From contig NZ_FOWE01000014.1 in NCBI RefSeq assembly GCF_900115395.1, positions 15,700 to 79,699 of the forward strand: 64,000 bases of DNA, read 5' to 3'. The notes under the pieces were generated by a model that was given only the letters and a program-made list of their open reading frames with translations, had not been told where the DNA came from and ran no database searches. This document shows positions 1-64,000 of this stretch, in pieces. Position numbers and translations under genes: made by a program. Every line of letters begins with the position of its first letter. Position 1 is the stretch's first letter. Origin of the DNA: Geodermatophilus obscurus. Its GTDB lineage: Bacteria > Actinomycetota > Actinomycetes > Mycobacteriales > Geodermatophilaceae.

Positions 1-624
1 GGGCGGGTGCGCGGCCGTCCCGGTCCCAGCCGGGGCACCCGGATGGCGGCCAGCAGCGGGCCGAACATCGGCGAGTCCCCGCCCTGCCCAGGCCCGATCA
101 GCACGGCCAGAGGGCGGCCGTGACCGTCGACGGCCAGATGGGTCTTGGTCGACAACCCGCCGCGGGAGCGGCCCAGCCCGTGGTCAGCCGGCTCGGCCTT
201 CTGGCCGGGTGGTGCCGTCCCCCGCTCGATCCGGGGCTCGGGCGGCGGTGGCGCCGTGCTGGTGCACCCGGGAGATCGAGGAGTCCACGCTCACCGTCCA
301 GTCCAGCTCACCGGCGGCATCCGCGCGGGCCTGCAGCGCGGTGAGGATCCGGTCCCAGGTGCCATCGAGGCTGAACCGGTGGTGTCGTTTCCACACCGTC
401 TGCCACGGACCGAACTCCACCGGCAGGTCCCGCCACGCGCAGCCGGTCCGGTAGCGGAACACGATGCCCTCGAGCACCTGCCGGTGATCTCGAAACGGCC
501 GCCCGCGCATCCCGGCCGAGCTGGGCAACAACGGCTCCAGCCGAGCCCAATCCTCGTCAGACAGCACCGCCGAGCGAGCCATCTCCAAACGATCCACCCG
601 CATCAGGCGGCCGTTGGGAGACAC
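1..624 (-). CDS. IS5-family transposase, two overlapping frames, cut by window start
   Basis: DDE transposase of the IS5 family (IS427-like group). The first frame (184-624, 146 aa) has the N-terminal domain with 'LSDEDWARLEPLLP', 'FRYRTGCAWRDLP' and 'FGPWQTVWKRHHR', then the first catalytic Asp in 'TVSVDSSI'. The protein continues in the -1 frame as 'EPADHGLGRSRGGLSTKTHL' and 'AVDGHGRPLAVLIGPGQ' and runs off the left edge. The frames meet at a run of five G on the coding strand (219-223). This group commonly makes its transposase by programmed -1 frameshifting, so the split may be functional rather than decay. The C-terminal half with the last acidic residue lies outside the window, so intactness cannot be judged. 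Confidence 0.85.
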
Positions 625-719
625 GCCCTAGTCACCGAAGGCATACCGCCGGTGAGCAGCCCGCGGTCGGCCGGCTTGAGGGTGGCAGGGCGATCGCCGG
701 ATTCCTGATGTCGTTCCCG

Positions 720-1222
720 TTGCGCCGTCGACGGCTACCACGTCCGCGCGCTCAAGGGGGGCACGTCAGCCCGTCGCCGGTCAACCATGGGCGGCCCGCT
801 TCCAACCAGCATCTGATCTGCGACGCAGCGGCATCTCGCTGGCCGTCACCCCCGACCGGCGGCAACCGCAACGACATCGCCTAGCTGATCCCGCTGCCCG
901 ATGCTGTGCCGCCGATCCGCGGGCGCCGTGGCTGGCCACGACGACGACCGCGCGAACTCGTCGCCGACCGCGGCTACGACCACGACAAGTGCCGCCGACC
1001 GCTGCGCGCCCGTGGCATCACTCCGCGAATCACCCGCCGCGGGATCGCGCACGGCTCCGGCCTGGGTCGACACCGCTGGGTGGTCGAGCGCGGCTTCGCG
1101 CGGCCGCACGCCTTCAGCGCCTGCGGACCCGCGATGAGCACCGCGCCGACAGCCACCCAAAGCCACTCCAGCTGGCAAGCGCCCTGATCTGCTACCGCCA
1201 GCCGCCGGTCAATCTGCAATGA
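720..1222 (+). pseudogene. decayed IS5-family transposase
   Basis: Remnant of a second IS5-type transposase in the opposite orientation. Recognisable pieces occur in order but in changing frames: 'VDGYHVRALKGG' (about 725-760), a 'HLICDA...SLAV' stretch, 'GGNRNDIA' followed by an in-frame TAG near 881, then 'VPPIRGRRGWPRRRP' and 'ELVADRGYDHDKCRR'. The catalytic C-terminal 'GLGRHRWVVERGFA' follows, with a last frame change near 1110 before 'LRTRDEHRAD'. With several frameshifts and a stop it cannot give an active enzyme. It is not a tail of the neighbouring minus-strand element, because orientation and sequence differ. Confidence 0.8.
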
Positions 1223-1390
1223 CTTCGTACGGCCGTTCGCCTGCAGTTGTCCCCTGAACAGCTCTTTCTCCTGACCGAAGAGCTGACGGAGCAGCAGTGC
1301 TCATCCCCGACGGGGGCGCAGTGACGAGCCTCACTGCTAGCAATCCGCTTGCAGGAGTTAGCACCCGGCAATCGGGGGCATGGTGAAGAC

Positions 1391-2362
1391 ATGGCCGCCA
1401 ACAGCAAGATCGTCAATCAGCTGCGCGCCCTCGTACTCCTCACGAAGACCGAGGAGCAGGTCGCACGGACCCGCATCTCGCAGGCCCGGACCGACGCCGT
1501 CCGCCGCGAGCTCACGCAGAACGCCGACAACGCCGCTGTGCGCACCATCGAGATCACCGAGGCGCTCCGTTCCCTCGGCGGTATCCCGGACGTCGTCACC
1601 CCGGCCCTCGGCCGGCTCAGCGCCGTCCTCAAGGCCACCTTCGAGCAGGCGGCCCCCTTTGAGGAGGCGCTGCTCACCGACCTGTCGCTCGAGCACCAGT
1701 TGCTCGACCGCGCCACCTACGTCAAGGTCCTCGCCGAGCAGGCCAAGGAAACCCGGGTGCGCCGGCTGGCCGAGAAGCTCATTAGCGCCCACGAGGCGAC
1801 CGTCGACTGGCTGACCATCGTGCTCGCGGAGGAGGCCCTCGGTGGCCCCGCGGCACTCGTCCCGACCCCGGTCCAGAAGGTCGCCGGCGGCGTGGCCCGC
1901 GCGGTCAACGCCCCGGCTCGCTTCTGGGCGAACACGGTCAACAACACCATCGAGACCGTCAAGCACGCCGGTGAGAAGACCTCCGACCGGTTCTCCGCGG
2001 GCACCGACAAGGCTGCCGACCTGACCGGCGCCGTCAAAGAGACCCTGGCCGCCGGCCGCAGCGCCTCGCTGCGTCGCGCCGAGCAGATCGCCCGCCGCGA
2101 GGGCAACAAGGACGCCGCCAAGGCTGCCAAGTCCGCCCGCGAGGAGCTCGGTGACGTCTCCGCCGACGAGCTGCCGATCAAGAACTTCGACCAGCTCTCG
2201 GTCGGCGACGCGGTGAAGGCCATCAAGGACCTCAAGGAGTCGCACGACATCCGCGTCGTCATCCGCTACGAGGAGACCCACAAGGACCGGTCGAACGTGG
2301 TCAGCGCCGCGCAGACCGCCCTGGCCGAGCTGGCCAAGGACGCGGTCGGCATCTCCAGCTGA
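1391..2362 (+). CDS. ferritin-like domain protein
   Basis: A 323-residue, mostly helical soluble protein. The N-terminal ~160 residues look like a four-helix ferritin-like bundle, with regularly spaced acidic residues and His in 'LSLEHQLLDRATYVKVL' and 'LISAHEATVDWL'. A hinge follows ('GGPAALVPTPVQKVAGGVARAV'), then a charged Lys/Ala/Glu-rich C-terminal half. I recognise the type from actinobacterial 'ferritin-like domain' proteins; iron binding is not shown. An ATG lies 14 codons upstream in frame (1349). I prefer the ATG at 1391 because it gives the sequence MAANSKIVNQLRALV and has GGTGAAG just upstream. It is the only gene in the IS-rich left part that looks undamaged and well translated, and a strong hairpin follows it. 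Confidence 0.7.
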   Translation: MAANSKIVNQLRALVLLTKTEEQVARTRISQARTDAVRRELTQNADNAAVRTIEITEALRSLGGIPDVVTPALGRLSAVLKATFEQAAPFEEALLTDLSLEHQLLDRATYVKVLAEQAKETRVRRLAEKLISAHEATVDWLTIVLAEEALGGPAALVPTPVQKVAGGVARAVNAPARFWANTVNNTIETVKHAGEKTSDRFSAGTDKAADLTGAVKETLAAGRSASLRRAEQIARREGNKDAAKAAKSAREELGDVSADELPIKNFDQLSVGDAVKAIKDLKESHDIRVVIRYEETHKDRSNVVSAAQTALAELAKDAVGISS

Positions 2363-2379
2363 CCTCGAGCCATCCCTTC

Positions 2380-2414
2380 GGAAGGCCCGCATCCCTCCTG
2401 GGTGCGGGCCTTCC
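2380..2414 (+). terminator. hairpin terminator after ferritin-like gene
   Basis: Perfect 12-bp stem (GGAAGGCCCGCA pairing with TGCGGGCCTTCC) around an 11-base loop, starting 18 bases after the stop codon. There is no long T-run, as is usual in GC-rich actinobacteria. Confidence 0.75.
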
Positions 2415-2647
2415 GTGCGTTCGGACGTCGGCGTCCGGTGCGTCTCCGCGCCCCGACGACTGCGTCCAGCGCTGTTCCGCCTGCGTTGCGGCCGGGAGCC
2501 GCTGCTCGTGGTTTGGCCCTCGGGGCATGGCGGGGGGGGCTCCGGGCATGACGACGGCGGTCCGAGGACGCACGCGACGAACTTCCCGTTTGCCGCTAGC
2601 CCGAAGCCTTCACTTCGCATGAGCTGAGCGCTGTTCAGGAGCACTAA

Positions 2648-3012
2648 AGGCGCCTCTGGCCTGCAAGGATGTTGCTTGCTGAGGGCAATATCCGCACGGG
2701 CCAGGAAGCACCTTTCTGATGTGGAAGCGTGGCGGTCGATACCCGCGTCCGACCGTCGACGGGAACGGAAACAGCGTTGTTTCGAACGCCGGTGCGGTGC
2801 TGCTGCTGCGCACCGCGGAGGCCGTCGGTCTCGACCTCGCCCTCTCCCGGGGCGTGGCGTCGTGGCGGCGGCCGCTGGTGATCGACGAGGACGCCACCCC
2901 GGTCACCGCGCACTCCGAGAAGGAGTGCGCGGCGCCGACGTTCAAGGCCGGCTTCCATGCGCTGTGGGCGTTCCTCGACCACGGCCCGGAGGGCACCGGA
3001 GAGCCGCTGGCG
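2648..3012 (+). pseudogene. IS1380-family transposase remnant with internal deletion
   Basis: The N-terminus of an IS1380-type transposase is clear: 'NGNSVVSNAGAVLLLRTAEA' and 'VGLDLALSRGVASWRRP'. The frame then jumps to the region around the first catalytic Asp, 'LVIDEDATPVTAHSEKE', and to 'FLDHGPEGTGEPLA'. A family member has roughly 60-100 extra residues between these blocks, so the copy has an in-frame deletion. It also ends near 3012, where a fragment of an unrelated minus-strand gene begins. The AT-richer 70 bases before the ATG at 2719 resemble the left-end leader of such elements. Not functional. Confidence 0.8.
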
Positions 3013-3246
3013 TTCGGCCGGCGTCGCTCGATCTCCGACTGCACGGTCAACCGCCGGACCTCCCGGTCCAGCGCGCCGATCCGGGTGTGCAGGCGACTGA
3101 CGTCGCTGCCGGCCGGCAGATTGAGCAGGTGCCAGGGGCCGGCTGTGACGCCCTCCGCCGAGCTACGGGCCAGGCTCTGCGCCCCGCCGCAACACGGCCA
3201 CCCCCACGGCGAAGGCCTCGGTGCGCACCAGACGGTCCGCGCAGGG
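3013..3246 (-). pseudogene. broken fragment of an unrecognised soluble protein
   Basis: Reading the minus strand gives coherent protein-like sequence: 'RLVRTEAFAVGVAVLRR', then, after a one-base frame change, 'GAQSLARSSAEGVTAGPWHL', 'LNLPAGSDVSRLHTRIGALD' and 'REVRRLTVQSEIERRRPNA'. It stops at the junction with the IS1380 remnant. The last part is a probable coiled coil. I do not recognise the family. It looks like the tail of a gene that was truncated by the insertion and then decayed; its 5' part towards the acyl-CoA synthetase is also lost. Confidence 0.4.
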
Positions 3247-3306
3247 GGGTCACCTGGCGTTCCGCGGCGGCGAAGGCCTGCCGCTACAGCCGGCTGCCCA
3301 GTGCTG

Positions 3307-4812
3307 TCATCGCTGGCCTACCTGCCCGGGCACCTCGACCGCGCGGCGCAGGATCTTCCCGGTGGGACCCTTGGGCAGCGAGTCGACCAGCCAGACGTGC
3401 CGCGGGTACTTGTAGGCGGCCACCCGGGCCTTGGCGAACTCGCGGAGCTCGTCGACCTCGGCGGTAGCACCGGGCTTCAGCGCCACGGCCGCGGCGACCT
3501 CCTCGCCGAGCTCGGGGTGCGCGATCCCGATGCAAGCGACCTCGGCCACCGCCGGGTGCTCGTACAGCGCCTCCTCGATCTCCCGCGGGTACACGTTGAA
3601 GCCCCCGCGGATGATCATCTCCTTCTTGCGGTCGACGATGGAGTAGTAGCCGTCGTCGTCGACCCGGGCCAGGTCACCGGTGCGGAACCAGCCGTCCGGG
3701 ATGGCCTTGGCGGTGTCCTCGGGGCGCTGCCAGTAGCCCTTCATCAGGTTCTCGCCGCGGATCGCGATCTCCCCTACCTCCCCCGGGGCGACGACGTTGC
3801 CGTCATCGTCGACCAGGCGCAGCTCCACCCCGCGGATGGGCGTGCCGATCGAGCCGGGCTTGCGCTCGGCGTGCGGGTGGTTGAAGGAGGCGACCGGCGA
3901 GGTCTCGGAGAGGCCGTAGCCCTCGAGCACGATGCAGCCGAAGGTCTTCTCGAACGACCGCATCACCTCTACCGGCAGGGCCGACCCGCCGGAGACGCAC
4001 AGGCGCAGGCTGGACATGTCGTGGTCGTCCCGGTTAGGGGCATGCAGCATCGCGGAGAACATCGTCGGCACGCCCTGGAACACGGTCACTCTGTCGCGCT
4101 GCACCACCGACAGTGCCTTGCTGCCGTCGAAGCGGGGGATCAGCGTGAGGCAGGAGCCGGCGAGCACGCCCGCGTTGAGCGAGCAGGTGAGCCCGAAGAC
4201 GTGAAACAGCGGCAGGCACCCCATGATGACGTCGTCCGGGGTGGCCTCCAGCAGGGTCTCCTGCGTGGTCCGGGCGTTGCTGCTCAGCCCGGCGTGGGTC
4301 AGCTCGGCGCCCTTGGGCTTCCCGGTGGTGCCGGAGGTGTAGAGGATCACCGCGGTGTCCTCATCGGCCCGTTCGACTGCGGCGGGCACCTCGCCGGCCG
4401 GGCCCATCAGCTCCTGGGGCAGCGCCGCGCCGACGGTCACCGCGTCGATGCCCACGGTGGCCGCGGCCTCGGCGGCCGGCTGAGCCGAGGGTTCCACGGC
4501 CACCACCAGCCGGGCGCCGGAGTCGGTCAGGTAGTACTCGATCTCCCGGGCCTTGAGCAGCGGGTTCATCGGCACGACGACCGCGCCGGCGAGCAGCGCG
4601 CCGTAGAAGACCACCGGGAACGACAGCACGTTCGGCAGCACCATCCCCACCCGGTCGCCGGGTTCCACGCCGCGGGCGCGCAGCCCGGCGGCGACCTGGC
4701 CGGCCACGTCGCGGAACTCGTCGTAGGTCAGGGACGCGTCGTCCATCCGCAGGGCCGGTCGTTCCCCGTACTTCTCCGCGGTGTCGAGCAGGTGCTGGGC
4801 CAGGTTGCTCAT
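3307..4812 (-). CDS. long-chain fatty-acid--CoA ligase (AMP-forming)
   Basis: A 501-residue member of the ANL superfamily that activates a carboxylic acid to acyl-AMP and then acyl-CoA. Key motifs are present: the P-loop-like A3 motif '[19 protein letters not shown]', 'LPLFHVFGL', A5 '[12 protein letters not shown]', A7 '[17 protein letters not shown]', A8 '[20 protein letters not shown]', and near the C-terminus A10 '[13 protein letters not shown]' with the catalytic Lys. Length is typical. The ATG at 4812 ([16 protein letters not shown]) has GGAAGG upstream and was chosen over an in-frame ATG 22 codons earlier. Substrate chain length cannot be read from sequence. It appears intact although its neighbours are IS and recombinase remnants. 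Confidence 0.88.
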
Positions 4813-4862
4813 CGGCGAGCCTTCCCGTCGAGTGCTGGACCCTCGCCTACCCGGCCCGAGCG

Positions 4863-5795
4863 GTGATCTACCGCACATTGCCCGTTACGGTGCTGCCCAC
4901 GGGTAGCGCCGTCCAGCAGCGGACCGGACGCCGTCGAAGGAGCTGGCACTGGTGGCGGACCCCGGTCCGTCCGCTACTTCGGCCGGTGGCTGACCGATCG
5001 CGGCGGCCGGCGACGCTGGACGTGCTCACCCGGCACGCCATCAGCGCCTGGCCGGCCGAGCGGGCCGAGACGTGCGAGCCCTCCACGGTGGGCACCCGGC
5101 TGCGCGGGATGCGCCGGTTCTGCCGGTGGCTGGTCACTGAAGGAGAGCAGGAGAAGGCCCCCACCGACGGCATCGAGATCCCCAGTCCGCCCGACAAGCC
5201 GATCCCGATCCTCACCGACGACGAGATCACCGCCCTGCTCAAGGCCTGCGCAGTAGGCCCCGGCCGGGCGGGCGTCTTCGACCGTGCCGTCTTCCTCGGC
5301 AGCCGGGACGAGGTGGTGCTGCGGCTGCTACTCGACCCCGGCGTGCGGGTGTCGGAGCTGTGCGTACTGGAGCTGACCGACCTCGACCTTGACCGAGAAC
5401 TGGCCTACGTCACCGGCAAGGGCCCCCGACCCCGGGTTGTCCCGTTCGGCGCGAGGACCGCCCAGGCCGTCGACCGCTACCTGCAGGTGCGCGCCCTGCA
5501 CCCCTACGCCCGCTCACCACGGCTGCTGCTCGGCCAGCACGGCCCCATGACGCCCGACGGCGCCCGCGACGTGCTGCACACCCGCGCCGCGCAGGCCGGC
5601 ATCGCCGACATCCATCCGCACCGCTTCCGGCACACCTTCGCCCACCGGTGGCCGGCTGGAGGCGGACAGGAGCGGGACCTGATGATGCTGGCCGGCTGGC
5701 GCAGCGACGACATGCTGTCCCGCTACGCCGCTTCCACCGCGGTCGAGCGCGCCCACGACGCACACCGGCGCCTCGGCCTCGGTGATCGACTGTGA
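4863..5795 (+). pseudogene. tyrosine recombinase/integrase, N-terminus frame-damaged
   Basis: The catalytic domain is well kept: Arg in '[14 protein letters not shown]', Lys in '[14 protein letters not shown]', the box II '[11 protein letters not shown]', Trp in '[13 protein letters not shown]' (Trp instead of the usual His) and the Tyr nucleophile in the same string. A core-binding segment, '[16 protein letters not shown]', precedes it. The expected preceding peptide, '[13 protein letters not shown]', lies in another frame (about 4966-5004), so a one-base change near 5005 separates it from the rest. The open frame upstream of that point is arginine-rich and unlike the family. A shortened protein could start inside, but full core-type DNA binding is doubtful. 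Probably a dead integrase of the former island beside tRNA-Asn. Confidence 0.65.
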
Positions 5796-6141
5796 TTCCG
5801 CGTAGGTGGGACCGAGCCTTCGATGCGGGGCTGGACGCCGAGCACGCCGAGGCCGAAGGGTTCACGCCCTCGCAGATGTGGACCCCACGCGTCGCGGCCG
5901 GGGATGACAGCGACCACCTGAGGAGCCCCAGGCGTACGCGGGCGTCCGCCTCGGTTCGTCGACTGCGTCGGTGCAGCTCGGGTAGCGACCTCGTCGGTAC
6001 GGCCGTCCGCCGCCGGCACCGGCAGCAGGCCAGGACGGCCAGCGGCGCGTGCAGTCGGCCCGGGGTCGGCCGGCGGAGCCGGGAAGATCGTTCCGTCCGA
6101 CGGCGGAGCCGAGTACCGCTGTGGCCCCTACGATCGGCGCG
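5796..6141. other. no gene recognised
   Basis: 346 bases between the integrase remnant and the next gene. Frames here are arginine-rich and match nothing I recognise. It probably contains decayed sequence and the promoter of the gene starting at 6142. Confidence 0.5.
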
Positions 6142-6573
6142 ATGCCTGACCGCTCGCACGCCCAGGCCGCTCTCGGCCAGCAGCTATACGCCGTACTCGA
6201 GCAGTGCCGCAAGCCGGAGATCCTCTGGGCGAAGCTGGCCACGGGCAACTACGACTGGCTGGGCGTCCGACGCAACGGCAAGTACGTGCTGGGCCGGCCG
6301 CGGCTGTCCGCCGTCGTCCCGGAGGAGCCCGGTACGCCACCGAACGACACCCGGGAGCCGCACCGCATCGAGGCACTCGGGCCCCTGCAGCGGGTCCCGC
6401 GGTGGGAGGCCTACCCGACGCCCGAGGAGGCCCACGACACCTTCCGCCGGCTGGCGCGGGGGGATCCGATCACCCCGCTGCGGACGTCGGGTGTCTGGCG
6501 GGCCCGCCTGGTCCTCGACGGCCGGTCGGTCGAGGAGCGGCTCGTCGTCCGCCCGCTCCCGCGGCTCTTCTGA
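6142..6573 (+). CDS. hypothetical protein
   Basis: 143 residues starting MPDRSHAQAALGQQLYAVLE, soluble, with no signal peptide or membrane helix. The composition is that of a normally used actinobacterial gene, rich in Glu, Arg and Leu with few repeats. The ATG at 6142 is chosen over an in-frame ATG 31 codons upstream, because the upstream stretch is Arg/Pro-rich and unlike the rest. I do not recognise a family. It sits alone between the integrase remnant and tRNA-Asn and is probably island cargo. Confidence 0.5.
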   Translation: MPDRSHAQAALGQQLYAVLEQCRKPEILWAKLATGNYDWLGVRRNGKYVLGRPRLSAVVPEEPGTPPNDTREPHRIEALGPLQRVPRWEAYPTPEEAHDTFRRLARGDPITPLRTSGVWRARLVLDGRSVEERLVVRPLPRLF

Positions 6574-6718
6574 CCCGGACGGCGGCGGTGCCCGCCACCC
6601 CGACGCACTGACAGGGAGGTCGACCGCCGCGGCGCCGGCACGTCCTGGTCGTCCACCCGCACGACGACCGCCGCTGGCGGAGGGAGGACCTTGCGCAAGC
6701 CGGGCGGTCCGCTCGTTT

Positions 6719-6740
6719 ATTGGTCGTAGATTGGTCGTAG
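6719..6740. repeat. 11-bp direct repeat near tRNA-Asn
   Basis: ATTGGTCGTAG occurs twice in tandem, 45 bases beyond the tRNA 3' end. It is AT-rich compared with its surroundings. It could be a recombinase arm-type site or plain slippage. Confidence 0.4.
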
Positions 6741-6784
6741 AGCCCGGCCCCACAACCACGCCAAGCCGCTGACCTGCGGTGTTG

Positions 6785-6857
6785 CTCCCCCGATTGGACT
6801 CGAACCAATAACCCTGCGATTAACAGTCGCATGCTCTGCCAATTGAGCTACGGGGGA
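6785..6857 (-). tRNA. tRNA-Asn (GTT)
   Basis: The minus strand folds as a 73-base cloverleaf. The acceptor stem TCCCCCG pairs with CGGGGGA, with discriminator G. The D-loop lies in GCTCAATTGGCAGAGC, the anticodon loop CTGTTAA carries GTT, and the T-arm contains GGTTCGAGTCC. CCA is not encoded (CAA follows). Its 3' end points towards the IS and integrase remnants, a usual arrangement for an element integrated at a tRNA. Confidence 0.95.
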
Positions 6858-6996
6858 CGGGCGGGCGGGGCCCGCGCACCCGTCGAGAGTACCGCACGGC
6901 CCACGGCGTCCCGCGCAGGCTCCTCCGATCGCGGACGGTCACGTGTCGCCGTAGCGTGATCACCCGGTCTCACTCGTCCCAGACACGGAGGTCCTC

Positions 6997-7311
6997 GTGG
7001 CCAAGTTCTCCTTCCTCCTCGGCTTCGGCGCCGGTTACGTCCTCGGCGCGAAGGCCGGCCGCGAACGCTACGAGCAGATCCTCGGCCTGTGGTCCGACGC
7101 CAAGGACAACCCCCAGCTGCAGGGGCTGGCCGGCATCGCACAGGCCCGCGCCGACGACGTCCTCGACTCGGTGAAGTCGAAGATGGGCCGCGACACCGGC
7201 TCCGACCTCCCCGCGGCGCGGTCCACCGGCACGACGACGCTGCCCCCGGCGACGATCACCGAGTCCCCCGACCTGACCGCGCTGCCGGCCGACCCGCCGC
7301 CCGTCGTCTGA
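6997..7311 (+). CDS. small YtxH-like membrane-associated protein
   Basis: 104 residues. The GTG start has CGGAGG six bases upstream. The N-terminus is a short glycine-containing hydrophobic segment (FSFLLGFGAGYVLGAKAG) followed by the basic/acidic 'RERYEQILGLWSDAKDN'. This is the pattern of actinobacterial YtxH-like proteins found near tRNA or dnaG genes. The C-terminus (about residues 70-104) is Pro/Thr-rich and probably disordered. Function unknown; likely held in the membrane by the N-terminal segment. It is convergent with the gene at 7331, with only 19 bases between stops. Confidence 0.7.
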   Translation: MAKFSFLLGFGAGYVLGAKAGRERYEQILGLWSDAKDNPQLQGLAGIAQARADDVLDSVKSKMGRDTGSDLPAARSTGTTTLPPATITESPDLTALPADPPPVV

Positions 7312-7330
7312 GCGGGCGCGCCCGGGCGGC

Positions 7331-7912
7331 TCAGCCGGGCTGCTCGGCGGCCAGCGCCTCCTCGAGCTTGGCCCGCGCCGCCGCGCGGGCCTCCGGGTCG
7401 GTGCGGTCGGCGTCGTCGTCGAACACGACGGTCCACTCGCGGGCGGGCTGACCGGGCACCCGCCGCGCGACCAGGAGCACCCCTCCCCCGCCGGGCAGCG
7501 GCGACCGGCGGCTGGCCACGACCGTCTGATCCACCCGCCGGCGCACCACGGCCGGCAGCTCACCGGCGTCGGTGAGCGCGTACCGCTCGGCCGGCTCACG
7601 GGCCTGCACCCCGGGCTCGACCTCGGTCAGCGCGGTCACGGTGAACGTCCCGCCGCCGTCGTTGGTCGCCGCCCAGCGCGCCGAGCCCACCTCGTGCCAG
7701 CGCAGCACGTCGACGTCGCCGGCGTCGGCGAGCGGCAGGTCGGCCGGTACCACGCGCAGCCCCTGGCTGGTGGCCACCAGCCAGCCGCGCCCTCGGGAGA
7801 GCTCCCCCCAGGCCAGGACCCGCTCGTCGGGGTCGGCCGAGCCCTGGACGACGGCCCGCACCGGCTCGGGCGGGCGGGCGAACCGGCGGCGCAGCAGCGC
7901 GGCGACCCTCAC
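7331..7912 (-). CDS. conserved hypothetical protein coupled to dnaG
   Basis: 193 residues, soluble. The GTG start overlaps the dnaG stop by four bases (GTGA), so it is translationally coupled to primase. The middle part alternates strands and turns ('RGWLVATSQGLRVVPADLP', 'VDVLRWHEVGSARWAA') and ends in an Ala/Glu helix. This fold pattern is that of small actinobacterial PH-like proteins found next to dnaG. No catalytic motif is visible. The role is unknown; the conserved coupling suggests it is expressed with primase. Confidence 0.65.
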   Translation of the reverse strand: MRVAALLRRRFARPPEPVRAVVQGSADPDERVLAWGELSRGRGWLVATSQGLRVVPADLPLADAGDVDVLRWHEVGSARWAATNDGGGTFTVTALTEVEPGVQAREPAERYALTDAGELPAVVRRRVDQTVVASRRSPLPGGGGVLLVARRVPGQPAREWTVVFDDDADRTDPEARAAARAKLEEALAAEQPG

Positions 7913-10737
7913 TCGCCCAGCCCGCCGATCGCCCGCTTGCGCAGCGAGATGGCCCGCTGCTCCAGCGCCATCAGCCGGGAGAACAGGCGCATGTACTCGT
8001 CGCCCTGCTCGACCGGGTTCATCCGCTGCAGCTTGCCCTTGACCCCCGCCACCTCCCGGTTGACGTGCAGCTCCTCCAGCCGGGCCAGCACCGCCGACAC
8101 GTATCCGGCGTCGGCCTCGCCCACCGAGCGCAGCGGCTCCACCGCCAGCGCGGTCAGCTGGGCACGGGCGCTCTCCCGGTCGCAGTGCGCGGCCACCTCG
8201 TCCAGCCACGCCGGTCCGGTCACCCGCGCGGCGGCCGCTCCCCCGGCCTTCGCTACGGCCGCGGCGACGCCGGCGTGGTCGGGGTCGGTGTAGGCCTCCA
8301 GCGGGACGGCGTCGAACGACGGGCCGGCGATCTCGGGCGCCTGCAGCGCCGCCTTGACCGCCTCGCGCTCGACGGCGACCGCGGCGTCGTCCGGGGTGCG
8401 CTTGGGCGCCCGCGACCGCGACCGCGACGGGCGCCCGTCGTCACCGGTGATCCGGCGGACCCGCTCGAGCACCTCGCCCTCGTCGGTGTCCCCGATGAGG
8501 CCTGCGAGACGGCGGGCGTAGGCCGGGCGCAGCGCGTGGTCCTTGACCTGCGCGAGGAGCGGCGCGGTCTTGTCCAGCGCGGCCACCCGCCCCTCGACGG
8601 TGTCGAGGTCGTACCCGGCCAGCGTGGTGCGCAGGACGAACTCGATCAGCGGCGTCCGCCGTGCCACCAGGTCGCGGACGGCGGCGTCGCCGTGCGCCTG
8701 GCGCAGCTCGCAGGGGTCGCGGCCGTCGGGCTCCACGGCGACGAACGTCTGCGCGACGAAGCGCTGGTCCTCCTTGAACGTCTTCATGGCGGCGGCCTGC
8801 CCGGCGGCGTCGCCGTCGAAGGTGTAGACGACCTCCCCGCGGAACTCGTCCTGGTCCATGAGCAGCCGGCGCAGCACGCCGATGTGCTCGGCGCCGAACG
8901 CGGTGCCGCAGGAGGCCACCGCCGTCGTCACCCCGGCCAGGTGGCAGGCCATCACGTCGGTGTAGCCCTCGACGACGACGGCCTGGTGCCGCTTGGCGAT
9001 GTCGCGCTTGGCCCGCTCGATGCCGTAGAGGACGGTGCTCTTCTTGTACAGCGGCGTCTCGGGGGTGTTGAGGTACTTCGGCCCCGGGTCGTCGTCCATG
9101 AGCTTGCGGGCGCCGAAGCCGATGACGTCGCCGGTGATGTCGCGGATCGGCCAGACCAGCCGGCGGTGGAAGCGGTCGATGAGCGTGCCGCGGGAGGACT
9201 CCTTGGCCAGCCCTGCGGTGACCAGCTCCTCCTGCGTGTAGCCCTTCGCGCGCAGGTGGCGGGTCAGGCCGTCCCACCCGCCGGGGGCGAACCCACAGCT
9301 GAAGTCGACGGCGACCTGCCGGTCGAAGCCGCGGTCGGCGAGGAACTGGCGGGCCGGCGCCGCCTCGGGGCTGCGCAGCTGCTCGGCGTAGAACTCCGCG
9401 GCAGCGGTGTTGGCCGCGACCAGCCGCGCGCGCTGCCCGGCGTGCGCCCGGTCGGGGGCGCCGGTGGGCCGGCCGCCGTCGTCCTCGTACTTCAGGTCGA
9501 TGTTGGCCCGCGCCGCCAGCCGCTCGACGGCCTCGGTGAAGCTCAGGTGGTCGATCTGCTGCACGAAGCCGATGACGTCACCGCCCACGCCGCACCCGAA
9601 GCAGTTGCCCGTGAGGATGTTGTCCTCGAGCGTGAACGCGTGCGTGCCGGGCACCTCGGCGCAGAAGACCTCCTCGACGCGGTCGCTCCACTCGACCGAC
9701 CGGACGACCCAGCGCTTGCGCTCGTACTCCTTGCGGTTCCCGAGGATGCGCTCACGGTGGTGCGTCAGCAGGAAGAAGGACTCGGGCAGCCCCTTCGTCA
9801 TGAACCGGACGTCGTAGATGTCACTCATGAGGCCGTCGATGCCGAGACGGGTCTGCTTGGCCACCCCGTAGGTGCCGATGCCGAGTCGCGTGCACAGCGT
9901 GCGGACGTACTCCAGGTCGTCCACGCGGGCCGAGTTCAGGACCGCGTCGCCGTCGTCGGCGACGCAGCCGTCCGCAGCGAAGTAGCCCGCCAGCCAGCCG
10001 AGCAGGTAGGCAGCGTCCTCGTCGAGGCTCGGCCGCTCCTCTGTGAAGTAGGCCGGCAGTCCGTAGTAGCGGGTCCCTCGTTCGTCGGACCGACTGCGGC
10101 AGCCCTCGAAGAAGCCAGCGAGCTCAGCGTCCTTCTCGCCGTGGAGGACGGCGATCGAACCGGCCCCCGCGCGGGTGCCGTCGCCGTAGACCAGGCCCCG
10201 TGCGATGCCGAACGGAGAGGGCCTCGTGGCCGGGTTCATCACCCGGCTCATCGGGAAGGACGGCGAGAGCTGCTCACCTGGCCGGAGGTCCCTGGTCAGC
10301 TTCTCGCGACGGTCCTGCCGCAGCTTCCCGGACGGCACGAACCAGCGGTGCTCGTCGGTGGCGAAGAGCTCCTTCTCCCGCCCGTTCCTCGTGACGACGA
10401 TCCGCATCAGACGCTGCACGCCGTAGGAGCGGAACGGCGCCTCGACCCACCCCCCATCGCCGTTCAGCACCCGGACGGTCCGTCCAGCGAGCTGGGCGAT
10501 GGGCACGACCCCGTCCTCGGTGAGGACACCGGTCTCGCCCGCGAGGCAGTGGAAGAGGTTCCGCGACGGCGTGACGTGGAAGGACGGCGACTTCTCGTCG
10601 TGGAACGGGCACAGGCCCTTGAGGCTGCCACCCCCGGCGCGCTTGAGCTGCAGGTGCTCGCCGACCACCTCGTCGATCCGGCTGCGCTCGCGCACCAGCG
10701 CGATGTCCGCCGCTCGGATGCGTCCCCGGCCGGCCAT
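7909..10737 (-). CDS. dnaG: DNA primase DnaG, interrupted by an intein
   Basis: Makes RNA primers for replication. The host protein is 627 residues after removal of the insert, normal for DnaG. The N-terminal CHC2 zinc-binding domain has the first ligand pair in '[13 protein letters not shown]' and the second pair in '[13 protein letters not shown]'; these pairs are separated by the intein at 9604-10548. The catalytic core has '[17 protein letters not shown]' (TOPRIM DGD) and '[12 protein letters not shown]'; the C-terminal helicase-binding region follows. The ATG at 10737 has GGAGGGGG upstream; an in-frame ATG 19 codons earlier is rejected. Because the insert splits the zinc site, the primase should depend on protein splicing. 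The downstream gene overlaps its stop. Confidence 0.95.
9604..10548 (-). other. intein with LAGLIDADG homing endonuclease in DnaG
   Basis: A 315-residue in-frame insert after codon 63 of dnaG. It begins with Cys1 ('[13 protein letters not shown]', block A). Block B is 'FATDEHRWF' with Thr64 and His67. Block F is '[12 protein letters not shown]' and the insert ends 'NILTGN' with Asn315, followed by Cys+1 of the host. The penultimate residue is Gly rather than the usual His. Two LAGLIDADG-type motifs, 'GLVYGDGT' and '[13 protein letters not shown]', keep their acidic residues, so the endonuclease may be active. Cys+1 is itself the third zinc ligand of the primase, so splicing chemistry and metal site share one residue. 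Boundaries are exact because removal restores an uninterrupted CHC2 motif. Confidence 0.95.
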
Positions 10738-10844
10738 GGGCCCCCTCCGTCGTGCTGCCACGCGGGACGCCCGCGCGTCCCGCACACCGATCATCCCTCC
10801 CCGGAGGACGGGGGTGGGGAGCAGGAGTCGGCCCGACTGCAGGG

Positions 10845-10887
10845 TCCGGCCGCGAGCCCGCGAGCGGTGGGTGGGAGGGCCCTCCTA
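10845..10887 (-). repeat. dispersed hairpin repeat, copy 1
   Basis: Contains the core CGCGAGCCCGCGAGCGGTGG and GGGAGGGCCCTCC and ends directly at the stop codon of the gene at 10888. The same core occurs at 40524-40583 and 51524-51579. Here it lies just 3' of a minus-strand gene and can fold, so it may act as a terminator. Confidence 0.6.
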
Positions 10888-11391
10888 TCAGCTGCTCCCG
10901 GCCGCGGCGCCGCCGGCGACGGCAGCACCGATCGCGGCACCGTAGGTCCGCCGCTGCAGCACCAGGACCAGCCACAGGAGGAAGACCTGCGCGTCGAGGG
11001 CGAGGTCCTGGCCGCCGGTGAGCGTGGGCCGGGGCGACCAGCTCCCGGTGCTCCCGCTCTCGGCCACCGTCACGTCGCCCGCGGTGAACCGGTAGGTGCC
11101 CCGCCACAGCGAGGCGGGCGCGACGTCGACGACCACGCCGTCGAGGTCGGCCCGCCAGGTGCCCCGCCACGCCGACACCTGCTCGGCCCGGTACCGGGCG
11201 GCGTCCTCGGGGTCGGCGGCCCAGCGGCCCACCAGCGCGCCGCCCCTGCGTCGGCCGAGGACCCACTCGCGCTCACCGACGACGGCGACCGAGCCCTCCT
11301 GCCAGAAGTCCGTCGACCGCAGCCGGGCCACCGGCTCGCCGTCGCGCAGGACGGGGACCTCGCCGGCGCTCATCTTCCCCAGCTCCAGCAC
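10888..11391 (-). CDS. hypothetical protein with hydrophobic C-terminus
   Basis: 167 residues from a GTG with GAGGAAC just upstream; an internal ATG seven codons on ([12 protein letters not shown]) is an alternative. About 110 residues of beta-rich soluble sequence rich in Trp and Arg ('[20 protein letters not shown]', '[19 protein letters not shown]') lead to a hydrophobic C-terminal segment ('[13 protein letters not shown]') and a Gly/Ala tail that may form one membrane helix. The first part resembles lipid-scramblase-like or tubby-like beta folds seen in small actinobacterial proteins, but this is only an impression. It is the middle of a minus-strand run between the YdcF protein and dnaG. 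Confidence 0.55.
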
Positions 11392-11410
11392 TCGTTCCTC
11401 CCGCGGGTCG

Positions 11411-12037
11411 TCAGCCGATGCCCGGCGCCCCGGCGACGCTCTCCCCGGTCACGCGGTAGAGCAGGTAGGCGGCGGTCTCCCTCAGGATGTACCGGAACTG
11501 CGTGGCGCGCGTCTGGACGGCCGGGCCCTGGCGGGTCGGGGAGCTTTCGGCGCTGACCCCGGCGTCCTCGGCCATCCGCTCGGCGCGCATCGCGTGCCAC
11601 GGGTCGGTGACCAGCACGGCGCTGGACCAGCCGCGCTCGCCGTACGCGGCGCCGACGGCGCGCATGCTCTCGAGCGTGTCGACGCCCTCGGGCACCGCCA
11701 GCAGCGACTCCTCGGGCACGCCGGCGTCGCGGAGGTAGGCGTGCCCGGCCTCGGCCTCGGTGAACTGGTCACCGGCGGCCTTCCCCCCGACGGTGACGAC
11801 GACCGGTGCGACGCCGTCCTCCCACAGCGCCAGCGCGTGCTCGAGCCGGGCTTCGAAGATCGACGACGGGACGCCGTTGTACTGCGCCGACCCGAGCACC
11901 ACGATCGCGTCCGACGTCGGCCGGGAGTCCTGCCGCGCCGTCCACCAGATGGCCAGCGCGGTCGAGGCGACGAGCAGCAGGGCGGCGAGGACGGCAGCGC
12001 CGAACACCCGCGCCACCAGAGCCCCTCCCCGTGTCAC
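11411..12037 (-). CDS. YdcF/SanA family (DUF218) membrane-anchored protein
   Basis: 208 residues, GTG start. One N-terminal transmembrane helix (about residues 8-32, 'VFGAAVLAALLLVASTALAI') is followed by the DUF218 domain: 'AIVVLGSAQYNGVPSSIFEAR' with the conserved Gly-Ser/Ala and Arg, 'VVVTVGGKAAGDQFTEAEA', 'DTLESMRAVGAAYGERGW' and 'VTDPWHAMRAERMAED' (the usual S-D-P-x-H-x-x-R block). Family members such as SanA/ElyC act in envelope integrity; the biochemical activity is unclear. The domain is predicted to lie outside the membrane. Confidence 0.82.
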   Translation of the reverse strand: MTRGGALVARVFGAAVLAALLLVASTALAIWWTARQDSRPTSDAIVVLGSAQYNGVPSSIFEARLEHALALWEDGVAPVVVTVGGKAAGDQFTEAEAGHAYLRDAGVPEESLLAVPEGVDTLESMRAVGAAYGERGWSSAVLVTDPWHAMRAERMAEDAGVSAESSPTRQGPAVQTRATQFRYILRETAAYLLYRVTGESVAGAPGIG

Positions 12038-12101
12038 CGGTCATGGATAACACGGGGTCTGCGCCGCCTGTGGCAGCCGGGACCGGTGTGGCGCGGGCCC
12101 G

Positions 12102-14813
12102 TCAGGAGCCGCTGAGCCCCCCGCCCAGCGCCGCCCGCCCGGCCTCCAGGCGGGCGATCGGCACCCGGAACGGCGAGCAGGAGACGTAGTCCAGCCCGAC
12201 CTCGTGGAAGAAGTGCACCGAGTCGGGGTCGCCGCCGTGCTCACCGCAGACGCCGAGCTTGAGGTCCGGCCGGGCGGCGCGGCCGCGCTCCACGCCGATC
12301 TCGACGAGCCGGCCGACGCCGGGCCGGTCCAGCGACTCGAACGGCGAGACGCCGAAGATGCCCTTGTCCAGGTAGGCGTGGAAGAACGCCGCCTCGACGT
12401 CGTCACGGCTGAAACCCCACGTCATCTGGGTGAGGTCGTTGGTGCCGAAGGAGAAGAACTCGGCCGAGCCGGCGATCTGGTCGGCGGTCAGGGCCGCGCG
12501 CGGCACCTCGATCATCGTGCCGATCAGCGCCCGCACGTCGATGCCCTCGTCGGCGCAGACCTGCGCCAGCACCCGCTCGCTCTCCTCGCGGATGGCCTCG
12601 AGCTCCTGCACCGCCCCGACCAGCGGGATCATGATCTCCGGCCGCGGGTCGCCGCCGGCGCGGCGCCGCTCGCAGGCGGCCTCGGCGATCGCGCGCACCT
12701 GCATGGCGAACAGGCCCGGCACCACCAGGCCCAGCCGCACGCCGCGCAGGCCCAGCATCGGGTTCTGCTCGTGCAGCCGCTGGACGGCGGCCAGCAGCCG
12801 CAGGGTCCCCTCGTCGGCGCCGCCCTTGGCCTCGGCGACGGCCACCCGCACCGACAGCTCGGTGAGGTCGGGCAGGAACTCGTGCAGCGGTGGGTCGAGC
12901 AGCCGCACGGTCACCGGCATCCCGTCCATCGCCTCGAAGATCTCGAGGAAGTCCTGCTTCTGCAGCGGCTCCAGGGCGTCGAGCGCGCCCTGCCGCTCGT
13001 CGTCGCCGTCGGCGAGGATCAGCCGCTCGACGAGCTGGCGGCGGTCGCCGAGGAACATGTGCTCGGTCCGGCACAGCCCGATGCCGCGGGCGCCGAAGCG
13101 GCGGGCCCGGGCGGCGTCCTCGGGGGTGTCGGCGTTGGCCCGCACGCCGAGGCGCCGCTGCCCGTCGGCGTGGGTGAGGACGCGGTGCACGCTGCGCACC
13201 AGGTCGTCGGCGTCGGCGGACCCGGGGTCGATCTCCCCCTCGAAGTACCGCACGACGGCGGAGTCCTCGACCGGCACCTCCCCGAGCCACACCCGGCCGG
13301 TGGACCCGTCGATGGAGATGACGTCGCCCTCGGCCACGACGGCGCCGTCGGGCGCGGTGAACCGCCTGTTCTTGGTGTCGACCTGCAGCTCCTCGGCGCC
13401 GCACACGCAGGTCTTGCCCATCCCCCGGGCGACGACGGCGGCGTGCGAGGTCTTGCCGCCGCGGCTGGTGAGCACGCCCTGGGCGGCGATCATCCCGGAG
13501 AGGTCGTCGGGGTTGGTCTCCCGGCGGACGAGGACGACCCGCTCCCCGCGGTCGGCCCACCGGACGGCCTCCTCGGAGGAGAACACCGCCCGGCCGACGG
13601 CGGCGCCCGGCGAGGCGTTCATGCCCTGGGTGAGCTGCCGGGCGTCCCCGGAGGAGGTGAACCGCGGGAACATCAGCTGCGCGAGCTGGTCGCCGCTGAC
13701 CCGCCGCACCGCCTCGTCCATGTCGATGAGGCCCTCGTCGACCAGCTGGGTGGCGATGACGAACGCCGCGGCGGCGGTCCGCTTGCCCACCCGGGTCTGC
13801 AGCATCCACAGCTTGCCGCGCTCGACGGTGAACTCGATGTCGCACAGGTCGCGGTAGTGCGACTCCAGCCGCGCCATCGTCTCCACCAGCTCGTCGTAGA
13901 CGGCCGCGTCGATGCGCTGCAGGTCGGTGAGCGGCACGGTGTTGCGGATGCCGGCGACGACGTCCTCGCCCTGCGCGTTCTGCAGGTAGTCGCCGTACAC
14001 GCCCTGCGCGCCGCTGCCGGGGTCGCGGGTGAACGCGACGCCGGTGCCGGAGTCCGCACCCAGGTTGCCGAACACCATCGAGCAGACGTTGACGGCGGTG
14101 CCGGCGTCGCCGGGGATGCGCTCGCGGCGGCGGTAGAGGATCGCGCGCGGGGAGTTCCAGGAGTCGAAGACGGCGTTGATCGCCAGGTCCATCTGCTCGC
14201 GCGGGTCCTGCGGGAAGTCGCGGCCGGTGGAGTCGCGGACGATGGCCTTGAACCGGTCGACGACGTCGCGCAGGTGGTCGGCGTCGAGGTCGAGGTCGAG
14301 GTCGGTGCCCTGCTCGCGCTTGGCCTCGTCGAGGGCGTCCTCGAAGGCCTCGCCGTCGATGTCGAGCACGGTCTTGCCGAACATCTGGATGAGCCGGCGG
14401 TAGGAGTCCCAGGCGAAGCGGTCGCTGCCGGACTGCGCGGCCAGGCCCTGCACGGAGTCGTCGTTGAGGCCGACGTTGAGGACGGTCTCCATCATCCCGG
14501 GCATCGACGCAGCGGCGCCGGAGCGCACCGACACCAGCAGCGGGTCGCCCGGGTCCCCGAGCATCTTGCCCATCGCCTTCTCCAGCGCCGTGAGGTGCTC
14601 GGTCACCTGGTCGGCGAGGTCGGGCGGGGTGGTGCCGTGCTCGAGGTAGTAGCGGCAGGCGTCGGTGGTGATCGTGAAGCCCGGCGGGACCGGCAGCCCC
14701 AGGTTGGTCATCTCGGCGAGGTTGGCCCCCTTGCCCCCGAGCAGGTCCTTCTGGTGCCTGCTGCCCTCGCTGAAGTCGTACACCCACGTGGTCGTGCCAT
14801 CGACGCTGCCCAC
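12102..14813 (-). CDS. ppdK: pyruvate, phosphate dikinase
   Basis: Interconverts pyruvate + ATP + Pi and PEP + AMP + PPi. 903 residues, full length. The N-terminal ATP-grasp domain starts 'KDLLGGKGANLAEMTNLGLP'. The central phospho-His domain has His457 in 'GGKTSHAAVVARGMGKT'. The C-terminal TIM barrel has 'GLCRTEHMF', 'FSFGTNDLTQMTWGFSR' and the catalytic Cys in 'LGVCGEHGGDP'. The GTG start at 14813 has GGAGGTG eight bases upstream; the longer frame upstream is Ser/Arg-rich and rejected. It lies next to the dha operon, whose PTS fusion consumes PEP, so PEP supply may link the two; this is inference. Confidence 0.95.
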   Translation of the reverse strand: MGSVDGTTTWVYDFSEGSRHQKDLLGGKGANLAEMTNLGLPVPPGFTITTDACRYYLEHGTTPPDLADQVTEHLTALEKAMGKMLGDPGDPLLVSVRSGAAASMPGMMETVLNVGLNDDSVQGLAAQSGSDRFAWDSYRRLIQMFGKTVLDIDGEAFEDALDEAKREQGTDLDLDLDADHLRDVVDRFKAIVRDSTGRDFPQDPREQMDLAINAVFDSWNSPRAILYRRRERIPGDAGTAVNVCSMVFGNLGADSGTGVAFTRDPGSGAQGVYGDYLQNAQGEDVVAGIRNTVPLTDLQRIDAAVYDELVETMARLESHYRDLCDIEFTVERGKLWMLQTRVGKRTAAAAFVIATQLVDEGLIDMDEAVRRVSGDQLAQLMFPRFTSSGDARQLTQGMNASPGAAVGRAVFSSEEAVRWADRGERVVLVRRETNPDDLSGMIAAQGVLTSRGGKTSHAAVVARGMGKTCVCGAEELQVDTKNRRFTAPDGAVVAEGDVISIDGSTGRVWLGEVPVEDSAVVRYFEGEIDPGSADADDLVRSVHRVLTHADGQRRLGVRANADTPEDAARARRFGARGIGLCRTEHMFLGDRRQLVERLILADGDDERQGALDALEPLQKQDFLEIFEAMDGMPVTVRLLDPPLHEFLPDLTELSVRVAVAEAKGGADEGTLRLLAAVQRLHEQNPMLGLRGVRLGLVVPGLFAMQVRAIAEAACERRRAGGDPRPEIMIPLVGAVQELEAIREESERVLAQVCADEGIDVRALIGTMIEVPRAALTADQIAGSAEFFSFGTNDLTQMTWGFSRDDVEAAFFHAYLDKGIFGVSPFESLDRPGVGRLVEIGVERGRAARPDLKLGVCGEHGGDPDSVHFFHEVGLDYVSCSPFRVPIARLEAGRAALGGGLSGS

Positions 14814-14921
14814 CGCGCACCTCCGTGCTCGTCCGCTGACCGGTCTCCGCCCACCGGGGGACGGCGCCGGGAACCCCCGAGACGCCTCCGGTGGGTCCGC
14901 TCCGACCACGGCGGTGTGCGC

Positions 14922-14938
14922 AGACGTCCAAGACGTCT
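14922..14938. promoter_or_regulatory. inverted repeat upstream of ppdK
   Basis: AGACGTC-CAA-GACGTCT, perfect 7-bp arms, about 110 bases before the ppdK start. Size and position fit an operator for a dimeric regulator. No regulator is known to me for this motif. Confidence 0.35.
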
Positions 14939-15017
14939 TCTCGGGGCTGGACGAGCATCGTGGCGCACCGGGCGGGGACACGCCAGACCACGTCCGGAGG
15001 ACACGGGGTGACGCGGC

Positions 15018-17483
15018 TCACGCCGACGGCGGGGCGTCCTGCGCGGCGCGGACCAGCGCGCGGACCTCCGCGGCGCCGGTCGCGGCCAGGCACCGCCGCG
15101 CCAGCTCGACGCACGCGCCGGAGTCGAGCCGCCGGACGGCGGCCTTCGTGCCGGCCACCGCCGACGGGGCGACGCTGAGCTCCTGCACGCCGAGGCCGAC
15201 CAGGACGGGGACGGCCAGCGGGTCGGCGGCGACCTCGCCGCACACCGACACCGTCGCCCGGCCGGCCGCGCGGGACGCCGTCTCGCCGACCAGGCGCAGC
15301 ACGGCCGGGTCGAGCGGGTCGGCCAGGGCGGCCAGGGCGGGGTGCCCGCGCTCGGCGGCCAGCGTGTACTGGGTGAGGTCGTTGGTGCCGATGCTCAGGA
15401 AGTCGACGTGGGGCAGGAACGCCTCGACGTTCAGGGCGACCGCCGGCACCTCGACCATCACGCCCACCCGCAGCCCGGCCGGCACCGGACCGGGGGCGGC
15501 GGCCTCGGTGAGCAGCCGGCGCACCGCGAGGACCTCCTCGACGACGGAGACCATCGGGACCATGACCCGCACCGGCCCGCGCGCCGCGGCGCGGCAGACG
15601 GCGGCCAGCTGGGTCCTCAGCAGGTCGGGCCGGGTGAGCGAGAGGCGCACGCCGCGGACGCCGAGGAACGGGTTGGCCTCCGGCGGCTGCGGGAGGTAGC
15701 GCAGCGGCTTGTCCCCTCCGACGTCGAGCGTGCGGATGGTCACCGGGCGTCCGGCGAAGGCGTCGAGCACCGCCAGGTACTCGCGCTCCTGCTCCTCGGC
15801 CGTCGGGGGCCGGTCCCGGTCGAGGAAGAGGATCTCGGTGCGCACGAGGCCCGCGCCGTCGGCACCGGCCGTGGCGGCCGCCCGGGCGTCGGCGACCGAG
15901 CCGACGTTGGCGCCCACCACCACGCGCCGGCCGTCGCGGGTGACCGCCTCGCGGGGCGCCTCGGCGGCGTCCCGGGCGCGCTCGTCGGCCAGCTCCCGCT
16001 GCCGGGTGCGGTAGCCCGCCACGACGCCGGTCGGGGGGTCGACGAGGACGCGCCCGGCGGTGCCGTCGACCACCAGCGGCGTGCCGTCGGGGACGTCGAG
16101 GAGGCCGGCACCGGCGGCGACGACGGCCGGGATGCCGAGGGAGCGCACCAGGATCGCGGCGTGCGAGGTGGGGCTGCCCCCGGCGAGCGCGACGCCGAGC
16201 ACCCGCCCGGGGTCGAGCCCGCCGGCCTGCGCGGGCGTGAGGTCGTCGGCGAGCAGCACCCCGTCGACGTCGACGGCCTGCACCGGGGCCTCCCCCGCGA
16301 GGGCGCGCAGCACCTGGTCGCCCACCGCGCGCACGTCCGCGGCGCGGGCGCGCAGGTAGGGGTCGGGCAGGGCCGCCCACTGCGCCTCCAGCGCCGAGAC
16401 GGCCCGCGCCCAGGCGCCGGCCGCGGACACCCCCGCCTCGATGCCCGTCCTGGCCGCGCCGGTGAGCTCGGCGTCGTCGAGCAGGAGCAGGTGCGCCTCG
16501 AAGACGCCGGCCTGCCCGGGGGCGGTGCGGTCGCGGGTCCGCTCGACGTCCCGCCGCACGGCGGCGAGCGCGTCGGTCAGCCGGCGCTCCTCCGCCTCCG
16601 GCGGACCGGCGGGGCGCTCGTCGACCCGGACGGGGGCGGTCGTCAGGCGCACGGCGGGGCCGACCGCGACGCCGGGTGAGGTCGCCACCGGTCCCGCGGA
16701 GGGCGTCGTCGCGGACTCATCCGCCGCGGGCCCGGGGACGGCGACCTCGTCGAAGGACCGGGCCGCCAGGGCGAGCACCCCGTCCACGGCCGCGCGGGCC
16801 TCGCGGCCGGTCGCCGAGACCTCGACCTCGTGGCCGCGCAGCGCGCCGAGGGTGGCGACCCGGCTGAGGCTGCCGGCCGGGACGGGTCCGGCGCCGGTGG
16901 TCAGGTTGCGCAGCGCGACGTCGGCGTCGCGCCGGCGCACCTCGGCGACCAGCCGGGCCGCGGGGCGGGCGTGCAGGCCGTGGGGGTTCGCGACCACGAA
17001 GGAGCCGGTCAGGTGCCCCTCCGCCGCGGGCGCCGGCTCCTCCGCCGGGACGGTGTCGAGCTGCGTGTCCTTGGCGAGCAGGGCGGCCCGGGCCTCCGCG
17101 GCGACCTCCGCGCGGTCGGCCCCGCCGGCGGCGACGACCGAGGCCACCAGCAGCCCCTCCACCAACGGTGCCGGGGAGAGCACCACCCGGTCGCGCACCT
17201 CGTCGGGCAGCAGCTCCAGCGCCATCTCGGCACTCAGCAGCGCGCTGCCCACGTCCATGAGCACCACGACGCCGTCGCCGTCGTCCACCTCCTCCACCGC
17301 GGCGGCGATCCGCACGGCGTCGGTGCCGAAGGTCGTCTCGTCCAGTCCGGCGGCCACCGCGATGCGCGCGTCCCGACCGGAGACCATCTCCGCGGCCAGC
17401 CCGACCGCGGCCTCGGCCAGCGCCCGGCTGTGCGACACCACGACGATCCCGACGCGGGCACCGGCGGCGCCCGTGTCGGTCAC
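15018..17483 (-). CDS. dhaM: DhaM-HPr-Enzyme I fusion (PTS phosphotransfer for dihydroxyacetone kinase)
   Basis: 821 residues combining three phosphocarriers. Residues 1-140 are the DhaM EIIA-Man-like domain with His18 ('VGIVVVSHSRALAEAAVGL'). Residues about 158-245 are HPr with His171 ('NPHGLHARPAARLVAEV'). Residues 265-821 are Enzyme I with His441 ('GGSPTSHAAILVRSLGIP'), 'DVGGDKPLRYLPQP', 'FLSIGTNDLTQY' and Cys in 'VSVCGEVAADP'. It takes the phosphate of PEP and passes it to ADP bound on DhaL. The GTG start overlaps the dhaL stop (GTGA). The fusion makes the kinase independent of the general PTS. The EI C-terminal PEP-binding domain looks complete. Confidence 0.93.
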   Translation of the reverse strand: MTDTGAAGARVGIVVVSHSRALAEAAVGLAAEMVSGRDARIAVAAGLDETTFGTDAVRIAAAVEEVDDGDGVVVLMDVGSALLSAEMALELLPDEVRDRVVLSPAPLVEGLLVASVVAAGGADRAEVAAEARAALLAKDTQLDTVPAEEPAPAAEGHLTGSFVVANPHGLHARPAARLVAEVRRRDADVALRNLTTGAGPVPAGSLSRVATLGALRGHEVEVSATGREARAAVDGVLALAARSFDEVAVPGPAADESATTPSAGPVATSPGVAVGPAVRLTTAPVRVDERPAGPPEAEERRLTDALAAVRRDVERTRDRTAPGQAGVFEAHLLLLDDAELTGAARTGIEAGVSAAGAWARAVSALEAQWAALPDPYLRARAADVRAVGDQVLRALAGEAPVQAVDVDGVLLADDLTPAQAGGLDPGRVLGVALAGGSPTSHAAILVRSLGIPAVVAAGAGLLDVPDGTPLVVDGTAGRVLVDPPTGVVAGYRTRQRELADERARDAAEAPREAVTRDGRRVVVGANVGSVADARAAATAGADGAGLVRTEILFLDRDRPPTAEEQEREYLAVLDAFAGRPVTIRTLDVGGDKPLRYLPQPPEANPFLGVRGVRLSLTRPDLLRTQLAAVCRAAARGPVRVMVPMVSVVEEVLAVRRLLTEAAAPGPVPAGLRVGVMVEVPAVALNVEAFLPHVDFLSIGTNDLTQYTLAAERGHPALAALADPLDPAVLRLVGETASRAAGRATVSVCGEVAADPLAVPVLVGLGVQELSVAPSAVAGTKAAVRRLDSGACVELARRCLAATGAAEVRALVRAAQDAPPSA

Positions 17484-18151
17484 GTGCTCCCCGCTGCTCC
17501 GCGACCGAGGAGGGTCTCGGCGGCCGCGGCCAGCAGGAGCGCCGCGCTCGTGGCGCCCGGGTCTTGGTGCCCGGCGCTGCGCTCGCCGAGGTAGCTGGCC
17601 CGGCCCTTGCGGGCGACCATGGCGGTGGTGGCGTCCCGGCCGGCGGCGGCCGCCCCGGCGGCGGCGGTCAGCGCCTCGGTCCACGACCGGCCCGCGGCCA
17701 GCGCCTCCTCGGCGGCGGCGACGGCCGGCGTCAGGGCGTCGACCATCGTCTTGTCCCCGGCCTCGGCGCGCCCGCGGGCGACGACGCCCTCGATGCCGGC
17801 GCGCAGCGCGGCGACCACCTCGGCGGGCGTCGCGGTCGCCGCGTCCCCGAGGGCGGTGCCGACGCGCAGGAAGAACGTGCCGTACAGCGGGCCGCTGGCG
17901 CCGCCGACCGTGGACACCAGCGTCATGCCGACCTTCTTGGCCAGCGCCCCGGGCGAGGCGGGAGGCGCACCGTCGACGGCGGCGAGGGCCGCCGTCGTGC
18001 CCCGGTGCATGTTGGCGCCGTGGTCGGCGTCGCCGATGGCCGCGTCGAGCTCGGTGAGCGCCTCCCGGTTCTCCTCCACCAGGCGCGCGAAGGCCCGGAC
18101 CCAGGCGAGGAGGTCGTCGGTCGAGACCTCGCCGGCCACCGTGTCGGCCAC
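17480..18151 (-). CDS. dhaL: dihydroxyacetone kinase ADP-binding subunit DhaL
   Basis: 223 residues. The ATP/ADP-binding helical-barrel subunit; the nucleotide-binding motifs are visible: 'ELDAAIGDADHGANMHRG' (Asp residues that hold two Mg ions), 'TLVSTVGGASGPLYGTFF' and 'AGDKTMVDALTPA'. The C-terminus has 'GRASYLGERSAGHQDPGATS'. The GTG at 18151 follows the dhaK stop by two bases; an in-frame GTG about five codons upstream would overlap dhaK and is less likely. Part of the dhaK-dhaL-dhaM operon. In the PTS-type system DhaL-ADP is rephosphorylated by DhaM rather than exchanged. Confidence 0.93.
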   Translation of the reverse strand: MADTVAGEVSTDDLLAWVRAFARLVEENREALTELDAAIGDADHGANMHRGTTAALAAVDGAPPASPGALAKKVGMTLVSTVGGASGPLYGTFFLRVGTALGDAATATPAEVVAALRAGIEGVVARGRAEAGDKTMVDALTPAVAAAEEALAAGRSWTEALTAAAGAAAAGRDATTAMVARKGRASYLGERSAGHQDPGATSAALLLAAAAETLLGRGAAGST

Positions 18152-18153
18152 GC

Positions 18154-19155
18154 TCAGATCCCCCACCGCAGGGCGGGCGTGCGCACGGGCGCGTCCCACA
18201 GCGAGAGCAGCTCGTCGTCGACCCGCAGCAGCGTGACGGAGGTGCCGGCCATGTCGAGGGAGGTGATGTAGGGCCCGACCAGGGATCGGGCGACCTCCAC
18301 GCCGGCGCCGCCGAGGATCCGCTGCACCTCGTTGTAGAAGACGTACAGCTCGATGAGCGGCGTGCCGCCGAGCCCGTTGACGAAGCACAGCACCCGGTCC
18401 CCGCGGCCGAACGGCAGGTCGGACAGGACCGGCTCGACGAGCATGGCCGCGATGTCGCGCGCCGGCGCGAGCGGCACCCGCTCGCGCCCGGGCTCGCCGT
18501 GGATCCCGACCCCGAGCTCCATCTCGTCCTCGCCGAGCTCGAACGTCGGGTGCCCGACGGCCGGCACCGTGCAGCTGGTCAGCGCCACGCCCATGCTCCG
18601 CCCGGCGGCGTTCACCCGGCGGGCCACGTCGGCGACCTCGTCGAGGGAACGGCCCTGCTCGGCGGCCGCGCCGGCGATCTTCTCCAGCAGCACCGTCACG
18701 CCGACCCCGCGGCGGCCGGCCGTCCAGGTGCTGTCCTGGACGGCGACGTCGTCGTCGGTCACCACCGACACCACGCGCGCGCCGGACTCGGCCGCGGCGA
18801 GCTCGGCGGCCATGTCGAAGTTCATGACGTCGCCGGTGTAGTTCTTCACCACGTGCAGGACGCCGGCGCCGCTGTCGGCGAGCTTGGTCGCGGCCAGCAC
18901 CTGGTCGGGCACCGGGGAGGTGAACACCTCGCCCGCGATCGCGGCGTCGAGCATGCCGAGGCCGACGAAGCCGCCGTGCAGCGGCTCGTGCCCCGAGCCC
19001 CCGCCGGAGAGCAGGCCGACCTTGCCCGGCCGCGGCAGGTCCGCGCGGTACACGACCCGGTTGGCGTGGTCGACCCGCAGGTCGGGGTGGGCGGCCTCGA
19101 TGCCCGCGAGGGCCTCGGGCACGACGTCCGCGGGGTCGTTGATCAGCTTCTTCAT
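18154..19155 (-). CDS. dhaK: dihydroxyacetone kinase substrate-binding subunit DhaK
   Basis: 333 residues, ATG with GAGGAG upstream. It binds dihydroxyacetone covalently through a His; that His is in 'ELGVGIHGEPGRERVPL'. Other family blocks are 'VGLLSGGGSGHEPLHGGFVG', 'AAIAGEVFTSPVPDQ', 'VVKNYTGDVMNFDMA' and 'FVNGLGGTPLIELY'. First gene of the operon; the product dihydroxyacetone phosphate enters glycolysis. No DhaR/DhaS regulator is nearby. A 12-bp direct repeat lies about 33 bases before the start. Confidence 0.93.
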   Translation of the reverse strand: MKKLINDPADVVPEALAGIEAAHPDLRVDHANRVVYRADLPRPGKVGLLSGGGSGHEPLHGGFVGLGMLDAAIAGEVFTSPVPDQVLAATKLADSGAGVLHVVKNYTGDVMNFDMAAELAAAESGARVVSVVTDDDVAVQDSTWTAGRRGVGVTVLLEKIAGAAAEQGRSLDEVADVARRVNAAGRSMGVALTSCTVPAVGHPTFELGEDEMELGVGIHGEPGRERVPLAPARDIAAMLVEPVLSDLPFGRGDRVLCFVNGLGGTPLIELYVFYNEVQRILGGAGVEVARSLVGPYITSLDMAGTSVTLLRVDDELLSLWDAPVRTPALRWGI

Positions 19156-19187
19156 GACCGGGGCTCCTCGTCGAGTCGGATCAGGAC

Positions 19188-19211
19188 GTGCTGGTGGCAG
19201 TGCTGGTGGCA
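19188..19211. repeat. 12-bp direct repeat upstream of dhaK
   Basis: GTGCTGGTGGCA twice in tandem in the 5' region of the dha operon, 33-56 bases before the dhaK ATG. It could be an operator or slippage. Confidence 0.4.
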
Positions 19212-19270
19212 GTGGACCTCCCGCCCGCCGTCGCGCGCACCCGTCCCGACGCCGGTCACCGGCCCCGCGC

Positions 19271-19294
19271 GGGGGCCCGGGCGGCCGGGCCCCC
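19271..19294 (-). terminator. hairpin terminator
   Basis: Perfect 10-bp stem GGGGGCCCGG / CCGGGCCCCC with a 4-base loop, one base after the stop of the 19296 gene. It separates that gene from dhaK downstream. Confidence 0.7.
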
Positions 19295-19295
19295 G

Positions 19296-19646
19296 TCAGG
19301 CGACGACGACGAACCCGACGACGGCGAACAGCAGCGTCAGCACGCAGACGAGGACGCCGACGTAGAGGGTCGTGTGGTTCGCCGGCGAGGGCGGCGGCGG
19401 GACGTAGTGCGGGAACCCGGTGGCCAGCGGTCCCTGGCGGGTCGCCGCGGCCTGCTGCGGCGAGGGCGCGAACTGCGGCTGCGGCGGCAGCGCCACCTGA
19501 CCCGGGAAGGCGACCTGCGTGGGTGCCGCCTGCTGCGGAGCCGGCGGGGCGGCGGGCGCCGACGGCGCGACCGGAGCCGCGGACGGGCCGCCGGAGTAGG
19601 GGCCGGCCGGTGCGTAGGGCGCGGGCTGGGGGGACGGCTGCGACAA
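19296..19646 (-). CDS. proline-rich protein with C-terminal membrane helix
   Basis: 116 residues. I place the start at a TTG (LSQPSPQPAPYAPAGPYS) because GAGAGGAA lies just upstream and the residues before it are Arg-rich. The N-terminal 85 residues are low complexity, rich in Pro, Ala and Gln and presumably disordered and cytoplasmic. The last ~30 residues form one membrane helix ('LYVGVLVCVLTLLFAVVGFVVV') with a very short tail. No known function. It differs from the larger Pro-rich proteins at 25151 and 26545 in having no extracytoplasmic domain. Confidence 0.55.
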   Translation of the reverse strand: MSQPSPQPAPYAPAGPYSGGPSAAPVAPSAPAAPPAPQQAAPTQVAFPGQVALPPQPQFAPSPQQAAATRQGPLATGFPHYVPPPPSPANHTTLYVGVLVCVLTLLFAVVGFVVVA

Positions 19647-19759
19647 CGGGGTTCCTCTCGAGCGGGCCGCGGCGGCTCCCCGCCGGGCGGCGCACATCGT
19701 GACAGCCCCGGGCGTGGCGGAGAAGGGGTCCCGTCGTCGCGCGCGGGGGCCCGCCGGGG

Positions 19760-20230
19760 TCAGCCGGAGGTGGAGGTCCCGCAGACGCGCGGGCCGTCCT
19801 CGAGCACCACGACGACGGTCGTCTCGGTGCTCTCACCGCCGTCGTCCCACCGGATGCGGACCTCCTGGGCGTCCTGCCCGTCGAGCTCGCCGGGCCGAAC
19901 CGCGACCACCTCGCCGGTGCCGAACGGCGCGTACCCGGCGGCCCGCTCCCCCGCCTCGACGCCCTGCTCGTCGGCCGCGTCGCGCTCGGCCTGGCACAGC
20001 AGGTCGCCGGCGGTCTCGAGGTCGTCGGCGGCCAGCGCCGCGGTGAAGACGCCGACCACCTCGCGGGCCTGCTCCTCCCCCGTCCCGGTGACCAGGGGCA
20101 GGGCGACCACCATGCCGACGCCGACCAGCACGGTGCCGCCGAGGATGCCCAGGAGCAGGCCGTTGCTGCGCCGCGGCGTGCCGGTGTGCAGGTCCTCCGG
20201 GCCCTCGTCGTAGAGGTAGGGACCGCTCAT
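19760..20230 (-). CDS. membrane-anchored hypothetical protein (DUF4878-like exterior domain)
   Basis: 156 residues. ATG start overlaps the stop of the dihydrouridine synthase (ATGA). A short cytoplasmic head ('MSGPYLYDEGPEDLHTGTPR') leads to one membrane helix (about residues 24-47, 'LLLGILGGTVLVGVGMVVAL'), then an exterior domain of about 105 residues. That domain begins 'AREVVGVFTAALAADDLETA', has Cys in 'GDLLCQAERD' and a last Cys in 'GPRVCGTSTSG', probably a disulfide pair. The helix-then-sheet pattern with these Cys is that of DUF4878/NTF2-like lumazine-binding folds and is shared with the 25151 and 26545 proteins. Function unknown. Confidence 0.6.
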   Translation of the reverse strand: MSGPYLYDEGPEDLHTGTPRRSNGLLLGILGGTVLVGVGMVVALPLVTGTGEEQAREVVGVFTAALAADDLETAGDLLCQAERDAADEQGVEAGERAAGYAPFGTGEVVAVRPGELDGQDAQEVRIRWDDGGESTETTVVVVLEDGPRVCGTSTSG

Positions 20231-21381
20231 CCGCCGCTCGTCTCCAGCTCGGCGCCCGCCGGGGGACGCGGGTCGTCGCGGTCGTCGAGCCAGCCCTCGG
20301 GCAGGGCCACCGGTCGCGGGCTGCTGGTGCGCCCGCGCGGCCCGCCGAGCACCGCCGTCGGGTAGGGCTGGTCCTCGATCCGGTCGAGCAGGCCGGCCAG
20401 CTCGTCGAGGGAGCCGACCATCGCCAGGGCGCGCCGGACGTCGGAGCCGACGGAGAAGCCCTTGAGGTACCAGGCCACGTGCTTGCGGAAGTCGGTGCAG
20501 CCGTGCAGCTCGCCCTGCTCGGCCGACAGCAGCTGCGCGTGCCGGAGCATCACCGCGGCCACCTCCCGCAGCGTCGGCAGCGCCCGCCGCGGGGACCCGG
20601 CGAAGGCGGCGGCGAGGTCGCCGAACAGCCAGGGCCGGCCCAGGCAGCCCCGTCCGACGACGACGCCGGCGCAGCCGGTCTCGCGCAGCAGCCGCAGGGC
20701 GTCGTCGGCCTCCCAGACGTCGCCGTTGCCGAGGACGGGGATGTCGACGGTCTCGACCAACCGGGCGATCGGCGCCCAGTCCGCGGTGCCGCTGTAGAGC
20801 TGGTCGGCGGTGCGCCCGTGCAGGGTGATCGCCGCGGCGCCCTCGTCCTGCGCGATGCGGCCGGCGTCGAGGTAGGTGACGTGGTCGGCGTCGATGCCGA
20901 TGCGGGTCTTGACCGTGACCGGCACGTCGCGGGCGGCGGTGACCGCGGCCCGGACGATGTCGCGGAACAGCACGCGCCGCCACGGCAGCGCCGAGCCGCC
21001 GCCCTTGCGGGTCACCTTGGGCACCGGGCAGCCGAAGTTGAGGTCGACGTGCGCCGGTCGGGTGCCGGCGACGCCCTCGTCGACGAGCATCTCCACCGCC
21101 CGCCCCACGGTGGCCGGGTCGACGCCGTAGAGCTGGACGGAAAAGCCGGCCGCCGCCTCCTCCGGGGTGGCGCGGATCATCCGCAGCGTCTTCTCGTTGC
21201 GCTCCACCAGCGCCCGCGTGGTGATCATCTCGCAGACGTAGAGGCCGGCGCCGAACTCGCGGCACAGGGTGCGGAACGCCGGGTTGGTGATGCCGGCCAT
21301 CGGCGCGAGCACGACCGCGGGGTCGACCGTGAGCGGCCCGAGGCGCAGCGGGGCGACCGCCGGCGCCAGGATGCTCGTCAC
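20227..21381 (-). CDS. dusB: tRNA-dihydrouridine synthase
   Basis: FMN enzyme reducing uridine to dihydrouridine in tRNA. 384 residues. The TIM barrel starts 'VVLAPMAGITNPAFRTLCRE'. The catalytic Cys is in 'HVDLNFGCPVPKVTRKGGGS', FMN-binding residues in 'VTVKTRIGID' and 'AITLHGRTADQLYSGTADW', and the phosphate-binding 'VLGNGDVWEADDAL' and 'VVVGRGCLGRPWLF' follow. The C-terminal helical tRNA-binding part has 'FRKHVAWYLKGF'. GTG start (VTSILAPAVAPLRLG). The divergent glycosyltransferase begins about 130-250 bases away depending on its start. Assignment to DusB rather than another Dus class rests on overall resemblance. Confidence 0.92.
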   Translation of the reverse strand: MTSILAPAVAPLRLGPLTVDPAVVLAPMAGITNPAFRTLCREFGAGLYVCEMITTRALVERNEKTLRMIRATPEEAAAGFSVQLYGVDPATVGRAVEMLVDEGVAGTRPAHVDLNFGCPVPKVTRKGGGSALPWRRVLFRDIVRAAVTAARDVPVTVKTRIGIDADHVTYLDAGRIAQDEGAAAITLHGRTADQLYSGTADWAPIARLVETVDIPVLGNGDVWEADDALRLLRETGCAGVVVGRGCLGRPWLFGDLAAAFAGSPRRALPTLREVAAVMLRHAQLLSAEQGELHGCTDFRKHVAWYLKGFSVGSDVRRALAMVGSLDELAGLLDRIEDQPYPTAVLGGPRGRTSSPRPVALPEGWLDDRDDPRPPAGAELETSGG

Positions 21382-21533
21382 GCCGTCCAGGGTAGGTGGC
21401 GCCGCCCGGTGGCCGGGGTCACCCGCGGGGACGCCGACAGGTCCAGGGGATCGTGCACGTTCCGATCGCGCCCCAGCGGGGCACTGGGTGCTCCCCACCC
21501 GAGGAGGATGCAGGTGTCCAGGTCGTCCCCCGC

Positions 21534-21641
21534 CCCGTGGCTGCCGGCGGCGCCGTGACTGCCGGCGGCGCCGTGACTGCCGGCGGCGCCGTGACCGCCG
21601 GCAGCGCTGTGACCGCCGGCAGCGCTGTGGTCCCCGGCGTC
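21534..21641 (+). repeat. 18-bp tandem repeat at the start of a glycosyltransferase gene
   Basis: Six consecutive 18-base units of the type GCCGTGACTGCCGGCGGC, with the first and last diverged. Each unit encodes Ala-Val-Thr-Ala-Gly-Gly/Ser in the gene frame and brings a GTG codon. The unit length is a multiple of three. Confidence 0.85.
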
Positions 21642-22751
21642 ACCCGGATCGCCGTCCTGCGCGCCAACTTCCTCGGTGACCTGGTGCTCACCCTCCCGGC
21701 GCTGGCCGCCCTGCGGTCCGCCTACCCGGCTGCGGAGATCACGCTCCTCGGCGCGCCCCTGCACGCCGACCTGCTCGGGGGACGGCCGGGCCCGTGGGAC
21801 CGCGTCGTCGTCGTCCCGCCGTGGCCGGGGGTCCGCGACGCGCCGGGTGCCGGGCGCGACACCCCGGAGGTGCGCCGCTTCCTCGTGCAGCAGCGGGCGG
21901 AGGGCTACGACCTGGCCCTGCAGCTGCACGGCGGTGGCGGCAACTCCAACCCGCTCGTCTCCGCGCTGGGCGCCCGGGTGACCGCCGGGGCACGGGACGC
22001 CGGCGCCCCGCCGCTGGACCGCTGGCTGCCCTACTCCTCCGACCAGCACGAGGTGTTCCGCTGCCTGGAGCTCGCCGGCCTGGTCGGCGCCGCGCCGGTG
22101 ACGCTCGAGCCGCGGCTGGACCTCGTCCCGGCCGACGTCGCGGCCGCCGACGACGTCCTGCCGGCCGGCCCCGGGCCGCTGGTCGCGCTGCACCCCGGCG
22201 CGCGGGACCCCCGCCGCCGCTGGCCCGCCGCGTGCTTCGCCGCGCTCGCCGGTGAGCTCGCGACCGCGGGCGCGCAGGTGGTGCTGGTCGGCTCCGGCGA
22301 CGACGACCGGCGCGCCGCCGACGCCATCCGGGCGGCGACGACGGCACCGCTGCTCGACCTGGTCGGCCGGCTCCCGCTGGGCGCGCTGGCCGGCGTCCTC
22401 GCGCGCTGCCGTGTGGTGGTGGCCAACGACTCCGGTCCGCGGCACCTGGCCGAGGCGGTCGGGACGGCGACCGTCGGCGTCTTCCTCGAGCACAACCTGC
22501 TCAACGCCGGACCGCTGACCCGGCGGCGGCACCGGGTGGCGGTGTCCACGCGGACCACCTGCCCCGCGTGCGGGGTCGACCAGGCCCGGTCGCGCTGCGG
22601 CCACGACCGGTCCCTGGTCGCCGACGTCCCGTTGGAGACGGTGCGGGCCGCCGCCCTCGACCTGCTCGGGGACGGCGGCCCGTCGGTGCACGCGGCCGCC
22701 GCCGCGCTCCCCGCGCCGGCTCGGCAGCCTCTCGGGCGGGTGGCCCGGTAG
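21537..22751 (+). CDS. glycosyltransferase family 9 (heptosyltransferase-like)
   Basis: GT-B fold transferase. 'RIAVLRANFLGDLVLTLPAL' is the family start, 'LALQLHGGGGNSNPLVSALG' the N-domain acceptor region, 'PLVALHPGARDPRRRWP' the phosphate-binding loop and 'VVVANDSGPRHLAEAVG' the nucleotide-sugar motif. A Cys-rich 'TTCPACGVDQARSRCGHDRS' tail follows. The start is uncertain. The good Shine-Dalgarno GAGGAGG (21501-21507) is 6 bases before a GTG (21514) in another frame that stops at 21556-21558, and that TGA overlaps an in-frame GTG (21555) as GTGA. GTG codons at 21537, 21555 and 21627 are all possible. Substrate unknown; the enzyme is likely to act on a cell-surface glycan. Confidence 0.85.
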   Translation: MAAGGAVTAGGAVTAGGAVTAGSAVTAGSAVVPGVTRIAVLRANFLGDLVLTLPALAALRSAYPAAEITLLGAPLHADLLGGRPGPWDRVVVVPPWPGVRDAPGAGRDTPEVRRFLVQQRAEGYDLALQLHGGGGNSNPLVSALGARVTAGARDAGAPPLDRWLPYSSDQHEVFRCLELAGLVGAAPVTLEPRLDLVPADVAAADDVLPAGPGPLVALHPGARDPRRRWPAACFAALAGELATAGAQVVLVGSGDDDRRAADAIRAATTAPLLDLVGRLPLGALAGVLARCRVVVANDSGPRHLAEAVGTATVGVFLEHNLLNAGPLTRRRHRVAVSTRTTCPACGVDQARSRCGHDRSLVADVPLETVRAAALDLLGDGGPSVHAAAAALPAPARQPLGRVAR

Positions 22752-22760
22752 GGCGCCGGC

Positions 22761-23546
22761 TCAGGCGGCCTGCGGCTCCCGGAGCGCCGCGGGCAGCTCG
22801 CCGTCCGTGACGTGGGCCCGCACGACCTCGGCGAACAGGGCCGGCTGCTCGCCGTTCCACGCGTGCCCGACGCCGGGCACCAGGCGCGCCGCGCCCCGGG
22901 GGAACGCGGTAGAGAGGATCGGCAGCGAGCGCCGGATCAGCTCCTGCTCCCGCTCCCCCGCGACGGCCAGGACCCGGGACGACGACGTCGCGGCGGCCTC
23001 CGGCACCCGGTACTCCACCAGGTCGGCACCGACCCGCAGGAACGTCCCGGGTGCCATCGTCCGGGCCGCGGTGGCGTACCCGTCGAAGTCCTCCGGCGGC
23101 ACGCCGAGCGCCCGCGCGTTGGCCCGCAGCAGCGGCGTGGTCGCCATGAGCGGGGACATCAGCCGGCCGGCGGCCCGCACGAGGCGCGGCCGCGGGAACG
23201 GCAGGACGTTGACCCCGCTGACCAGCGCGGTCGGCACCAGGTCGGGGTGCCGCGCGGCGAGCTCGGTGGCCACGTACCCGCCCAGCGACAGGCCGACCAG
23301 GTGCGCCCGGCCGTCGGGAGCGCGGTCGCCGATCACCTCGGCGACCGCCGCCACGGTGTCGTCGAGGGACACCCACGGCCGGGCCGCGCTGTCCCCGTGC
23401 CCGGGGAGGTCGACGACCAGCAGGTGGAGGTCCCCGCCGACGGCCTCGACGAGCCGGCGCCACATCCACCCGCTGGTGCCGACGCCGTGGAGGAGGACCA
23501 CCGTGGGCCGGTCCGCCGGGCCGGCCTCGTGCAGGGACAGCGTCAC
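22761..23546 (-). CDS. alpha/beta hydrolase
   Basis: 261 residues, GTG start. Oxyanion-hole motif 'VVLLHGVGTSGWMW', nucleophile elbow 'HLVGLSLGGYVATELA' with the catalytic Ser, cap-region helices in the middle, and a C-terminal His in 'LVPGVGHAWNGEQP'; the acid is probably Asp or Glu in the 'VLAVAGEREQELI' region. Soluble, typical length for esterase or lyase-type hydrolases of this fold. Substrate not predictable. Convergent with the glycosyltransferase, only 9 bases between stops. Confidence 0.85.
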   Translation of the reverse strand: MTLSLHEAGPADRPTVVLLHGVGTSGWMWRRLVEAVGGDLHLLVVDLPGHGDSAARPWVSLDDTVAAVAEVIGDRAPDGRAHLVGLSLGGYVATELAARHPDLVPTALVSGVNVLPFPRPRLVRAAGRLMSPLMATTPLLRANARALGVPPEDFDGYATAARTMAPGTFLRVGADLVEYRVPEAAATSSSRVLAVAGEREQELIRRSLPILSTAFPRGAARLVPGVGHAWNGEQPALFAEVVRAHVTDGELPAALREPQAA

Positions 23547-23622
23547 GCGGCGCAGGATGTCAGCCGGCGGCACCGGTCCGGCCGCCGGCCGCTGCGCTCG
23601 GCGCGTCGCACGCCGGCACTGC

Positions 23623-23669
23623 GTGCACTTCCGCGGAAGTGCACGGGGCACATCCGCGGAAGTGCACGG
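23623..23669. repeat. perfect palindrome plus partial second copy
   Basis: A perfect 22-bp palindrome (23623-23644; arms GTGCACTTCCG/CGGAAGTGCAC) is followed at 23653-23669 by a second right arm (TCCGCGGAAGTGCACGG). It lies directly 3' of glyS (minus strand), so it may terminate glyS transcription or be a dispersed palindromic element. Confidence 0.65.
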
Positions 23670-23673
23670 AGGG

Positions 23674-25068
23674 TCAGCAGCCGGGCAGGCGCGCGGCGAG
23701 GTAGGACTCGACGGCGTCCAGGCCGATCCGCTCCTGGCTCATCGAGTCGCGCTCCCGCACGGTGACGGCGTCGTCGGTGAGGGTGTCGAAGTCGACGGTG
23801 AGGCAGAACGGCGTGCCGATCTCGTCCTGGCGGCGGTAGCGGCGGCCGATCGCGCCGGCGTCGTCGAAGTCGACGTTCCAGTTCCGGCGCAGCCGCGCGG
23901 CCAGGTCACGGGCCTTGGGCGAGAGGTCGGCGTTGCGCGACAGCGGCAGGACGGCGGCCTTGACCGGCGCCAGCCGCGGGTCCAGCCGCAGCACCGTGCG
24001 GGTGTCGACGCCGCCCTTGGCGTTGGGCGCCTCGTCCTCGGTGTAGGCCTCGACCAGGAAGGCCATCAGCGAGCGGGTGAGCCCCGCCGCCGGCTCGATG
24101 ACGTACGGCGTCCAGCGGGTGTTGCTCGCCTGGTCGAAGTAGGACAGGTCGACGCCGGAGTGCTCGGTGTGGGTCGAGAGGTCGAAGTCGGTGCGGTTGG
24201 CGATGCCTTCGAGCTCGCCCCACTCCGAGCCCTGGAAGCCGAAGCGGTACTCGATGTCGACGGTGCGCTTCGAGTAGTGGCTCAGCTTCTCCTTCGGGTG
24301 CTCGAAGTGCCGCAGGTTGTCCGGCGAGATCCCGAGGTCGGTGTACCAGCGGGTCCGCTCGTCGATCCAGTACTGGTGCCACTCCTCGTCGCTGCCCGGC
24401 TCGACGAAGAACTCCATCTCCATCTGCTCGAACTCGCGGGTGCGGAAGACGAAGTTCCCCGGGGTGATCTCGTTGCGGAAGGACTTGCCGATCTGCCCGA
24501 TGCCGAACGGCGGCTTCTTCCGCGCCGCGCCCATGACGTTGGCGAAGTTCACGAAGATGCCCTGCGCGGTCTCCGGGCGCAGGTAGTGCAGCCCGGACTC
24601 GTCCTCGACCGGGCCGAGGTACGTCTTGAGCATCATGTTGAAGTCGCGCGGCTCGGTCCACTGGCCGGTCACGCCGCAGTTCGGGCAGGTGATCTCGGTC
24701 AACCCCTCCGGCAGCCGGCCCTTCCTGGCCTCGAAGGCCTCCTCGAGGTGGTCGGCCCGGAAGCGCTTGTGGCAGTTCTGGCACTCGGTCAGCGGGTCGG
24801 TGAAGACGCCGACGTGACCGGAGGCGACCCACACCTGGCGCGGCAGGATCACCGAGGAGTCCAGGCCGACGACGTCGTCGCGGCTCTGCACGACGGTGCG
24901 CCACCACTGCTTCTTGATGTTGTCCTTGAGCTCCACGCCCAGGGGCCCGTAGTCCCAGGCGGAGCGGGTGCCGCCGTAGATCTCACCGGAGGGGAAGACG
25001 AACCCCCGGCGCTTGCAGAGGTTGACCACCTTGTCGAGGCGGGCGGGGTCGTGCGTGGTCGTGCTCAC
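23674..25068 (-). CDS. glyS: glycyl-tRNA synthetase (alpha2 type)
   Basis: 464 residues, class II synthetase charging tRNA-Gly. Motif 1 region '[20 protein letters not shown]' and '[15 protein letters not shown]' are present. A zinc-binding insert has '[15 protein letters not shown]' and '[13 protein letters not shown]'. Motif 2 is '[20 protein letters not shown]' with '[11 protein letters not shown]', and motif 3 '[17 protein letters not shown]' follows. The C-terminal anticodon-binding domain begins '[15 protein letters not shown]'. GTG start ([15 protein letters not shown]). It lies alone in the run between the hydrolase and the membrane-signalling block. Confidence 0.95.
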
Positions 25069-25150
25069 GGGGTGTGGTGCTCCATCCGGCTGGCGGTCGG
25101 CGGCTGACCCGCCCACGGTAGTCGCCGTCCCGCGCGCCCCCGGCCGCCGA

Positions 25151-26122
25151 TCAGGCCTCGGTGTAGCCGCAGACGGTCGGCCGGCCCTCGTCGGCGACGG
25201 TGATCACGAACGAGACCTGGCTACCGGTGTCGAGCGTGACGTCGAAGGTGACCTCGTCGACGTCGCCCGCGGCTGCCGCGCCGGTGAGCGAACCCTCGGT
25301 GATCTGCCCGCCGAGGAAGGCGTCGAAGTCGGCCAGCAGCGCCGCGGCGTCGGGGAGCTGCGCCTGCCCGTCGGCGCACAGGTCGGCGTAGGCGGCCTCC
25401 GCGTCGCGGTCGGCGAGGGCCTCCACCCACGAGGTGGCGAAGTCCGGGCTGTCCGGGCGGTTGAGCTCCCCCGTCTCCCCGCCGCCGCCGCCGGTGGACG
25501 TGCCGGCACCTCCGCCAAAGCCGCCCTCGCCAGAGGGGTCGGCCGACGACGACGGTGCCGAGGAGGAGGACGAGGAGGACGAGGACGACGCGCTCGTCGA
25601 CGTCCCCGGCGACGCGGTGGAGGGGCCGTCGTCGTCCCGGTTCAGCAGCAGCACGGCCAGGACTCCACCGCCGACGAGCAGGACGCCGAGCGCCACGAGC
25701 AGGGGGACCAGCGGGCCGCGCCTCCGCTTCGGCGGCTGCGGCGCCCCGAACCCGGGGCCGCCGTAGCCGGGGCCACCGTAGCCAGGGCCGCCGTAGCCGG
25801 GACCGCCGTAGCCGGGACCGCCGCCCGGGCCGTACTGCGGCGGGCCGTACCCGGGCGCACCGGGCGGCGCGTACGGCGGCTGCTGACCCCAGGAGGGCTG
25901 CTGCCCGTACGGCGGCTGCTGGGGCGGCGCCTGCGGGGACGGCGGCTGCCCGCCGAGCCGCAGCGTCGGGTCCCGCTGGTCGGGCGGCCCGCCGGGCAGC
26001 CGGTCGGTGGGCGGGTCGGGCACCGCGGGGCGTCCTGGCACCGGCGGGCGGCCGGGCACCGGGGGCAGGCGCACCTCGCGGGTGCGGTCGGGAGGCGTCC
26101 CGTCCTGCGGCGGCTGGGTCAT
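25151..26122 (-). CDS. Pro/Gly-rich membrane protein with exterior DUF4878-like domain
   Basis: 323 residues. A disordered cytoplasmic head of about 130 residues holds Pro-rich and GYGGP repeats. Then comes a basic stop 'PPKRRR', a single membrane helix ('[20 protein letters not shown]', about 138-160), a Ser-rich linker, and an exterior domain of about 100 residues from '[20 protein letters not shown]' to '[11 protein letters not shown]'. The pair of Cys ('DLCADGQ' and 'TVCGYT') probably forms a disulfide. Paralogue of the protein at 26545-27441. Function unknown; repeat-rich heads of this kind can be kinase substrates, and Ser/Thr kinases lie nearby, but there is no direct evidence. Confidence 0.65.
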
Positions 26123-26158
26123 CGCCCGTCCTCCCGTGCTCGTGCTGTCCGACGCAGG

Positions 26159-26461
26159 CTACGCACCGCGGCTGCCCGGGGACTCCTCCAGCGGGAGGAA
26201 GGCCCCGGGCTCGTCGACCGCGTGCAGCCAGACCGGCGCCCCGGCCATCTTGACCTCGGCGGCCGAGAGCGCGCGGCGGTACGCGCCGACGCCGTCCCAG
26301 CGGGTCACCAGCGCCCACAGCTCCGGGTCGTCGGCGCAGCGGCCGGACTCACCACCGAGGAAGCCCGGCCGTGCGGAGAGGGCCGCGAGCAGCCGGTCGA
26401 GGTCGGCGGGCAGGTCGCCCGCCGACCCTGGGGACACCCGCAACCGGGTCACGGCGAACAC
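26159..26461 (-). CDS. antibiotic biosynthesis monooxygenase (ABM)-like protein
   Basis: 100 residues from a GTG ('VFAVTRLRVSPGSAGDLPAD'). Ferredoxin-like alpha-beta fold pattern: a first strand, 'LDRLLAALSARPGFLGGESG', the helix 'DDPELWALVTRWDGVGAYRR', and a last strand. This matches small ABM/dimeric alpha-beta barrel proteins of unknown substrate. There are no cofactor residues, as is normal in the family. It lies between the two paralogous membrane proteins, with a terminator hairpin just upstream. Confidence 0.7.
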   Translation of the reverse strand: MFAVTRLRVSPGSAGDLPADLDRLLAALSARPGFLGGESGRCADDPELWALVTRWDGVGAYRRALSAAEVKMAGAPVWLHAVDEPGAFLPLEESPGSRGA

Positions 26462-26496
26462 GCGCCCATGGTGCCGCAGAGCCGGAGGTGCAGACG

Positions 26497-26535
26497 CCGA
26501 CGGCCGGCCCCCGCGCTGCGGGGACCGGCCGTCGG
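26497..26535 (-). terminator. hairpin terminator after the 26545 gene
   Basis: 18-bp stem (26497-26514 with 26518-26535, one mismatch) and a 3-base loop, 10 bases after the stop codon. Confidence 0.75.
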
Positions 26536-26544
26536 GTGCGCCGG

Positions 26545-27441
26545 TCAGCCGAAGTAGCAGACCAGCAGGTTCTCGTCGACGCCGACCTGCACGGTCTGCG
26601 TGGTGCCGTCGGCGAGGGTCAGCTCGAAGGTCGACCGGTCGATGCCGTTGGCCGCGTCGTGCTCCACGCTGACCAGGACGCCGTCGGTGATCGCCTGGCC
26701 GCCGAGGATCGCGCTGTAGAAGTACAGCGTCAGGTACTGGTCGGCCGTGTACTCGGTGCCGGCGGACTCCGCCACCGCGGCGTCCTGCAGGGCCGCGCAG
26801 GAGATGTTGTAGGCGGTGGCGTAGTCGAGCTCGTACACGGCCTGGACCCACGCGAGCGCGATGTCGGAGGAGCCGGGGATCTCGCCGGCGTCGGTGCCGC
26901 CACCGGTCTGCTCGGTCATCCCGCCGCCGGTGCCGCCGCCGGCACCACCACCGCTGCCACCGCCGCCGGGCGTACCCGCTCCGCCGGGGACCGAGACCGG
27001 GCCGCCCATGTCCATGCCCGTGCCGCCGGAGCCGGTGTCCGAGCCACCCTCGGCGCCCTCGTCGGAGCCCCCGTCCGAGCCCCCGTCCGAGCCCTCGTCC
27101 GAGCCCTCGCCGGAGTTCTCGCTGCCCGCGTCGGCCGACGACGAGCTCGAGGCCGCCGTGGCGGCCGGGGTGTCGTCGCCGCGGAGCAGGAAGAAGAGGA
27201 GGACGCCGACGCCGGCGGCCACGACGACCAGCGCGGTGATCACCCACGGCAGGATGCTCTTCTTCTGCGGCGGCCGGCCGTAGCCGCCGGGGCCGAAGCC
27301 GCCCGGCCCGCCGGGGCCACCCGGGCCGAAGCCGCCCGGGGCGCCGTACTGGCCGGGCGCGCCGTACTGGCCCGGGGCGCCGTACTGGCCGGGCTGGGCG
27401 TACTGGCTCGGGGCGCCGTACTGGCCGGGAGGCTGACTCAT
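26545..27441 (-). CDS. Gly/Pro/Gln-rich membrane protein with exterior DUF4878-like domain
   Basis: 298 residues. The cytoplasmic head has QYGAPG repeats and a GGFGPGG stretch. After 'PPQKKS' comes one membrane helix ('ILPWVITALVVVAAGVGVLLF', about 73-95), an acidic/Ser/Gly linker with EGSDEGSDGGSD repeats, and an exterior domain from 'IALAWVQAVYELDYATAYNI' to 'VDENLLVCYFG'. Two Cys ('NISCAAL', 'LVCYFG') match those of the paralogue at 25151. The head resembles the disordered prion-like heads common in actinobacterial membrane proteins. The gene diverges from the Ser/Thr kinase at 27705 across 263 bases that hold both promoters. Confidence 0.65.
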   Translation of the reverse strand: MSQPPGQYGAPSQYAQPGQYGAPGQYGAPGQYGAPGGFGPGGPGGPGGFGPGGYGRPPQKKSILPWVITALVVVAAGVGVLLFFLLRGDDTPAATAASSSSSADAGSENSGEGSDEGSDGGSDGGSDEGAEGGSDTGSGGTGMDMGGPVSVPGGAGTPGGGGSGGGAGGGTGGGMTEQTGGGTDAGEIPGSSDIALAWVQAVYELDYATAYNISCAALQDAAVAESAGTEYTADQYLTLYFYSAILGGQAITDGVLVSVEHDAANGIDRSTFELTLADGTTQTVQVGVDENLLVCYFG

Positions 27442-27704
27442 CGTGCTTCATCCGTTCGGAAGGGGGCGGGCCACCGGGCCCGAGAGCGAGTGCAAGGTAG
27501 TGACGCCCCGCCGTCCCGCCTACGGGTTCGTGCGCGCCGGTCGTCACGGCTCGATCACGGCTCCCCGGTCGGGTGACGGCCCCGTCAGGTGCCGCGCCGA
27601 CGGTGCTGGTCGGGTCCGGTCGCCGTCCCTAGACTCCGCCGACGACCCCGCACCGGGCGCCGGATCCGGCGAGCGCCCCGGCCGCGGCACACGGAGGACG
27701 ACCG

Positions 27705-29630
27705 GTGGAGTTGCAACAGTTCGGCCCCTATCGCATCGAGGCGCTGCTCGGGCGCGGCGGGATGGGCGAGGTCTACCGCGCCTTCGACACCGAGCACGAC
27801 CGCACGGTCGCGCTCAAGGTCCTCTCCGAGCACCTCGCCGCCGACAGCGGCTACCGGGAGCGCTTCCGACGCGAGGCACACCTCGCCGCGCGGCTCAACG
27901 AGCCGCACATCGTGCCGATCCACCGCTACGGCGAGATCGACGGGCGACTGTTCCTCGACATGCGCCTGGTGCCCGGGCGCGACGTCGCCGCCGCACTGGC
28001 CGCCGACGGGCCGATGAGCCCCGAGCGGGCGGTGTCGATCGTCAGCCAGACCGCCCGGGCGCTCGACGCCGCGCACGCCGACGGCCTGGTGCACCGCGAC
28101 GTCAAGCCGTCGAACGTGCTGCTCAGCGGCGCCGGTGACGACGAGTTCGTCTACCTGGTCGACTTCGGCATCGCCCGGTCGACGTCGGACGGGCAGGGCC
28201 CGTCGCTCACCCAGACCGGCGCGGCACTGGGGTCCTTCGACTACATGGCGCCCGAACGCTTCCTCGAGAAGCCGATCGACCAGCGCGTCGACGTCTACGC
28301 GCTGGCGTGCGTGCTGTTCGAGTGCCTGACCGCGCGCCGGCCGTTCAACGGCGACGGGCTGGCCATGCTGATGTACGCCCACCTCAACACCACGCCGCAG
28401 GCGCCGTCGGTGGTCCGCCCGGGCCTGCCGCGGGGCCTCGACGACGTCGTCCTCAAGGGCCTGGCCAAGGAGCCCGACGAGCGGTACTCCACCTGCGGCG
28501 AGCTGGCGGCGGCCGCGCGGGCGGCCCTGGCGTCCGCGGGCGTGGCCCCCCGGCCCGAGGCGGCGCCGCCGACGTCTGTGACACCGCTGCCCCTGCGCCC
28601 GCAGACCGTCGGGTTCTCCAACCCCGGCGCGCCCGCCGGCGCCTACGGCGCCCCGGCCGCGCTGTACGCGCCGCCCTCGAACCCCGGGATCCCCACCGGC
28701 TACGGGCCGCCGTCCAACCCCGGACCTCCCACCGGGTACGGCCCGCCGTCCAACCCCGGACCTCCCACCGGGTACGGGCCGCCGTCCAACCCCGGCGCAC
28801 CCACCGGCTACGGCCCGCCGTCCAACCCCGGACCGCCCGGCTTCCCGCCGCCGGCCGGCCACTTCCCGAGCGGGGGCGCCTCACCCAGCGGCGGGCGGAC
28901 GTCGAACCGGCTGCCGCTCGTGCTCGGCGGACTGGCGGCGCTGCTCGTCGCCGTGGTGGTCGGCGTGATCGCCCTGACCGGCGGCTTCGGCAGCGGCACC
29001 CCCACGGCCGACGACACCGACGTCTCCACCGGCGGCGGCACCGGCGGCGACACCGGGACCGGCACCGGGACCGACACCGGCACCGACACCGGCACCGACA
29101 CCGGCACCGGGACCGGCACGGACACCGGCACGGGCACGGGGACGGACACCGGCGGCGGGACCACCGACCCGGCGCCCGAGGAGCAGCTGCTCGCCATCGT
29201 CCCGGGCGACTTCGACCCGTCGGTCTGCGAGGCCGGCGACCCGGCCGGTGACGGCGACATCGCCACGGTCAACTGCGGGGCCGCCGCCTCGCAGCCGGGT
29301 CCCGAGGCCTCCTCCTTCTACCTGTACGAGGACGCCGCGGCCGTGGACGAGGTCTTCCTCGCCGACATGGAGCGGGAGGGGGTCAGCCCGTTCACCGGTG
29401 ATCCGTCCTGCGTCACGTCCGAGGGCTACGACGAGTACCGGGTCAACGGTCAGACGGCCGGGCGCCTGGCCTGCTTCATCGACGAGAACAACAACGCCGT
29501 CCTCTACTGGACGCAGGACGGGTTCGCCGCCGAGGGCATCGTCGCCATCGAGAACGGCGGGCAGGAGGGGTTGGCCACCCTCTACGAGTGGTGGCGCGAC
29601 CCCACGCACAGCGACTTCGTCCAGCGCTGA
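27705..29630 (+). CDS. Ser/Thr protein kinase, PknB type, with exterior domain
   Basis: 641 residues, GTG start with GGAGGAC upstream. Kinase domain 8-275: Gly loop 'LLGRGGMGEVYRAFD', Lys38 in 'VALKVLSEHL', catalytic loop 'HRDVKPSNVLL' (Asp132), DFG at 153-155, 'GSFDYMAPER' and 'DVYALACVLFECLT'. A Pro-rich juxtamembrane stretch follows with near-perfect 12-residue repeats (GYGPPSNPGPPT). Then come one membrane helix ('LPLVLGGLAALLVAVVVGVI', about 402-427), a Thr/Gly/Asp repeat linker, and an exterior domain with Cys in 'DPSVCEAGDP', 'ATVNCGAAAS', 'DPSCVTSEGY' and 'GRLACFIDENN'. It is not a PASTA domain, so the ligand is unknown. The catalytic set is complete. Confidence 0.9.
   Translation: MELQQFGPYRIEALLGRGGMGEVYRAFDTEHDRTVALKVLSEHLAADSGYRERFRREAHLAARLNEPHIVPIHRYGEIDGRLFLDMRLVPGRDVAAALAADGPMSPERAVSIVSQTARALDAAHADGLVHRDVKPSNVLLSGAGDDEFVYLVDFGIARSTSDGQGPSLTQTGAALGSFDYMAPERFLEKPIDQRVDVYALACVLFECLTARRPFNGDGLAMLMYAHLNTTPQAPSVVRPGLPRGLDDVVLKGLAKEPDERYSTCGELAAAARAALASAGVAPRPEAAPPTSVTPLPLRPQTVGFSNPGAPAGAYGAPAALYAPPSNPGIPTGYGPPSNPGPPTGYGPPSNPGPPTGYGPPSNPGAPTGYGPPSNPGPPGFPPPAGHFPSGGASPSGGRTSNRLPLVLGGLAALLVAVVVGVIALTGGFGSGTPTADDTDVSTGGGTGGDTGTGTGTDTGTDTGTDTGTGTGTDTGTGTGTDTGGGTTDPAPEEQLLAIVPGDFDPSVCEAGDPAGDGDIATVNCGAAASQPGPEASSFYLYEDAAAVDEVFLADMEREGVSPFTGDPSCVTSEGYDEYRVNGQTAGRLACFIDENNNAVLYWTQDGFAAEGIVAIENGGQEGLATLYEWWRDPTHSDFVQR
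28671..28838 (+). repeat. 36-bp tandem repeat inside the kinase gene
   Basis: Four full 36-base units from 28695, plus a diverged partial unit before, coding for GYGPPSNPGPPT. Units differ at only a few third positions, so the array is recent or homogenised. Copy number probably varies between strains. Confidence 0.8.
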
Positions 29631-29635
29631 CCCCG

Positions 29636-29691
29636 CACACGACGAGGGCCCCGCTCCTCCCGGCCGGGAGGAGCGGGGCCCTCGTCGTGTG
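29636..29691. terminator. perfect 56-bp palindrome, bidirectional terminator
   Basis: Two 28-base arms with no loop, beginning CACACGACGAGGGCCCCGCT. It starts 5 bases after the stop of the + kinase and ends 12 bases before the stop of the - kinase. Convergent genes, so it should end transcription from both sides. Confidence 0.85.
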
Positions 29692-29703
29692 TCGCCCGGT
29701 CCG

Positions 29704-30537
29704 TCAGGCGCGCGTGGCCGCCGCGAGCGCGTCGAGCCGCTCGGCCACCTGCAGCGCGGTCGCCGGCCGCTGACCGATCGGGGCGAGGCACGAGGAGACC
29801 AGCGCGGCCTCGTCGTCGGTCAGCCCGGGGCTGATCGCCGGCTCGGCGCTCATGACGCGGCGGATCGCCAGCAGCGGCTCGCCGTCGGGCAGCTCGCCGT
29901 AGAGACCGGTGCCGGTGAGGGCCCGGTTGAGCGTGGCGCCGAGCGCGAACACCTCGGTGGCGCGCGAGGGCCGCTCCCCGCGCAGCAGCGCCGGGTCGAG
30001 GTACTCCACCGACGCGGCGCTGGCCATGCCGGTCAGCGTCACGCCCGGGGCCAGGTAGCGGGCCAGGCCGAGGTCGGAGAGCTTGCCGCCGTCCTCGGTG
30101 AGCAGGATGTTGGCCGGCTTGACGTCGCCGTGGGTGAGGCCCGCCTCGTGCAGCGCGTGCGCGGCGTGCGCGGCGTGGGCGACCGCGCGGAGCACCTCCC
30201 CGCGGCTGAGCGGGCGGGCCGGCGCGGCCAGGGAGCCGAGCGGGCAGTACTCCATCGCGTACAAGAAACTGTCCTGCAGGACGGCGTCGTAGACCCGCAC
30301 CAAGTAGGGCGAGGCCACCTGGGCGAAGGCCCGCAGCTCGCGCACGCCGCGCTCGTAGGCCTGCTCGCTGTGCGTGCCGGTGAACACCTTCACGGCCACG
30401 TACTCGTCGGGCAGCCCCAGCCGCGCCGGCGGCCGGGCGAGGTAGAAGCGACCGTTGTTGCCCTCACCGAGCACCCGGACCACCGTGTAGTCCGCGATGG
30501 TGGCAGGCGCCGCGCCCACCAGGCCGACGGCATCCAT
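29704..30537 (-). CDS. Ser/Thr protein kinase, soluble, atypical catalytic loop
   Basis: 277 residues, no membrane helix. ATG start with AGGAGG upstream. 'VVRVLGEGNNGRFYLARPP' is the glycine loop, Lys50 in 'YVAVKVF', the catalytic loop 'THGDVKPANILL' (His136-Gly137-Asp138), 'LSDLGLARYL' in place of DFG (DLG, 155-157), then 'VEYLDPALLRGERPSRATEV'. HGD and DLG occur in other bacterial kinases, so activity is possible though atypical. The domain ends at about residue 270 and little follows. Convergent with the membrane kinase; the targets could be the FHA protein at 33293, but that is only proximity. Confidence 0.87.
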   Translation of the reverse strand: MDAVGLVGAAPATIADYTVVRVLGEGNNGRFYLARPPARLGLPDEYVAVKVFTGTHSEQAYERGVRELRAFAQVASPYLVRVYDAVLQDSFLYAMEYCPLGSLAAPARPLSRGEVLRAVAHAAHAAHALHEAGLTHGDVKPANILLTEDGGKLSDLGLARYLAPGVTLTGMASAASVEYLDPALLRGERPSRATEVFALGATLNRALTGTGLYGELPDGEPLLAIRRVMSAEPAISPGLTDDEAALVSSCLAPIGQRPATALQVAERLDALAAATRA

Positions 30538-30815
30538 CCTGAGTCCTCCTGACACGCTGTTCTCGCCCCCGGCGAGCCGGGACGCCGCCGGTGCGGCAGC
30601 GCGACAGTGTGCCTGCCGCACCGCTGTCCGGGAACCCGCTTCGTCCCGCCGGGAGGCTCCCGGCCCCCGTGCTCGGAACGACCCCACACCGGCCAGGGCG
30701 CCGTTACGCTCCGCGCCCGTCGCCGTCCGGGAGACCCCCGGCCGGCCCGCGACCGCACCGCTGTCGCGACCGTCCCGGGTGGCCCGCCACCCGTCACACG
30801 CCATCCGGAGATCTC

Positions 30816-32924
30816 GTGGAGCCGCGCCCCGTCGCAGAGATCATCGCCTACGTCTTCCTCGACCTGGCCGTGATCATGGTCCTCGCCCGCCTCATGGGCC
30901 GACTCGCCCGCAGGGTCGGTCAGCCGGCCGTGATCGGCGAGATCGTCGCCGGCATCCTGCTCGGGCCCACCCTGCTGGGCGCGCTGCCCGGCGACCTGGA
31001 CACCCTGCTGTTCCCCCCGGACATCCGGCCCTTCCTCAACGTGCTGGCGCAGCTGGGCCTCGTCCTGTTCATGTTCCTGATCGGCCTCGAGGTCGACCTG
31101 TCGTTCATGCGCGGGCGGGAGAAGGTCGCCGTCTCGGTGTCGCTGGCCTCGATCCTGCTGCCGTTCGCGCTGGGCGTGCTGCTGGCCGCCTACCTGCACG
31201 GCCAGCACGACGTCTTCACCGGCGCGGACGGGTCGACGTCGCCGATCTCCTTCGCCGGGTTCGCACTGTTCCTGGGGGTGGCCATGTCGATCACCGCGTT
31301 CCCGGTGCTCGCCCGCATCCTCGCCGAGCGTCAGATGCACCGGGTCCCCACCGGCGCGCTCGCCCTCGCCTGCGCCGCGGTCGACGACGTCCTCGCGTGG
31401 TGCCTCCTGGCCGTCGTCGTGGCGATCGTCGCGGCGTCGTCGTTCGGCGGCGTGGTGCTGATCCTGAGCCTGTCGGTCGTCTTCGCGCTGGTGATGTTCC
31501 TCGTGGTCAAGCCGCTGCTGCGGGTGCTCGTGACCCAGTACGAGCGGCTGGGCCAGCTGACGCCGGAGATGCTCGCCGGCGTCCTCATCGGCATCCTGGC
31601 CAGCGCCTGGGTGGCCGAGGAGATCGGCATCCACTTCATCTTCGGCGCCTTCCTGTTCGGCGTGGTCATGCCCCGCAAGGGCGCCGCCCGGCTCAACCAC
31701 GAGATCGTCGACCGCCTCGAGCAGGTCAGCGTGCTGCTCCTGCTCCCGGTGTTCTTCGTCGTCACCGGCCTCAACGTCGACGTCGGCGCCATCGACCTGA
31801 CCGGCGTCGGAGAGCTGGCGCTGATCCTGCTGGTCGCCATCTCGGGCAAGTTCCTGGGCGCCTACGCCGCAGCCCGCGCGCAGAAGGTGCCCAAGCGCCA
31901 GGCCGGGGCCCTCGCGACGCTCATGAACACCCGCGGCCTCACCGAGCTGGTCATCCTCAACATCGGGGTGCAGCAGGGCGTGCTCGACGGCGAGATGTTC
32001 ACGCTCATGGTGATCATGGCGCTGGTGACGACCGCCATGGCCTCCCCGCTGCTGGACCTCATCTACCCGCAGCGCGTCCTCGACCGGGACATCGCCGCGG
32101 CCGAACGCGCCGAGATGGGGCTCACCGACGCCTACACCGTCGTCGTCGTGGTGGACGACCTCGACCGCGACGCCGGCCTGGTCGACCTCGCCTGCGACCT
32201 CGTCGGGCGGGAGCGGCCGGCGCAGGTGGTGCTCACCCGCGTCGTGCGGCGGTCGCGGCCCAAGCCGGAGGTCTCCAGCGGCCTCGGCGCGGACCTCGAG
32301 CTCATGGCGACCGTGGCCGGTGAGCTGCGGACCCTGGCCCGCCAGGTCGAGGCCCGCGGTCTCACGGCGTCGGTGGCCTCGCGCTTCAGCGAGGACCCCT
32401 GGGCCGAGGTCGCCGATCTCGCCGGCAGCAGCGACGCCGACGTGGTGCTGGTGCGCAGCGGGTGGGGCCTGGCCGAGCACGCGCTGGTCGCGGACGGCGA
32501 GACCCCGTGGCCGGCGTCGCTGCACGGCTCGGTGGTCACCGTCTCCGGGGAGCTGGGGTCCGCGGCGCTGCAGCCGCAGGGCCCGGTCGCGGTCGTTCAG
32601 GACGGCAGCGCCGACGGGCGGGCCGCGCTGCGGCTGGCCGCGTCCACCTCGCTGGGCCGCACGGTCCCCCTCCAGCTGCGGGAGGCCGACGGCCGGCGCG
32701 GTCTCAAGCGCAGCGTCACCGACGGGCTGCGCAAGGCCGGCGTCCGGGTCGAGACGGGGACCACGACGCTGCCCTCGCTGCTGGTGGCGCCCGCGGGTGC
32801 CGGCCTCGTCCCGGCCGCGGACGACCTGACGCCGATCCTGCTGGTGCACGCCGGCCGGGCCGACAGCGACCGGGACATGGACGAGACCCTGGCCGGCATC
32901 GCCGGCCGGTCCGGGGCCGCCTGA
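30816..32924 (+). CDS. cation/proton antiporter (CPA2/Kef type) with C-terminal Usp-like region
   Basis: 702 residues, GTG start with CCGGAG upstream. About 12 membrane helices in residues 1-410, including 'GQPAVIGEIVAGILLGPTLL', 'GLVLFMFLIGLEVD', 'AMSITAFPVLARILAE', 'DDVLAWCLLAVVVAIV', 'FGAFLFGVVMPR' and 'GALATLMNTRGLTELVILN' (the family Asn-x-x-Gly-Leu signature). The C-terminal ~270 residues are soluble, with a universal-stress-like fold ('YTVVVVVDDLDRDAGLVDL', 'DADVVLVRSGWG', 'GPVAVVQDGSADGRAALRLA'). No TrkA-N domain is seen. Probable monovalent cation/H+ exchange, role in pH or osmotic control. Divergent from the soluble kinase (278 bases between starts). Confidence 0.88.
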   Translation: MEPRPVAEIIAYVFLDLAVIMVLARLMGRLARRVGQPAVIGEIVAGILLGPTLLGALPGDLDTLLFPPDIRPFLNVLAQLGLVLFMFLIGLEVDLSFMRGREKVAVSVSLASILLPFALGVLLAAYLHGQHDVFTGADGSTSPISFAGFALFLGVAMSITAFPVLARILAERQMHRVPTGALALACAAVDDVLAWCLLAVVVAIVAASSFGGVVLILSLSVVFALVMFLVVKPLLRVLVTQYERLGQLTPEMLAGVLIGILASAWVAEEIGIHFIFGAFLFGVVMPRKGAARLNHEIVDRLEQVSVLLLLPVFFVVTGLNVDVGAIDLTGVGELALILLVAISGKFLGAYAAARAQKVPKRQAGALATLMNTRGLTELVILNIGVQQGVLDGEMFTLMVIMALVTTAMASPLLDLIYPQRVLDRDIAAAERAEMGLTDAYTVVVVVDDLDRDAGLVDLACDLVGRERPAQVVLTRVVRRSRPKPEVSSGLGADLELMATVAGELRTLARQVEARGLTASVASRFSEDPWAEVADLAGSSDADVVLVRSGWGLAEHALVADGETPWPASLHGSVVTVSGELGSAALQPQGPVAVVQDGSADGRAALRLAASTSLGRTVPLQLREADGRRGLKRSVTDGLRKAGVRVETGTTTLPSLLVAPAGAGLVPAADDLTPILLVHAGRADSDRDMDETLAGIAGRSGAA

Positions 32925-32945
32925 CCGGTCCGCTCCCCGCGCCGC

Positions 32946-32976
32946 GGAGCCCGCGTCCCTCCCGGACGCGGGCTCC
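32946..32976 (+). terminator. hairpin terminator after antiporter
   Basis: Perfect 13-bp stem GGAGCCCGCGTCC / GGACGCGGGCTCC, 5-base loop, 21 bases after the stop. Confidence 0.8.
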
Positions 32977-33018
32977 GTCGCGTCCGGGGCCGCCCGCCCG
33001 AGGTTCTCCCTGCCCGCG

Positions 33019-33120
33019 TCCTCGTGCTCTGCTCCGCAACGGGGGCAGAGCACGACCGTCCGCCACACCTGTGCCGCCGGTCCTCGTGCTCTGCACACAC
33101 CCGTGTGCAGAGCACGAGGA
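33019..33120. repeat. two related inverted repeats
   Basis: TCCTCGTGCTCTGC occurs at 33019 and 33081, each followed by its complement. The first hairpin is 33019-33032 with 33045-33055. The second is perfect, 18-bp arms 33081-33098 and 33103-33120 around ACCC. They lie in the 368-base gap between convergent genes (antiporter and FHA protein), which has no gene of its own. Probably a dispersed intergenic palindrome family. Confidence 0.7.
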
Positions 33121-33208
33121 CGCCCGGGACGACTCCCCTCGGCCCCCCTGGCCCCTGGACGCGACGGCGCCCGCCTCCCCGGAGGGAGACGGGCGCCGGG
33201 TGCCGTGC

Positions 33209-33298
33209 GCGGAGTCGTCGGTCGCGGAGTCGTCGGTCGCGGAGTCGTCGGTTGCGGGCTCGTCAGTTGCAGGGTCGTCAGTTGCGGAGGGGTCAGTA
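33209..33298 (-). repeat. 15-bp tandem repeat running over the FHA gene stop codon
   Basis: Six 15-base units of the type GCGGAGTCGTCGGTC, diverging towards the gene. The stop codon of the FHA gene (33293-33295) lies in the last unit. On the coding strand the next two units also carry TGA at the same place, so the stop is present three times in frame. Confidence 0.8.
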
Positions 33299-34759
33299 GC
33301 CGCCGTGCGGGGACTCGAAGGCGAACGTGCGGCCGCCCATGCGGACGGCCATGCCGGCGGTCAGCCGGACCGGCTGGTGCGGCACCAGCGAGGCCCAGCC
33401 CGGTGCTCCGCGCGGGGCGACGAGGGTGCCGTTGGCCGAGCCGATGTCGAGCAGCAGCACGTCCCACCCGTCGAGGCGGATCTCGGCGTGGTGCCGGCTG
33501 ACACCGCCCGTCTGGTCGACGACCAGGAGCGGCCGCAGCTGTCCGGACCCGACCCGCTCGTCGGTCTCCGGCTCCCGGCCGAGCAGGTAGTCCACGTCCA
33601 GGCTGACGGTCGCGCCGTCGTCGAAGACGAGCAGCCCCAGCGGCGGACGGACCCCCTCCACCAGGACGGCGGTCTGCTGCGTGGTGCGGATGCCGCACAG
33701 GGCGCAGAACCCGGCGCGGGGGTCGTTGAGGTGTCCGTTCTTGCAGAGGATGCCCTTGACCCTGGCCCGCTCGTCCGCGGGCTCGGGCGCGGGGGCCGAC
33801 GCGGGCTCCGCGCCCGGGATCGGCAGCGGCTCGCGCGCTGGCTCGGCCTCGGCGGGCTGCGCGAACAGCAGCGCCGACTTCTTCGGCGCCGGCAGCTCCA
33901 CCGGCGGGGCGGGCGCGGCCGGGGCTGCGGCGACGGGCGCCGGCACGGCGTGCTCGTGGTGCTCGTGCCCGTGGCCCGCGGGCTCCGGCGCACCGGCCGG
34001 CGGGGTCGGGACGGCGGGCGGGCGGGGCGGCGGCGGGGGCAGCGGTGCGCGGCCGTTCGGCGAGGGCAGCCGCACCATCGTCGTCCCCGAGGGCGGCGGC
34101 GCGGGTGCAGCGGACGCCGCGGGGGCCGGGGCGAGCACCGCCGCGGCGCCGGGCACGATCCCGGCCTCGAGGTCGGCCAGCGGGTGCGGCGCGACGCCGG
34201 CGGGTGCGCCCGCCGACAGGTGCAGCGCCGCCGGCGGCCAGGTGACCAGCCGGTCGAGGACGAGCGTCCCGTTGCCGAGCGCCTCCCCCTGTGCGGGGGT
34301 CAGCCGCAGGCCGAGGTCGGGCACCTCGGCGGTGCCGTCGCCGGCCAGGACGAGCGCGAGCCCGTCCTCGGTGGCGGCGGCGACGGCGAACGACGGCGGG
34401 TCGCCCACCGTGCCCAGCCAGTCGCGCAGCTCCTCGTGCAGCCGCGTCCCGGGAGCCCGGCTGCCCGCGGCCGACACCCGGCGGCACAGCGCCACCAGCT
34501 CACCGACGTGCGCGTCACCGGCGGGCGCGGCGGCCGGCGCGGCGGGCACCGGGGCCGGTCCCCACCCGTCGAGCGCCGGCCGGGACGGCGGGGCGGCCGA
34601 CGCGGCCGGGTGGTCCGGGACGCCGACGACGAGGAGCACCCCGGGCAGGCGGACGACGAGGTCGGGGCCCGGCGCGACGCGGACGGCGACCTGGTCGAAG
34701 GGCGGCACCGTGGCCGGTGCTCCGGTGGCGCCGGCCAGCGGAGGCGTGGCGCGTGTCAT
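33293..34759 (-). CDS. FHA-domain protein with zinc ribbon
   Basis: 488 residues, ATG overlapping the previous stop (ATGA). Residues 1-190 form a mixed domain of unknown type ('VVRLPGVLLVVGVPDHPA', 'LALVLAGDGTAEVPDLGLRL'). A long Pro/Ala-rich linker with 'GHGHEHHEHAV' follows. Then a zinc ribbon 'CKNGHLNDPRAGFCALCG' and a C-terminal FHA domain (about 395-488) with 'YLLGREPE', the 'SRHHAEI' core and 'DIGSANGTLV', which bind phosphothreonine. It is the last gene of a three-gene unit with a membrane protein and a flavoprotein. FHA proteins read Ser/Thr-kinase output and two kinases are encoded 3-6 kb away; the link is inferred. Confidence 0.8.
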   Translation of the reverse strand: MTRATPPLAGATGAPATVPPFDQVAVRVAPGPDLVVRLPGVLLVVGVPDHPAASAAPPSRPALDGWGPAPVPAAPAAAPAGDAHVGELVALCRRVSAAGSRAPGTRLHEELRDWLGTVGDPPSFAVAAATEDGLALVLAGDGTAEVPDLGLRLTPAQGEALGNGTLVLDRLVTWPPAALHLSAGAPAGVAPHPLADLEAGIVPGAAAVLAPAPAASAAPAPPPSGTTMVRLPSPNGRAPLPPPPPRPPAVPTPPAGAPEPAGHGHEHHEHAVPAPVAAAPAAPAPPVELPAPKKSALLFAQPAEAEPAREPLPIPGAEPASAPAPEPADERARVKGILCKNGHLNDPRAGFCALCGIRTTQQTAVLVEGVRPPLGLLVFDDGATVSLDVDYLLGREPETDERVGSGQLRPLLVVDQTGGVSRHHAEIRLDGWDVLLLDIGSANGTLVAPRGAPGWASLVPHQPVRLTAGMAVRMGGRTFAFESPHGGY

Positions 34760-35190
34760 CAGATGAGCCGCCCGCCGTTGATCCGCCAGTGGATGAACGG
34801 CACCCGCATCGGGCCGTTGGCCACCAGCCACACGATCAGCCAGGTGCTGACGAAGTGGATGGCGAAGGCGGGGCCGGACAGCGAGTCGATCCACAGCGCA
34901 CCGCCGGCGAAGAGGAACCACACCAGCAACCCCTCGGGGACGCCGGTGAGCAGGCCGAACAGCGTCGGCCAGTCCTTCTCCCACCGGAACTGCTGGAGGC
35001 CGTGGTAGACGAGCTCCCAGAGCACGCCGAGCACCAGGACGACGAGCAGCACGGAGAAGGTCGCCCCGTAGGACGCGCCCAGCGACGCGCCGGTGGGCAG
35101 GACAGGGGTGACGAGCAGGGTCCAGATCGAACCGACCACGGCCAGCAGGAAGACCCTGGTCTGGATGCGGCCGTTGAGGGTGGGCAGCAC
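34759..35190 (-). CDS. four-helix membrane protein
   Basis: 143 residues, GTG start (VLPTLNGRIQTRVFLL). Four membrane helices: about 14-32 'VFLLAVVGSIWTLLVTPVL', 43-65 'FSVLLVVLVLGVLWELVYHG', 77-100 'LFGLLTGVPEGLLVWFLFAG', and 110-130 'FAIHFVSTWLIVWLVANGPM'. The loop between helices 2 and 3 has 'QQFRWEKDWPTLFG', and the C-terminus ends 'RVPFIHWRINGGRLI'. Not a transporter family I know. Stop overlaps the FHA gene start; the flavoprotein stop is 47 bases upstream, so the three are one operon. Confidence 0.7.
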   Translation of the reverse strand: MLPTLNGRIQTRVFLLAVVGSIWTLLVTPVLPTGASLGASYGATFSVLLVVLVLGVLWELVYHGLQQFRWEKDWPTLFGLLTGVPEGLLVWFLFAGGALWIDSLSGPAFAIHFVSTWLIVWLVANGPMRVPFIHWRINGGRLI

Positions 35191-35237
35191 GGGATGTGTC
35201 TCTCTCGGTCGAGGGGGTCGGAGCGGGGGCCGGTCGG

Positions 35238-36785
35238 TCAGATCTGCTTGTTGCGGACCCACTTCCACCACTGGCTGGTCGACCGTCCCGGTCCCAGCTT
35301 CTGCGCGAAGCCCTGCCGGATGAGGTCGTCGGCGATCTCCTGGGCCGCGATCTGCAGGCCGAAGAACGTGTCGACGCCGGGGAACGGACCGCCCAGTGTG
35401 GCGCTGCCCGAGGCGTACATCTTGCCGCCGTTGCGGGTGCCGGTGACCTCGAAGTCGCGGCCGACGTCGAGCCGGCCGACGGGGTTGCGCGTGGCGTTGG
35501 AGTGGTCGAGCAGGTCGGCCAGGACGCGGTGCTCGCGGATGTCGGCCTCGAGGCCGGTGCAGTCGATGACGGCGTCGAAGGTGCCGACGTGCCGGCCCTG
35601 GTCGGGCGTGGAGACGGTGACCTCGACCAGGTCACCGGCCGGCCGGAACTCGTCGATCTGGCCGATCACGACGCGGTACCAGCCCTCGGCCCGGCCACGC
35701 CGGAGCTGCTCCTGCCAGTCCTTGCGGACGGGCGTGTTGGTGCCGCCCATCTCCTCGTACAGCCGCTTCCGCTCGGGGCCCTCGCTGTCGCGGACCTGCT
35801 GCTTGAGCTGGCCGCCCCACACCGACTTCGGGTAGTTGAAGCCCTGGTAGGCCCAGCCGTCGGCGCCCTTGCGGCGCTTGAGGATGCCGGTGCCGTGCGG
35901 GCGGTCCACGTAGGTGCGGAACAGGTGCACGATCTGGGTCTGCAGGCCCCGCTGGTCGCGGTCGTCGATGAGCCGCTGCAGCACGCGGGAGGCGACGATG
36001 CCGCCGCCGCGGACGAGGATCGTGCCCGGGCGCTGGTGCAGCCGCTCGTAGACGTGCTCGTGCCGCTCGTAGGCGTTCACGACCCTGGAGTAGTCGCCGT
36101 ACCGGCTGCGGTAGCGCTGCAGGTCGGGGAGGAACTTCAGCCCCGGGTAGCCGATCGCGATGTGCACCCACTGGCTGCGGTAGGCGATCCGCCGGGTCGG
36201 CGTCGCGCCCTCCGGCGGGGTGAGGACGGTGAAGTACCCGCCGCCCGCGCGGCGCCGGACCATCCGGACCTGGCCGGTGACGACCATCTCCGGGTACCGG
36301 ATCCGGTGCATCTCCTTCTCCATCGACTCGAACGCGTGCCCCGCCCTGGGGGTGTAGTAGTTCGCGAAGATCGGCTCGACGAGGACGTTCCAGGCCTGCT
36401 TGAGGTCGCCCTGCAGCGCCTCGCGGACGGCGTAGCTCGGGAAGCCCCAGATGTTGTCCGGGCAGGAGGAGGAATCGGACCGCAGCCGCTCGCCGCGCGG
36501 GATCTGGGAGACCGTCGTCAGGTACTCGTAGCTCTCCCACGGCGTCTTCAGCGGGGTGAGCACCCGCATGGCGCTGGTGGGGACGCCGCAGATGCGCAGG
36601 TAGTCCACGGTCACGAACGACCCGATGCCGCCGCCGACGGTGACGAACGGGACGTCGACGACGGGGATGCCCGCGTCGGCCAGCATCTGGTCGGTCCAGA
36701 CGTCGGTGGCGACCAGGGAGTCGGTGAGGTCGCCGGGCTGCGCCGGGGTGGAGGCCTGCTGGGGCGCGATCGTGCTCTCGCTCAC
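35238..36785 (-). CDS. FAD/NAD(P)-binding flavoprotein, unassigned family
   Basis: 515 residues, GTG start with GAGGA upstream. Dinucleotide-binding loop near residue 50, 'VVDVPFVTVGGGIGSFVTVD', in which the first Gly of GxGxxG is 'GGGIGS'. A second Rossmann-like strand is 'GTILVRGGGIVASRVLQRLI', and a third motif 'TFDAVIDCTGLEADIREHRV' is the ATG/CTG-type site of monooxygenase-like flavoproteins. Long Arg/Tyr-rich middle section. This resembles flavin monooxygenase or lysine-N-oxygenase-type proteins only in these motifs; I cannot name a substrate. First gene of a unit with the membrane and FHA proteins. Confidence 0.72.
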   Translation of the reverse strand: MSESTIAPQQASTPAQPGDLTDSLVATDVWTDQMLADAGIPVVDVPFVTVGGGIGSFVTVDYLRICGVPTSAMRVLTPLKTPWESYEYLTTVSQIPRGERLRSDSSSCPDNIWGFPSYAVREALQGDLKQAWNVLVEPIFANYYTPRAGHAFESMEKEMHRIRYPEMVVTGQVRMVRRRAGGGYFTVLTPPEGATPTRRIAYRSQWVHIAIGYPGLKFLPDLQRYRSRYGDYSRVVNAYERHEHVYERLHQRPGTILVRGGGIVASRVLQRLIDDRDQRGLQTQIVHLFRTYVDRPHGTGILKRRKGADGWAYQGFNYPKSVWGGQLKQQVRDSEGPERKRLYEEMGGTNTPVRKDWQEQLRRGRAEGWYRVVIGQIDEFRPAGDLVEVTVSTPDQGRHVGTFDAVIDCTGLEADIREHRVLADLLDHSNATRNPVGRLDVGRDFEVTGTRNGGKMYASGSATLGGPFPGVDTFFGLQIAAQEIADDLIRQGFAQKLGPGRSTSQWWKWVRNKQI

Positions 36786-36923
36786 GGGAGTGGTGTCCGT
36801 CCTCTGTGGGGGAGCCGCCACTGTCGGTGGGCACCGTCGGGCTGTCAACGGATTCCGCTACGGGGCCCGGTGAACCGTGGCTCGCGGCCCGTCGCGCCCG
36901 GCGGGCCCCCGCGAGGACGCCGT

Positions 36924-37688
36924 CTAGGCCTTGCCGAAGCGGCGCTGGCGGGAGGCGTACTCCTCGCAGGCGGCCCACAGGTGCCGGCGGTCGAAGTCGG
37001 GCCAGAGCGTGTCGAGGAAGACGAACTCGGCGTAGGCCGACTGCCAGAGCAGGAAGTTGCTGGTCCGGTTCTCGCCGGAGCTGCGGACGAACAGGTCGAC
37101 GTCGGCCATGTCGGGCTCGTCGAGGAACCGGGCGACGGTGCGCTCGTCGACCTTCGCCGGGTCGAGCCGGCCGGCGGCGGCCTCGCGGGCGATGGCCGCG
37201 GCGGCGTCGGCGATCTCGGCGCGGCCGCCGTAGTTGACGCACATGGTCAGCGTGAGGACGTCGTTGTCCTGGGTGAGCTCCTCGGCGACCTCGAGCTCCT
37301 TGATGACGCTGCGCCACAGCCGCGGCCGGCGTCCGGCCCAGCGCACCCGCACGCCCAGTTCGTGCATCTCGTCGCGGCGGCGGCGGATGACGTCGCGGTT
37401 GAAGCCCATGAGGAAGCGGACCTCCTCCGGGCTGCGCCGCCAGTTCTCGGTCGAGAAGGCGTAGGCGCTGATCGCCGTCACGCCGAGCTCGATGGCGCCC
37501 TCGACGCAGTCGAACAGCGAGGACTCCCCCGCCTCGTGGCCGGCCGTCCGGGGCAGGCCGCGCTCCTTGGCCCACCGGCCGTTGCCGTCCATGACGATGG
37601 CGACGTGGCCGGGCACGCGGTCGGCCGGGATCTGCGGCGGCCGCGCGCCCGACGGGTGCGGGTTCGGCGCCTTCACCTCGCGTCTCAC
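36924..37688 (-). CDS. uppS: isoprenyl (undecaprenyl/decaprenyl) diphosphate synthase
   Basis: 254 residues. cis-Prenyltransferase making the lipid carrier for peptidoglycan and arabinogalactan-type polymers. Motifs: '[20 protein letters not shown]' with catalytic Asp in DGNGRW, '[20 protein letters not shown]', '[15 protein letters not shown]', '[15 protein letters not shown]' and '[20 protein letters not shown]' (usually SGExRxSxFLxWQ). The GTG overlaps the recO stop (GTGA). Product chain length cannot be read. Confidence 0.95.
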
Positions 37689-38467
37689 GCGGCGGGCCCG
37701 CTCCCCGCCCGGGGCGCGACGTCGGAGCGGTCGACCAGCGGCAGCGACCGCAGGCCGCGCTCGAGGTGCCACTGCAGCAGCGCCGCGACCAGGCCACTGC
37801 CCTCGCGGCACTGCGCGTTCTCGCTCGCCTCGGCGGTCGCCCAGTCGCCGGACAGCAGCGCCTCCAGGTGCCCGATGGTGACCGGGCTGGGCATCGCCGA
37901 GCCGGTCGGGCGGCACTCGCGGCACACCGAGCCGCCCGCGGGGACGGAGAAGTGCCGGTGCGGACCCTCGACACCGCAGCGCGCGCAGTCGCCCAGCGCC
38001 GGCTCCCAGCCGGCCACCGACATGGCGCGCAGCAGGAAGGCGTCGAGCACCAGCCCGGCGGGGTGGGCGCGCTCGGACAGCGCCCGCAGCGCCCCGACGA
38101 CGAGCAGGAAGAGCCGCAGCGACGGCTCCTTCTCCTCCGCCGTGAGCCGGTCGGCGGTCTCGAGCACCGCGGTGCCGGCGGTGTAGGCCGGGTAGTCGGT
38201 CACGATCGCCGGGCCGTAGGAGCGGATGGACTCCGCCTGGCTGACGATGTCGAGGTTGCGGCCGGTGTAGAGCTGCAGGTCGACGTGGCTGAAGGGCTCC
38301 AGCCGGGCGCCGAACTTGCTCTTGGTGCGGCGCACGCCCTTGGCGACCGCGCGCACCTTGCCGGTGCGGCGGGTGAGGACCGTGACGATCCGGTCGGCCT
38401 CGCCCAGCTTCTGGGTGCGCAGGACGATGCCCTCGTCGCGGTACAGCGACTTCGGTGTGGTGCTCAA
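37685..38467 (-). CDS. recO: DNA repair protein RecO
   Basis: 260 residues. RecO loads RecA with RecR and anneals single strands. The N-terminal OB-fold starts '[20 protein letters not shown]' and has '[20 protein letters not shown]'. The zinc-binding site has four Cys in '[19 protein letters not shown]' and 'CRECR'. The TTG at 38467 overlaps the era stop (TTGA), giving [14 protein letters not shown] choose it because era, recO and uppS are all coupled by such overlaps. An in-frame ATG 13 codons upstream would lie inside era. Confidence 0.92.
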
Positions 38468-39378
38468 TAGCCGAGCCTGTTCAGCTTCTTGGGGTCGTCC
38501 TGCCACTCGCCGAGGACGGTGACGTGCAGGTCGAGGTGGACCCGCGCGCCGAGCAGCTCCTCGAGGCCGGCGCGGGCCTCGGTGCCGATCGCCTTGATGA
38601 TCGACCCGCCCTTGCCCAGCAGCATCGGCTTCTGGCTGGGGCGCTCGCAGTGCAGCAGCGCGTGCACCTCGACCAGCTCCGCGCCCTCCCGCTTGGGGTC
38701 GGGCCGGCGGTTCAGCTCCTCGACGGTGACCGCGAGGGAGTGCGGCACCTCCTGGAACACCTTCTCCAGCGCGGCCTCGCGGATGAGCTCGGCGATCTGC
38801 CGGTCGGTGTCCTCGTCGGTGGTCTGCTCGTCGGGGTAGAGCGGCGGCCCCTCGGGCAGCAGGCCGACGAGCAGGTCCTCGAGCAGGTCGACCTGCTCTC
38901 CCCGCACCGCGCTCACCGGGACCACCTCGGCGGCCTCGACGAGTCCGCTGGCGGCCACCAGCTGCTCGGCGACCTGCTTCTTCGACGCGGCGTCGGTCTT
39001 GGTGACGACGACGACCACCGGCGCGCTCACCTCGCGCAGCTGGCGGGCGATGAACCGGTCACCGGTGCCCACCGGCTGGTCGGCGGGGACGCAGAAGACG
39101 ACGACGTCGACCTCGGAGAGGGTGTCGCGGACGACGTCGTTGAGGCGACGGCCGAGCAGGCTCTTCGGCTTGTGCAGGCCCGGGGTGTCGACCAGGACGA
39201 GCTGCCCGCCGGGCCGGTGCACGACGCCGCGGATGGCGTGCCGGGTGGTCTGTGGCCGGTTGCTGACGATGCCGACCTTCTCGCCGACCATCGCGTTGGT
39301 CAGCGTCGTCTTGCCCGCGTTCGGGCGGCCCACCAGACAGGCGAAGCCGCTGCGGTACGGCTGGTCCGGCGTGCTCAC
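38464..39378 (-). CDS. era: GTPase Era
   Basis: 304 residues. Essential GTPase in 30S ribosome maturation, binds the 16S 3' end. G1 '[16 protein letters not shown]', G2 '[13 protein letters not shown]', G3 '[14 protein letters not shown]', G4 'VVTKTDAAS', G5 '[11 protein letters not shown]', then the KH domain with '[18 protein letters not shown]'. GTG start ([19 protein letters not shown]). Translationally coupled to recO. Confidence 0.96.
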
Positions 39379-39427
39379 CGGTCCAGTCTCCCACTGCGGG
39401 GCGACAACCCCGGCCAGGCGGCACACC

Positions 39428-40168
39428 TCACAGGCGGTGGTGCACCCACACGTTCGGCTCGACGTAGACCGCCGCGTCGTGCTCGGCCGAGACGTGCACG
39501 GGGACCAGCGCACCGGGCACCTCGGCCGGCCCGGACCGGTCCAGCGGCAGCCCGGTCCACTCCCGCCACTCGGCGAGGGTGCCCGGGATGGTCATCGACA
39601 CCGGGCACACCCGGACCACCCGCCCGCCCAGCCGGACGTGGACCCGCAGCCACGGGTCCTCGGGCAGTCCGTCGTCGCGGGTGCGGGTGACGTAGGCGTG
39701 CATCGGGGTGTGCGGCTCGAGGTGCTTCCCCGTCGGCCGGACGGGGCCGAACAGGTCGTCGTACCCGAGCCGGCGCACCGCGGCCCGGGCCGCCTGCAGC
39801 AGCGCCGCGGACAGGCCCCGGCCCTGCCGGTCGGGGACGACCCGGGCCTCCAGCAGCGACACCGCCGTGGGCTACTCGCCCCGCTCGCGGTCGCGGGAGC
39901 CGCGCTGCAGGACGCCGTCCCAGCCGAGGTCGGGCAGGTCGTCGTCCTGTCCGGTCCACACGAACGGGATGGTGTTGACCCGCCCGACGAGCTCACCGCC
40001 GTCGTCGAGGGCGAGCAGCTGGTACTCCGGGAAGTCGACGGCGATCCGCCGGTAGAGCACCTCGGCGACGAGGTCCTGCAGCATGAACCGCGGCCAGGAG
40101 CTCGGCATCGACCACATGGCCGCGGTGAGGTCGGGCCGCTCGGCCAGCGAGACGACCTCGAGGGTCAC
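39428..40168 (-). pseudogene. GNAT acetyltransferase gene split by an in-frame TAG
   Basis: The GTG at 40168 overlaps the cdd-like stop (GTGA) and opens a 247-codon frame interrupted once, by TAG at 39874-39872. Before it: 'VTLEVVSLAERPDLTAAMWS ... FPEYQLLALDDGGELVGRVN' and 'WTGQDDDLPDLGWDGVLQRG'. Immediately after it, in the same frame: 'PTAVSLLEARVVPDRQGRGL', the acetyl-CoA site, to the end 'VYVEPNVWVHHRL'. The split falls before the CoA-binding motif, so neither half would be active alone. The two halves together are a normal GNAT. There is no other damage. Could be a recent nonsense mutation or a sequencing error; a restart at the GTG 39862 (VSLLEARVV) is possible for the second half. Confidence 0.75.
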
Positions 40169-40497
40169 GCCGTCCCCCGGACCGCCCCGTCGGGGCCGGC
40201 GAGGAAGACCGGTGCCGACGCGGTCAGGTCGTGCACCGCGGCCAGCCCGTCCGCCTCGACGGCGCCGGCGTCGGACACCACGGCGGCGGCCTCCAGCCCC
40301 GTGACCCCGCTGGAGACGGCGGCGGCGACGGCGGCCTGCAGCGCCGACAGCGTGAGCGAGGGCAGCGCGACCGACGCGGCGACGTAGGTGCGCCCGTCGG
40401 TGTCGCGGACCGCGGCGCCCTCCGGCGCGCCGGTGCGGCCGCGCGCGGAGCGGGCGAGGGTGACGAGCTTGGCGTCCTCGGGCTGCAGGTCGGGCAC
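40165..40497 (-). CDS. cytidine deaminase-like protein lacking zinc motifs
   Basis: 110 residues, GTG with GGAG upstream. It has the pattern of the cytidine deaminase fold, 'DAKLVTLARSARGRTGAPEG', 'VRDTDGRTYVAASVALPSLT' and 'AVAAAVSSGVTGLEAAAVVS'. There is no His/Cys-Ala-Glu and no Pro-Cys-x-x-Cys, so the zinc site is missing. Such proteins are annotated as cytidine deaminases in actinobacteria between the CorC protein and era, but they should not deaminate. A structural or regulatory role is possible. The GNAT gene is coupled to its stop. Confidence 0.7.
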   Translation of the reverse strand: MPDLQPEDAKLVTLARSARGRTGAPEGAAVRDTDGRTYVAASVALPSLTLSALQAAVAAAVSSGVTGLEAAAVVSDAGAVEADGLAAVHDLTASAPVFLAGPDGAVRGTA

Positions 40498-40523
40498 CGG
40501 CCAAGTCTCCTACCGTTGGATCC

Positions 40524-40583
40524 GGCCCTCCCGCAGGGGCCCGGCGCGAGCCTGCGAGCGGTGGGGGGCGGGAGGGTCCTTCC
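40524..40583 (-). repeat. dispersed hairpin repeat, copy 2
   Basis: Outer arms GGCCCTCCCGC (40524-40534) and GCGGGAGGGTCC (40568-40579), with the core CGCGAGCCTGCGAGCGG between them. It ends at the stop codon of the CBS/CorC gene. Same core as copies at 10845 and 51524; here it can serve as that gene's terminator. Confidence 0.7.
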
Positions 40584-41915
40584 TCAGCTGTCGGCCGTGG
40601 CCGGCACCTCCGCGCGGGTGGCTCCCGACTGGTGCTCGGGATCGGTGTCGGGCAGCCGCGACACGAGGATGGTGTCGATGCGGTTGCGCCGCCCGCCGGT
40701 GCTCTCGGCGACCAGTCGCAGGCCCGCGACCTCGGCCGCCGACCCCTCGATCGGCACCAGCCCGAGCTCGCGGGCGAGCAGCCCGCCGACGGTCTCGACG
40801 TCGTCGTCGCCGGGCAGCTCGACGTCGAAGAGCTCGGCGAGGTCCTCGACCGGCAGGCGGGCGGTGATCCGCACCGAGCCGTCGTCGAGGTGCTCGACCG
40901 GGGGCCGCTGCACGGCGTCGTGCTCGTCGGCGATCTCGCCGACGATCTCCTCGAGGATGTCCTCGATGGTCACCAGGCCGGCGAACCCGCCGTACTCGTC
41001 GACGACGATCGCGATGTGGATGCGGCGGGCCTGCATGTCGCGCAGCAGCTCGTCGACCGGCTTGGACTCGGGCACGAACGCCGGCGGGCGCATGAGCTCC
41101 TCCACCCGCGGCCCGCGGCCCTCGCCGAGGTTCTGCGAGCGGCGCACCAGGTCCTTGAGGTAGACGACGCCCACGACGTCGTCGACGTTCTCCCCGATCA
41201 CCGGGATGCGGCTGAAGCCGCTGCGCAGGGCCAGGGCGAGGGCCTGCCGGACGGTCTTGGTGCGCTCGATCCAGACGACGTCGGTGCGCGGCACCATGAC
41301 CTCGCGGGCGATCGTGTCGCCCAGCTCGAACACCGAGTGGATCATGTTGCGCTCACCGGACTCGACGACGCCGCGCTCCTCGGCGAGGTCGACCAGTTCC
41401 CGCAGCTCGACCTCGGTGGAGAACGGGCCGTCGCGGTAGCCGCGGCCGGGGGTGATGGCGTTGCCGATCAGGATGAGCAGCGTCGCGACCGGTCCGAGGA
41501 CCCGCACCAGCAGCCGCACCAGCCCGGCGCTGGCCAGCGCGATCGGGTAGGCGTGCTGGCGGCCGAGGGTGCGCGGGCCGACGCCGACCAGCACGTAGCT
41601 GACGACGGTCATGACCGCGGCCGCGGCGAGCACCGCCTGCCACGTCGTGCCCAGGGTGCCGACCACGACGACGGCGACGAGCACCGCCGCCACCATCTCG
41701 CAGACGATCCGCAGCAGGAGCAGCAGGGCGACCGCGCGGGCGCGCTCCTCCAGCACCTGCTCGAGGCCCGCGGCACGCCGGACGCCGTCGCGGCGCAGCT
41801 CCTCGACGCGGGCGAGCGACACCCGCTGCAACGCGGCGTCCATGGCGCCGAAGGCGCCCGCCAGCGGCACCAGGCAGATCGCGACGACCAGCAGGGTCAC
41901 CGCGCCGGCGCTCAT
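40584..41915 (-). CDS. CNNM/CorC-type (hemolysin C family) membrane protein with CBS domains
   Basis: 443 residues. DUF21 membrane domain in residues 1-150 with three or four helices ('[20 protein letters not shown]', '[20 protein letters not shown]', '[20 protein letters not shown]'). CBS pair follows ('[20 protein letters not shown]', '[20 protein letters not shown]', '[19 protein letters not shown]'), then a C-terminal CorC/HlyC domain ('[20 protein letters not shown]', '[13 protein letters not shown]'). The family is linked to Mg/Co export. The ATG overlaps the ybeY stop. Confidence 0.93.
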
Positions 41916-42415
41916 CGGGTCCCGGGCCCCCGTTCGGCGGGCTCGCCGGTGACCGGCTGCCGCGGCGCGGACCGCCAGCCCTCGAGCAGGCGGTTCTGCA
42001 GGCCGAACATCTCCCGCTCCTCCTCGGGCTCCATGTGGTCGTAGCCGAGCAGGTGCAGCACGCCGTGGGTGGCCAGCAGCAGCAGCTCGTCGTCCATGGT
42101 GTGCCCGGCGGCGCGGGCCTGCCGGACCGCGACCGAGGGACAGAGCACGACGTCGCCGAGCAGCGCGGGGCCCGGCTCGGGGTCGTCGGGCCGGGCGGTG
42201 TCGAGCTCGTCCATGGGGAAGGCGAGGACGTCGGTCGGGCCCTTCTCCCCCATCCAGCGCTCGTGCAGCACCGACATGTAGTCCGGGTCGACGCACAGCA
42301 CCGACAGCTCGGCCATCGGGTTGACGCCCATCTCGGCGAGGACGAAGCGGCAGATGCCGGTCAGCTCCGCCTCGTCGACGGCGATCTCGGACTCGTTGGC
42401 GACCTCGACGGGCAC
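41912..42415 (-). CDS. ybeY: endoribonuclease YbeY
   Basis: 167 residues, GTG start. Zinc-dependent RNase in 16S 3' maturation and rRNA quality control. Zinc motif '[11 protein letters not shown]' (three His). Also '[17 protein letters not shown]' and '[20 protein letters not shown]'. The gene sits in the normal phoH-ybeY-CorC order and overlaps the next gene by four bases. Confidence 0.95.
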
Positions 42416-42420
42416 GCCGC

Positions 42421-43554
<1,134 letters not shown>

Positions 43555-43643
43555 GAACCCTCGACCCTGCCTTCCTGGCACGGGGATCGGACCGGTCGAG
43601 TCTACCCGCGCCGGGCGAGCGGGAATCGCGCCCGGAACGGAGC

Positions 43644-44471
43644 TCAGCGGCCCTCGTAGGTGGCCTTCCCGGGCCCCTCGTCGAGGAAGGAGGTGACGGC
43701 GCCGCGGAGGTCGGCGGTGGCGAACAGCGGCCCGGAGACCTGCGGCGTGATGTCGTCGGCGGCCCGCGCGCCGTGCCGCACCGCGGTGGCCACCAGCCGC
43801 TTGGTGGCCGCGTGGGCGACCGTGGGCCCGGCGGCGACCCGGCGCGCGTACTGGCGGGCGGCCTCGGCGAAGCCGTCGTCGGGCAGCACCCGGTTGACCA
43901 CGTTCCAGCGCTCCAGCACCTCGGCCGGGTAGCGCTCGCCGGTGAAGACCAGCTCCTTGGCCCGCGCCGGGCCGGCCCGCTCGGCCAGCCGCTGCGGCCC
44001 GCCCATCGACGGGGTCAGCCCGACGACGATCTCGACCAGCCCGAACGACGCCCGCTCCGCGGCCAGCAGCACGTCGCAGGCCAGCGCCAGCTCGAAGGCG
44101 GCGGTGAGGGTCAGGCCGTGCGCGGCGAACACCGTGGGGACGGGGAGGTCCTCGATCGTCTGCGCCACGCGGAGCAGCCGCGCCCACAGCGCGGTGCCCC
44201 GCTGCGCCGGGTCCGGGCCCTCGGCGACGTCGCGGAACTCGGTGACGTCGACGCCGCCCGAGACCACCCTGCCCCTCGCCTCGACCAGCACCGCGCGGGC
44301 GCGGCCGGGGCGCCCGGGTGCGGTCAGCGCGGCCAGCTCGGCGGCCACCTGCTCCAGCGCGGCGAAAACCGACTCGTCGAAGAGGTTCAGCGGCGGCCGG
44401 TCCAGCACGACGACGGCGACATCGCCGTCCCGCTCGATCCGGACGGGGGCGGGGCTGCCGGCGTCGGTCAT
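43644..44471 (-). CDS. enoyl-CoA hydratase/isomerase
   Basis: 275 residues, ATG (MTDAGSPAPVRIERDG). Crotonase fold: the oxyanion-hole loop 'RGRVVSGGVDVTEF', 'AAHGLTLTAAFELALACDVL' and 'ASFGLVEIVVGLTPSMGGPQ'. The Glu of the second loop is seen in 'SFGLVEIVVG'. Substrate unknown. It is not known to work with phoH; it lies between phoH and HIT in the same direction and may be an addition to the core order. Confidence 0.87.
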   Translation of the reverse strand: MTDAGSPAPVRIERDGDVAVVVLDRPPLNLFDESVFAALEQVAAELAALTAPGRPGRARAVLVEARGRVVSGGVDVTEFRDVAEGPDPAQRGTALWARLLRVAQTIEDLPVPTVFAAHGLTLTAAFELALACDVLLAAERASFGLVEIVVGLTPSMGGPQRLAERAGPARAKELVFTGERYPAEVLERWNVVNRVLPDDGFAEAARQYARRVAAGPTVAHAATKRLVATAVRHGARAADDITPQVSGPLFATADLRGAVTSFLDEGPGKATYEGR

Positions 44472-44502
44472 GCCCGCCACCCTGCCACCGCCCGCCGGGG
44501 GC

Positions 44503-44862
44503 TCAGCCGGGGGGCCAGGCCATCGGGCGGCCGCCGAGGACGTGCAGGTGCAGGTGGTGCACCGTCTGCCCCGCGGCCGGACCGGAGTTGGCGACCAGCC
44601 GGTAGCCCGGCTCGGGCGCCTCCTCGGTGGCCAGCCCCTCCTGGACGGCGACGGCGTGCGCCGCGGCCACCACGTCGGCGAGCAGGCCGGGGTCGGCGCC
44701 CACCAGCAGCCCCGCCGTCGCGTGGTGGTCCTTGGGGATGACCAGCACGTGCGTGGGGGCCTGCGGGTTCACGTCCCGGAAGGCCAGCGTGCGGTCGGTC
44801 TCGTGCACGACGTCGGCCGGGATCTCCCGGGCCACGATCCGGCAGAACAGGCAGTCGCTCAC
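44503..44862 (-). CDS. HIT-family nucleotide-binding hydrolase
   Basis: 119 residues, GTG. 'CLFCRIVAREIPADVV' at the start, and the HIT motif 'TVHHLHLHVLGGRP' with the catalytic His. HinT-like AMP-phosphoramidase/purine nucleoside phosphoramidase. Part of the conserved rsmE-HIT-phoH order, which is interrupted here by the phosphonate transporter genes on the other strand. Confidence 0.93.
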   Translation of the reverse strand: MSDCLFCRIVAREIPADVVHETDRTLAFRDVNPQAPTHVLVIPKDHHATAGLLVGADPGLLADVVAAAHAVAVQEGLATEEAPEPGYRLVANSGPAAGQTVHHLHLHVLGGRPMAWPPG

Positions 44863-45007
44863 CCGCCCGACCCTAGGGCGCGCGACCGGGGGGCGCGGGT
44901 CAGGATGGCGCGGTCGCCGTCCCCACCCGCAGGAGGTCCCCCGTGCCCGTCCCCCGCCCCGGCAGGACGTAGTGGCCCACCGCAGCGCTCTCCGGTCGGG
45001 GAGCCCC

Positions 45008-45919
45008 GTGCAGGACCGGTCCCGCCGTGCGTTCCTCGCCGGCACCGCGCTCGCCCTGGCCACCGCGGCCTGCGGCCGCTCCTCCCCCGTCGGCAGTCCC
45101 CCCACCGCCGCGGGCACGCTGCGGATCGGCGCCATCCCCGACCAGGACCCCGAGGTGCTACAGCGCCAGCACGGCACCGTCGCCGACGCGATGGCCGCCG
45201 CGCTCGACCTCGACGTCGTCTACTCCCCGGTCACCGACTACGCCGCCGCCGTCTCCCTCTTCCGCACCGGCGACCTCGACCTCGTCTGGTTCGGCGGGCT
45301 CACCGGCGTGCAGGCCCGGCTGCAGGCACCCGGCGCGCAGCCGATCGCGCAGCGCGACATCGACCGCGAGTTCCACTCGGTCTTCGTCGTCGACGGCGCC
45401 ACCGGGCTCGCCCCCTCCGACGACCTCCGCCCACTGGCCGGGCTGCGGTTCACCTACGGCAGCGAGACCTCGACGTCGGGCCGGCTGATGCCCGCGTGGT
45501 TCCTGCAGCAGGCCGGCGTCGACCCGCAGGGCTTCCCCGGCGGGCCGGGGTTCTCCGGCTCGCACGACGCGACCATCGCGCTGGTCGCCTCGGGCAGCTA
45601 CCAGGCCGGGGTCCTCAACGAGCAGGTGTGGCGGTCACGGCTGGAGGAGGGCGCGGTCGACCCCGCCGCCGTCGTCGAGTACGCCCGGACCCCGCCCTAC
45701 GCCGACTACCACTGGCTGCTCGGCCCCGGGGTGGCCGAGCGGCTCGGCGCCGACGACCTCGCCGAGCGGCTGACCGGCTGGTTCACCGGCCTCTCGGCCG
45801 ACGACCCCGCCGACGCCGGGGTCCTCGAGCTCTTCGGTGCGGGGTCGTTCGTGCCGGCCCGCGCGACGGACTACGACCGGATCGAGGAGATCGGCCGCGC
45901 CCTGGGGCTGGTCACCTGA
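45008..45919 (+). CDS. phnD: phosphate/phosphonate ABC transporter, substrate-binding lipoprotein (PhnD type)
   Basis: 303 residues, GTG with GGGGAG eight bases upstream. Signal peptide with twin-Arg-like 'SRRAFLAGTALALATAACGR'; the Cys is in a lipobox (TAAC), so a lipoprotein. Mature domain: 'TLRIGAIPDQDPEVLQRQHG', 'DYAAAVSLFRTGDLDLVWFG', 'LRFTYGSETSTSGRLMP' and 'SHDATIALVASGSYQAGVLN', which contain the phosphonate/phosphate-binding residues of this family. First gene of a phnD-phnC-phnE operon inserted in the core region. Ligand could be phosphonate, phosphite or phosphate. Confidence 0.88.
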   Translation: MQDRSRRAFLAGTALALATAACGRSSPVGSPPTAAGTLRIGAIPDQDPEVLQRQHGTVADAMAAALDLDVVYSPVTDYAAAVSLFRTGDLDLVWFGGLTGVQARLQAPGAQPIAQRDIDREFHSVFVVDGATGLAPSDDLRPLAGLRFTYGSETSTSGRLMPAWFLQQAGVDPQGFPGGPGFSGSHDATIALVASGSYQAGVLNEQVWRSRLEEGAVDPAAVVEYARTPPYADYHWLLGPGVAERLGADDLAERLTGWFTGLSADDPADAGVLELFGAGSFVPARATDYDRIEEIGRALGLVT

Positions 45920-46659
45920 CCGCGGTCCTGCGGCTGACCGGGATCACCGTCCGCTTCGGGACGGCGACCGCGCTCGACGACGTCGACCTCGTGGTCGGCC
46001 CCGGTGAGCGGGTCGCCGTCGTCGGGGCCTCGGGTGCCGGGAAGTCGACGCTGCTCGCCGTGGCCAACGGCGCGGTGCCGCCGTCGTCCGGGTCGGTGGA
46101 GGTGCTGGGGCGCGACCCCTCCGCGCTGCGCGGCCGGGCGCTGCGCCGGCTGCGCGCCCGGGTGGGGACGGTGCACCAGCACCTGGAGCTGGTCGGCCCG
46201 CTGCGGGTGCTGCACAACGTGAACGCCGGCCGGCTGGGCTCCTGGCCGGCGGCGCGGGCGGCGTGGTCGCTGCTGCGGCCGCAGGGGGTGCCGGAGGTGG
46301 TCGGGGCGCTGGAGCGGGTCGGCCTGGCCGACCGGGTGTTCGACCGCACCGACACCCTCTCGGGCGGGCAGCGGCAGCGGGTGGCCGTGGCGCGGCTGCT
46401 GGTGCAGGACCCCGACCTCGTGCTCGCCGACGAGCCGGCGTCGGCGCTGGACCCCGTGCTCGCCGACGCGGTGCTCGGGCTGCTCGCCGCGCCGGCGTCC
46501 CGGGGCGGTGCGCTGCTGGTCGCGCTGCACGACCCGGTGCTGGCGCTGCGGCACTGCGACCGGGTGGTCGGGCTGGCCGCGGGGCGGGTAGTGCTCGACG
46601 CCCCGGCCGCGGCACTCACCGTCCCCGACCTGGCCGCGTTCTACGGGGCGCGGGCGTGA
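45916..46659 (+). CDS. phnC: phosphonate-type ABC transporter ATPase (PhnC type)
   Basis: 247 residues. Walker A 'VVGASGAGKSTLLAVANG', Q-loop 'RVGTVHQHLELVGPLRVLHN', signature 'LSGGQRQRVAVARLL', Walker B 'DLVLADEPASALDP' and 'LLVALHDPVLALRHCDR'. No ATG, GTG or TTG is available in frame before 'LRLTGITVRFGTATALDD'. A CTG at 45916 overlaps the phnD stop as CTGA and would give a complete domain, so I use it; the next GTG would remove the first strands. Translational coupling is likely. Confidence 0.88.
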   Translation: MTAVLRLTGITVRFGTATALDDVDLVVGPGERVAVVGASGAGKSTLLAVANGAVPPSSGSVEVLGRDPSALRGRALRRLRARVGTVHQHLELVGPLRVLHNVNAGRLGSWPAARAAWSLLRPQGVPEVVGALERVGLADRVFDRTDTLSGGQRQRVAVARLLVQDPDLVLADEPASALDPVLADAVLGLLAAPASRGGALLVALHDPVLALRHCDRVVGLAAGRVVLDAPAAALTVPDLAAFYGARA

Positions 46660-48260
46660 CCGCGGTACTCGCCCGGCCGGCGGCGCCCGTGCTCCGGCGG
46701 GACCGGCGCCGCTGGGCATGGGGGCTGGCCGCGCTGGTCGTCGTCGGCTGGTCCCTGGCCGCCGCCCTCGGCGGCGACGTCCTCAACCCCGCGGGCGGCG
46801 CGCAGGTCGGCCGGTTCGCCGCCGCCGCGCTCTCCCCCGACCTGGACGGCGCGTTCCTCGGGATGCTGGGCACCGCGGCGCTGGTGACGCTGGCCTACGC
46901 CGTCCTCGGCACGGCGCTGGCACTGGCGCTGGGGGCGGCCGGTGCGGTGGCGGCCGCGCGCACCACGTGGGGACGGCGCGGCACGGGCTGGGCGGCGGCC
47001 CGCGGCGTGCTCGCCGTCCCGCGCGGGCTCCACGAGGCGGTGTGGGGGCTGCTGCTGCTCAACGTGCTCGGTCTCGACCCGTGGGTCGGCGTCCTGGCGA
47101 TCGGCCTGCCCTACGGCGCGGTCACCGCGACGGTGTTCGCCGGCCTGCTCGACGAGGTCCCGCGCGGCCCGTACGAGGCGCTGCTCGCGCAGGGGTCGGG
47201 CCGGGTTGCGGCGGCGCTGTACGGCCTGCTGCCCCTCGCGGCCGGCGGGCTGCTGTCGTACGCGTTCTACCGGCTGGAGTGCGCGGTCCGCTCCGCCGTG
47301 GTGCTCGGCCTGATCGGTGCCGGCGGACTGGGCTACCAGCTCGCGCTGTCGTTCACGTCGCTGCGCTGGCCGCAGGTGTGGAGCGCCGTGTACGCCCTCG
47401 CGCTGCTGTGCCTGGCGGCCGACGTCGCCGGGCGGGCGGTGCGCCGCCGGCTGGCCGCGCCGCGCCGGCGGGCCGGGGTGCTCGCGCGCGACCGCGTGCT
47501 GACCGCCGCCGTCCTCGGGACGGGCGCCGCGGTCGTGTGGGCGTGGTGGTTCCTGGCGCTGTCGCCGGCGTCGCTGGTGTCGGCGCGCGCCCGCGGGCAG
47601 CTCGGCCACGTCCTGGGCGCGGCCCTCCCACCGGCCGGGGACGGCGCCCTGCTGCGCGAGGTCGGCGCCCAGGCGGTGGTCACGCTGCAGATGTCGGTGC
47701 TCGCCGTCGCGGTGGCGGTGGCCGGGTCGGCGCTGCTGGCGCCGGGAGCCGCGCGGCCGCCCGGTGCGGGGCCGGGGCGGCGGCTGGCGGGGGCGCCGGT
47801 GCGCGCGGCACTGCTGGTGCTGCGCGCGGTGCCGGCGCCGGTGTGGGCGCTGGTCCTGCTGTTCGTGCTGCTGCCCGGGGTCCTGCCCGGCGCGCTCGCC
47901 CTCGGCCTCACCACCCTCGGGGTGCTCGGGCGGCTCGCGGCCGAGGCGGTCGAGGAGGCCGACCCGCGGCCGCGCGCGGCGCTCACCGCGCTGGGGGCGC
48001 GGCCGGTGGGGGCCTGGCTCTACGGCGTCCTGCCGCCGGCCGCCGGGCCGGTGTTGGCGCTCGCGCTGTACCGCTGGGAGGTCGCCGTCCGGGACACGCT
48101 GCTGGTGGGACTGCTGGGCGCCGGCGGGCTGGGCGCGCTGCTCGCCTCCCGGCTGGCCGTCTTCGACTGGCCGGCGGTCACCACGGTGCTCGCCGCGACG
48201 GTCGCGCTGACCCTCGCGGTCGACCTGGTGAGCGACCGCGCCCGCCGCGTCCTGCGCTGA
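46656..48260 (+). CDS. phnE: phosphonate-type ABC permease, two domains fused (PhnE-PhnE)
   Basis: 534 residues; the GTG overlaps the phnC stop (GTGA). Two binding-protein-dependent permease domains in one chain: about 1-265 with 'RGLHEAVWGLLLLNVLGLDP ... LLAQGSGRVAAALYGLLPLA' and 'LGLIGAGGLGYQLALSFTS', and about 270-534 with 'ALLVLRAVPAPVWALVLLFV' and 'ALTALGARPVGAWLYGVLPP' and 'VGLLGAGGLGALLASRLAVF'. The EAA-like loop and the GAGGLG motif occur in both. Most PhnE are single-domain dimers; this fused pair would form the whole channel. Confidence 0.88.
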   Translation: MTAVLARPAAPVLRRDRRRWAWGLAALVVVGWSLAAALGGDVLNPAGGAQVGRFAAAALSPDLDGAFLGMLGTAALVTLAYAVLGTALALALGAAGAVAAARTTWGRRGTGWAAARGVLAVPRGLHEAVWGLLLLNVLGLDPWVGVLAIGLPYGAVTATVFAGLLDEVPRGPYEALLAQGSGRVAAALYGLLPLAAGGLLSYAFYRLECAVRSAVVLGLIGAGGLGYQLALSFTSLRWPQVWSAVYALALLCLAADVAGRAVRRRLAAPRRRAGVLARDRVLTAAVLGTGAAVVWAWWFLALSPASLVSARARGQLGHVLGAALPPAGDGALLREVGAQAVVTLQMSVLAVAVAVAGSALLAPGAARPPGAGPGRRLAGAPVRAALLVLRAVPAPVWALVLLFVLLPGVLPGALALGLTTLGVLGRLAAEAVEEADPRPRAALTALGARPVGAWLYGVLPPAAGPVLALALYRWEVAVRDTLLVGLLGAGGLGALLASRLAVFDWPAVTTVLAATVALTLAVDLVSDRARRVLR

Positions 48261-48280
48261 GCGCCGTCCCCCCGCACCGC

Positions 48281-48443
48281 ACGCGTCCCGGGTCACCGCA
48301 GCACGTCCCGGCTCACCGCAGCACGTCCTGGCTCACCGCAGCACGTCCTGGGTCACCGCAACGCGTCCTGGGTCACCGCAACGCGTCCTGGGTCACCGTG
48401 GGCGGTGAGCCAGGACGCAGCACGATCAGGTCACCTGATCGTG
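48281..48443. repeat. 20-bp tandem repeat followed by inverted copies
   Basis: Six 20-base units in exact register from 48281 to 48400, type GCACGTCCTGGCTCACCGCA. The right flank then holds an inverted copy (48401-48419) able to pair with the last unit, and a separate perfect hairpin 48421-48443 (CACGATCAGG, TCA, CCTGATCGTG). No protein frame. It lies between the convergent phnE and rsmE, so it may also stop transcription. Confidence 0.85.
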
Positions 48444-48455
48444 CGCGGGACGCCC

Positions 48456-49223
48456 TCAGGCCCAGCGCGTACGGACCGACAGCGCGGCGAGGGCGGCGGC
48501 ACCGGCGGTCGAGGTGCGCAGCACCTCCGGCCCGAGCCGCACGGCCTGCGCACCGGCCGCGCGCAGCGCGACCACCTCGCCGTCGGTGAGCCCGCCCTCG
48601 GGCCCGACGACGACGGCGACCGTGCCGCTGCCCGGGACGTCCAGCCCGGACAGCGGGCGGCGGGCCTGCTCGTGCAGCACCACCGCGAGGTCGACGTCGG
48701 CCAGCTCGCCGCACACCTGGCGGGTGGTCATGAGGTCGCCGACCTCGGGCACCCGCGGCCGCCGCGACTGCTTGGCCGCCGCCCGTGCCGCCGCCCGCCA
48801 CTTCGCCAGGCCCTTCTCCACGCGGTCCTCGCGCCAGCGGGTGACGCAGCGGGCGGCGGCCCACGGGACGATCCGGTCGACGCCGAGCTCGGTGGCCAGC
48901 TCGACCGCCAGCTGGCCGCGGTCGCCCTTGGGCAGCGCCTGCACGAGCACGAACTCCGGCTGGGGCTCGGGCACCTCGTGCCGGGCGGTCACCTGGACGC
49001 GCAGGCCGCGCGGGCCGGCGTCGAGGACCGTGCCCTCGACCACCGTGCCGGCGCCGTCGCCGACCCGCACCGGCTCCCCGGCGGTCAGCCGGAGCACGTC
49101 GACGGCGTGCCGCCCCTCAGCGCCGTCGACGAGCAGCTCGGCGGCGTCGGGGAGCGTGTCGAGCAGGAACAGCGGCGAGCCGTCCTGCACCGGGTGGTGG
49201 TCGTCGGTCGCCGGGGCGGTCAC
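48456..49223 (-). CDS. rsmE: 16S rRNA m3U1498 methyltransferase RsmE
   Basis: 255 residues. SPOUT methyltransferase. '[20 protein letters not shown]' N-domain, '[20 protein letters not shown]', '[19 protein letters not shown]', and the knot with '[20 protein letters not shown]' and '[20 protein letters not shown]' that bind AdoMet. The GTG overlaps the dnaJ stop (GTGA), continuing the hrcA-dnaJ-rsmE run. Confidence 0.94.
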
Positions 49224-50362
49224 CGGAAGGGCTTCCGGACCCGCGAGAACAACCCCCCGTGGCTCTCGCCGGCCGCCGGCTCCCGGCGGTCCTCGCCGCG
49301 CAGGGCGGCCAGCTCGCGCAGCAGCTTCTCCTGCTCGGCGTCCAGGCGGGTCGGCGTCTGCACGTCGACGTGCACCAGCAGGTTGCCGCGGCCGGTGGAC
49401 CGCAGCCGCGGCGCGCCCTGGCCGCGCAGCGTCAGGACCGTCCCCGACTGCGTGCCCGGCCGGACGTCGACGTCGGTGTCCTCGCCGTCGAGCAGGGTCA
49501 GCGGGAGGGTGGTGCCCAGCGCCGCCGAGGTCATCGGCAGGGTGACGTGGCAGTGCAGGTCCTCGCCGTCGCGGGTGAACACCTCGTGCGGGCGCTCGAC
49601 GATCTCGACGTAGAGGTCGCCGGCCGGGCCGCCACCGGGGCCGACCTCGCCGCGGCCGGTGAGCCGGATCCGCATGCCGTCCTCGACACCGGCGGGCACC
49701 TTCACCGGGATGGTCCGGCGGGCGCGCACGCGGCCCTCGCTGCCGCACTCGGGGCACGGCTCGGGGATGACCTGGCCGGTGCCGGCGCAGCTCGGGCAGG
49801 GCCGGCTGGACACGACCTGGCCGAGGAAGGAGCGCTGCACGCTCTGCACCTCGCCGCGACCCGAGCAGGTGGTGCAGGTGACCGGGTGGGTGCCCGGTGC
49901 GGTGCCCGCGCCGCTGCAGGTGCCGCACAGGACGGCGGTGTCGACGGTGATCTCCTCGGTGGTGCCGAAGACCGTCTGCTCCAGGTCGAGCTCGATGCGG
50001 ATGAGCGCGTCGTCGCCGGCGCGGACGCGGCTGCGCGGGCCGCGCCCGCCCATCGTCCCGCCGCCGAAGAAGGCGTCCATGATGTCGCCGAGCCCGCCGA
50101 AGCCGGCCTGGCCGAACGGTGAGCCGCCCGCGGCACCGGCGCCGCTGTCGAAGGGGTCACCGCCGAGGTCGACGATGCGGCGCTTGTCCGGGTCGGTCAG
50201 CGCCTGGTAGGCGCGGCTGACCTCCTGGAAGCGCTCCTTGGCCTCGGGATCGGGGTTGACGTCGGGGTGCAGGTCGCGCGCCAGCCGCCGGTAGGCCTTC
50301 TTGATGTCGGCGTCGGACGCGCCCCGGGACAGCCCGAGGACGCCGTAGTAGTCGGTTGCCAT
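49220..50362 (-). CDS. dnaJ: chaperone DnaJ
   Basis: 380 residues. J-domain with '[20 protein letters not shown]' (HPD), then a Gly/Phe-rich stretch. Four CxxCxGxG-type zinc-binding repeats: 'CGTCSGAG', 'CTTCSGRG', 'CPSCAGTG', 'CPECGSEG'. C-terminal substrate-binding domains follow. This is the second-type (DnaJ2) linked to hrcA in actinobacteria. ATG start, 14 bases after the hrcA stop; presumably in the HrcA/CIRCE regulon. Confidence 0.95.
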
Positions 50363-50376
50363 CTGGTGTACGAACC

Positions 50377-51399
50377 TCAGCTCTCGGCCAGCAGCTGGCC
50401 GACGTAGCGGGCCACGGCGCGGACCGCGGCCATGTTGCCCGGGTAGTCCATGCGGGTCGGGCCCACGATGCCCAGTCCGCCCAGCGCCCGGTCGCCGGTG
50501 CCGTACCCCACGGACACCACCGACGCACCGGCCAGTGCCTCGTGGGCGTTCTCCTCGCCGATGCGCACGAGGACCGCCCCGCCGCTGTCGACCTCGCTGA
50601 TCAGCTTGAGCACCACGACCTGCTCCTCGAGCGCCTCGAGCAGCGGCCGCAGGCTGCCGGGGAAGTCGACGGCGACGCGCGCGAGGTTCGCCGTCCCGCC
50701 CACGACCAGACGGTCCTCCCCGGGCTCGACCAGCGTCTCGACCAGCGCGGCGCTGACCGTGGCGACCAGCGCGCGCAGGTGCGGCGGCGCGGTGTCGACC
50801 AGGTCGGGGACCTTGCCGCCGGCGTCGGCGAGCCGGGCCCCGGTGAAGGCGGAGCCCAGCAGTGCGCGCAGGTCGGCGACGTCGTCGCGGGCGACGTCGG
50901 ACGGGCACTCGACGACCCGCTGCTCGACCCGGCCGGTGTCGGTGATGAGCACCAGCAGCAGCCGCGAGGCCGACAGCTGGACGACCTCGAGGTGGCGGAC
51001 GGCGCTGCGCGAGAGCGTCGGGTACTGGACGACGGCGACCTGGTGGGTCAGCTGGGCCAGCAGGCGCACCGTGCGGCCGAGGACGTCGTGCAGGTCGACG
51101 GCGCCGTCGAGGAACCGCTCGATCGCCTTGCGCTCGGCGCCCGACAGCGGCTTGACCGAGGAGAGCCGGTCGACGAAGAGGCGGTAGCCCTTGTCGGTGG
51201 GCACCCGGCCGGCGCTGGTGTGCGGCTGGGCGATGTAGCCCTGCTCCTCCAGCACCGCCATGTCGTTGCGGATGGTGGCCGGCGAGACCCCGAGGTCGTG
51301 CCGCTCGGCCAGGGCCTTGCTGCCCACGGGGTCGTTGGTGGAGACGAAGTCCTGGACGATGGCCCGCAGGACCTGCAGGCGGCGTTCGTCGTGCGCCAC
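50377..51399 (-). CDS. hrcA: heat-inducible transcription repressor HrcA
   Basis: 340 residues, GTG with GGGGAGGTG upstream. Winged helix '[20 protein letters not shown]' and '[20 protein letters not shown]', then the dimerisation domain with '[20 protein letters not shown]' and the GAF-like C-terminal part with '[20 protein letters not shown]'. It represses the operon by binding CIRCE; a CIRCE site lies 82 bases upstream, so it autoregulates. Confidence 0.95.
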
Positions 51400-51480
51400 G
51401 GTGACACCTCCCCGTACCGGTCGGCGACGTCGTGCGGGCGGTCCCGGGCCGCGGCGGGCGGGGTGCGCCGGCCGCGCGGC

Positions 51481-51513
51481 GGGCTGGCACTCGCACGGAC
51501 GGAGTGCCAGCCC
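51481..51513. promoter_or_regulatory. CIRCE operator upstream of hrcA
   Basis: CTGGCACTC, nine bases, GAGTGCCAG, matching the CIRCE pattern TTAGCACTC-N9-GAGTGCTAA with GC-rich outer positions. The arms extend to 12 bp (GGGCTGGCACTC / GAGTGCCAGCCC). Placed 82 bases before the hrcA start. Confidence 0.9.
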
Positions 51514-51523
51514 AGCATACGCG

Positions 51524-51579
51524 AAGGACCCCGTCCCCCTCCCCGCTCGCAAGCTCGCGGCGAGCCTCTGGACGGGGCC
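51524..51579 (+). repeat. dispersed hairpin repeat, copy 3
   Basis: Opposite orientation to copies 1 and 2. Begins GAAGGACCCCGTCC, has the core CCGCTCGCAAGCTCGCGGC and ends TGGACGGGGCC, so the outer arms pair. It lies between the divergent hrcA and 51657 genes, next to CIRCE. Confidence 0.65.
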
Positions 51580-51656
51580 GGACGGGCCAGGGACGAGCGG
51601 TGGATAGGCTGGCGTCCGGTGCACGGAGCGGGGCGGGAGCGGACGGAGGGCGGGTC

Positions 51657-51977
51657 CTGATCTTCAAAGCGGTGCGCAACGGCCGCCCCTATCCCGAGCA
51701 CGGCCTGTCCACCAAGGACTGGGCGATGATCCCGCCCCGCCAGATCCGGCTGGACACGCTGGTCACCACCAAGCGCGAGCTGGCGCTGGACGCCCTGCTC
51801 GCCGACGACTCGACCTTCTACGGGGACCTGTTCCCGCACGCGGTCCAGTGGCACGGCGACCTCTACCTCGAGGACGGCCTGCACCGGGCCCTGCGCGCGG
51901 CGCTGCAGCAGCGCACCGTCATCCACGTGCGGGTGCTGGACCTCGACGCCCTCATGCCCGCCGACCCGGCGAGGTGA
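51657..51977 (+). CDS. small conserved protein (VapB-annotated family), CTG start
   Basis: 106 residues. The first recognisable residues are '[20 protein letters not shown]', and no ATG, GTG or TTG lies in frame before them. A CTG at 51657 with GGAGG nine bases upstream fits a start. Actinobacterial homologues of this stand-alone gene are often labelled VapB antitoxin, but no VapC toxin adjoins it. The sequence ('[20 protein letters not shown]', '[20 protein letters not shown]') looks like a small globular protein. The GNAT start overlaps its stop. Confidence 0.65.
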
Positions 51978-52447
51978 CCGCGCCGCTCGCCGACCTCGGC
52001 GGCGGCGTCGTCCTCCGCCGGGCCGTCGTCGCCGACCTGCCGGCGGTGGTCGCCCTGCTGACCGACGACCCGCTGGGTGCGACGCGCGAGGCGGCCGGCC
52101 CGGAGCCGTACGAGCGTGCGTTCGCCGCCGTCGACGCCGACCCCGCCCACCTGCTCGTCGTCGCCGACGACGGCGGCATGGTGATCGGCACGCTGCAGCT
52201 GTCGTTCCTGCCGGGGCTGTCCCGCGGCGGGGCGCTGCGCGCCCAGGTGGAGGGCGTGCGGGTGGCCGCCGCGGCCCGCGGTCGGGGGCTGGGCGAGGCG
52301 ATGCTGCGCTGGTGCGCGGACGAGGCCCGCCGTCGCGGCGCCGCGCTGGTGCAGCTCACCACCGACACGCGCCGCGCCGACGCGCACCGCTTCTACGAGC
52401 GGCTCGGCTACGTCGCCTCGCACGTCGGGATGAAGCTGGAGCTGTAG
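51974..52447 (+). CDS. GNAT-family N-acetyltransferase
   Basis: 157 residues, GTG overlapping the previous stop (GTGA). Acetyl-CoA motif 'VAAAARGRGLGEAMLRWCAD', C-terminal 'RADAHRFYERLGYVASHVGM'. Substrate unknown. Part of a two-gene unit with the 51657 gene. A gap of about 210 bases follows before the response regulator; nothing recognisable there. Confidence 0.85.
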   Translation: MTAPLADLGGGVVLRRAVVADLPAVVALLTDDPLGATREAAGPEPYERAFAAVDADPAHLLVVADDGGMVIGTLQLSFLPGLSRGGALRAQVEGVRVAAAARGRGLGEAMLRWCADEARRRGAALVQLTTDTRRADAHRFYERLGYVASHVGMKLEL

Positions 52448-52656
52448 GCCGGCTCCGCGGATCACGTGCGCCGCGTCGTCCTCCCGAGACGTCCCGGCAG
52501 CCGGACGGTGTGCGCTCACGGGCAGCCCCTGGGCCGAGGAGTGCACCTGTCCGCACATCGTCCGTCGGAGCCCTGTCCCAGGGGCCGCCCTCGGGGACGC
52601 GGGGTGCGTAGGAGATCCGCAGGACGGGGACTCGTCGGCAGGACGGCCCGCTGCGG

Positions 52657-53262
52657 CTACAGCCAGCCCTTGTCGGCGGCGACGCGGGCGGCCTCGACCC
52701 TCGTGCGGGCGCCGGTCTTGCCGATCGCCGAGGACAGGTAGTTGCGCACCGTGCCCTCCGACAGGAACAGCCGGCGGGCGATGTCGGCGACGGTGGCGCC
52801 GTCGGCGGCCTCGCGCAGCGCGTCGGCCTCCCGCGCCGACAGCGGGGTGGCGCCGATCGCCAGCGCGGCGGCGGCGAGGTCGCGGTCGATCACCCGCTCC
52901 CCCGCGACGACGGCGCGGATCGCCTTGGCCAGCTCGGCCACCGGCGCGTCCTTGACCAGGAAGCCGGCGGCGCCGACCTCCATGGCACGGCGCAGGAACC
53001 CGGGCCGGCCGAAGGTGGTGAGCACGACCGCACGGACGGCGGGCAGCTCGGCGGCCAGCTCGCGGGCGGCCTCCAGGCCGTCGCGGCCGGGCATCTCGAT
53101 GTCGAGCAGCGCGACGTCGGGCGCGTGCTCCCGGGCGGCGGCGAGAACCTGGTCGCCGCGGCCGACCTCGGCGACGACGGTGATGTCCTCCTCGAGCTCG
53201 AGGAGCGCCCGCAGCGCCCCGCGGACCATCGACTGGTCCTCGGCCACGAGCACCCGGATCAC
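52657..53262 (-). CDS. NarL/LuxR-family response regulator
   Basis: 201 residues. Receiver domain 'MIRVLVAEDQSMVRGALRAL' with the phosphorylated Asp in 'PDVALLDIEMPGRDGLEAA' and 'AVVLTTFGRPGFLRRAMEVG'. C-terminal LuxR helix-turn-helix 'LSAREADALREAADGATVAD' and 'RRLFLSEGTVRNYLSSAIGK'. The GTG overlaps the kinase stop (GTGA). DesR-like control of the ABC exporter genes upstream in the same unit is likely. Confidence 0.93.
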   Translation of the reverse strand: MIRVLVAEDQSMVRGALRALLELEEDITVVAEVGRGDQVLAAAREHAPDVALLDIEMPGRDGLEAARELAAELPAVRAVVLTTFGRPGFLRRAMEVGAAGFLVKDAPVAELAKAIRAVVAGERVIDRDLAAAALAIGATPLSAREADALREAADGATVADIARRLFLSEGTVRNYLSSAIGKTGARTRVEAARVAADKGWL

Positions 53263-54380
53263 CGGGACACCGCCTCGGGGACCGGGGCCGGGACCAGCGG
53301 CAGGACCGCGCGCAGCTCGTAGCCGCCGTCGGGGCCGGCGCCGCCGGTGAGCGCGCCGCCGAGCTTGCCGACCCGCTCCGCCAGGCCGGCCAGCCCCGAC
53401 CCCGGCTCGGTGTCCTCGCTGGGCCCGCGGCCGTCGTCGGTGACGGTCAGCACCGCCTCGGCGCCGTCCTCGGTGAGGGTGACGGCGACCGAGCGTGCGC
53501 CGCTGTGCCGCAGCACGTTCGTGGTCGCCTCGCGCACCACCCAGCCGAGGGCGGCGTCGACCGGGCCGGGCAGGACGGGCACCCGGGCGGGCAGCCGGAC
53601 GGCGATCCCCGCGCCGGACAGCGCCGAGCGCGCCTCGGCCAGCGCCTGGGCGGAGCTCACCTGCCGGTAGCCGCTGACGGCGTCACGGACCTCGGCCAGC
53701 GCGCGGCGGGCGACGGCCTCGACGTCGGCCATCTCCGTGCGGGCCCGGGCGGGGTCGGCCTCGGCCAGCCGCCCGGCGAGCTCGCTCTTGAGCGCGATCA
53801 GCGACAGGCTGTGGCCGAGCAGGTCGTGCAGGTCGCGGGCGAAGCGCAGCCGCTCCTCGGCGACGGCGTTGCGGGCCAGCTCCTCGCGCGCCTCCGCCAG
53901 CTCGTTGTTCACCGCGACCAGGTGCCGGGTGCCGCGCAGGCCGAACGCGGTGAGCACGCACAGCACCGGGAGCACGAACAGGTTGTCCAGCTCGCCGTGC
54001 GCCCCCACCGCGAGGACGCACACGGCCGCGGCCGCCGCGACGGCCGGCCACACCCAGCGCTCCGGCAGGGCCGCGGCCGCCGCCGCCGACACGTAGATCA
54101 TCAGGCCGGCCCAGGAGGGGCCCATCCACAGCGCCAGGACCACGCCGAGGACGGCGACGAGGGCCAGCCGGGACAGCGCCGGGGGGCCGAAGCAGCCGCC
54201 GCCGAAGGCGCGCCGGAAGACGTCGAGGTAGACGACCGTGAAGGCCAGCAGGAGCAGCCCGGCGACGACCCGGACGGGCAGCGGCCGGTCGGTGGTGACC
54301 AGGTCGGTGACCGGGAAGAACTGGAACAGCAGCCACGGCAGCGACCAGCCGACGCGCTGCCACCGCGTGCGGGTGTCCAC
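53259..54380 (-). CDS. DesK-like sensor histidine kinase
   Basis: 373 residues, GTG. Membrane part of about five helices in residues 1-150 ('SLPWLLFQFFPVTDLV', 'VRVVAGLLLLAFTVVYLDVF', 'LALVAVLGVVLALWMGPSWA', 'WVWPAVAAAAAVCVLAVGAH'). HisKA_3 with 'RFARDLHDLLGHSLSLIALK' (phosphorylated His). HATPase 'VVREATTNVLRHSGARSVAV', 'LTVTDDGRGPSEDTEPGSGL'. Signal unknown; the membrane-embedded sensor suggests it reports membrane or peptide stress. Confidence 0.92.
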   Translation of the reverse strand: MDTRTRWQRVGWSLPWLLFQFFPVTDLVTTDRPLPVRVVAGLLLLAFTVVYLDVFRRAFGGGCFGPPALSRLALVAVLGVVLALWMGPSWAGLMIYVSAAAAAALPERWVWPAVAAAAAVCVLAVGAHGELDNLFVLPVLCVLTAFGLRGTRHLVAVNNELAEAREELARNAVAEERLRFARDLHDLLGHSLSLIALKSELAGRLAEADPARARTEMADVEAVARRALAEVRDAVSGYRQVSSAQALAEARSALSGAGIAVRLPARVPVLPGPVDAALGWVVREATTNVLRHSGARSVAVTLTEDGAEAVLTVTDDGRGPSEDTEPGSGLAGLAERVGKLGGALTGGAGPDGGYELRAVLPLVPAPVPEAVSR

Positions 54381-54397
54381 GCCCGACCGTAGCCCGG

Positions 54398-55138
54398 TCA
54401 GCCCGCGACCGCGGTGAGCGGCCGGCGGCGCGCGACCACGACGGTGAGCGCGGCGAACAGGGCGGCGAACCCCGCCAGGACCAACAGCGGCAGGAGCTCC
54501 GGCCCGCTGCCGGCGGCGGCCTCGCGGCCGGCCTCGGCGTACCAGTACGAGGGCAGCGCGTGCGCGACCACACGCAGGCCGGACGGGAAGAGCTCGACCG
54601 GCACCCACAGCCCGCCGAGCAGGGCCAGGACGGTCCCCACGATGCCGATCGCGCCACCGGCCGCCTTCTCCTCCAGCGCCCAGCCCAGCAGCAGCCCCAG
54701 CGCCACGAACACAGCCGACGCCAGCCACAGGACGGTGACCAGGCCCACCCACTGCCCCGCCTCCAGCCGCACCCCGTTGACGAACCGGCCGACCGCGGCC
54801 ACCACGAGCAGGGGCGGCAGGGTGAGCAGCATCCCGACGGCGACGTCGACGGCGACCACCGACGTCTGCGGCACCGGCGTCACCCGCAGCTGGCGCAGCC
54901 AGCCCGACGCGCGGTCGAAGGAGAGCCGGACGGTCGCGCCGAGGGCCGCCCCCAGGGCCCCGTAGGCCATCATCGAGACCATCGTGGCGGCGGCCTGCTC
55001 CTGGCTGATCCCGCCCGGCGCCCCGGCGAACACCTTGGTGAAGAAGACGCTGAACGCCGCCGGCATGAGCACGGTGAAGAACAGGAACTGGCGGTTGCGG
55101 CCGAGCCGGCGCAGCTGGAAGGCGAGCAGGGTGCTCAT
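54398..55138 (-). CDS. ABC-2 type transporter permease
   Basis: 246 residues, ATG overlapping the ATPase stop (ATGA). Six membrane helices with typical ABC-2 features: 'MSTLLAFQLRRLGRNRQFLF', 'FDRASGWLRQLRVTPVPQTS' (the amphipathic loop), 'GGLWVPVELFPSGLRVVAHA' and 'PSYWYAEAGREAA'. Exporter with the ATPase at 55135; substrate unknown, drug or lipid-type. Confidence 0.9.
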   Translation of the reverse strand: MSTLLAFQLRRLGRNRQFLFFTVLMPAAFSVFFTKVFAGAPGGISQEQAAATMVSMMAYGALGAALGATVRLSFDRASGWLRQLRVTPVPQTSVVAVDVAVGMLLTLPPLLVVAAVGRFVNGVRLEAGQWVGLVTVLWLASAVFVALGLLLGWALEEKAAGGAIGIVGTVLALLGGLWVPVELFPSGLRVVAHALPSYWYAEAGREAAAGSGPELLPLLVLAGFAALFAALTVVVARRRPLTAVAG

Positions 55139-56034
55139 CGGGTCGCTCCGGAGGTCGTGAGGGACAGGACGGCGTCCTCGAGGCTGGCGCCGCGCACGTC
55201 GAGGTCGGTGAGCGGGACGCCGGCGTCGAGCAGGGCGCGGAGGGTGGCCTCGACGTCCCCGGTGGCCAGCGCGACGGTGGCGCCCTGCCGGGTCACCGAG
55301 GTGACGCCGGGCAGGTCCCCGGGGAGCCGGTCGGCGGTGAGGCGGACGGTGCGCCCGGAGACCGCCGAGCGGACCGCGGCGGCGGACCCGTCGGCGACCA
55401 GCCGACCGCCGGCCAGGACCACAACCCGGTCGGCGACCGCGTCGGCCTCCTCCAGGTGGTGGGTGGCGAACACGACCGTCGTGCCGCGGGCGGCGAGCCC
55501 GCGCATCGTCGTCCAGAAGGCGCGGCGGCCCTCGACGTCCATGGCCGAGGTCGGCTCGTCGAGGAGCAGCAGCGGCGGCCGCCCGGCCAGCGCGAGCGCG
55601 AGCAGCACCCGCTGGCGCTGGCCGCCGGAGAGCGCGTCGACCGGCCGGCCGAGCAGCCCGTCGATGCCGGTGGTGGCGGCCAGGTCGGCCGTCGGCCAGG
55701 GGTCGGCGTAGCTGCTCCGCACGAGGTGCACCACCTCGCCGACGCGCGCCTCGCCGGGCAGCCCGCCGTGCTGCAGCATCGCGCCGACGCACCCGGCCCG
55801 GACGGCGTCGGAGGGCGTGCGGCCGAGCACGCGGACGGCCCCGGCCGACGGGCGCAGCAGGCCGAGGACGGCCGAGACGGTGGAGGACTTGCCGGCGCCG
55901 TTGGGGCCGAGCAGCGCGACGGTCTCGCCCTGGCCGATGCGCAGGTCGAGGTCGTCGACGGCGAGGACGTCGCCGTGGCGGACGGTCAGGCCGGAGATGT
56001 CGAGCGCGGGGACGTCGAGGGCGAGGGCGGGCAC
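55135..56034 (-). CDS. ABC transporter ATPase (DrrA-like)
   Basis: 299 residues from GTG 56034 (VPALALDVPALDISGLTV); an in-frame ATG at 56100 lies inside the inverted repeat and is not preferred. Walker A 'LLGPNGAGKSSTVSAVLGLL', 'GAMLQHGGLPGEARVGEVV', signature 'LSGGQRQRVLLALALAG', Walker B 'LLLLDEPTSAMDV' and 'FATHHLEEADAVADRVVV'. The C-terminal ~70 residues are the extension seen in drug/lipid exporters. First gene of the exporter/two-component operon. Confidence 0.92.
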   Translation of the reverse strand: MPALALDVPALDISGLTVRHGDVLAVDDLDLRIGQGETVALLGPNGAGKSSTVSAVLGLLRPSAGAVRVLGRTPSDAVRAGCVGAMLQHGGLPGEARVGEVVHLVRSSYADPWPTADLAATTGIDGLLGRPVDALSGGQRQRVLLALALAGRPPLLLLDEPTSAMDVEGRRAFWTTMRGLAARGTTVVFATHHLEEADAVADRVVVLAGGRLVADGSAAAVRSAVSGRTVRLTADRLPGDLPGVTSVTRQGATVALATGDVEATLRALLDAGVPLTDLDVRGASLEDAVLSLTTSGATR

Positions 56035-56092
56035 GGTCCGAGCCTGTCGGGCACCGGGGTGTGCGCAGTAGTGCGGGACGTCGTCGTCCCGG

Positions 56093-56108
56093 CCTGACAT
56101 CCGTCAGG
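56093..56108. promoter_or_regulatory. inverted repeat upstream of exporter operon
   Basis: CCTGAC-ATCC-GTCAGG, 59 bases before the GTG of the ATPase. Arm size and TGAC/GTCA halves fit LuxR-type response-regulator sites, so it may be the target of the 52657 regulator. It lies 12 bases before the 3' end of the blh gene. Confidence 0.45.
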
Positions 56109-56120
56109 TCGAGAGCGGGG

Positions 56121-57125
56121 TCACCCGCGGCGGTCGAGGGCCCACACGACGGCGGCGTGCGGGAACGTCAGCGCGAGCAGGACGCTGACCTGCGCCTGCA
56201 GGCCCGCGACGTCACCGAGTCCCCACAGCACCGCCACGGCCGCCAGGGCGACGGCGCTGGGCAGCGCGCCGGCCCGGGCCAGCCGGCGCGCGGCCGCGCC
56301 CCAGCCGCTCGCGCCCCCGGCGGCGCGGGCGAGGTCGAGCAGCCGGCCGGTATGCCGGACGGCGTGCCACAGGCCGAAGTACACGCCGAACGCGGCCAGC
56401 GGCGGCACGACGGCGAAGACCGCGGCGACCAGCACGAGCTCGGCGGCGTCCCGCACCCGACCGCGGGCGAGCAGCCGGGCCACGGCCGCCGCGACGGTGA
56501 CCGCGACCAGGACGAGCCCCGCGGTGCGGCTCCCGAGGGCGGCGTCGGCGATGCCGGGCGACAGCGCCCGGACCCACGGGTCGGTCGTGGCGGGGTCGCG
56601 CCACAGCAGCAGCCCGACGACGGCGAGGCCGTGCGCCGTGCACGGCAGCAGGTCGGCCGCCGGGCCCGGCACGGGACGGCCCGCGCGCTCGGCCCAGGCG
56701 ACCACCTCCCCGCGGCCGAAGTGCACCGCGGAGAGGACCAGCGCCGCCGCGAGCGCCGGTGTCGGCACCAGCAGCAGGGCGGCTGCGGCGGCTGTGGCCG
56801 CCGCCGCGTAGCCGGCGACGACGAGGGCGAGCAGCCTGCGGGGGGCGTGCCGGCCGCCCGACCACCACCAGGGGACGAGGTGGTCCACGGCGCCGTGCGG
56901 CACGCCCAGGACGGCACCGACGACGGCCACGGGCAGCGCGGCCGCGGCGACCGCACCCGGTGCGAGCACGCTGAGCGCGAGAGCGGCGACGAGGACCGCG
57001 ACCGGCAGCCGGGTGAGCACGGGCAGCTCGCGCAGCGCCCGCCCGTGCCCGGCCACCGGCGGGCCGGAGGACGGGCGGACCGCCGCCGCGCGGTGCGCGG
57101 CGGCGGTCCGTGGTGCAACGGTCAC
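56121..57125 (-). CDS. blh: Brp/Blh-family beta-carotene 15,15'-dioxygenase
   Basis: 334 residues, GTG. Integral membrane protein of about 8-9 helices. Cleaves beta-carotene to retinal. The family His pattern is present: 'GVPHGAVDHLVPWW', 'SAVHFGRGEVVAWAERAG', 'FGVYFGLWHAVRHTGRLLD' and 'ALTFPHAAVVWALDRR'. These probably bind the iron. It follows the rhodopsin stop by 15 bases in one operon, supplying its chromophore. The carotenoid genes that make beta-carotene are not in the window. Confidence 0.9.
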   Translation of the reverse strand: MTVAPRTAAAHRAAAVRPSSGPPVAGHGRALRELPVLTRLPVAVLVAALALSVLAPGAVAAAALPVAVVGAVLGVPHGAVDHLVPWWWSGGRHAPRRLLALVVAGYAAAATAAAAALLLVPTPALAAALVLSAVHFGRGEVVAWAERAGRPVPGPAADLLPCTAHGLAVVGLLLWRDPATTDPWVRALSPGIADAALGSRTAGLVLVAVTVAAAVARLLARGRVRDAAELVLVAAVFAVVPPLAAFGVYFGLWHAVRHTGRLLDLARAAGGASGWGAAARRLARAGALPSAVALAAVAVLWGLGDVAGLQAQVSVLLALTFPHAAVVWALDRRG

Positions 57126-57140
57126 GACGACCGCCCCGGG

Positions 57141-58013
57141 TCAGACCGCGACGGTGTCACGACCCGGCGTGGGCCGGGCGGGGGTGCCGTCCGCAGGCCC
57201 GGTGACGGCGTGGTCGTCGTCGTAGGCCGGGTCCTCCAGTGCGCTCTTCACCCGGGCGACCTTGTAGATCACCAGGCCGAAGGCCGCCTTGGCGAGGATG
57301 TCGGCGATGCTGTAGCCGGCCTGCCGGAGCACGAAGCCGTCGGCGCCGCCGAAGAAGTCCCCGCCGATGACCGGGAACAGGTAGGCGATCGGGTAGACGC
57401 CCCACAGGCCCACGAGCGCCAGCCGGAGCATCTTGATCGTGTGCTGCACCTCGGGCGGCTGCCGGTCGATGGACTTGGTCAGCTCGACGAAGAGCACCCA
57501 CAGCAGGTAGATGAACGGGAGCGTCGACAGGGTGCCCCACAGCAGCCGCGGGCCGATCTCGCTGGTGATCTCGCCCGGGTACCCGAGGACGATCATCAGC
57601 GCGGACGCCGGTACCAGCTTCCACAGCAGCCGGCGGGCGTCGCTCTTCGCCAGGGCCATGACCGCGACCGTCTCGATGAGCAGCAGCGGGACGGTGAGCA
57701 GCCAGTCGACGTAGCGGTAGCCCTCGTTGAACTCCACGTTCGACAGCAGGTGCGCGCTGGCGATCGACTCGCCGGGCGGGTAGCTCTCCCGGAAGTTGTC
57801 GAAGATCCGGAAGTAGTGGTAGGCGGCGATGCCACAGACGATCGCCGACACCACGATGGCGTTGCGGTAACGCGGTGCGACCCGTCCCCGCGAGAACAGC
57901 AGGTACAGCGCCGTGAAGAGCATCGAGGCGATGACCAGGCTGAACAGGTTGTATACGGTGGAGAACTGGACGGAGGAGAGCTCCGGGACAGCGATCCCGC
58001 TGTCAGTGCCCAT
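57141..58013 (-). CDS. proton-pumping rhodopsin (xanthorhodopsin/proteorhodopsin type)
   Basis: 290 residues, seven helices. Retinal-binding Lys242 in 'YSIADILAKAAFGLVIYKV'. Helix C 'RYVDWLLTVPLLLIETVAVM' carries Asp103 (proton acceptor), Thr107 and Glu114 (proton donor), the DTE set of outward proton pumps. Leu111 sits at the tuning position 105 of proteorhodopsin, so green light. His66 in 'GIAAYHYFRIFDNF' matches the His that pairs with the acceptor in this group. Gly160 in helix E ('LLWGTLSTLPFIYLL') is at the position where Gly allows a carotenoid antenna in xanthorhodopsin; that is inference. The ATG at 58013 is chosen over one 26 codons upstream. Confidence 0.95.
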   Translation of the reverse strand: MGTDSGIAVPELSSVQFSTVYNLFSLVIASMLFTALYLLFSRGRVAPRYRNAIVVSAIVCGIAAYHYFRIFDNFRESYPPGESIASAHLLSNVEFNEGYRYVDWLLTVPLLLIETVAVMALAKSDARRLLWKLVPASALMIVLGYPGEITSEIGPRLLWGTLSTLPFIYLLWVLFVELTKSIDRQPPEVQHTIKMLRLALVGLWGVYPIAYLFPVIGGDFFGGADGFVLRQAGYSIADILAKAAFGLVIYKVARVKSALEDPAYDDDHAVTGPADGTPARPTPGRDTVAV

Positions 58014-58121
58014 GACGGCTCCTGGGTGTACGGCGTCGTTGCCGTAACGGGTGCCGGCGGGACACCGACCCCGCGAGGAGGATGCACCCAAGAACGCAAG
58101 TTGTGCAAGTTACAGCCGTGG
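58014..58121 (-). promoter_or_regulatory. promoter region of rhodopsin-blh operon with direct repeat
   Basis: 108 bases between the CarH/LitR-type gene and the rhodopsin. The + strand has GCAAGTT at 58096-58102 and again at 58105-58111, one 9-base step apart, about 85 bases before the rhodopsin ATG. MerR-type B12 photoreceptors bind repeated sites at such promoters, so this is a candidate operator. Confidence 0.45.
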
Positions 58122-59027
58122 TCATCGCCCTCGCCAGTGCCGGTCGAGCACGGTGACGGCCTCGGCGAGGTCGGCGGGGGCGGTGGCCGGGCCCGGCGCG
58201 ACGTCGCCCCAGCCGGGGCCGCCGACGAGCACCCGCACCCGCCGGTGGGCCGCCGCCACCTCGGCCAGCCCGTCCGCCGCCGCCTCGTCGGGCCGGCTCA
58301 GCCACACCAGCACCGCGGCCGACCGGGTCCGCCGCGCGGCGGTGGCCAGTGCGGCCATCGGGGTCCGCGGGCCCAGCAGCCGCGAGGGGACGCCGTGCTC
58401 GGCGAGGGCCGCGCGGGCGGCGTACAGCGGCAGCACGTGCTCCTCCTGCGGCCCGCCGGCCAGCAGCACGGGCCGCTCGGGCGGCGGCTCGGGCAGGGCG
58501 GCGGCGTGGCGGATCAGTGCCGTGGTCACCGCCTGGGTGAGCAGGTGCTCGATCTCGATGCCCGACCCGGTCGCCGCCCAGTGGGCGCCGGCGGCGATCA
58601 GCACCGGCCGGACGACGTCGTCCCAGGCGTCCAGGGTGCCCCGCTCCCGCAGCGCGGCGAGCACCGCGTCCTCGGCGCGCATCTCGTCCAGCCGGGCGGC
58701 GGCGCGGGCCAGGCCGCGCGCCTCGCGGCCGGCCCCCGGGACCGCCAGGCCCGTGCCGCCGGCGCCGGCGCGGCGCCGCGGGAGGGCGGGCACGTCGTCG
58801 GCGGTCTCGATGCCGCGGACCGCGGCGGCCGCCGCGGCGGGGTCGGTGCCGCTGAGCACCGCCTCGTGCACGGCCTGGAGGAGGGCCAGGTCCTCGGGGG
58901 TGTAGCGGCGGTGGCCGCCCTCCGACCGGGCGGAGGCGACCAGGCCGTACCGGGTCCCCCACACGCGCACGGCCGAGGGCGAGACGCCGAGACGCGCGGC
59001 GACCTCCCCGACCGAGAGCAGCTCCAC
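58122..59027 (-). CDS. litR: B12-dependent photoreceptor regulator, MerR family (CarH/LitR type)
   Basis: 301 residues, GTG (VELLSVGEVAARLGVSPSAV). N-terminal MerR helix-turn-helix 'GEVAARLGVSPSAVRVWGTR' with 'SEGGHRRYTPEDLALLQAV'. Then the helical cap with Trp150 nine residues before Glu160-His161 ('HWAATGSGIEIEHLLTQAV'), the W-x9-EH set that holds adenosylcobalamin and senses light in CarH. The Rossmann B12 domain has His197 in 'LLAGGPQEEHVLPLYAARAA' as a possible lower ligand and 'RVLVGGPGWGD' near the end. It lies directly upstream of the rhodopsin in the same direction; it probably represses rhodopsin-blh in the dark. Confidence 0.9.
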   Translation of the reverse strand: MELLSVGEVAARLGVSPSAVRVWGTRYGLVASARSEGGHRRYTPEDLALLQAVHEAVLSGTDPAAAAAAVRGIETADDVPALPRRRAGAGGTGLAVPGAGREARGLARAAARLDEMRAEDAVLAALRERGTLDAWDDVVRPVLIAAGAHWAATGSGIEIEHLLTQAVTTALIRHAAALPEPPPERPVLLAGGPQEEHVLPLYAARAALAEHGVPSRLLGPRTPMAALATAARRTRSAAVLVWLSRPDEAAADGLAEVAAAHRRVRVLVGGPGWGDVAPGPATAPADLAEAVTVLDRHWRGR

Positions 59028-59059
59028 CGGCAGATGGTCACACGCGCGCGGGCCGCGCC

Positions 59060-60274
59060 CTAGTCGGTGAGGTCGCGGACGACGGCGTCGGCGAGCAGCC
59101 GGCCGCGGTCGGTGAGCACCGCCCGCCCGGCCGCGTGCGCGGCGGGGTCGAGCAGGCCGCGGGCGACGGCGTCGGCGGCGCGCAGGCGGCCGGCATCGGA
59201 CAGCGCGGTCAGCGGCAGCCCGTCGCGCAGCCGCAGGCCGAGCATCACCGTCTCGAGCGCGCGGTCGGCGGGCCCGAGCACCTCGCGGTCGGCGACCGGG
59301 CTCTCCCCCGCGGCCAGGCGCTGCGCGTACGCGGCCGGGTGCTTGACGTTCCACCACCGGACGCCGCCGACGTGGCTGTGTGCGCCCGGGCCGACGCCCC
59401 ACCAGTTCGCGTTGGCCCAGTACAGCTCGTTGTGCCGGCAGCGGGCGGCGTCCCCGCGCGCCCAGTTGCTGACCTCGTACCAGTCGAACCCGGCGCCACG
59501 GAGCACCGTGTCGGCCTGCACGTAGCGGTCGGCGAGGACGTCGTCGTCCGGCACGGGCAGCTCTCCGCGCGCGATCCGGCGGGCCAGCCGGGTGCCGTCC
59601 TCGACGATGAGCGCGTAGGCGCTGACGTGGTCGACCGGCGCGGCCAGGACGGCGTCGAGGGAGGCGGCCCAGTCGGCGTCGGTCTCGCCCGGGGTGCCGT
59701 AGATGAGGTCGAGGTTGACGTGTCCGAACCCGGCGGCGGCCGCCTCGCGTGCGGCCTGCGCGGCCCGGCCGGGGGTGTGCCGCCGGTCGAGGACGGCGAG
59801 CACGTGCTCGGCGGCCGACTGCATGCCCAGGCTCAGGCGGGTGAAGCCGGCCGCCCGCAGGGTCGCCAGGGACGCCGGCGTGACCGACTCCGGGTTCGCC
59901 TCGGTGGTCACCTCGACGCCCGGGGCGACCGGGAACAGGTCGCGGACGGCGGACAGCACCGCGGCGAGGTCCTCGGCGGGGAGCAGGGTCGGGGTGCCGC
60001 CGCCGACGAAGACGGTGGAGACCGTCGGCAGGTCGGGGCCGAGGACGGCGGCGGCGCGGCGCAGCTCGGCGATCGCGGTGCCGGCGTACTCGGACCGGTT
60101 GGCGCCGGGGCCCAGCTCGTCGGAGGTGTAGGTGTTGAAGTCGCAGTAGCCGCAGCGCGTGGCGCAGAACGGCACGTGCACGTAGAGGCCGAACGGCGTC
60201 GTGGCCAGGTGCTCGCGGGCACTGTCGGGGAGCTCGGCCGCCGGGGTCCCCGGCAGCGACAGGACGGTGTTCAT
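59060..60274 (-). CDS. hemW: HemW-like radical SAM protein
   Basis: 404 residues, ATG. Iron-sulfur motif 'CATRCGYCDFNTYT' (C-x3-C-x2-C) near residue 38, 'TVFVGGGTPTLLPAEDL' SAM site, 'GFTRLSLGMQSAAEHVLAVL' and 'HVNLDLIYGTPGETDADW'. Heme chaperone related to HemN, but without the extra Cys of true coproporphyrinogen oxidases. Normally next to hrcA in actinobacteria; here the light-response and exporter genes lie between. Confidence 0.92.
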   Translation of the reverse strand: MNTVLSLPGTPAAELPDSAREHLATTPFGLYVHVPFCATRCGYCDFNTYTSDELGPGANRSEYAGTAIAELRRAAAVLGPDLPTVSTVFVGGGTPTLLPAEDLAAVLSAVRDLFPVAPGVEVTTEANPESVTPASLATLRAAGFTRLSLGMQSAAEHVLAVLDRRHTPGRAAQAAREAAAAGFGHVNLDLIYGTPGETDADWAASLDAVLAAPVDHVSAYALIVEDGTRLARRIARGELPVPDDDVLADRYVQADTVLRGAGFDWYEVSNWARGDAARCRHNELYWANANWWGVGPGAHSHVGGVRWWNVKHPAAYAQRLAAGESPVADREVLGPADRALETVMLGLRLRDGLPLTALSDAGRLRAADAVARGLLDPAAHAAGRAVLTDRGRLLADAVVRDLTD

Positions 60275-60321
60275 CTGCTCCCAGTGTGCCGCGCCGCGGC
60301 GGGCCCGGGCACGATGCCGGG

Positions 60322-61104
60322 GTGAACTCTGCACCCGTGGACGAGGACCGGCTGCTGCAGGTGACGGTCGAGGGGGGCGTGGCCCGGCTCGTCCTGGACT
60401 CCCCCGCCAACCGCAACGCGCTCTCCCGCGCGCTGCGCGGGCAGCTGCGCGGGGCGCTGGAGGACGCGCTCGCCGACGACGCCGTGCGCGTGGTGGTGCT
60501 CGACCACACCGGCCGGGTGTTCTGCTCGGGGATGGACCTCTCGGAGGCCGCCGGCGCCGGTGCCGGCGACCAGGGCGTGCGCGAACTGCCCGACCTGCTC
60601 GAGACGATCTGGACCGCGCCGAAGCCGGTGGTCGCCGTCGTGCGGGGGCCGGCGCGCGCCGGCGGGGTGGGGCTGGCGGCCGCCTGCGACGTCGTGGTGG
60701 CCGCGGCGTCGGCGACGTTCGGCATGTCGGAGGTGCGCCTCGGTCTGGTGCCCGCGGTGATCTCCGCCGTGGTGCTGCCGCGGATGCTGCCGCACGTGGC
60801 GCACCGGCTGATGCTCACCGGCGAGGTGTTCGACGCGGCCGCCGCCGCGACCGGCGGGCTGGTCGACCTCGTCGCCCCGGACGGCGAGGTCGACGCCGTC
60901 GCCGAGGTGCAGGTGCGGGCCCTGGCGGCGGGGTCGCCGTGGGCGCTGGCCGAGACCAAGCGGCTGCTGCGGGCCGGCGGGCTGCGCGGCTCGTTCGACG
61001 AGCTGCTGGAGCTGTCCGCGCGGGCCTTCGCCGGCGACGACGGCCAGGAGGGCATCGCGGCGTTCCGGGAGAAGCGCCCGGCCCGCTGGGTGCCGACGCT
61101 CTAG
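60322..61104 (+). CDS. enoyl-CoA hydratase/isomerase
   Basis: 260 residues, GTG start. 'VARLVLDSPANRNALSRALR', oxyanion loop 'GRVFCSGMDLSEAAG', 'VVRGPARAGGVGLAAACDVV', and 'FGMSEVRLGLVPAVISAVVL' with the catalytic Glu. Divergent from hemW, 47 bases between starts. Substrate unknown. Similar in class to the 43644 gene but not a close copy. Confidence 0.88.
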   Translation: MNSAPVDEDRLLQVTVEGGVARLVLDSPANRNALSRALRGQLRGALEDALADDAVRVVVLDHTGRVFCSGMDLSEAAGAGAGDQGVRELPDLLETIWTAPKPVVAVVRGPARAGGVGLAAACDVVVAAASATFGMSEVRLGLVPAVISAVVLPRMLPHVAHRLMLTGEVFDAAAAATGGLVDLVAPDGEVDAVAEVQVRALAAGSPWALAETKRLLRAGGLRGSFDELLELSARAFAGDDGQEGIAAFREKRPARWVPTL

Positions 61105-61211
61105 GCCCGCCACCGGGAAACCGGGCGCGTCCCGTCGGGGGCCCGGGCTAGCGTCGGGGCACCGACCCACGACCGGCGCCGCGCCCCCGGGGCGACGCGG
61201 ACAGGAGTGCC

Positions 61212-64000
61212 GTGCCCGCCGCGCCGCTGACCTGGCGTCGCCTGGCCGGGCCCGCGAGCGGGGCGGTCCTGGCCGTCGCCGCTCTCGCCGCCGTGGCCGA
61301 GACGCTGGCCGCCGTCGTCGCCGGCCGCCTGGCCGAGCGGCCCGCGGCCGGCCTGGTCGCGCTGCTGGCCGCCCTGCTGGTCGGGGCCAGCCTGGCCGAC
61401 ACCGCCGGGCGCACGGTGTTCTCCGGGATCGTCGGCCGCGCGGAGGGCCGGCTGCGCGCCGACCTGCTGCGCGCCGCCCTGCACCAGCCGCTGCCGGCGC
61501 TGGAGGAGCAGGCCGTCGGCGAGGTGCTCGACCGGGTGGACGACGACCCCCGCCAGGTCGGCACCCTGCTGCGACGGACCGGCTGGGAGCTCGGGCGCTC
61601 GACGTTGCGCTCGGCACTCGCCTGGGTCGTGGCCGGCCTGACCTGGTGGCCGGCGTGGTTCGCCTTCCCGCTCGTGGCGGTGGCCGCGGTCGCCGTCTCC
61701 CGGCGCCTGGCGCGGGTCGTCGCCGAGCGCAAGCTGGCCGAGGAGGCCGCCTGGTCCGACCACTCCGCGCAGCTGGAGGAGGCCGTCGCCGGCCGCGACG
61801 ACGTGCGCTCGGCCCTCGGCCAGCCGCACGTCGTCCGCGCCTACGCCCGCCAGGCCGCCGAGGTGCTGCGCCGCGTGCAGGCCACCGCCCGCGCCTCGAC
61901 CGCGGTGAGCCTGCGGACCGGGCTGGTGGTGCACGCCATGCTGGCGGCGCTCGCGGTCGCCGGCGTGGCGCTGGTCTCCTCCGGGCGGCTGGGCACCGCG
62001 CAGCTGGTGACGCTGTGGCTGCTCGTGACGGCGTTCGCCGGGCAGCTGAACCAGGTCACCAACCACCTGCCGGAGCTGCAGGCCGGCCTCGGTGCGCTCG
62101 CCCGCATCCGCGCGCTGCTGACCGCGCCGCAGGAGCCGCCCGGCGGCGCGCCGGTGCCTCCCGGGCCCGCCGCCGTGGAGGTGCGCGGCCTGACCTTCGC
62201 CTACCCCGGCGGGTTCGCGCTCACCGACGTGCACCTGGCGGTCCCGGCGGGGACGACGTGCGCGCTCGTCGGGCGGACGGGCGCGGGCAAGTCCACGCTG
62301 GCCAAGCTGCTCTCGCGCGCCGTCGAGCCGCCCCCGGGCACGGTGTTCGTCGCCGGCCAGGACGTCACCGCCACCGCCGTCGACGACCTGCGCCGCGCCG
62401 TCGGCGTCGTCACCCAGCGCACCGAGCTCCTCGCGGCGACGCTGGAGGAGAACGTCACCCTCTTCGCCGACGTCCCGCGCGCCGCGGTCGAGGCCGCGGT
62501 CGAGGCCCTCGGCCTCACCGACTGGGTCGCCTCGCTGCCCCGTGGCCTCGACACCCGGCTCGGCACCGGCGGCACCACCCTGTCGGCGGGCGAGGAGCAG
62601 CTGGTCGCCTTCGCCCGCCTGCTCGTGCGCGACGTCGCGGTCGTCGTCCTCGACGAGGCCACCGCGCGCATGGACCCGCAGACCGAGCAGCGTGTCACGC
62701 AGGCCGCGGAGCGGCTGCTGGCCGGGCGCACCGGCATCGTCGTCGCCCACCGGCTGTCGACGACGCGCCGCGCGGACGCCGTGGCGGTGCTCGACCGCGG
62801 CCGCGTCGTGCAGGCCGGCCCGCGCGAGGGGCTGGCCGCCGCGCCGGGACCCTTCGCCGAGCTGCTGCGTGCCGCCGGCACCGAGCCGCCACCGGCCACT
62901 GCCGGGGAGGCGCTGCCGGTGCGCGCCGCGCGGCGCCCGCCCCGGCCGGCCGCGCCGGTGCGGACGCCGGGCCTGGCCCGGACGGTCGCCCGCCTGGTCG
63001 CCGTCCACCCGCGGTGGGGGCTGGTCGGGGCCGTGGCCTTCCTCGGGGTGTCGCTGCTCAGCGCCTACGGGGCCGTGACCGGGTGGCTGTGGGGCCGGCT
63101 GGTCGAGGCGCTGGACGCCGGACGCACCCCGTGGGACGTCGCGGCGCTGCTGGCCGCCGCGGTGCTCACCGCGCCGGTGCTGCTGGCCGTGGCCTTCCGC
63201 ACCTACTTCCCGTGGTGGTCGGCGGTCACCCTGCGGCTGCGCCTGGGCGTCCTGCGCGGGCAGACGATGCAGCGGCGCCTGGCGCGCACGCCTCCCGGGG
63301 AGATCGCCGCCCGCGCCCTGGACAGCGACCGGCTCGTCCTCTACGTCGACCGCTGGGTCGACGTCACCATCGGCGCCGTCGTCGTGGCCGCCACCGCGGT
63401 CGCCGGGCGCAGTCTGCTGGCCGGTGCCGTCGTCGGCGGCGTGCTGGTCCTGTCGGCGCTGGTGTCGGTGGCCGGGGCCCCGTTGGCCGGCGCCTCCGCC
63501 CGCGAGGCCGGTGACGAGCGGGCCCGCTTCGGCCGCTCCCTCGTCTCCGCCTTCGATGCCGCGCGGACGGTGAAGCTGGCCGCCGCGGCCTCGCCCGTGC
63601 TCTCCCACCTGGAGGCCGTCGACGGGCGCCGGGTGGCGGCGTCGGTGCGCGAGCACCGGGTCCGCGCGCTGCTGGACGGCGTGCCGAACCTGCTCGTGCA
63701 GAGCGGGCTCGTCGCGGCCTGGTCGCTCCACCTGGCCGGCGGCTGGGACCTGCGGACCACCCTGCTCGTGACGACGACGGTGAGCGGGTCGAGCTGGTTC
63801 GGCACGGTGGCCGGGGCCGCCATCACCGAGGCGCCCGTGGCCCGGCGCTGGCTGCAGGCGACGGCGGAGCTGGCCGGCGGCACGGACCTGGTCGCCTCGC
63901 CGCCGGGCGTCGACCTGCTCACCGGCGCGGCACCCTCGCCGCCGGCACCCGGCCGCGTCCCGCTGGAGCGCCTGGTGCTCGACGACGTGACCGCCGTCCA
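61212..64000 (+). CDS. double-length ABC exporter (TMD-NBD-TMD-NBD), cut by window end
   Basis: The frame opens at GTG 61212 (VPAAPLTWRRLAGPAS) and has no stop to the window end, 929 codons. First membrane domain, then NBD1: 'GRTGAGKSTLAKLLSR' (Walker A), 'LSAGEEQLVAFARLLV' (signature), 'AVVVLDEATARMD' (Walker B) and 'VVAHRLSTTRRADAV'. Second membrane domain from about residue 590 ('TVARLVAVHPRWGLVGAVAF'). The last residues 'VPLERLVLDDVTAV' open NBD2. Two ABC exporter halves fused head to tail, common in actinobacteria. Substrate unknown. Confidence 0.9.
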   Translation, partial: MPAAPLTWRRLAGPASGAVLAVAALAAVAETLAAVVAGRLAERPAAGLVALLAALLVGASLADTAGRTVFSGIVGRAEGRLRADLLRAALHQPLPALEEQAVGEVLDRVDDDPRQVGTLLRRTGWELGRSTLRSALAWVVAGLTWWPAWFAFPLVAVAAVAVSRRLARVVAERKLAEEAAWSDHSAQLEEAVAGRDDVRSALGQPHVVRAYARQAAEVLRRVQATARASTAVSLRTGLVVHAMLAALAVAGVALVSSGRLGTAQLVTLWLLVTAFAGQLNQVTNHLPELQAGLGALARIRALLTAPQEPPGGAPVPPGPAAVEVRGLTFAYPGGFALTDVHLAVPAGTTCALVGRTGAGKSTLAKLLSRAVEPPPGTVFVAGQDVTATAVDDLRRAVGVVTQRTELLAATLEENVTLFADVPRAAVEAAVEALGLTDWVASLPRGLDTRLGTGGTTLSAGEEQLVAFARLLVRDVAVVVLDEATARMDPQTEQRVTQAAERLLAGRTGIVVAHRLSTTRRADAVAVLDRGRVVQAGPREGLAAAPGPFAELLRAAGTEPPPATAGEALPVRAARRPPRPAAPVRTPGLARTVARLVAVHPRWGLVGAVAFLGVSLLSAYGAVTGWLWGRLVEALDAGRTPWDVAALLAAAVLTAPVLLAVAFRTYFPWWSAVTLRLRLGVLRGQTMQRRLARTPPGEIAARALDSDRLVLYVDRWVDVTIGAVVVAATAVAGRSLLAGAVVGGVLVLSALVSVAGAPLAGASAREAGDERARFGRSLVSAFDAARTVKLAAAASPVLSHLEAVDGRRVAASVREHRVRALLDGVPNLLVQSGLVAAWSLHLAGGWDLRTTLLVTTTVSGSSWFGTVAGAAITEAPVARRWLQATAELAGGTDLVASPPGVDLLTGAAPSPPAPGRVPLERLVLDDVTAV

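Follow-up and report, generated by a model that had tools for sequence, protein, structure and literature searches.

The dnaG gene of Geodermatophilus obscurus is interrupted in frame within the segment encoding the CHC2 zinc ribbon of the primase, raising the questions of what the insert is, how it might leave the protein, and whether it serves the host or only itself. We examined these questions in the window, that is, the whole 64,000-nucleotide stretch of DNA analyzed, and in related genomes, plasmids and viruses. The insert is very probably a LAGLIDADG homing intein, with the DNA for the CHC2 zinc ribbon in DnaG-type primases as its target. The interrupted gene is organized as follows, with counts out of 72 referring to the complete copies recovered in a pattern scan for occupied dnaG-type sites (14 of the 86 stretches were dropped, as the frame ended before the intein end).

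7909-10794, minus strand: open frame of dnaG (DNA primase), 961 aa, interrupted by the intein
10737, minus strand: probable true start of dnaG, with MAGRGRI common to the genus relatives
10549..10737, minus strand: N-extein, 63 residues, first half of the CHC2 zinc ribbon
10600..10611, minus strand: zinc ligands 1 and 2, Cys-Pro-Phe-His, invariant in a 58-row alignment and aligned to 1d0q
9604..10548, minus strand: intein, 315 residues, Cys1 through Gly-Asn, in frame
9601..9603, minus strand: +1 Cys of the C-extein, putative splicing nucleophile and zinc ligand 3, Cys in 72/72 copies
9592..9594, minus strand: zinc ligand 4, Cys +4, Cys in 72/72 copies
7912..9603, minus strand: C-extein, comprising the second half of the zinc ribbon, the catalytic core, Toprim and the DnaB-binding domain

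The host is identified as DnaG primase by its domains, with the CHC2 zinc ribbon, catalytic core, Toprim and DnaB-binding domain all present. In Pfam and NCBIfam searches, DnaG domains flank the insert, with Zn_ribbon_DnaG matching in two stretches, followed by DNAG_N, Toprim and the DnaB-binding domain, and the NCBIfam model TIGR01391 (dnaG) scores 371.8 bits against the frame. The C-extein is the single match of its kind in the window genome at E <=0.001.

The position of the insert can be fixed against the solved primase 1d0q, the zinc ligands of which we take to be Cys40, His43, Cys61 and Cys64. The N-extein aligns through Phe62 with 1d0q through Phe59, and a single His separates Phe62 from the junction Cys, so that, assuming no further gap, the junction Cys corresponds to 1d0q residue 61. 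The sequence-only reading had placed a 315-residue insert, starting with Cys, ending with Asn and followed by a host Cys, exactly at the third zinc ligand of DnaG, and both the boundaries (Cys1 at 10546-10548, Asn315 at 9604-9606, +1 Cys at 9601-9603) and the placement hold. Its proposal that the host +1 Cys doubles as splicing nucleophile and third zinc ligand is likewise favored by the position of this residue and its alignment with 1d0q. The further suggestion that no zinc site exists before splicing is borne out by anatomy alone, with the ligands split two and two by 315 residues. An AlphaFold2 precursor model favors neither side, being unsure around both zinc ribbon halves while its N-terminal part can nonetheless be superposed on 1d0q (51 columns, 0.9 A). 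In that model, pLDDT is 81-97 for the intein, and about 56-69 and 58 for the two zinc ribbon halves; a similar model of an endonuclease-free precursor had a mean pLDDT of 60 and was excluded from all claims. A point missing from the earlier reading is that, in the precursor, the intein Cys1 occupies the sequence position of zinc ligand 3.

Comparison within the genus is decisive for the identity of the insert as an intein. The dnaG C-extein is present in all 26 genus genomes; 17 of these carry dnaG without the insert at the exact codon, reading [FYW]HCFGCG, the intein-free alleles that the sequence-only reading had proposed to look for, whereas 9 carry an insert at exactly this point, 4 of full length and 5 without the endonuclease. 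These exact empty alleles rule out both a random open frame and the normal domain of DnaG that the sequence-only reading had named as a possible refutation. The idea that the segment is an ordinary, lineage-specific domain of DnaG could draw on the weak scores of public intein models, namely, Pfam Intein_splicing PF14890 (13.6 bits against a cut-off of 35.8, E 0.06), TIGR01443 (14.1 against 15.6 bits, E 0.044) and TIGR01445 (15.5 against 24.5 bits, E 0.026); we nevertheless regard it as virtually untenable, given not only the empty alleles but also the intein blocks, the fold match, and the recurrence of the insert in a relaxase and in the primase of a prophage. The sub-cut-off scores reflect divergence, and exceeding these cut-offs is not what defines an intein. 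LAGLIDADG_3 (PF14528) scores 22.8 bits against a cut-off of 22.5, 0.3 bit above it. A Foldseek search with the AlphaFold2 model recovered the HINT fold (NpuDnaB 4o1r, E 1.5e-4, TMt 0.70, and also the PI-SceI and VMA inteins) and intein-endonuclease structures (7qsu, E 1e-12; 1ef0, E 3e-10).

The window intein contains splicing blocks A, B, F and G, with the nucleophile, the B:10 His and the C-terminal Asn, followed by the host +1 Cys, along with two LAGLIDADG helices that carry one acid each:

10546..10548, minus strand: Cys1, block A:1, candidate first nucleophile, at the ligand 3 place in the precursor; Cys in 72/72 copies, a count that cannot demonstrate invariance since the scan pattern itself required Cys1
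10342..10359, minus strand: block B, T64-x-x-H67-x-W69, combining the class 1 TxxH with the class 3 Trp (B:12); T, H and W invariant in a 35-row alignment
10177..10209, minus strand: first LAGLIDADG helix, 11 residues, acid D123
9967..9999, minus strand: second LAGLIDADG helix, 11 residues, acid D193
9661..9663, minus strand: Cys296, block F:4, the class 3 branch-point position, in 72/72 copies
9604..9612, minus strand: Thr313-Gly314-Asn315, blocks G:5-G:7, that is, the triad Thr, penultimate Gly and cyclizing Asn, in 72/72 copies

The two retained acids, D123 and D193, and the penultimate Gly314 in place of His agree with what had been read from the sequence. The Gly is no sign of impaired splicing: it is present in 72/72 copies, and there is precedent in a phage recombination directionality factor (RDF) intein with penultimate Gly, which, according to PMC5050341, splices completely and is slowed by a Gly-to-His change. 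This mycobacteriophage intein resembles the DnaG element in being class 1 and lying beside a conserved motif, that of a metallophosphoesterase domain (PMC5050341), but differs in its host protein. The block F His, present in the window intein, is absent in 3 of the 72 copies.

The window intein has the class 1 features, a Cys in position A:1 and a block B TxxH, and we do not assign it to class 3 because of the Cys1 nucleophile. At the same time, all 72 copies combine Cys1 and the class 1 TxxH with the class 3 triad, Trp B:12, Cys F:4 and Thr G:5 (triad as defined in PMC5050341, PMC3196547 and PMC7891396, and the F:4 position in the first two); TxxHxW is found throughout, and L086, L100 and L102 lack the preceding Ala. 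The triad had been overlooked in the sequence-only reading. Either mode of initiation is compatible with the sequence, and class 1 initiation via Cys1 appears most likely. A class 3 route, in which Cys296 would attack first and Cys1 would be dispensable, strikes us as less likely. In its favor, the full triad is universal among the complete copies, and L220, a relative with 26% identity to the window copy, has the triad with Pro replacing Cys1. Ser1 of the Catera Gp206 intein is reportedly dispensable, and Tori and Perler, in 2011, are said to have found that this intein and the Nocardioides JS614 TOPRIM intein mix a class 1 first residue with the class 3 triad. Against this route, Cys1 and the class 1 TxxH are both kept (among scan copies chosen for Cys1), the class 3 intein DnaBi1 has DxxH, the Thr going together with a class 1 first residue (PMC6195587), and PMC3196547 mentions inteins of class 1 that have Cys at F:4.

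Several known inteins share parts of this makeup. Those of Actinomycetota RtcB (L074, L075, L221, L222), found by the same profiles, have Cys1, the triad and a +1 Cys in NC|HHN, the latter a metal-ligand Cys of RtcB, but reside in an RNA ligase with different target DNA, and the penultimate residue is Arg in L074 and L222. The ribonucleotide reductase intein of Thermobifida phage P318 is 34% identical over 315 residues and shares Cys1, Trp, Cys, Thr and the +1 Cys, but interrupts another enzyme and ends with Gln instead of Asn; two other phage reductase inteins, L077 and L078, lack the Trp. The DnaG intein profiles matched no solved class 3 structure, and when mycobacterial class 3 DnaB inteins were sought via PF14890 in 18 genomes, those with readable ends lacked the class 3 makeup. 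The mycobacterial DnaBi1 itself is similar in its replisome host, the Trp-Cys-Thr triad and the F:4 Cys, but lacks Cys1, has DxxH, and is inserted in the helicase ATPase site; in the related MchDnaB1, the +1 residue is Ser (PMC7664689).

DnaBi1 is also of interest because zinc and oxidant inhibit its splicing (PMC7360933 and PMC6195587), and by analogy with this mycobacterial DnaB intein, metal or redox control of the primase, which the sequence-only reading had suggested, is plausible. A stronger version holds that zinc or oxidant stalls splicing at the active-site Cys residues, so that unspliced DnaG accumulates and replication pauses, and that the intein is partly kept for this purpose, which is compatible with homing. 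In line with this proposal, exactly two Cys (Cys1 and F:4) occur in the first 95 plus last 40 residues of 66 of the 75 parsed inteins, zinc binds the F:4 Cys of M. smegmatis DnaBi1 and blocks splicing (PMC7360933), oxidant produces a Cys48-Cys118 disulfide in the same intein (PMC6195587), and the splicing motifs are kept in seven aligned endonuclease-free copies. However, an essential gene demands kept splicing motifs anyway, no counterpart of DnaBi1 Cys48 was found in the DnaG inteins, and 17 of the 26 genus genomes manage without the intein, the presence of which is scattered. No assay of a DnaG intein was found in the literature searched. Homing alone explains the distribution, as scattered occupancy, empty alleles and decaying endonucleases are expected of a parasite without a regulatory role, and we consider the conditional switch unlikely. 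More speculative still is a compound scenario, in our judgment improbable, in which the DnaG inteins are a lineage with both starters (Cys1 with TxxH, and the triad), near the stock where class 3 lost Cys1, and in which host Cys43 and His46 (MAGRG numbering), together with Cys1 and Cys296, can hold zinc in the precursor, so that metal would gate primase maturation.

Under the homing explanation, the HINT domain would excise itself after translation, most likely with Cys1 initiating in class 1 fashion, assisted by T64xxH67 and Cys296; the N-extein would be handed to the host +1 Cys, Asn315 would then cyclize, and the ligated primase would have its third zinc ligand in place, allowing the zinc ribbon to fold. 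At the same codons, the two-helix LAGLIDADG domain would cut dnaG alleles free of the intein, and repair would copy the element in. The sequences directly show the insert, the empty alleles, the common insertion site, the motifs, the scattered distribution and the purifying selection, whereas splicing, DNA cutting and any influence on the supply of primase are inferred; judged by its sequence, the window intein is predicted to be self-splicing and is probably still mobile. The spot appears to owe its choice to well-conserved DNA and the Cys that it provides, which could have let the element move between phyla and from chromosomal dnaG into the primases of plasmids and prophages. In 19 diverse primase genes, all occupied (L134 was omitted on account of an upstream stop), a 24-nt window on the insertion ranks 50th of 913 in conservation, and a 30-nt window only 140th of 907.

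The homing cycle fits the scattered occupancy, the purifying selection and the stages of decay. On the dnaG extein tree of the genus, occupancy requires at least 8 changes, and 372 of 500 label shuffles were as low, such that clustering is no greater than in shuffled labels. The endonuclease part has dN/dS of 0.09-0.17 across the six pairs of the four full-length genus copies, although three of these pairs (0.12-0.13) include the acid-lost copy G010, so low dN/dS alone is no proof of present activity. It could be argued that the window copy has decayed into a non-mobile relic that drift fixed in this strain, considering that G010 lacks one acid and that the endonuclease domain is gone in several genomes. 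This seems to us quite improbable, as the window copy keeps both acids and its endonuclease dN/dS is 0.09 and 0.10 against G024 and G007, respectively. We sought recent homing within the genus by comparing intein and extein dS and found none: intein dS was higher in 36 of 36 pairs (nearly equal for G024-G007, 0.28 vs 0.27), so recent intra-genus transfer is not visible, with pairs involving endonuclease-free copies partly based on poorly alignable linkers. Codon constraint may have lowered extein dS.

In a profile search of the family, the dnaG site is occupied in 30 of 112 genomes; in a phylum draw, a usable frame was read for 10 of 20 other matching genomes. Among 84,980 species, the pattern scan yielded 86 occupied dnaG-type sites, a lower bound given that the pattern required the zinc-ribbon spacing, Cys1, NTN at codon 2, Gly4 and Thr/Ser at codon 6. 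These comprise 74 sites in Actinomycetota, where the sequence-only reading had proposed to search for the same insertion point, 11 in Pseudomonadota (one in a prophage primase), and one labeled Bacillus that looks mislabeled. Among the complete copies, 57 are long with both Asp, 7 are long but do not keep both (5 with a non-acid residue, 1 with Glu and 1 with Gly, the last judged by eye), and 8 lack the endonuclease; both-acid, acid-lost and endonuclease-free stages thus co-occur with the empty alleles of the 17 genus genomes.

The intein tree, which excludes copies shorter than 280 residues, mostly follows host families, and of 37 measured copies from other Actinomycetota families, intein identity to the window exceeds C-extein identity in 3. 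For nine of the 11 Pseudomonadota copies (including one prophage primase; L160 and L129 were left out), the intein is 45-52% identical to that of the window and the C-extein 26-41%, the intein being higher in 9/9.

Two of the hosts point to possible vehicles. The same site is occupied in a TrwC relaxase/helicase/CHC2 protein, which has a primase-like zinc domain, on the Skermanella plasmid pSR-4, with genes for VirB10, VirB11 and a coupling protein within 6 kb, although the plasmid is typed as non-mobilizable in PLSDB, and in a Toprim primase encoded by a prophage that has a CI-like repressor, an anti-repressor and an integrase. These were the sole match among plasmid records and the one prophage match among viral contigs, respectively. 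Tblastn against phage records gave, among the matches listed (the best 40 of 125, 6 of 6, 40 of 220 and 1 of 1), none of at least 60% identity except the query record, and those listed were mostly annotated as ribonucleotide reductase.

DnaG is already listed as an intein host in a review table; no description of this insertion site was found in the open-access literature searched. A single genus offers a natural series at one essential codon pair, from full intein through acid-lost and endonuclease-free forms to the empty site, and this series, combined with the chromosomal, plasmid and prophage copies, makes homing, vehicle and fitness cost testable in one system. Inteins that combine the initiation residues of class 1 with those of class 3 should be useful for understanding the origin of class 3, and the DnaG intein provides a clear test case for possible gating by zinc of a protein that itself yields a zinc site.

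The insert at the third zinc ligand of primase DnaG in the window is a real intein and, judging from its sequence, most probably one that splices and is mobile.

Host gene and insert in the window
7909–10794, minus strand: dnaG reading frame, in which Zn_ribbon_DnaG (in two stretches), DNAG_N, Toprim and two DnaB-binding domains were found
9604–10548, minus strand: intein, 315 codons, between ...SRNLFH and CFGCG...

A query with the C-extein, the part of dnaG after the insert, recovered dnaG from all 26 Geodermatophilus genomes, own genome included. The gene reads uninterrupted through the junction in 17 of them (e.g. NLFHCFGCG, GLYHCFGCG), and the other nine are interrupted at precisely this codon, by inserts of 315 residues (four genomes), 163–169 (three) or 203–209 (two). 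A chance insert is ruled out by these empty alleles together with the exact-site inserts, and a normal DnaG domain by the 17 genomes uninterrupted at this codon; the sequence-only reading, which had claimed a 315-residue intein and named intein-free dnaG of sister strains as the place to look, is upheld by the same two observations. One genus genome (G022) gave a weak match elsewhere (E 4.6e-4), and its dnaG is empty. As the window genome has a single match to the C-extein, spliced DnaG is presumably needed for life.

Around the gene, a 1163-codon frame antisense to dnaG and its neighbor (window 8065–11556, plus strand) looks like a high-GC frame artefact, and the upstream neighbors (10888–14981, minus strand) are a 167-aa frame lacking a Pfam match, a DUF218 protein, and pyruvate phosphate dikinase. 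The same genome contains a second intein (G000:C20:60963-62210; L001, L002), whose host reads as the replicative helicase DnaB (RESGC/LPAST..., ...VVHN/S), so that both primosome genes are interrupted.

The N-extein, which precedes the insert, aligns with the solved primase zinc domain 1d0q up to Phe59, two places ahead of the junction Cys, which would correspond to 1d0q residue 61 if no gap follows. We take the zinc ligands of 1d0q to be Cys40, His43, Cys61 and Cys64, Cys61 being the third. The alignment bears out the claimed position at the third ligand. CPFH upstream and Cys at +1 and +4 occur in all 72 complete copies from a pattern scan of 84,980 species. The intein Cys1 directly follows NLFH, a point absent from the earlier reading; in the unspliced precursor, the intein nucleophile thus stands where ligand 3 belongs in the sequence. 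An AlphaFold2 model of frame residues 20–440 (mean pLDDT 86.1) scored 81–97 in ten-residue blocks of the intein, 56–69 at residues 31–60 (ligands 1 and 2), and 58 at 381–390, directly after the +1 Cys. Foldseek grouped the model with the intein-endonucleases 7qsu, 1ef0 and 1dq3, and matched it to 1d0q over 51 columns at 0.9 Å; the model was built without metal, and its N-terminal part resembles the native zinc domain, so it is compatible both with a zinc site forming ahead of splicing and with none forming.

Cys1, T64, H67, W69, Cys296 and T313-G314-N315 are invariant in alignments of the nine genus copies and of 35 diverse long copies. According to the available text of PMC5050341, PMC3196547 and PMC7891396, class 3 inteins are defined by the triad Trp B:12, Cys F:4 and Thr G:5. 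The DnaG intein has the complete triad and retains the class 1 first residue, and it has TxxH where DnaBi1, a class 3 intein of M. smegmatis DnaB, has DxxH (available part of PMC6195587); on these two grounds, Cys1 probably starts the reaction. Cys at F:4 is mentioned for class 1 inteins as well (PMC3196547, in part). The mixture of Cys1 and triad recurs in RtcB relatives, the phage P318 ribonucleotide reductase intein, and an unannotated phage scaffold, whereas two other phage ribonucleotide reductase inteins lack the Trp. Tori and Perler 2011 reportedly described inteins mixing the class 1 first residue with the triad. In a related intein next to the HAE motif of a deaminase-like host (L168, G246:C274; NC/IAIHAEANA), the G:5 Thr is missing, and an intein-like element in a short frame (L220, G775:C1) has Trp-Cys-Thr with Pro replacing Cys1.

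On the dnaG extein tree of the 26 genomes, the empty label requires 8 changes, at least 5 of them forced by well-supported branches, and no clustering of occupancy was detected on this tree (372 of 500 shuffles as low). Over six pairs, dN/dS was 0.09–0.17 in the endonuclease and similarly low (0.02–0.16) in the splicing parts; the endonuclease value is equally low against G010, a full-length genus copy that has lost one LAGLIDADG acid, for which reason the low values speak for long maintenance rather than activity today. Both Asp are kept in 57 of the 72 complete scan copies; seven long copies do not keep both (five non-acids, one Glu, one missed by automated reading), and eight lack the endonuclease. 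In two genus copies (L010, G003, 209 residues; L011, G001, 203 residues), the endonuclease is replaced by a shared STRRAVA(T/A)LLGRK-AEVARWVPD stretch, longer than the linker in other endonuclease-free copies.

In all 36 genus pairs, dS is larger for the intein than for the extein, which counts against recent spread within the genus. Compared with nine measured Pseudomonadota copies, the window intein is 45–52% identical and the extein 26–41% (intein higher in 9 of 9), whereas against 37 measured copies from other Actinomycetota families the ranges are 46–62% and 57–68% (intein higher in 3); by these identities, similarity between phyla is greater for the intein than for the extein. In the tree of 67 long inteins, Pseudomonadota and plasmid copies are set apart (SH-aLRT 100), and the Actinomycetota part mostly tracks host families. 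Two inteins from Geodermatophilaceae MAGs (L092, L150) fall outside that family's clade, even though the L150 extein is 80% identical to that of the window. The Glycomyces fuscus TRM 49117 intein (L152) is nested among Nocardiopsis, reflecting transfer or a misnamed strain.

Within the family, 31 of 112 genomes gave profile matches, with the dnaG site tallied in 30; G110 and G096 have a related RtcB intein. Of 396 genomes sampled evenly across the phylum, 21 had a match, own included. Three of these scored better than 1e-11: the window, G504 (8e-107) and G246 (2e-78), the last through the deaminase-like protein; among the 10 of 20 non-window matches that were read, only G504 had the dnaG site. 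Of 397 genomes drawn from the order, 31 matched at 1e-20; the family accounted for 24, and the three read among the seven others were two RtcB inteins and L220. The pattern scan returned 86 stretches (74 Actinomycetota, 11 Pseudomonadota, 1 labeled Bacillus), a lower bound because the pattern demanded Cys1 and Gly4, which also puts Cys1 variability outside its reach; the insertion point, which the sequence-only reading had proposed seeking in actinobacterial DnaG, is occupied in all of these stretches. The stretch labeled Bacillus sp. AZ43 (L131, UNVERIFIED_ORG) carries a dnaG and intein of Geodermatophilaceae type, and its label is probably wrong.

The DnaG zinc-site intein is a known kind of element. 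DnaG is already tabulated among intein hosts (PMC5874633, available part); a search limited to open-access full text found no description of an intein at the DnaG zinc site. In DnaBi1, according to the parts available, zinc on the F:4 Cys halts splicing (PMC7360933) and peroxide gives a disulfide to this Cys (PMC6195587). In 66 of 75 parsed copies, Cys1 and F:4 are the sole cysteines within the N-terminal 95 and C-terminal 40 residues. Metal or redox control of DnaG splicing would be argued by analogy, from likeness to DnaBi1. A conserved target and a ready-made +1 Cys explain the site without regulation: in a conservation ranking over the first 312 extein codons of 19 diverse occupied genes, the junction placed 50th of 913 with a 24-nt window and 140th of 907 with a 30-nt window.

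The same intein occurs beyond chromosomal dnaG. On Skermanella rosea plasmid pSR-4, its host is a TrwC relaxase that also has a helicase domain, and it interrupts the CHC2 domain of this protein at the corresponding zinc ligand; virB10, virB11 and a coupling-protein gene lie a few kb away. PLSDB nevertheless types pSR-4 as non-mobilizable. A Sphingobium prophage primase (CHC2 plus Toprim_3) with this intein adjoins a CI-like repressor, an anti-repressor and an integrase. L120 (one of the 86 stretches) is probably the same element as L193. Both pSR-4 and the prophage are plausible intein carriers and candidate donors. The RtcB RNA ligase inteins retrieved with the same profiles (L074, L075, L221, L222) lie at NC/HHN, where their +1 Cys is a metal-ligand Cys of RtcB, which makes them a second example of the lineage at a metal Cys. 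The interest of the system lies in its mixed Cys1 and triad, and in a site common to plasmid and prophage primases.
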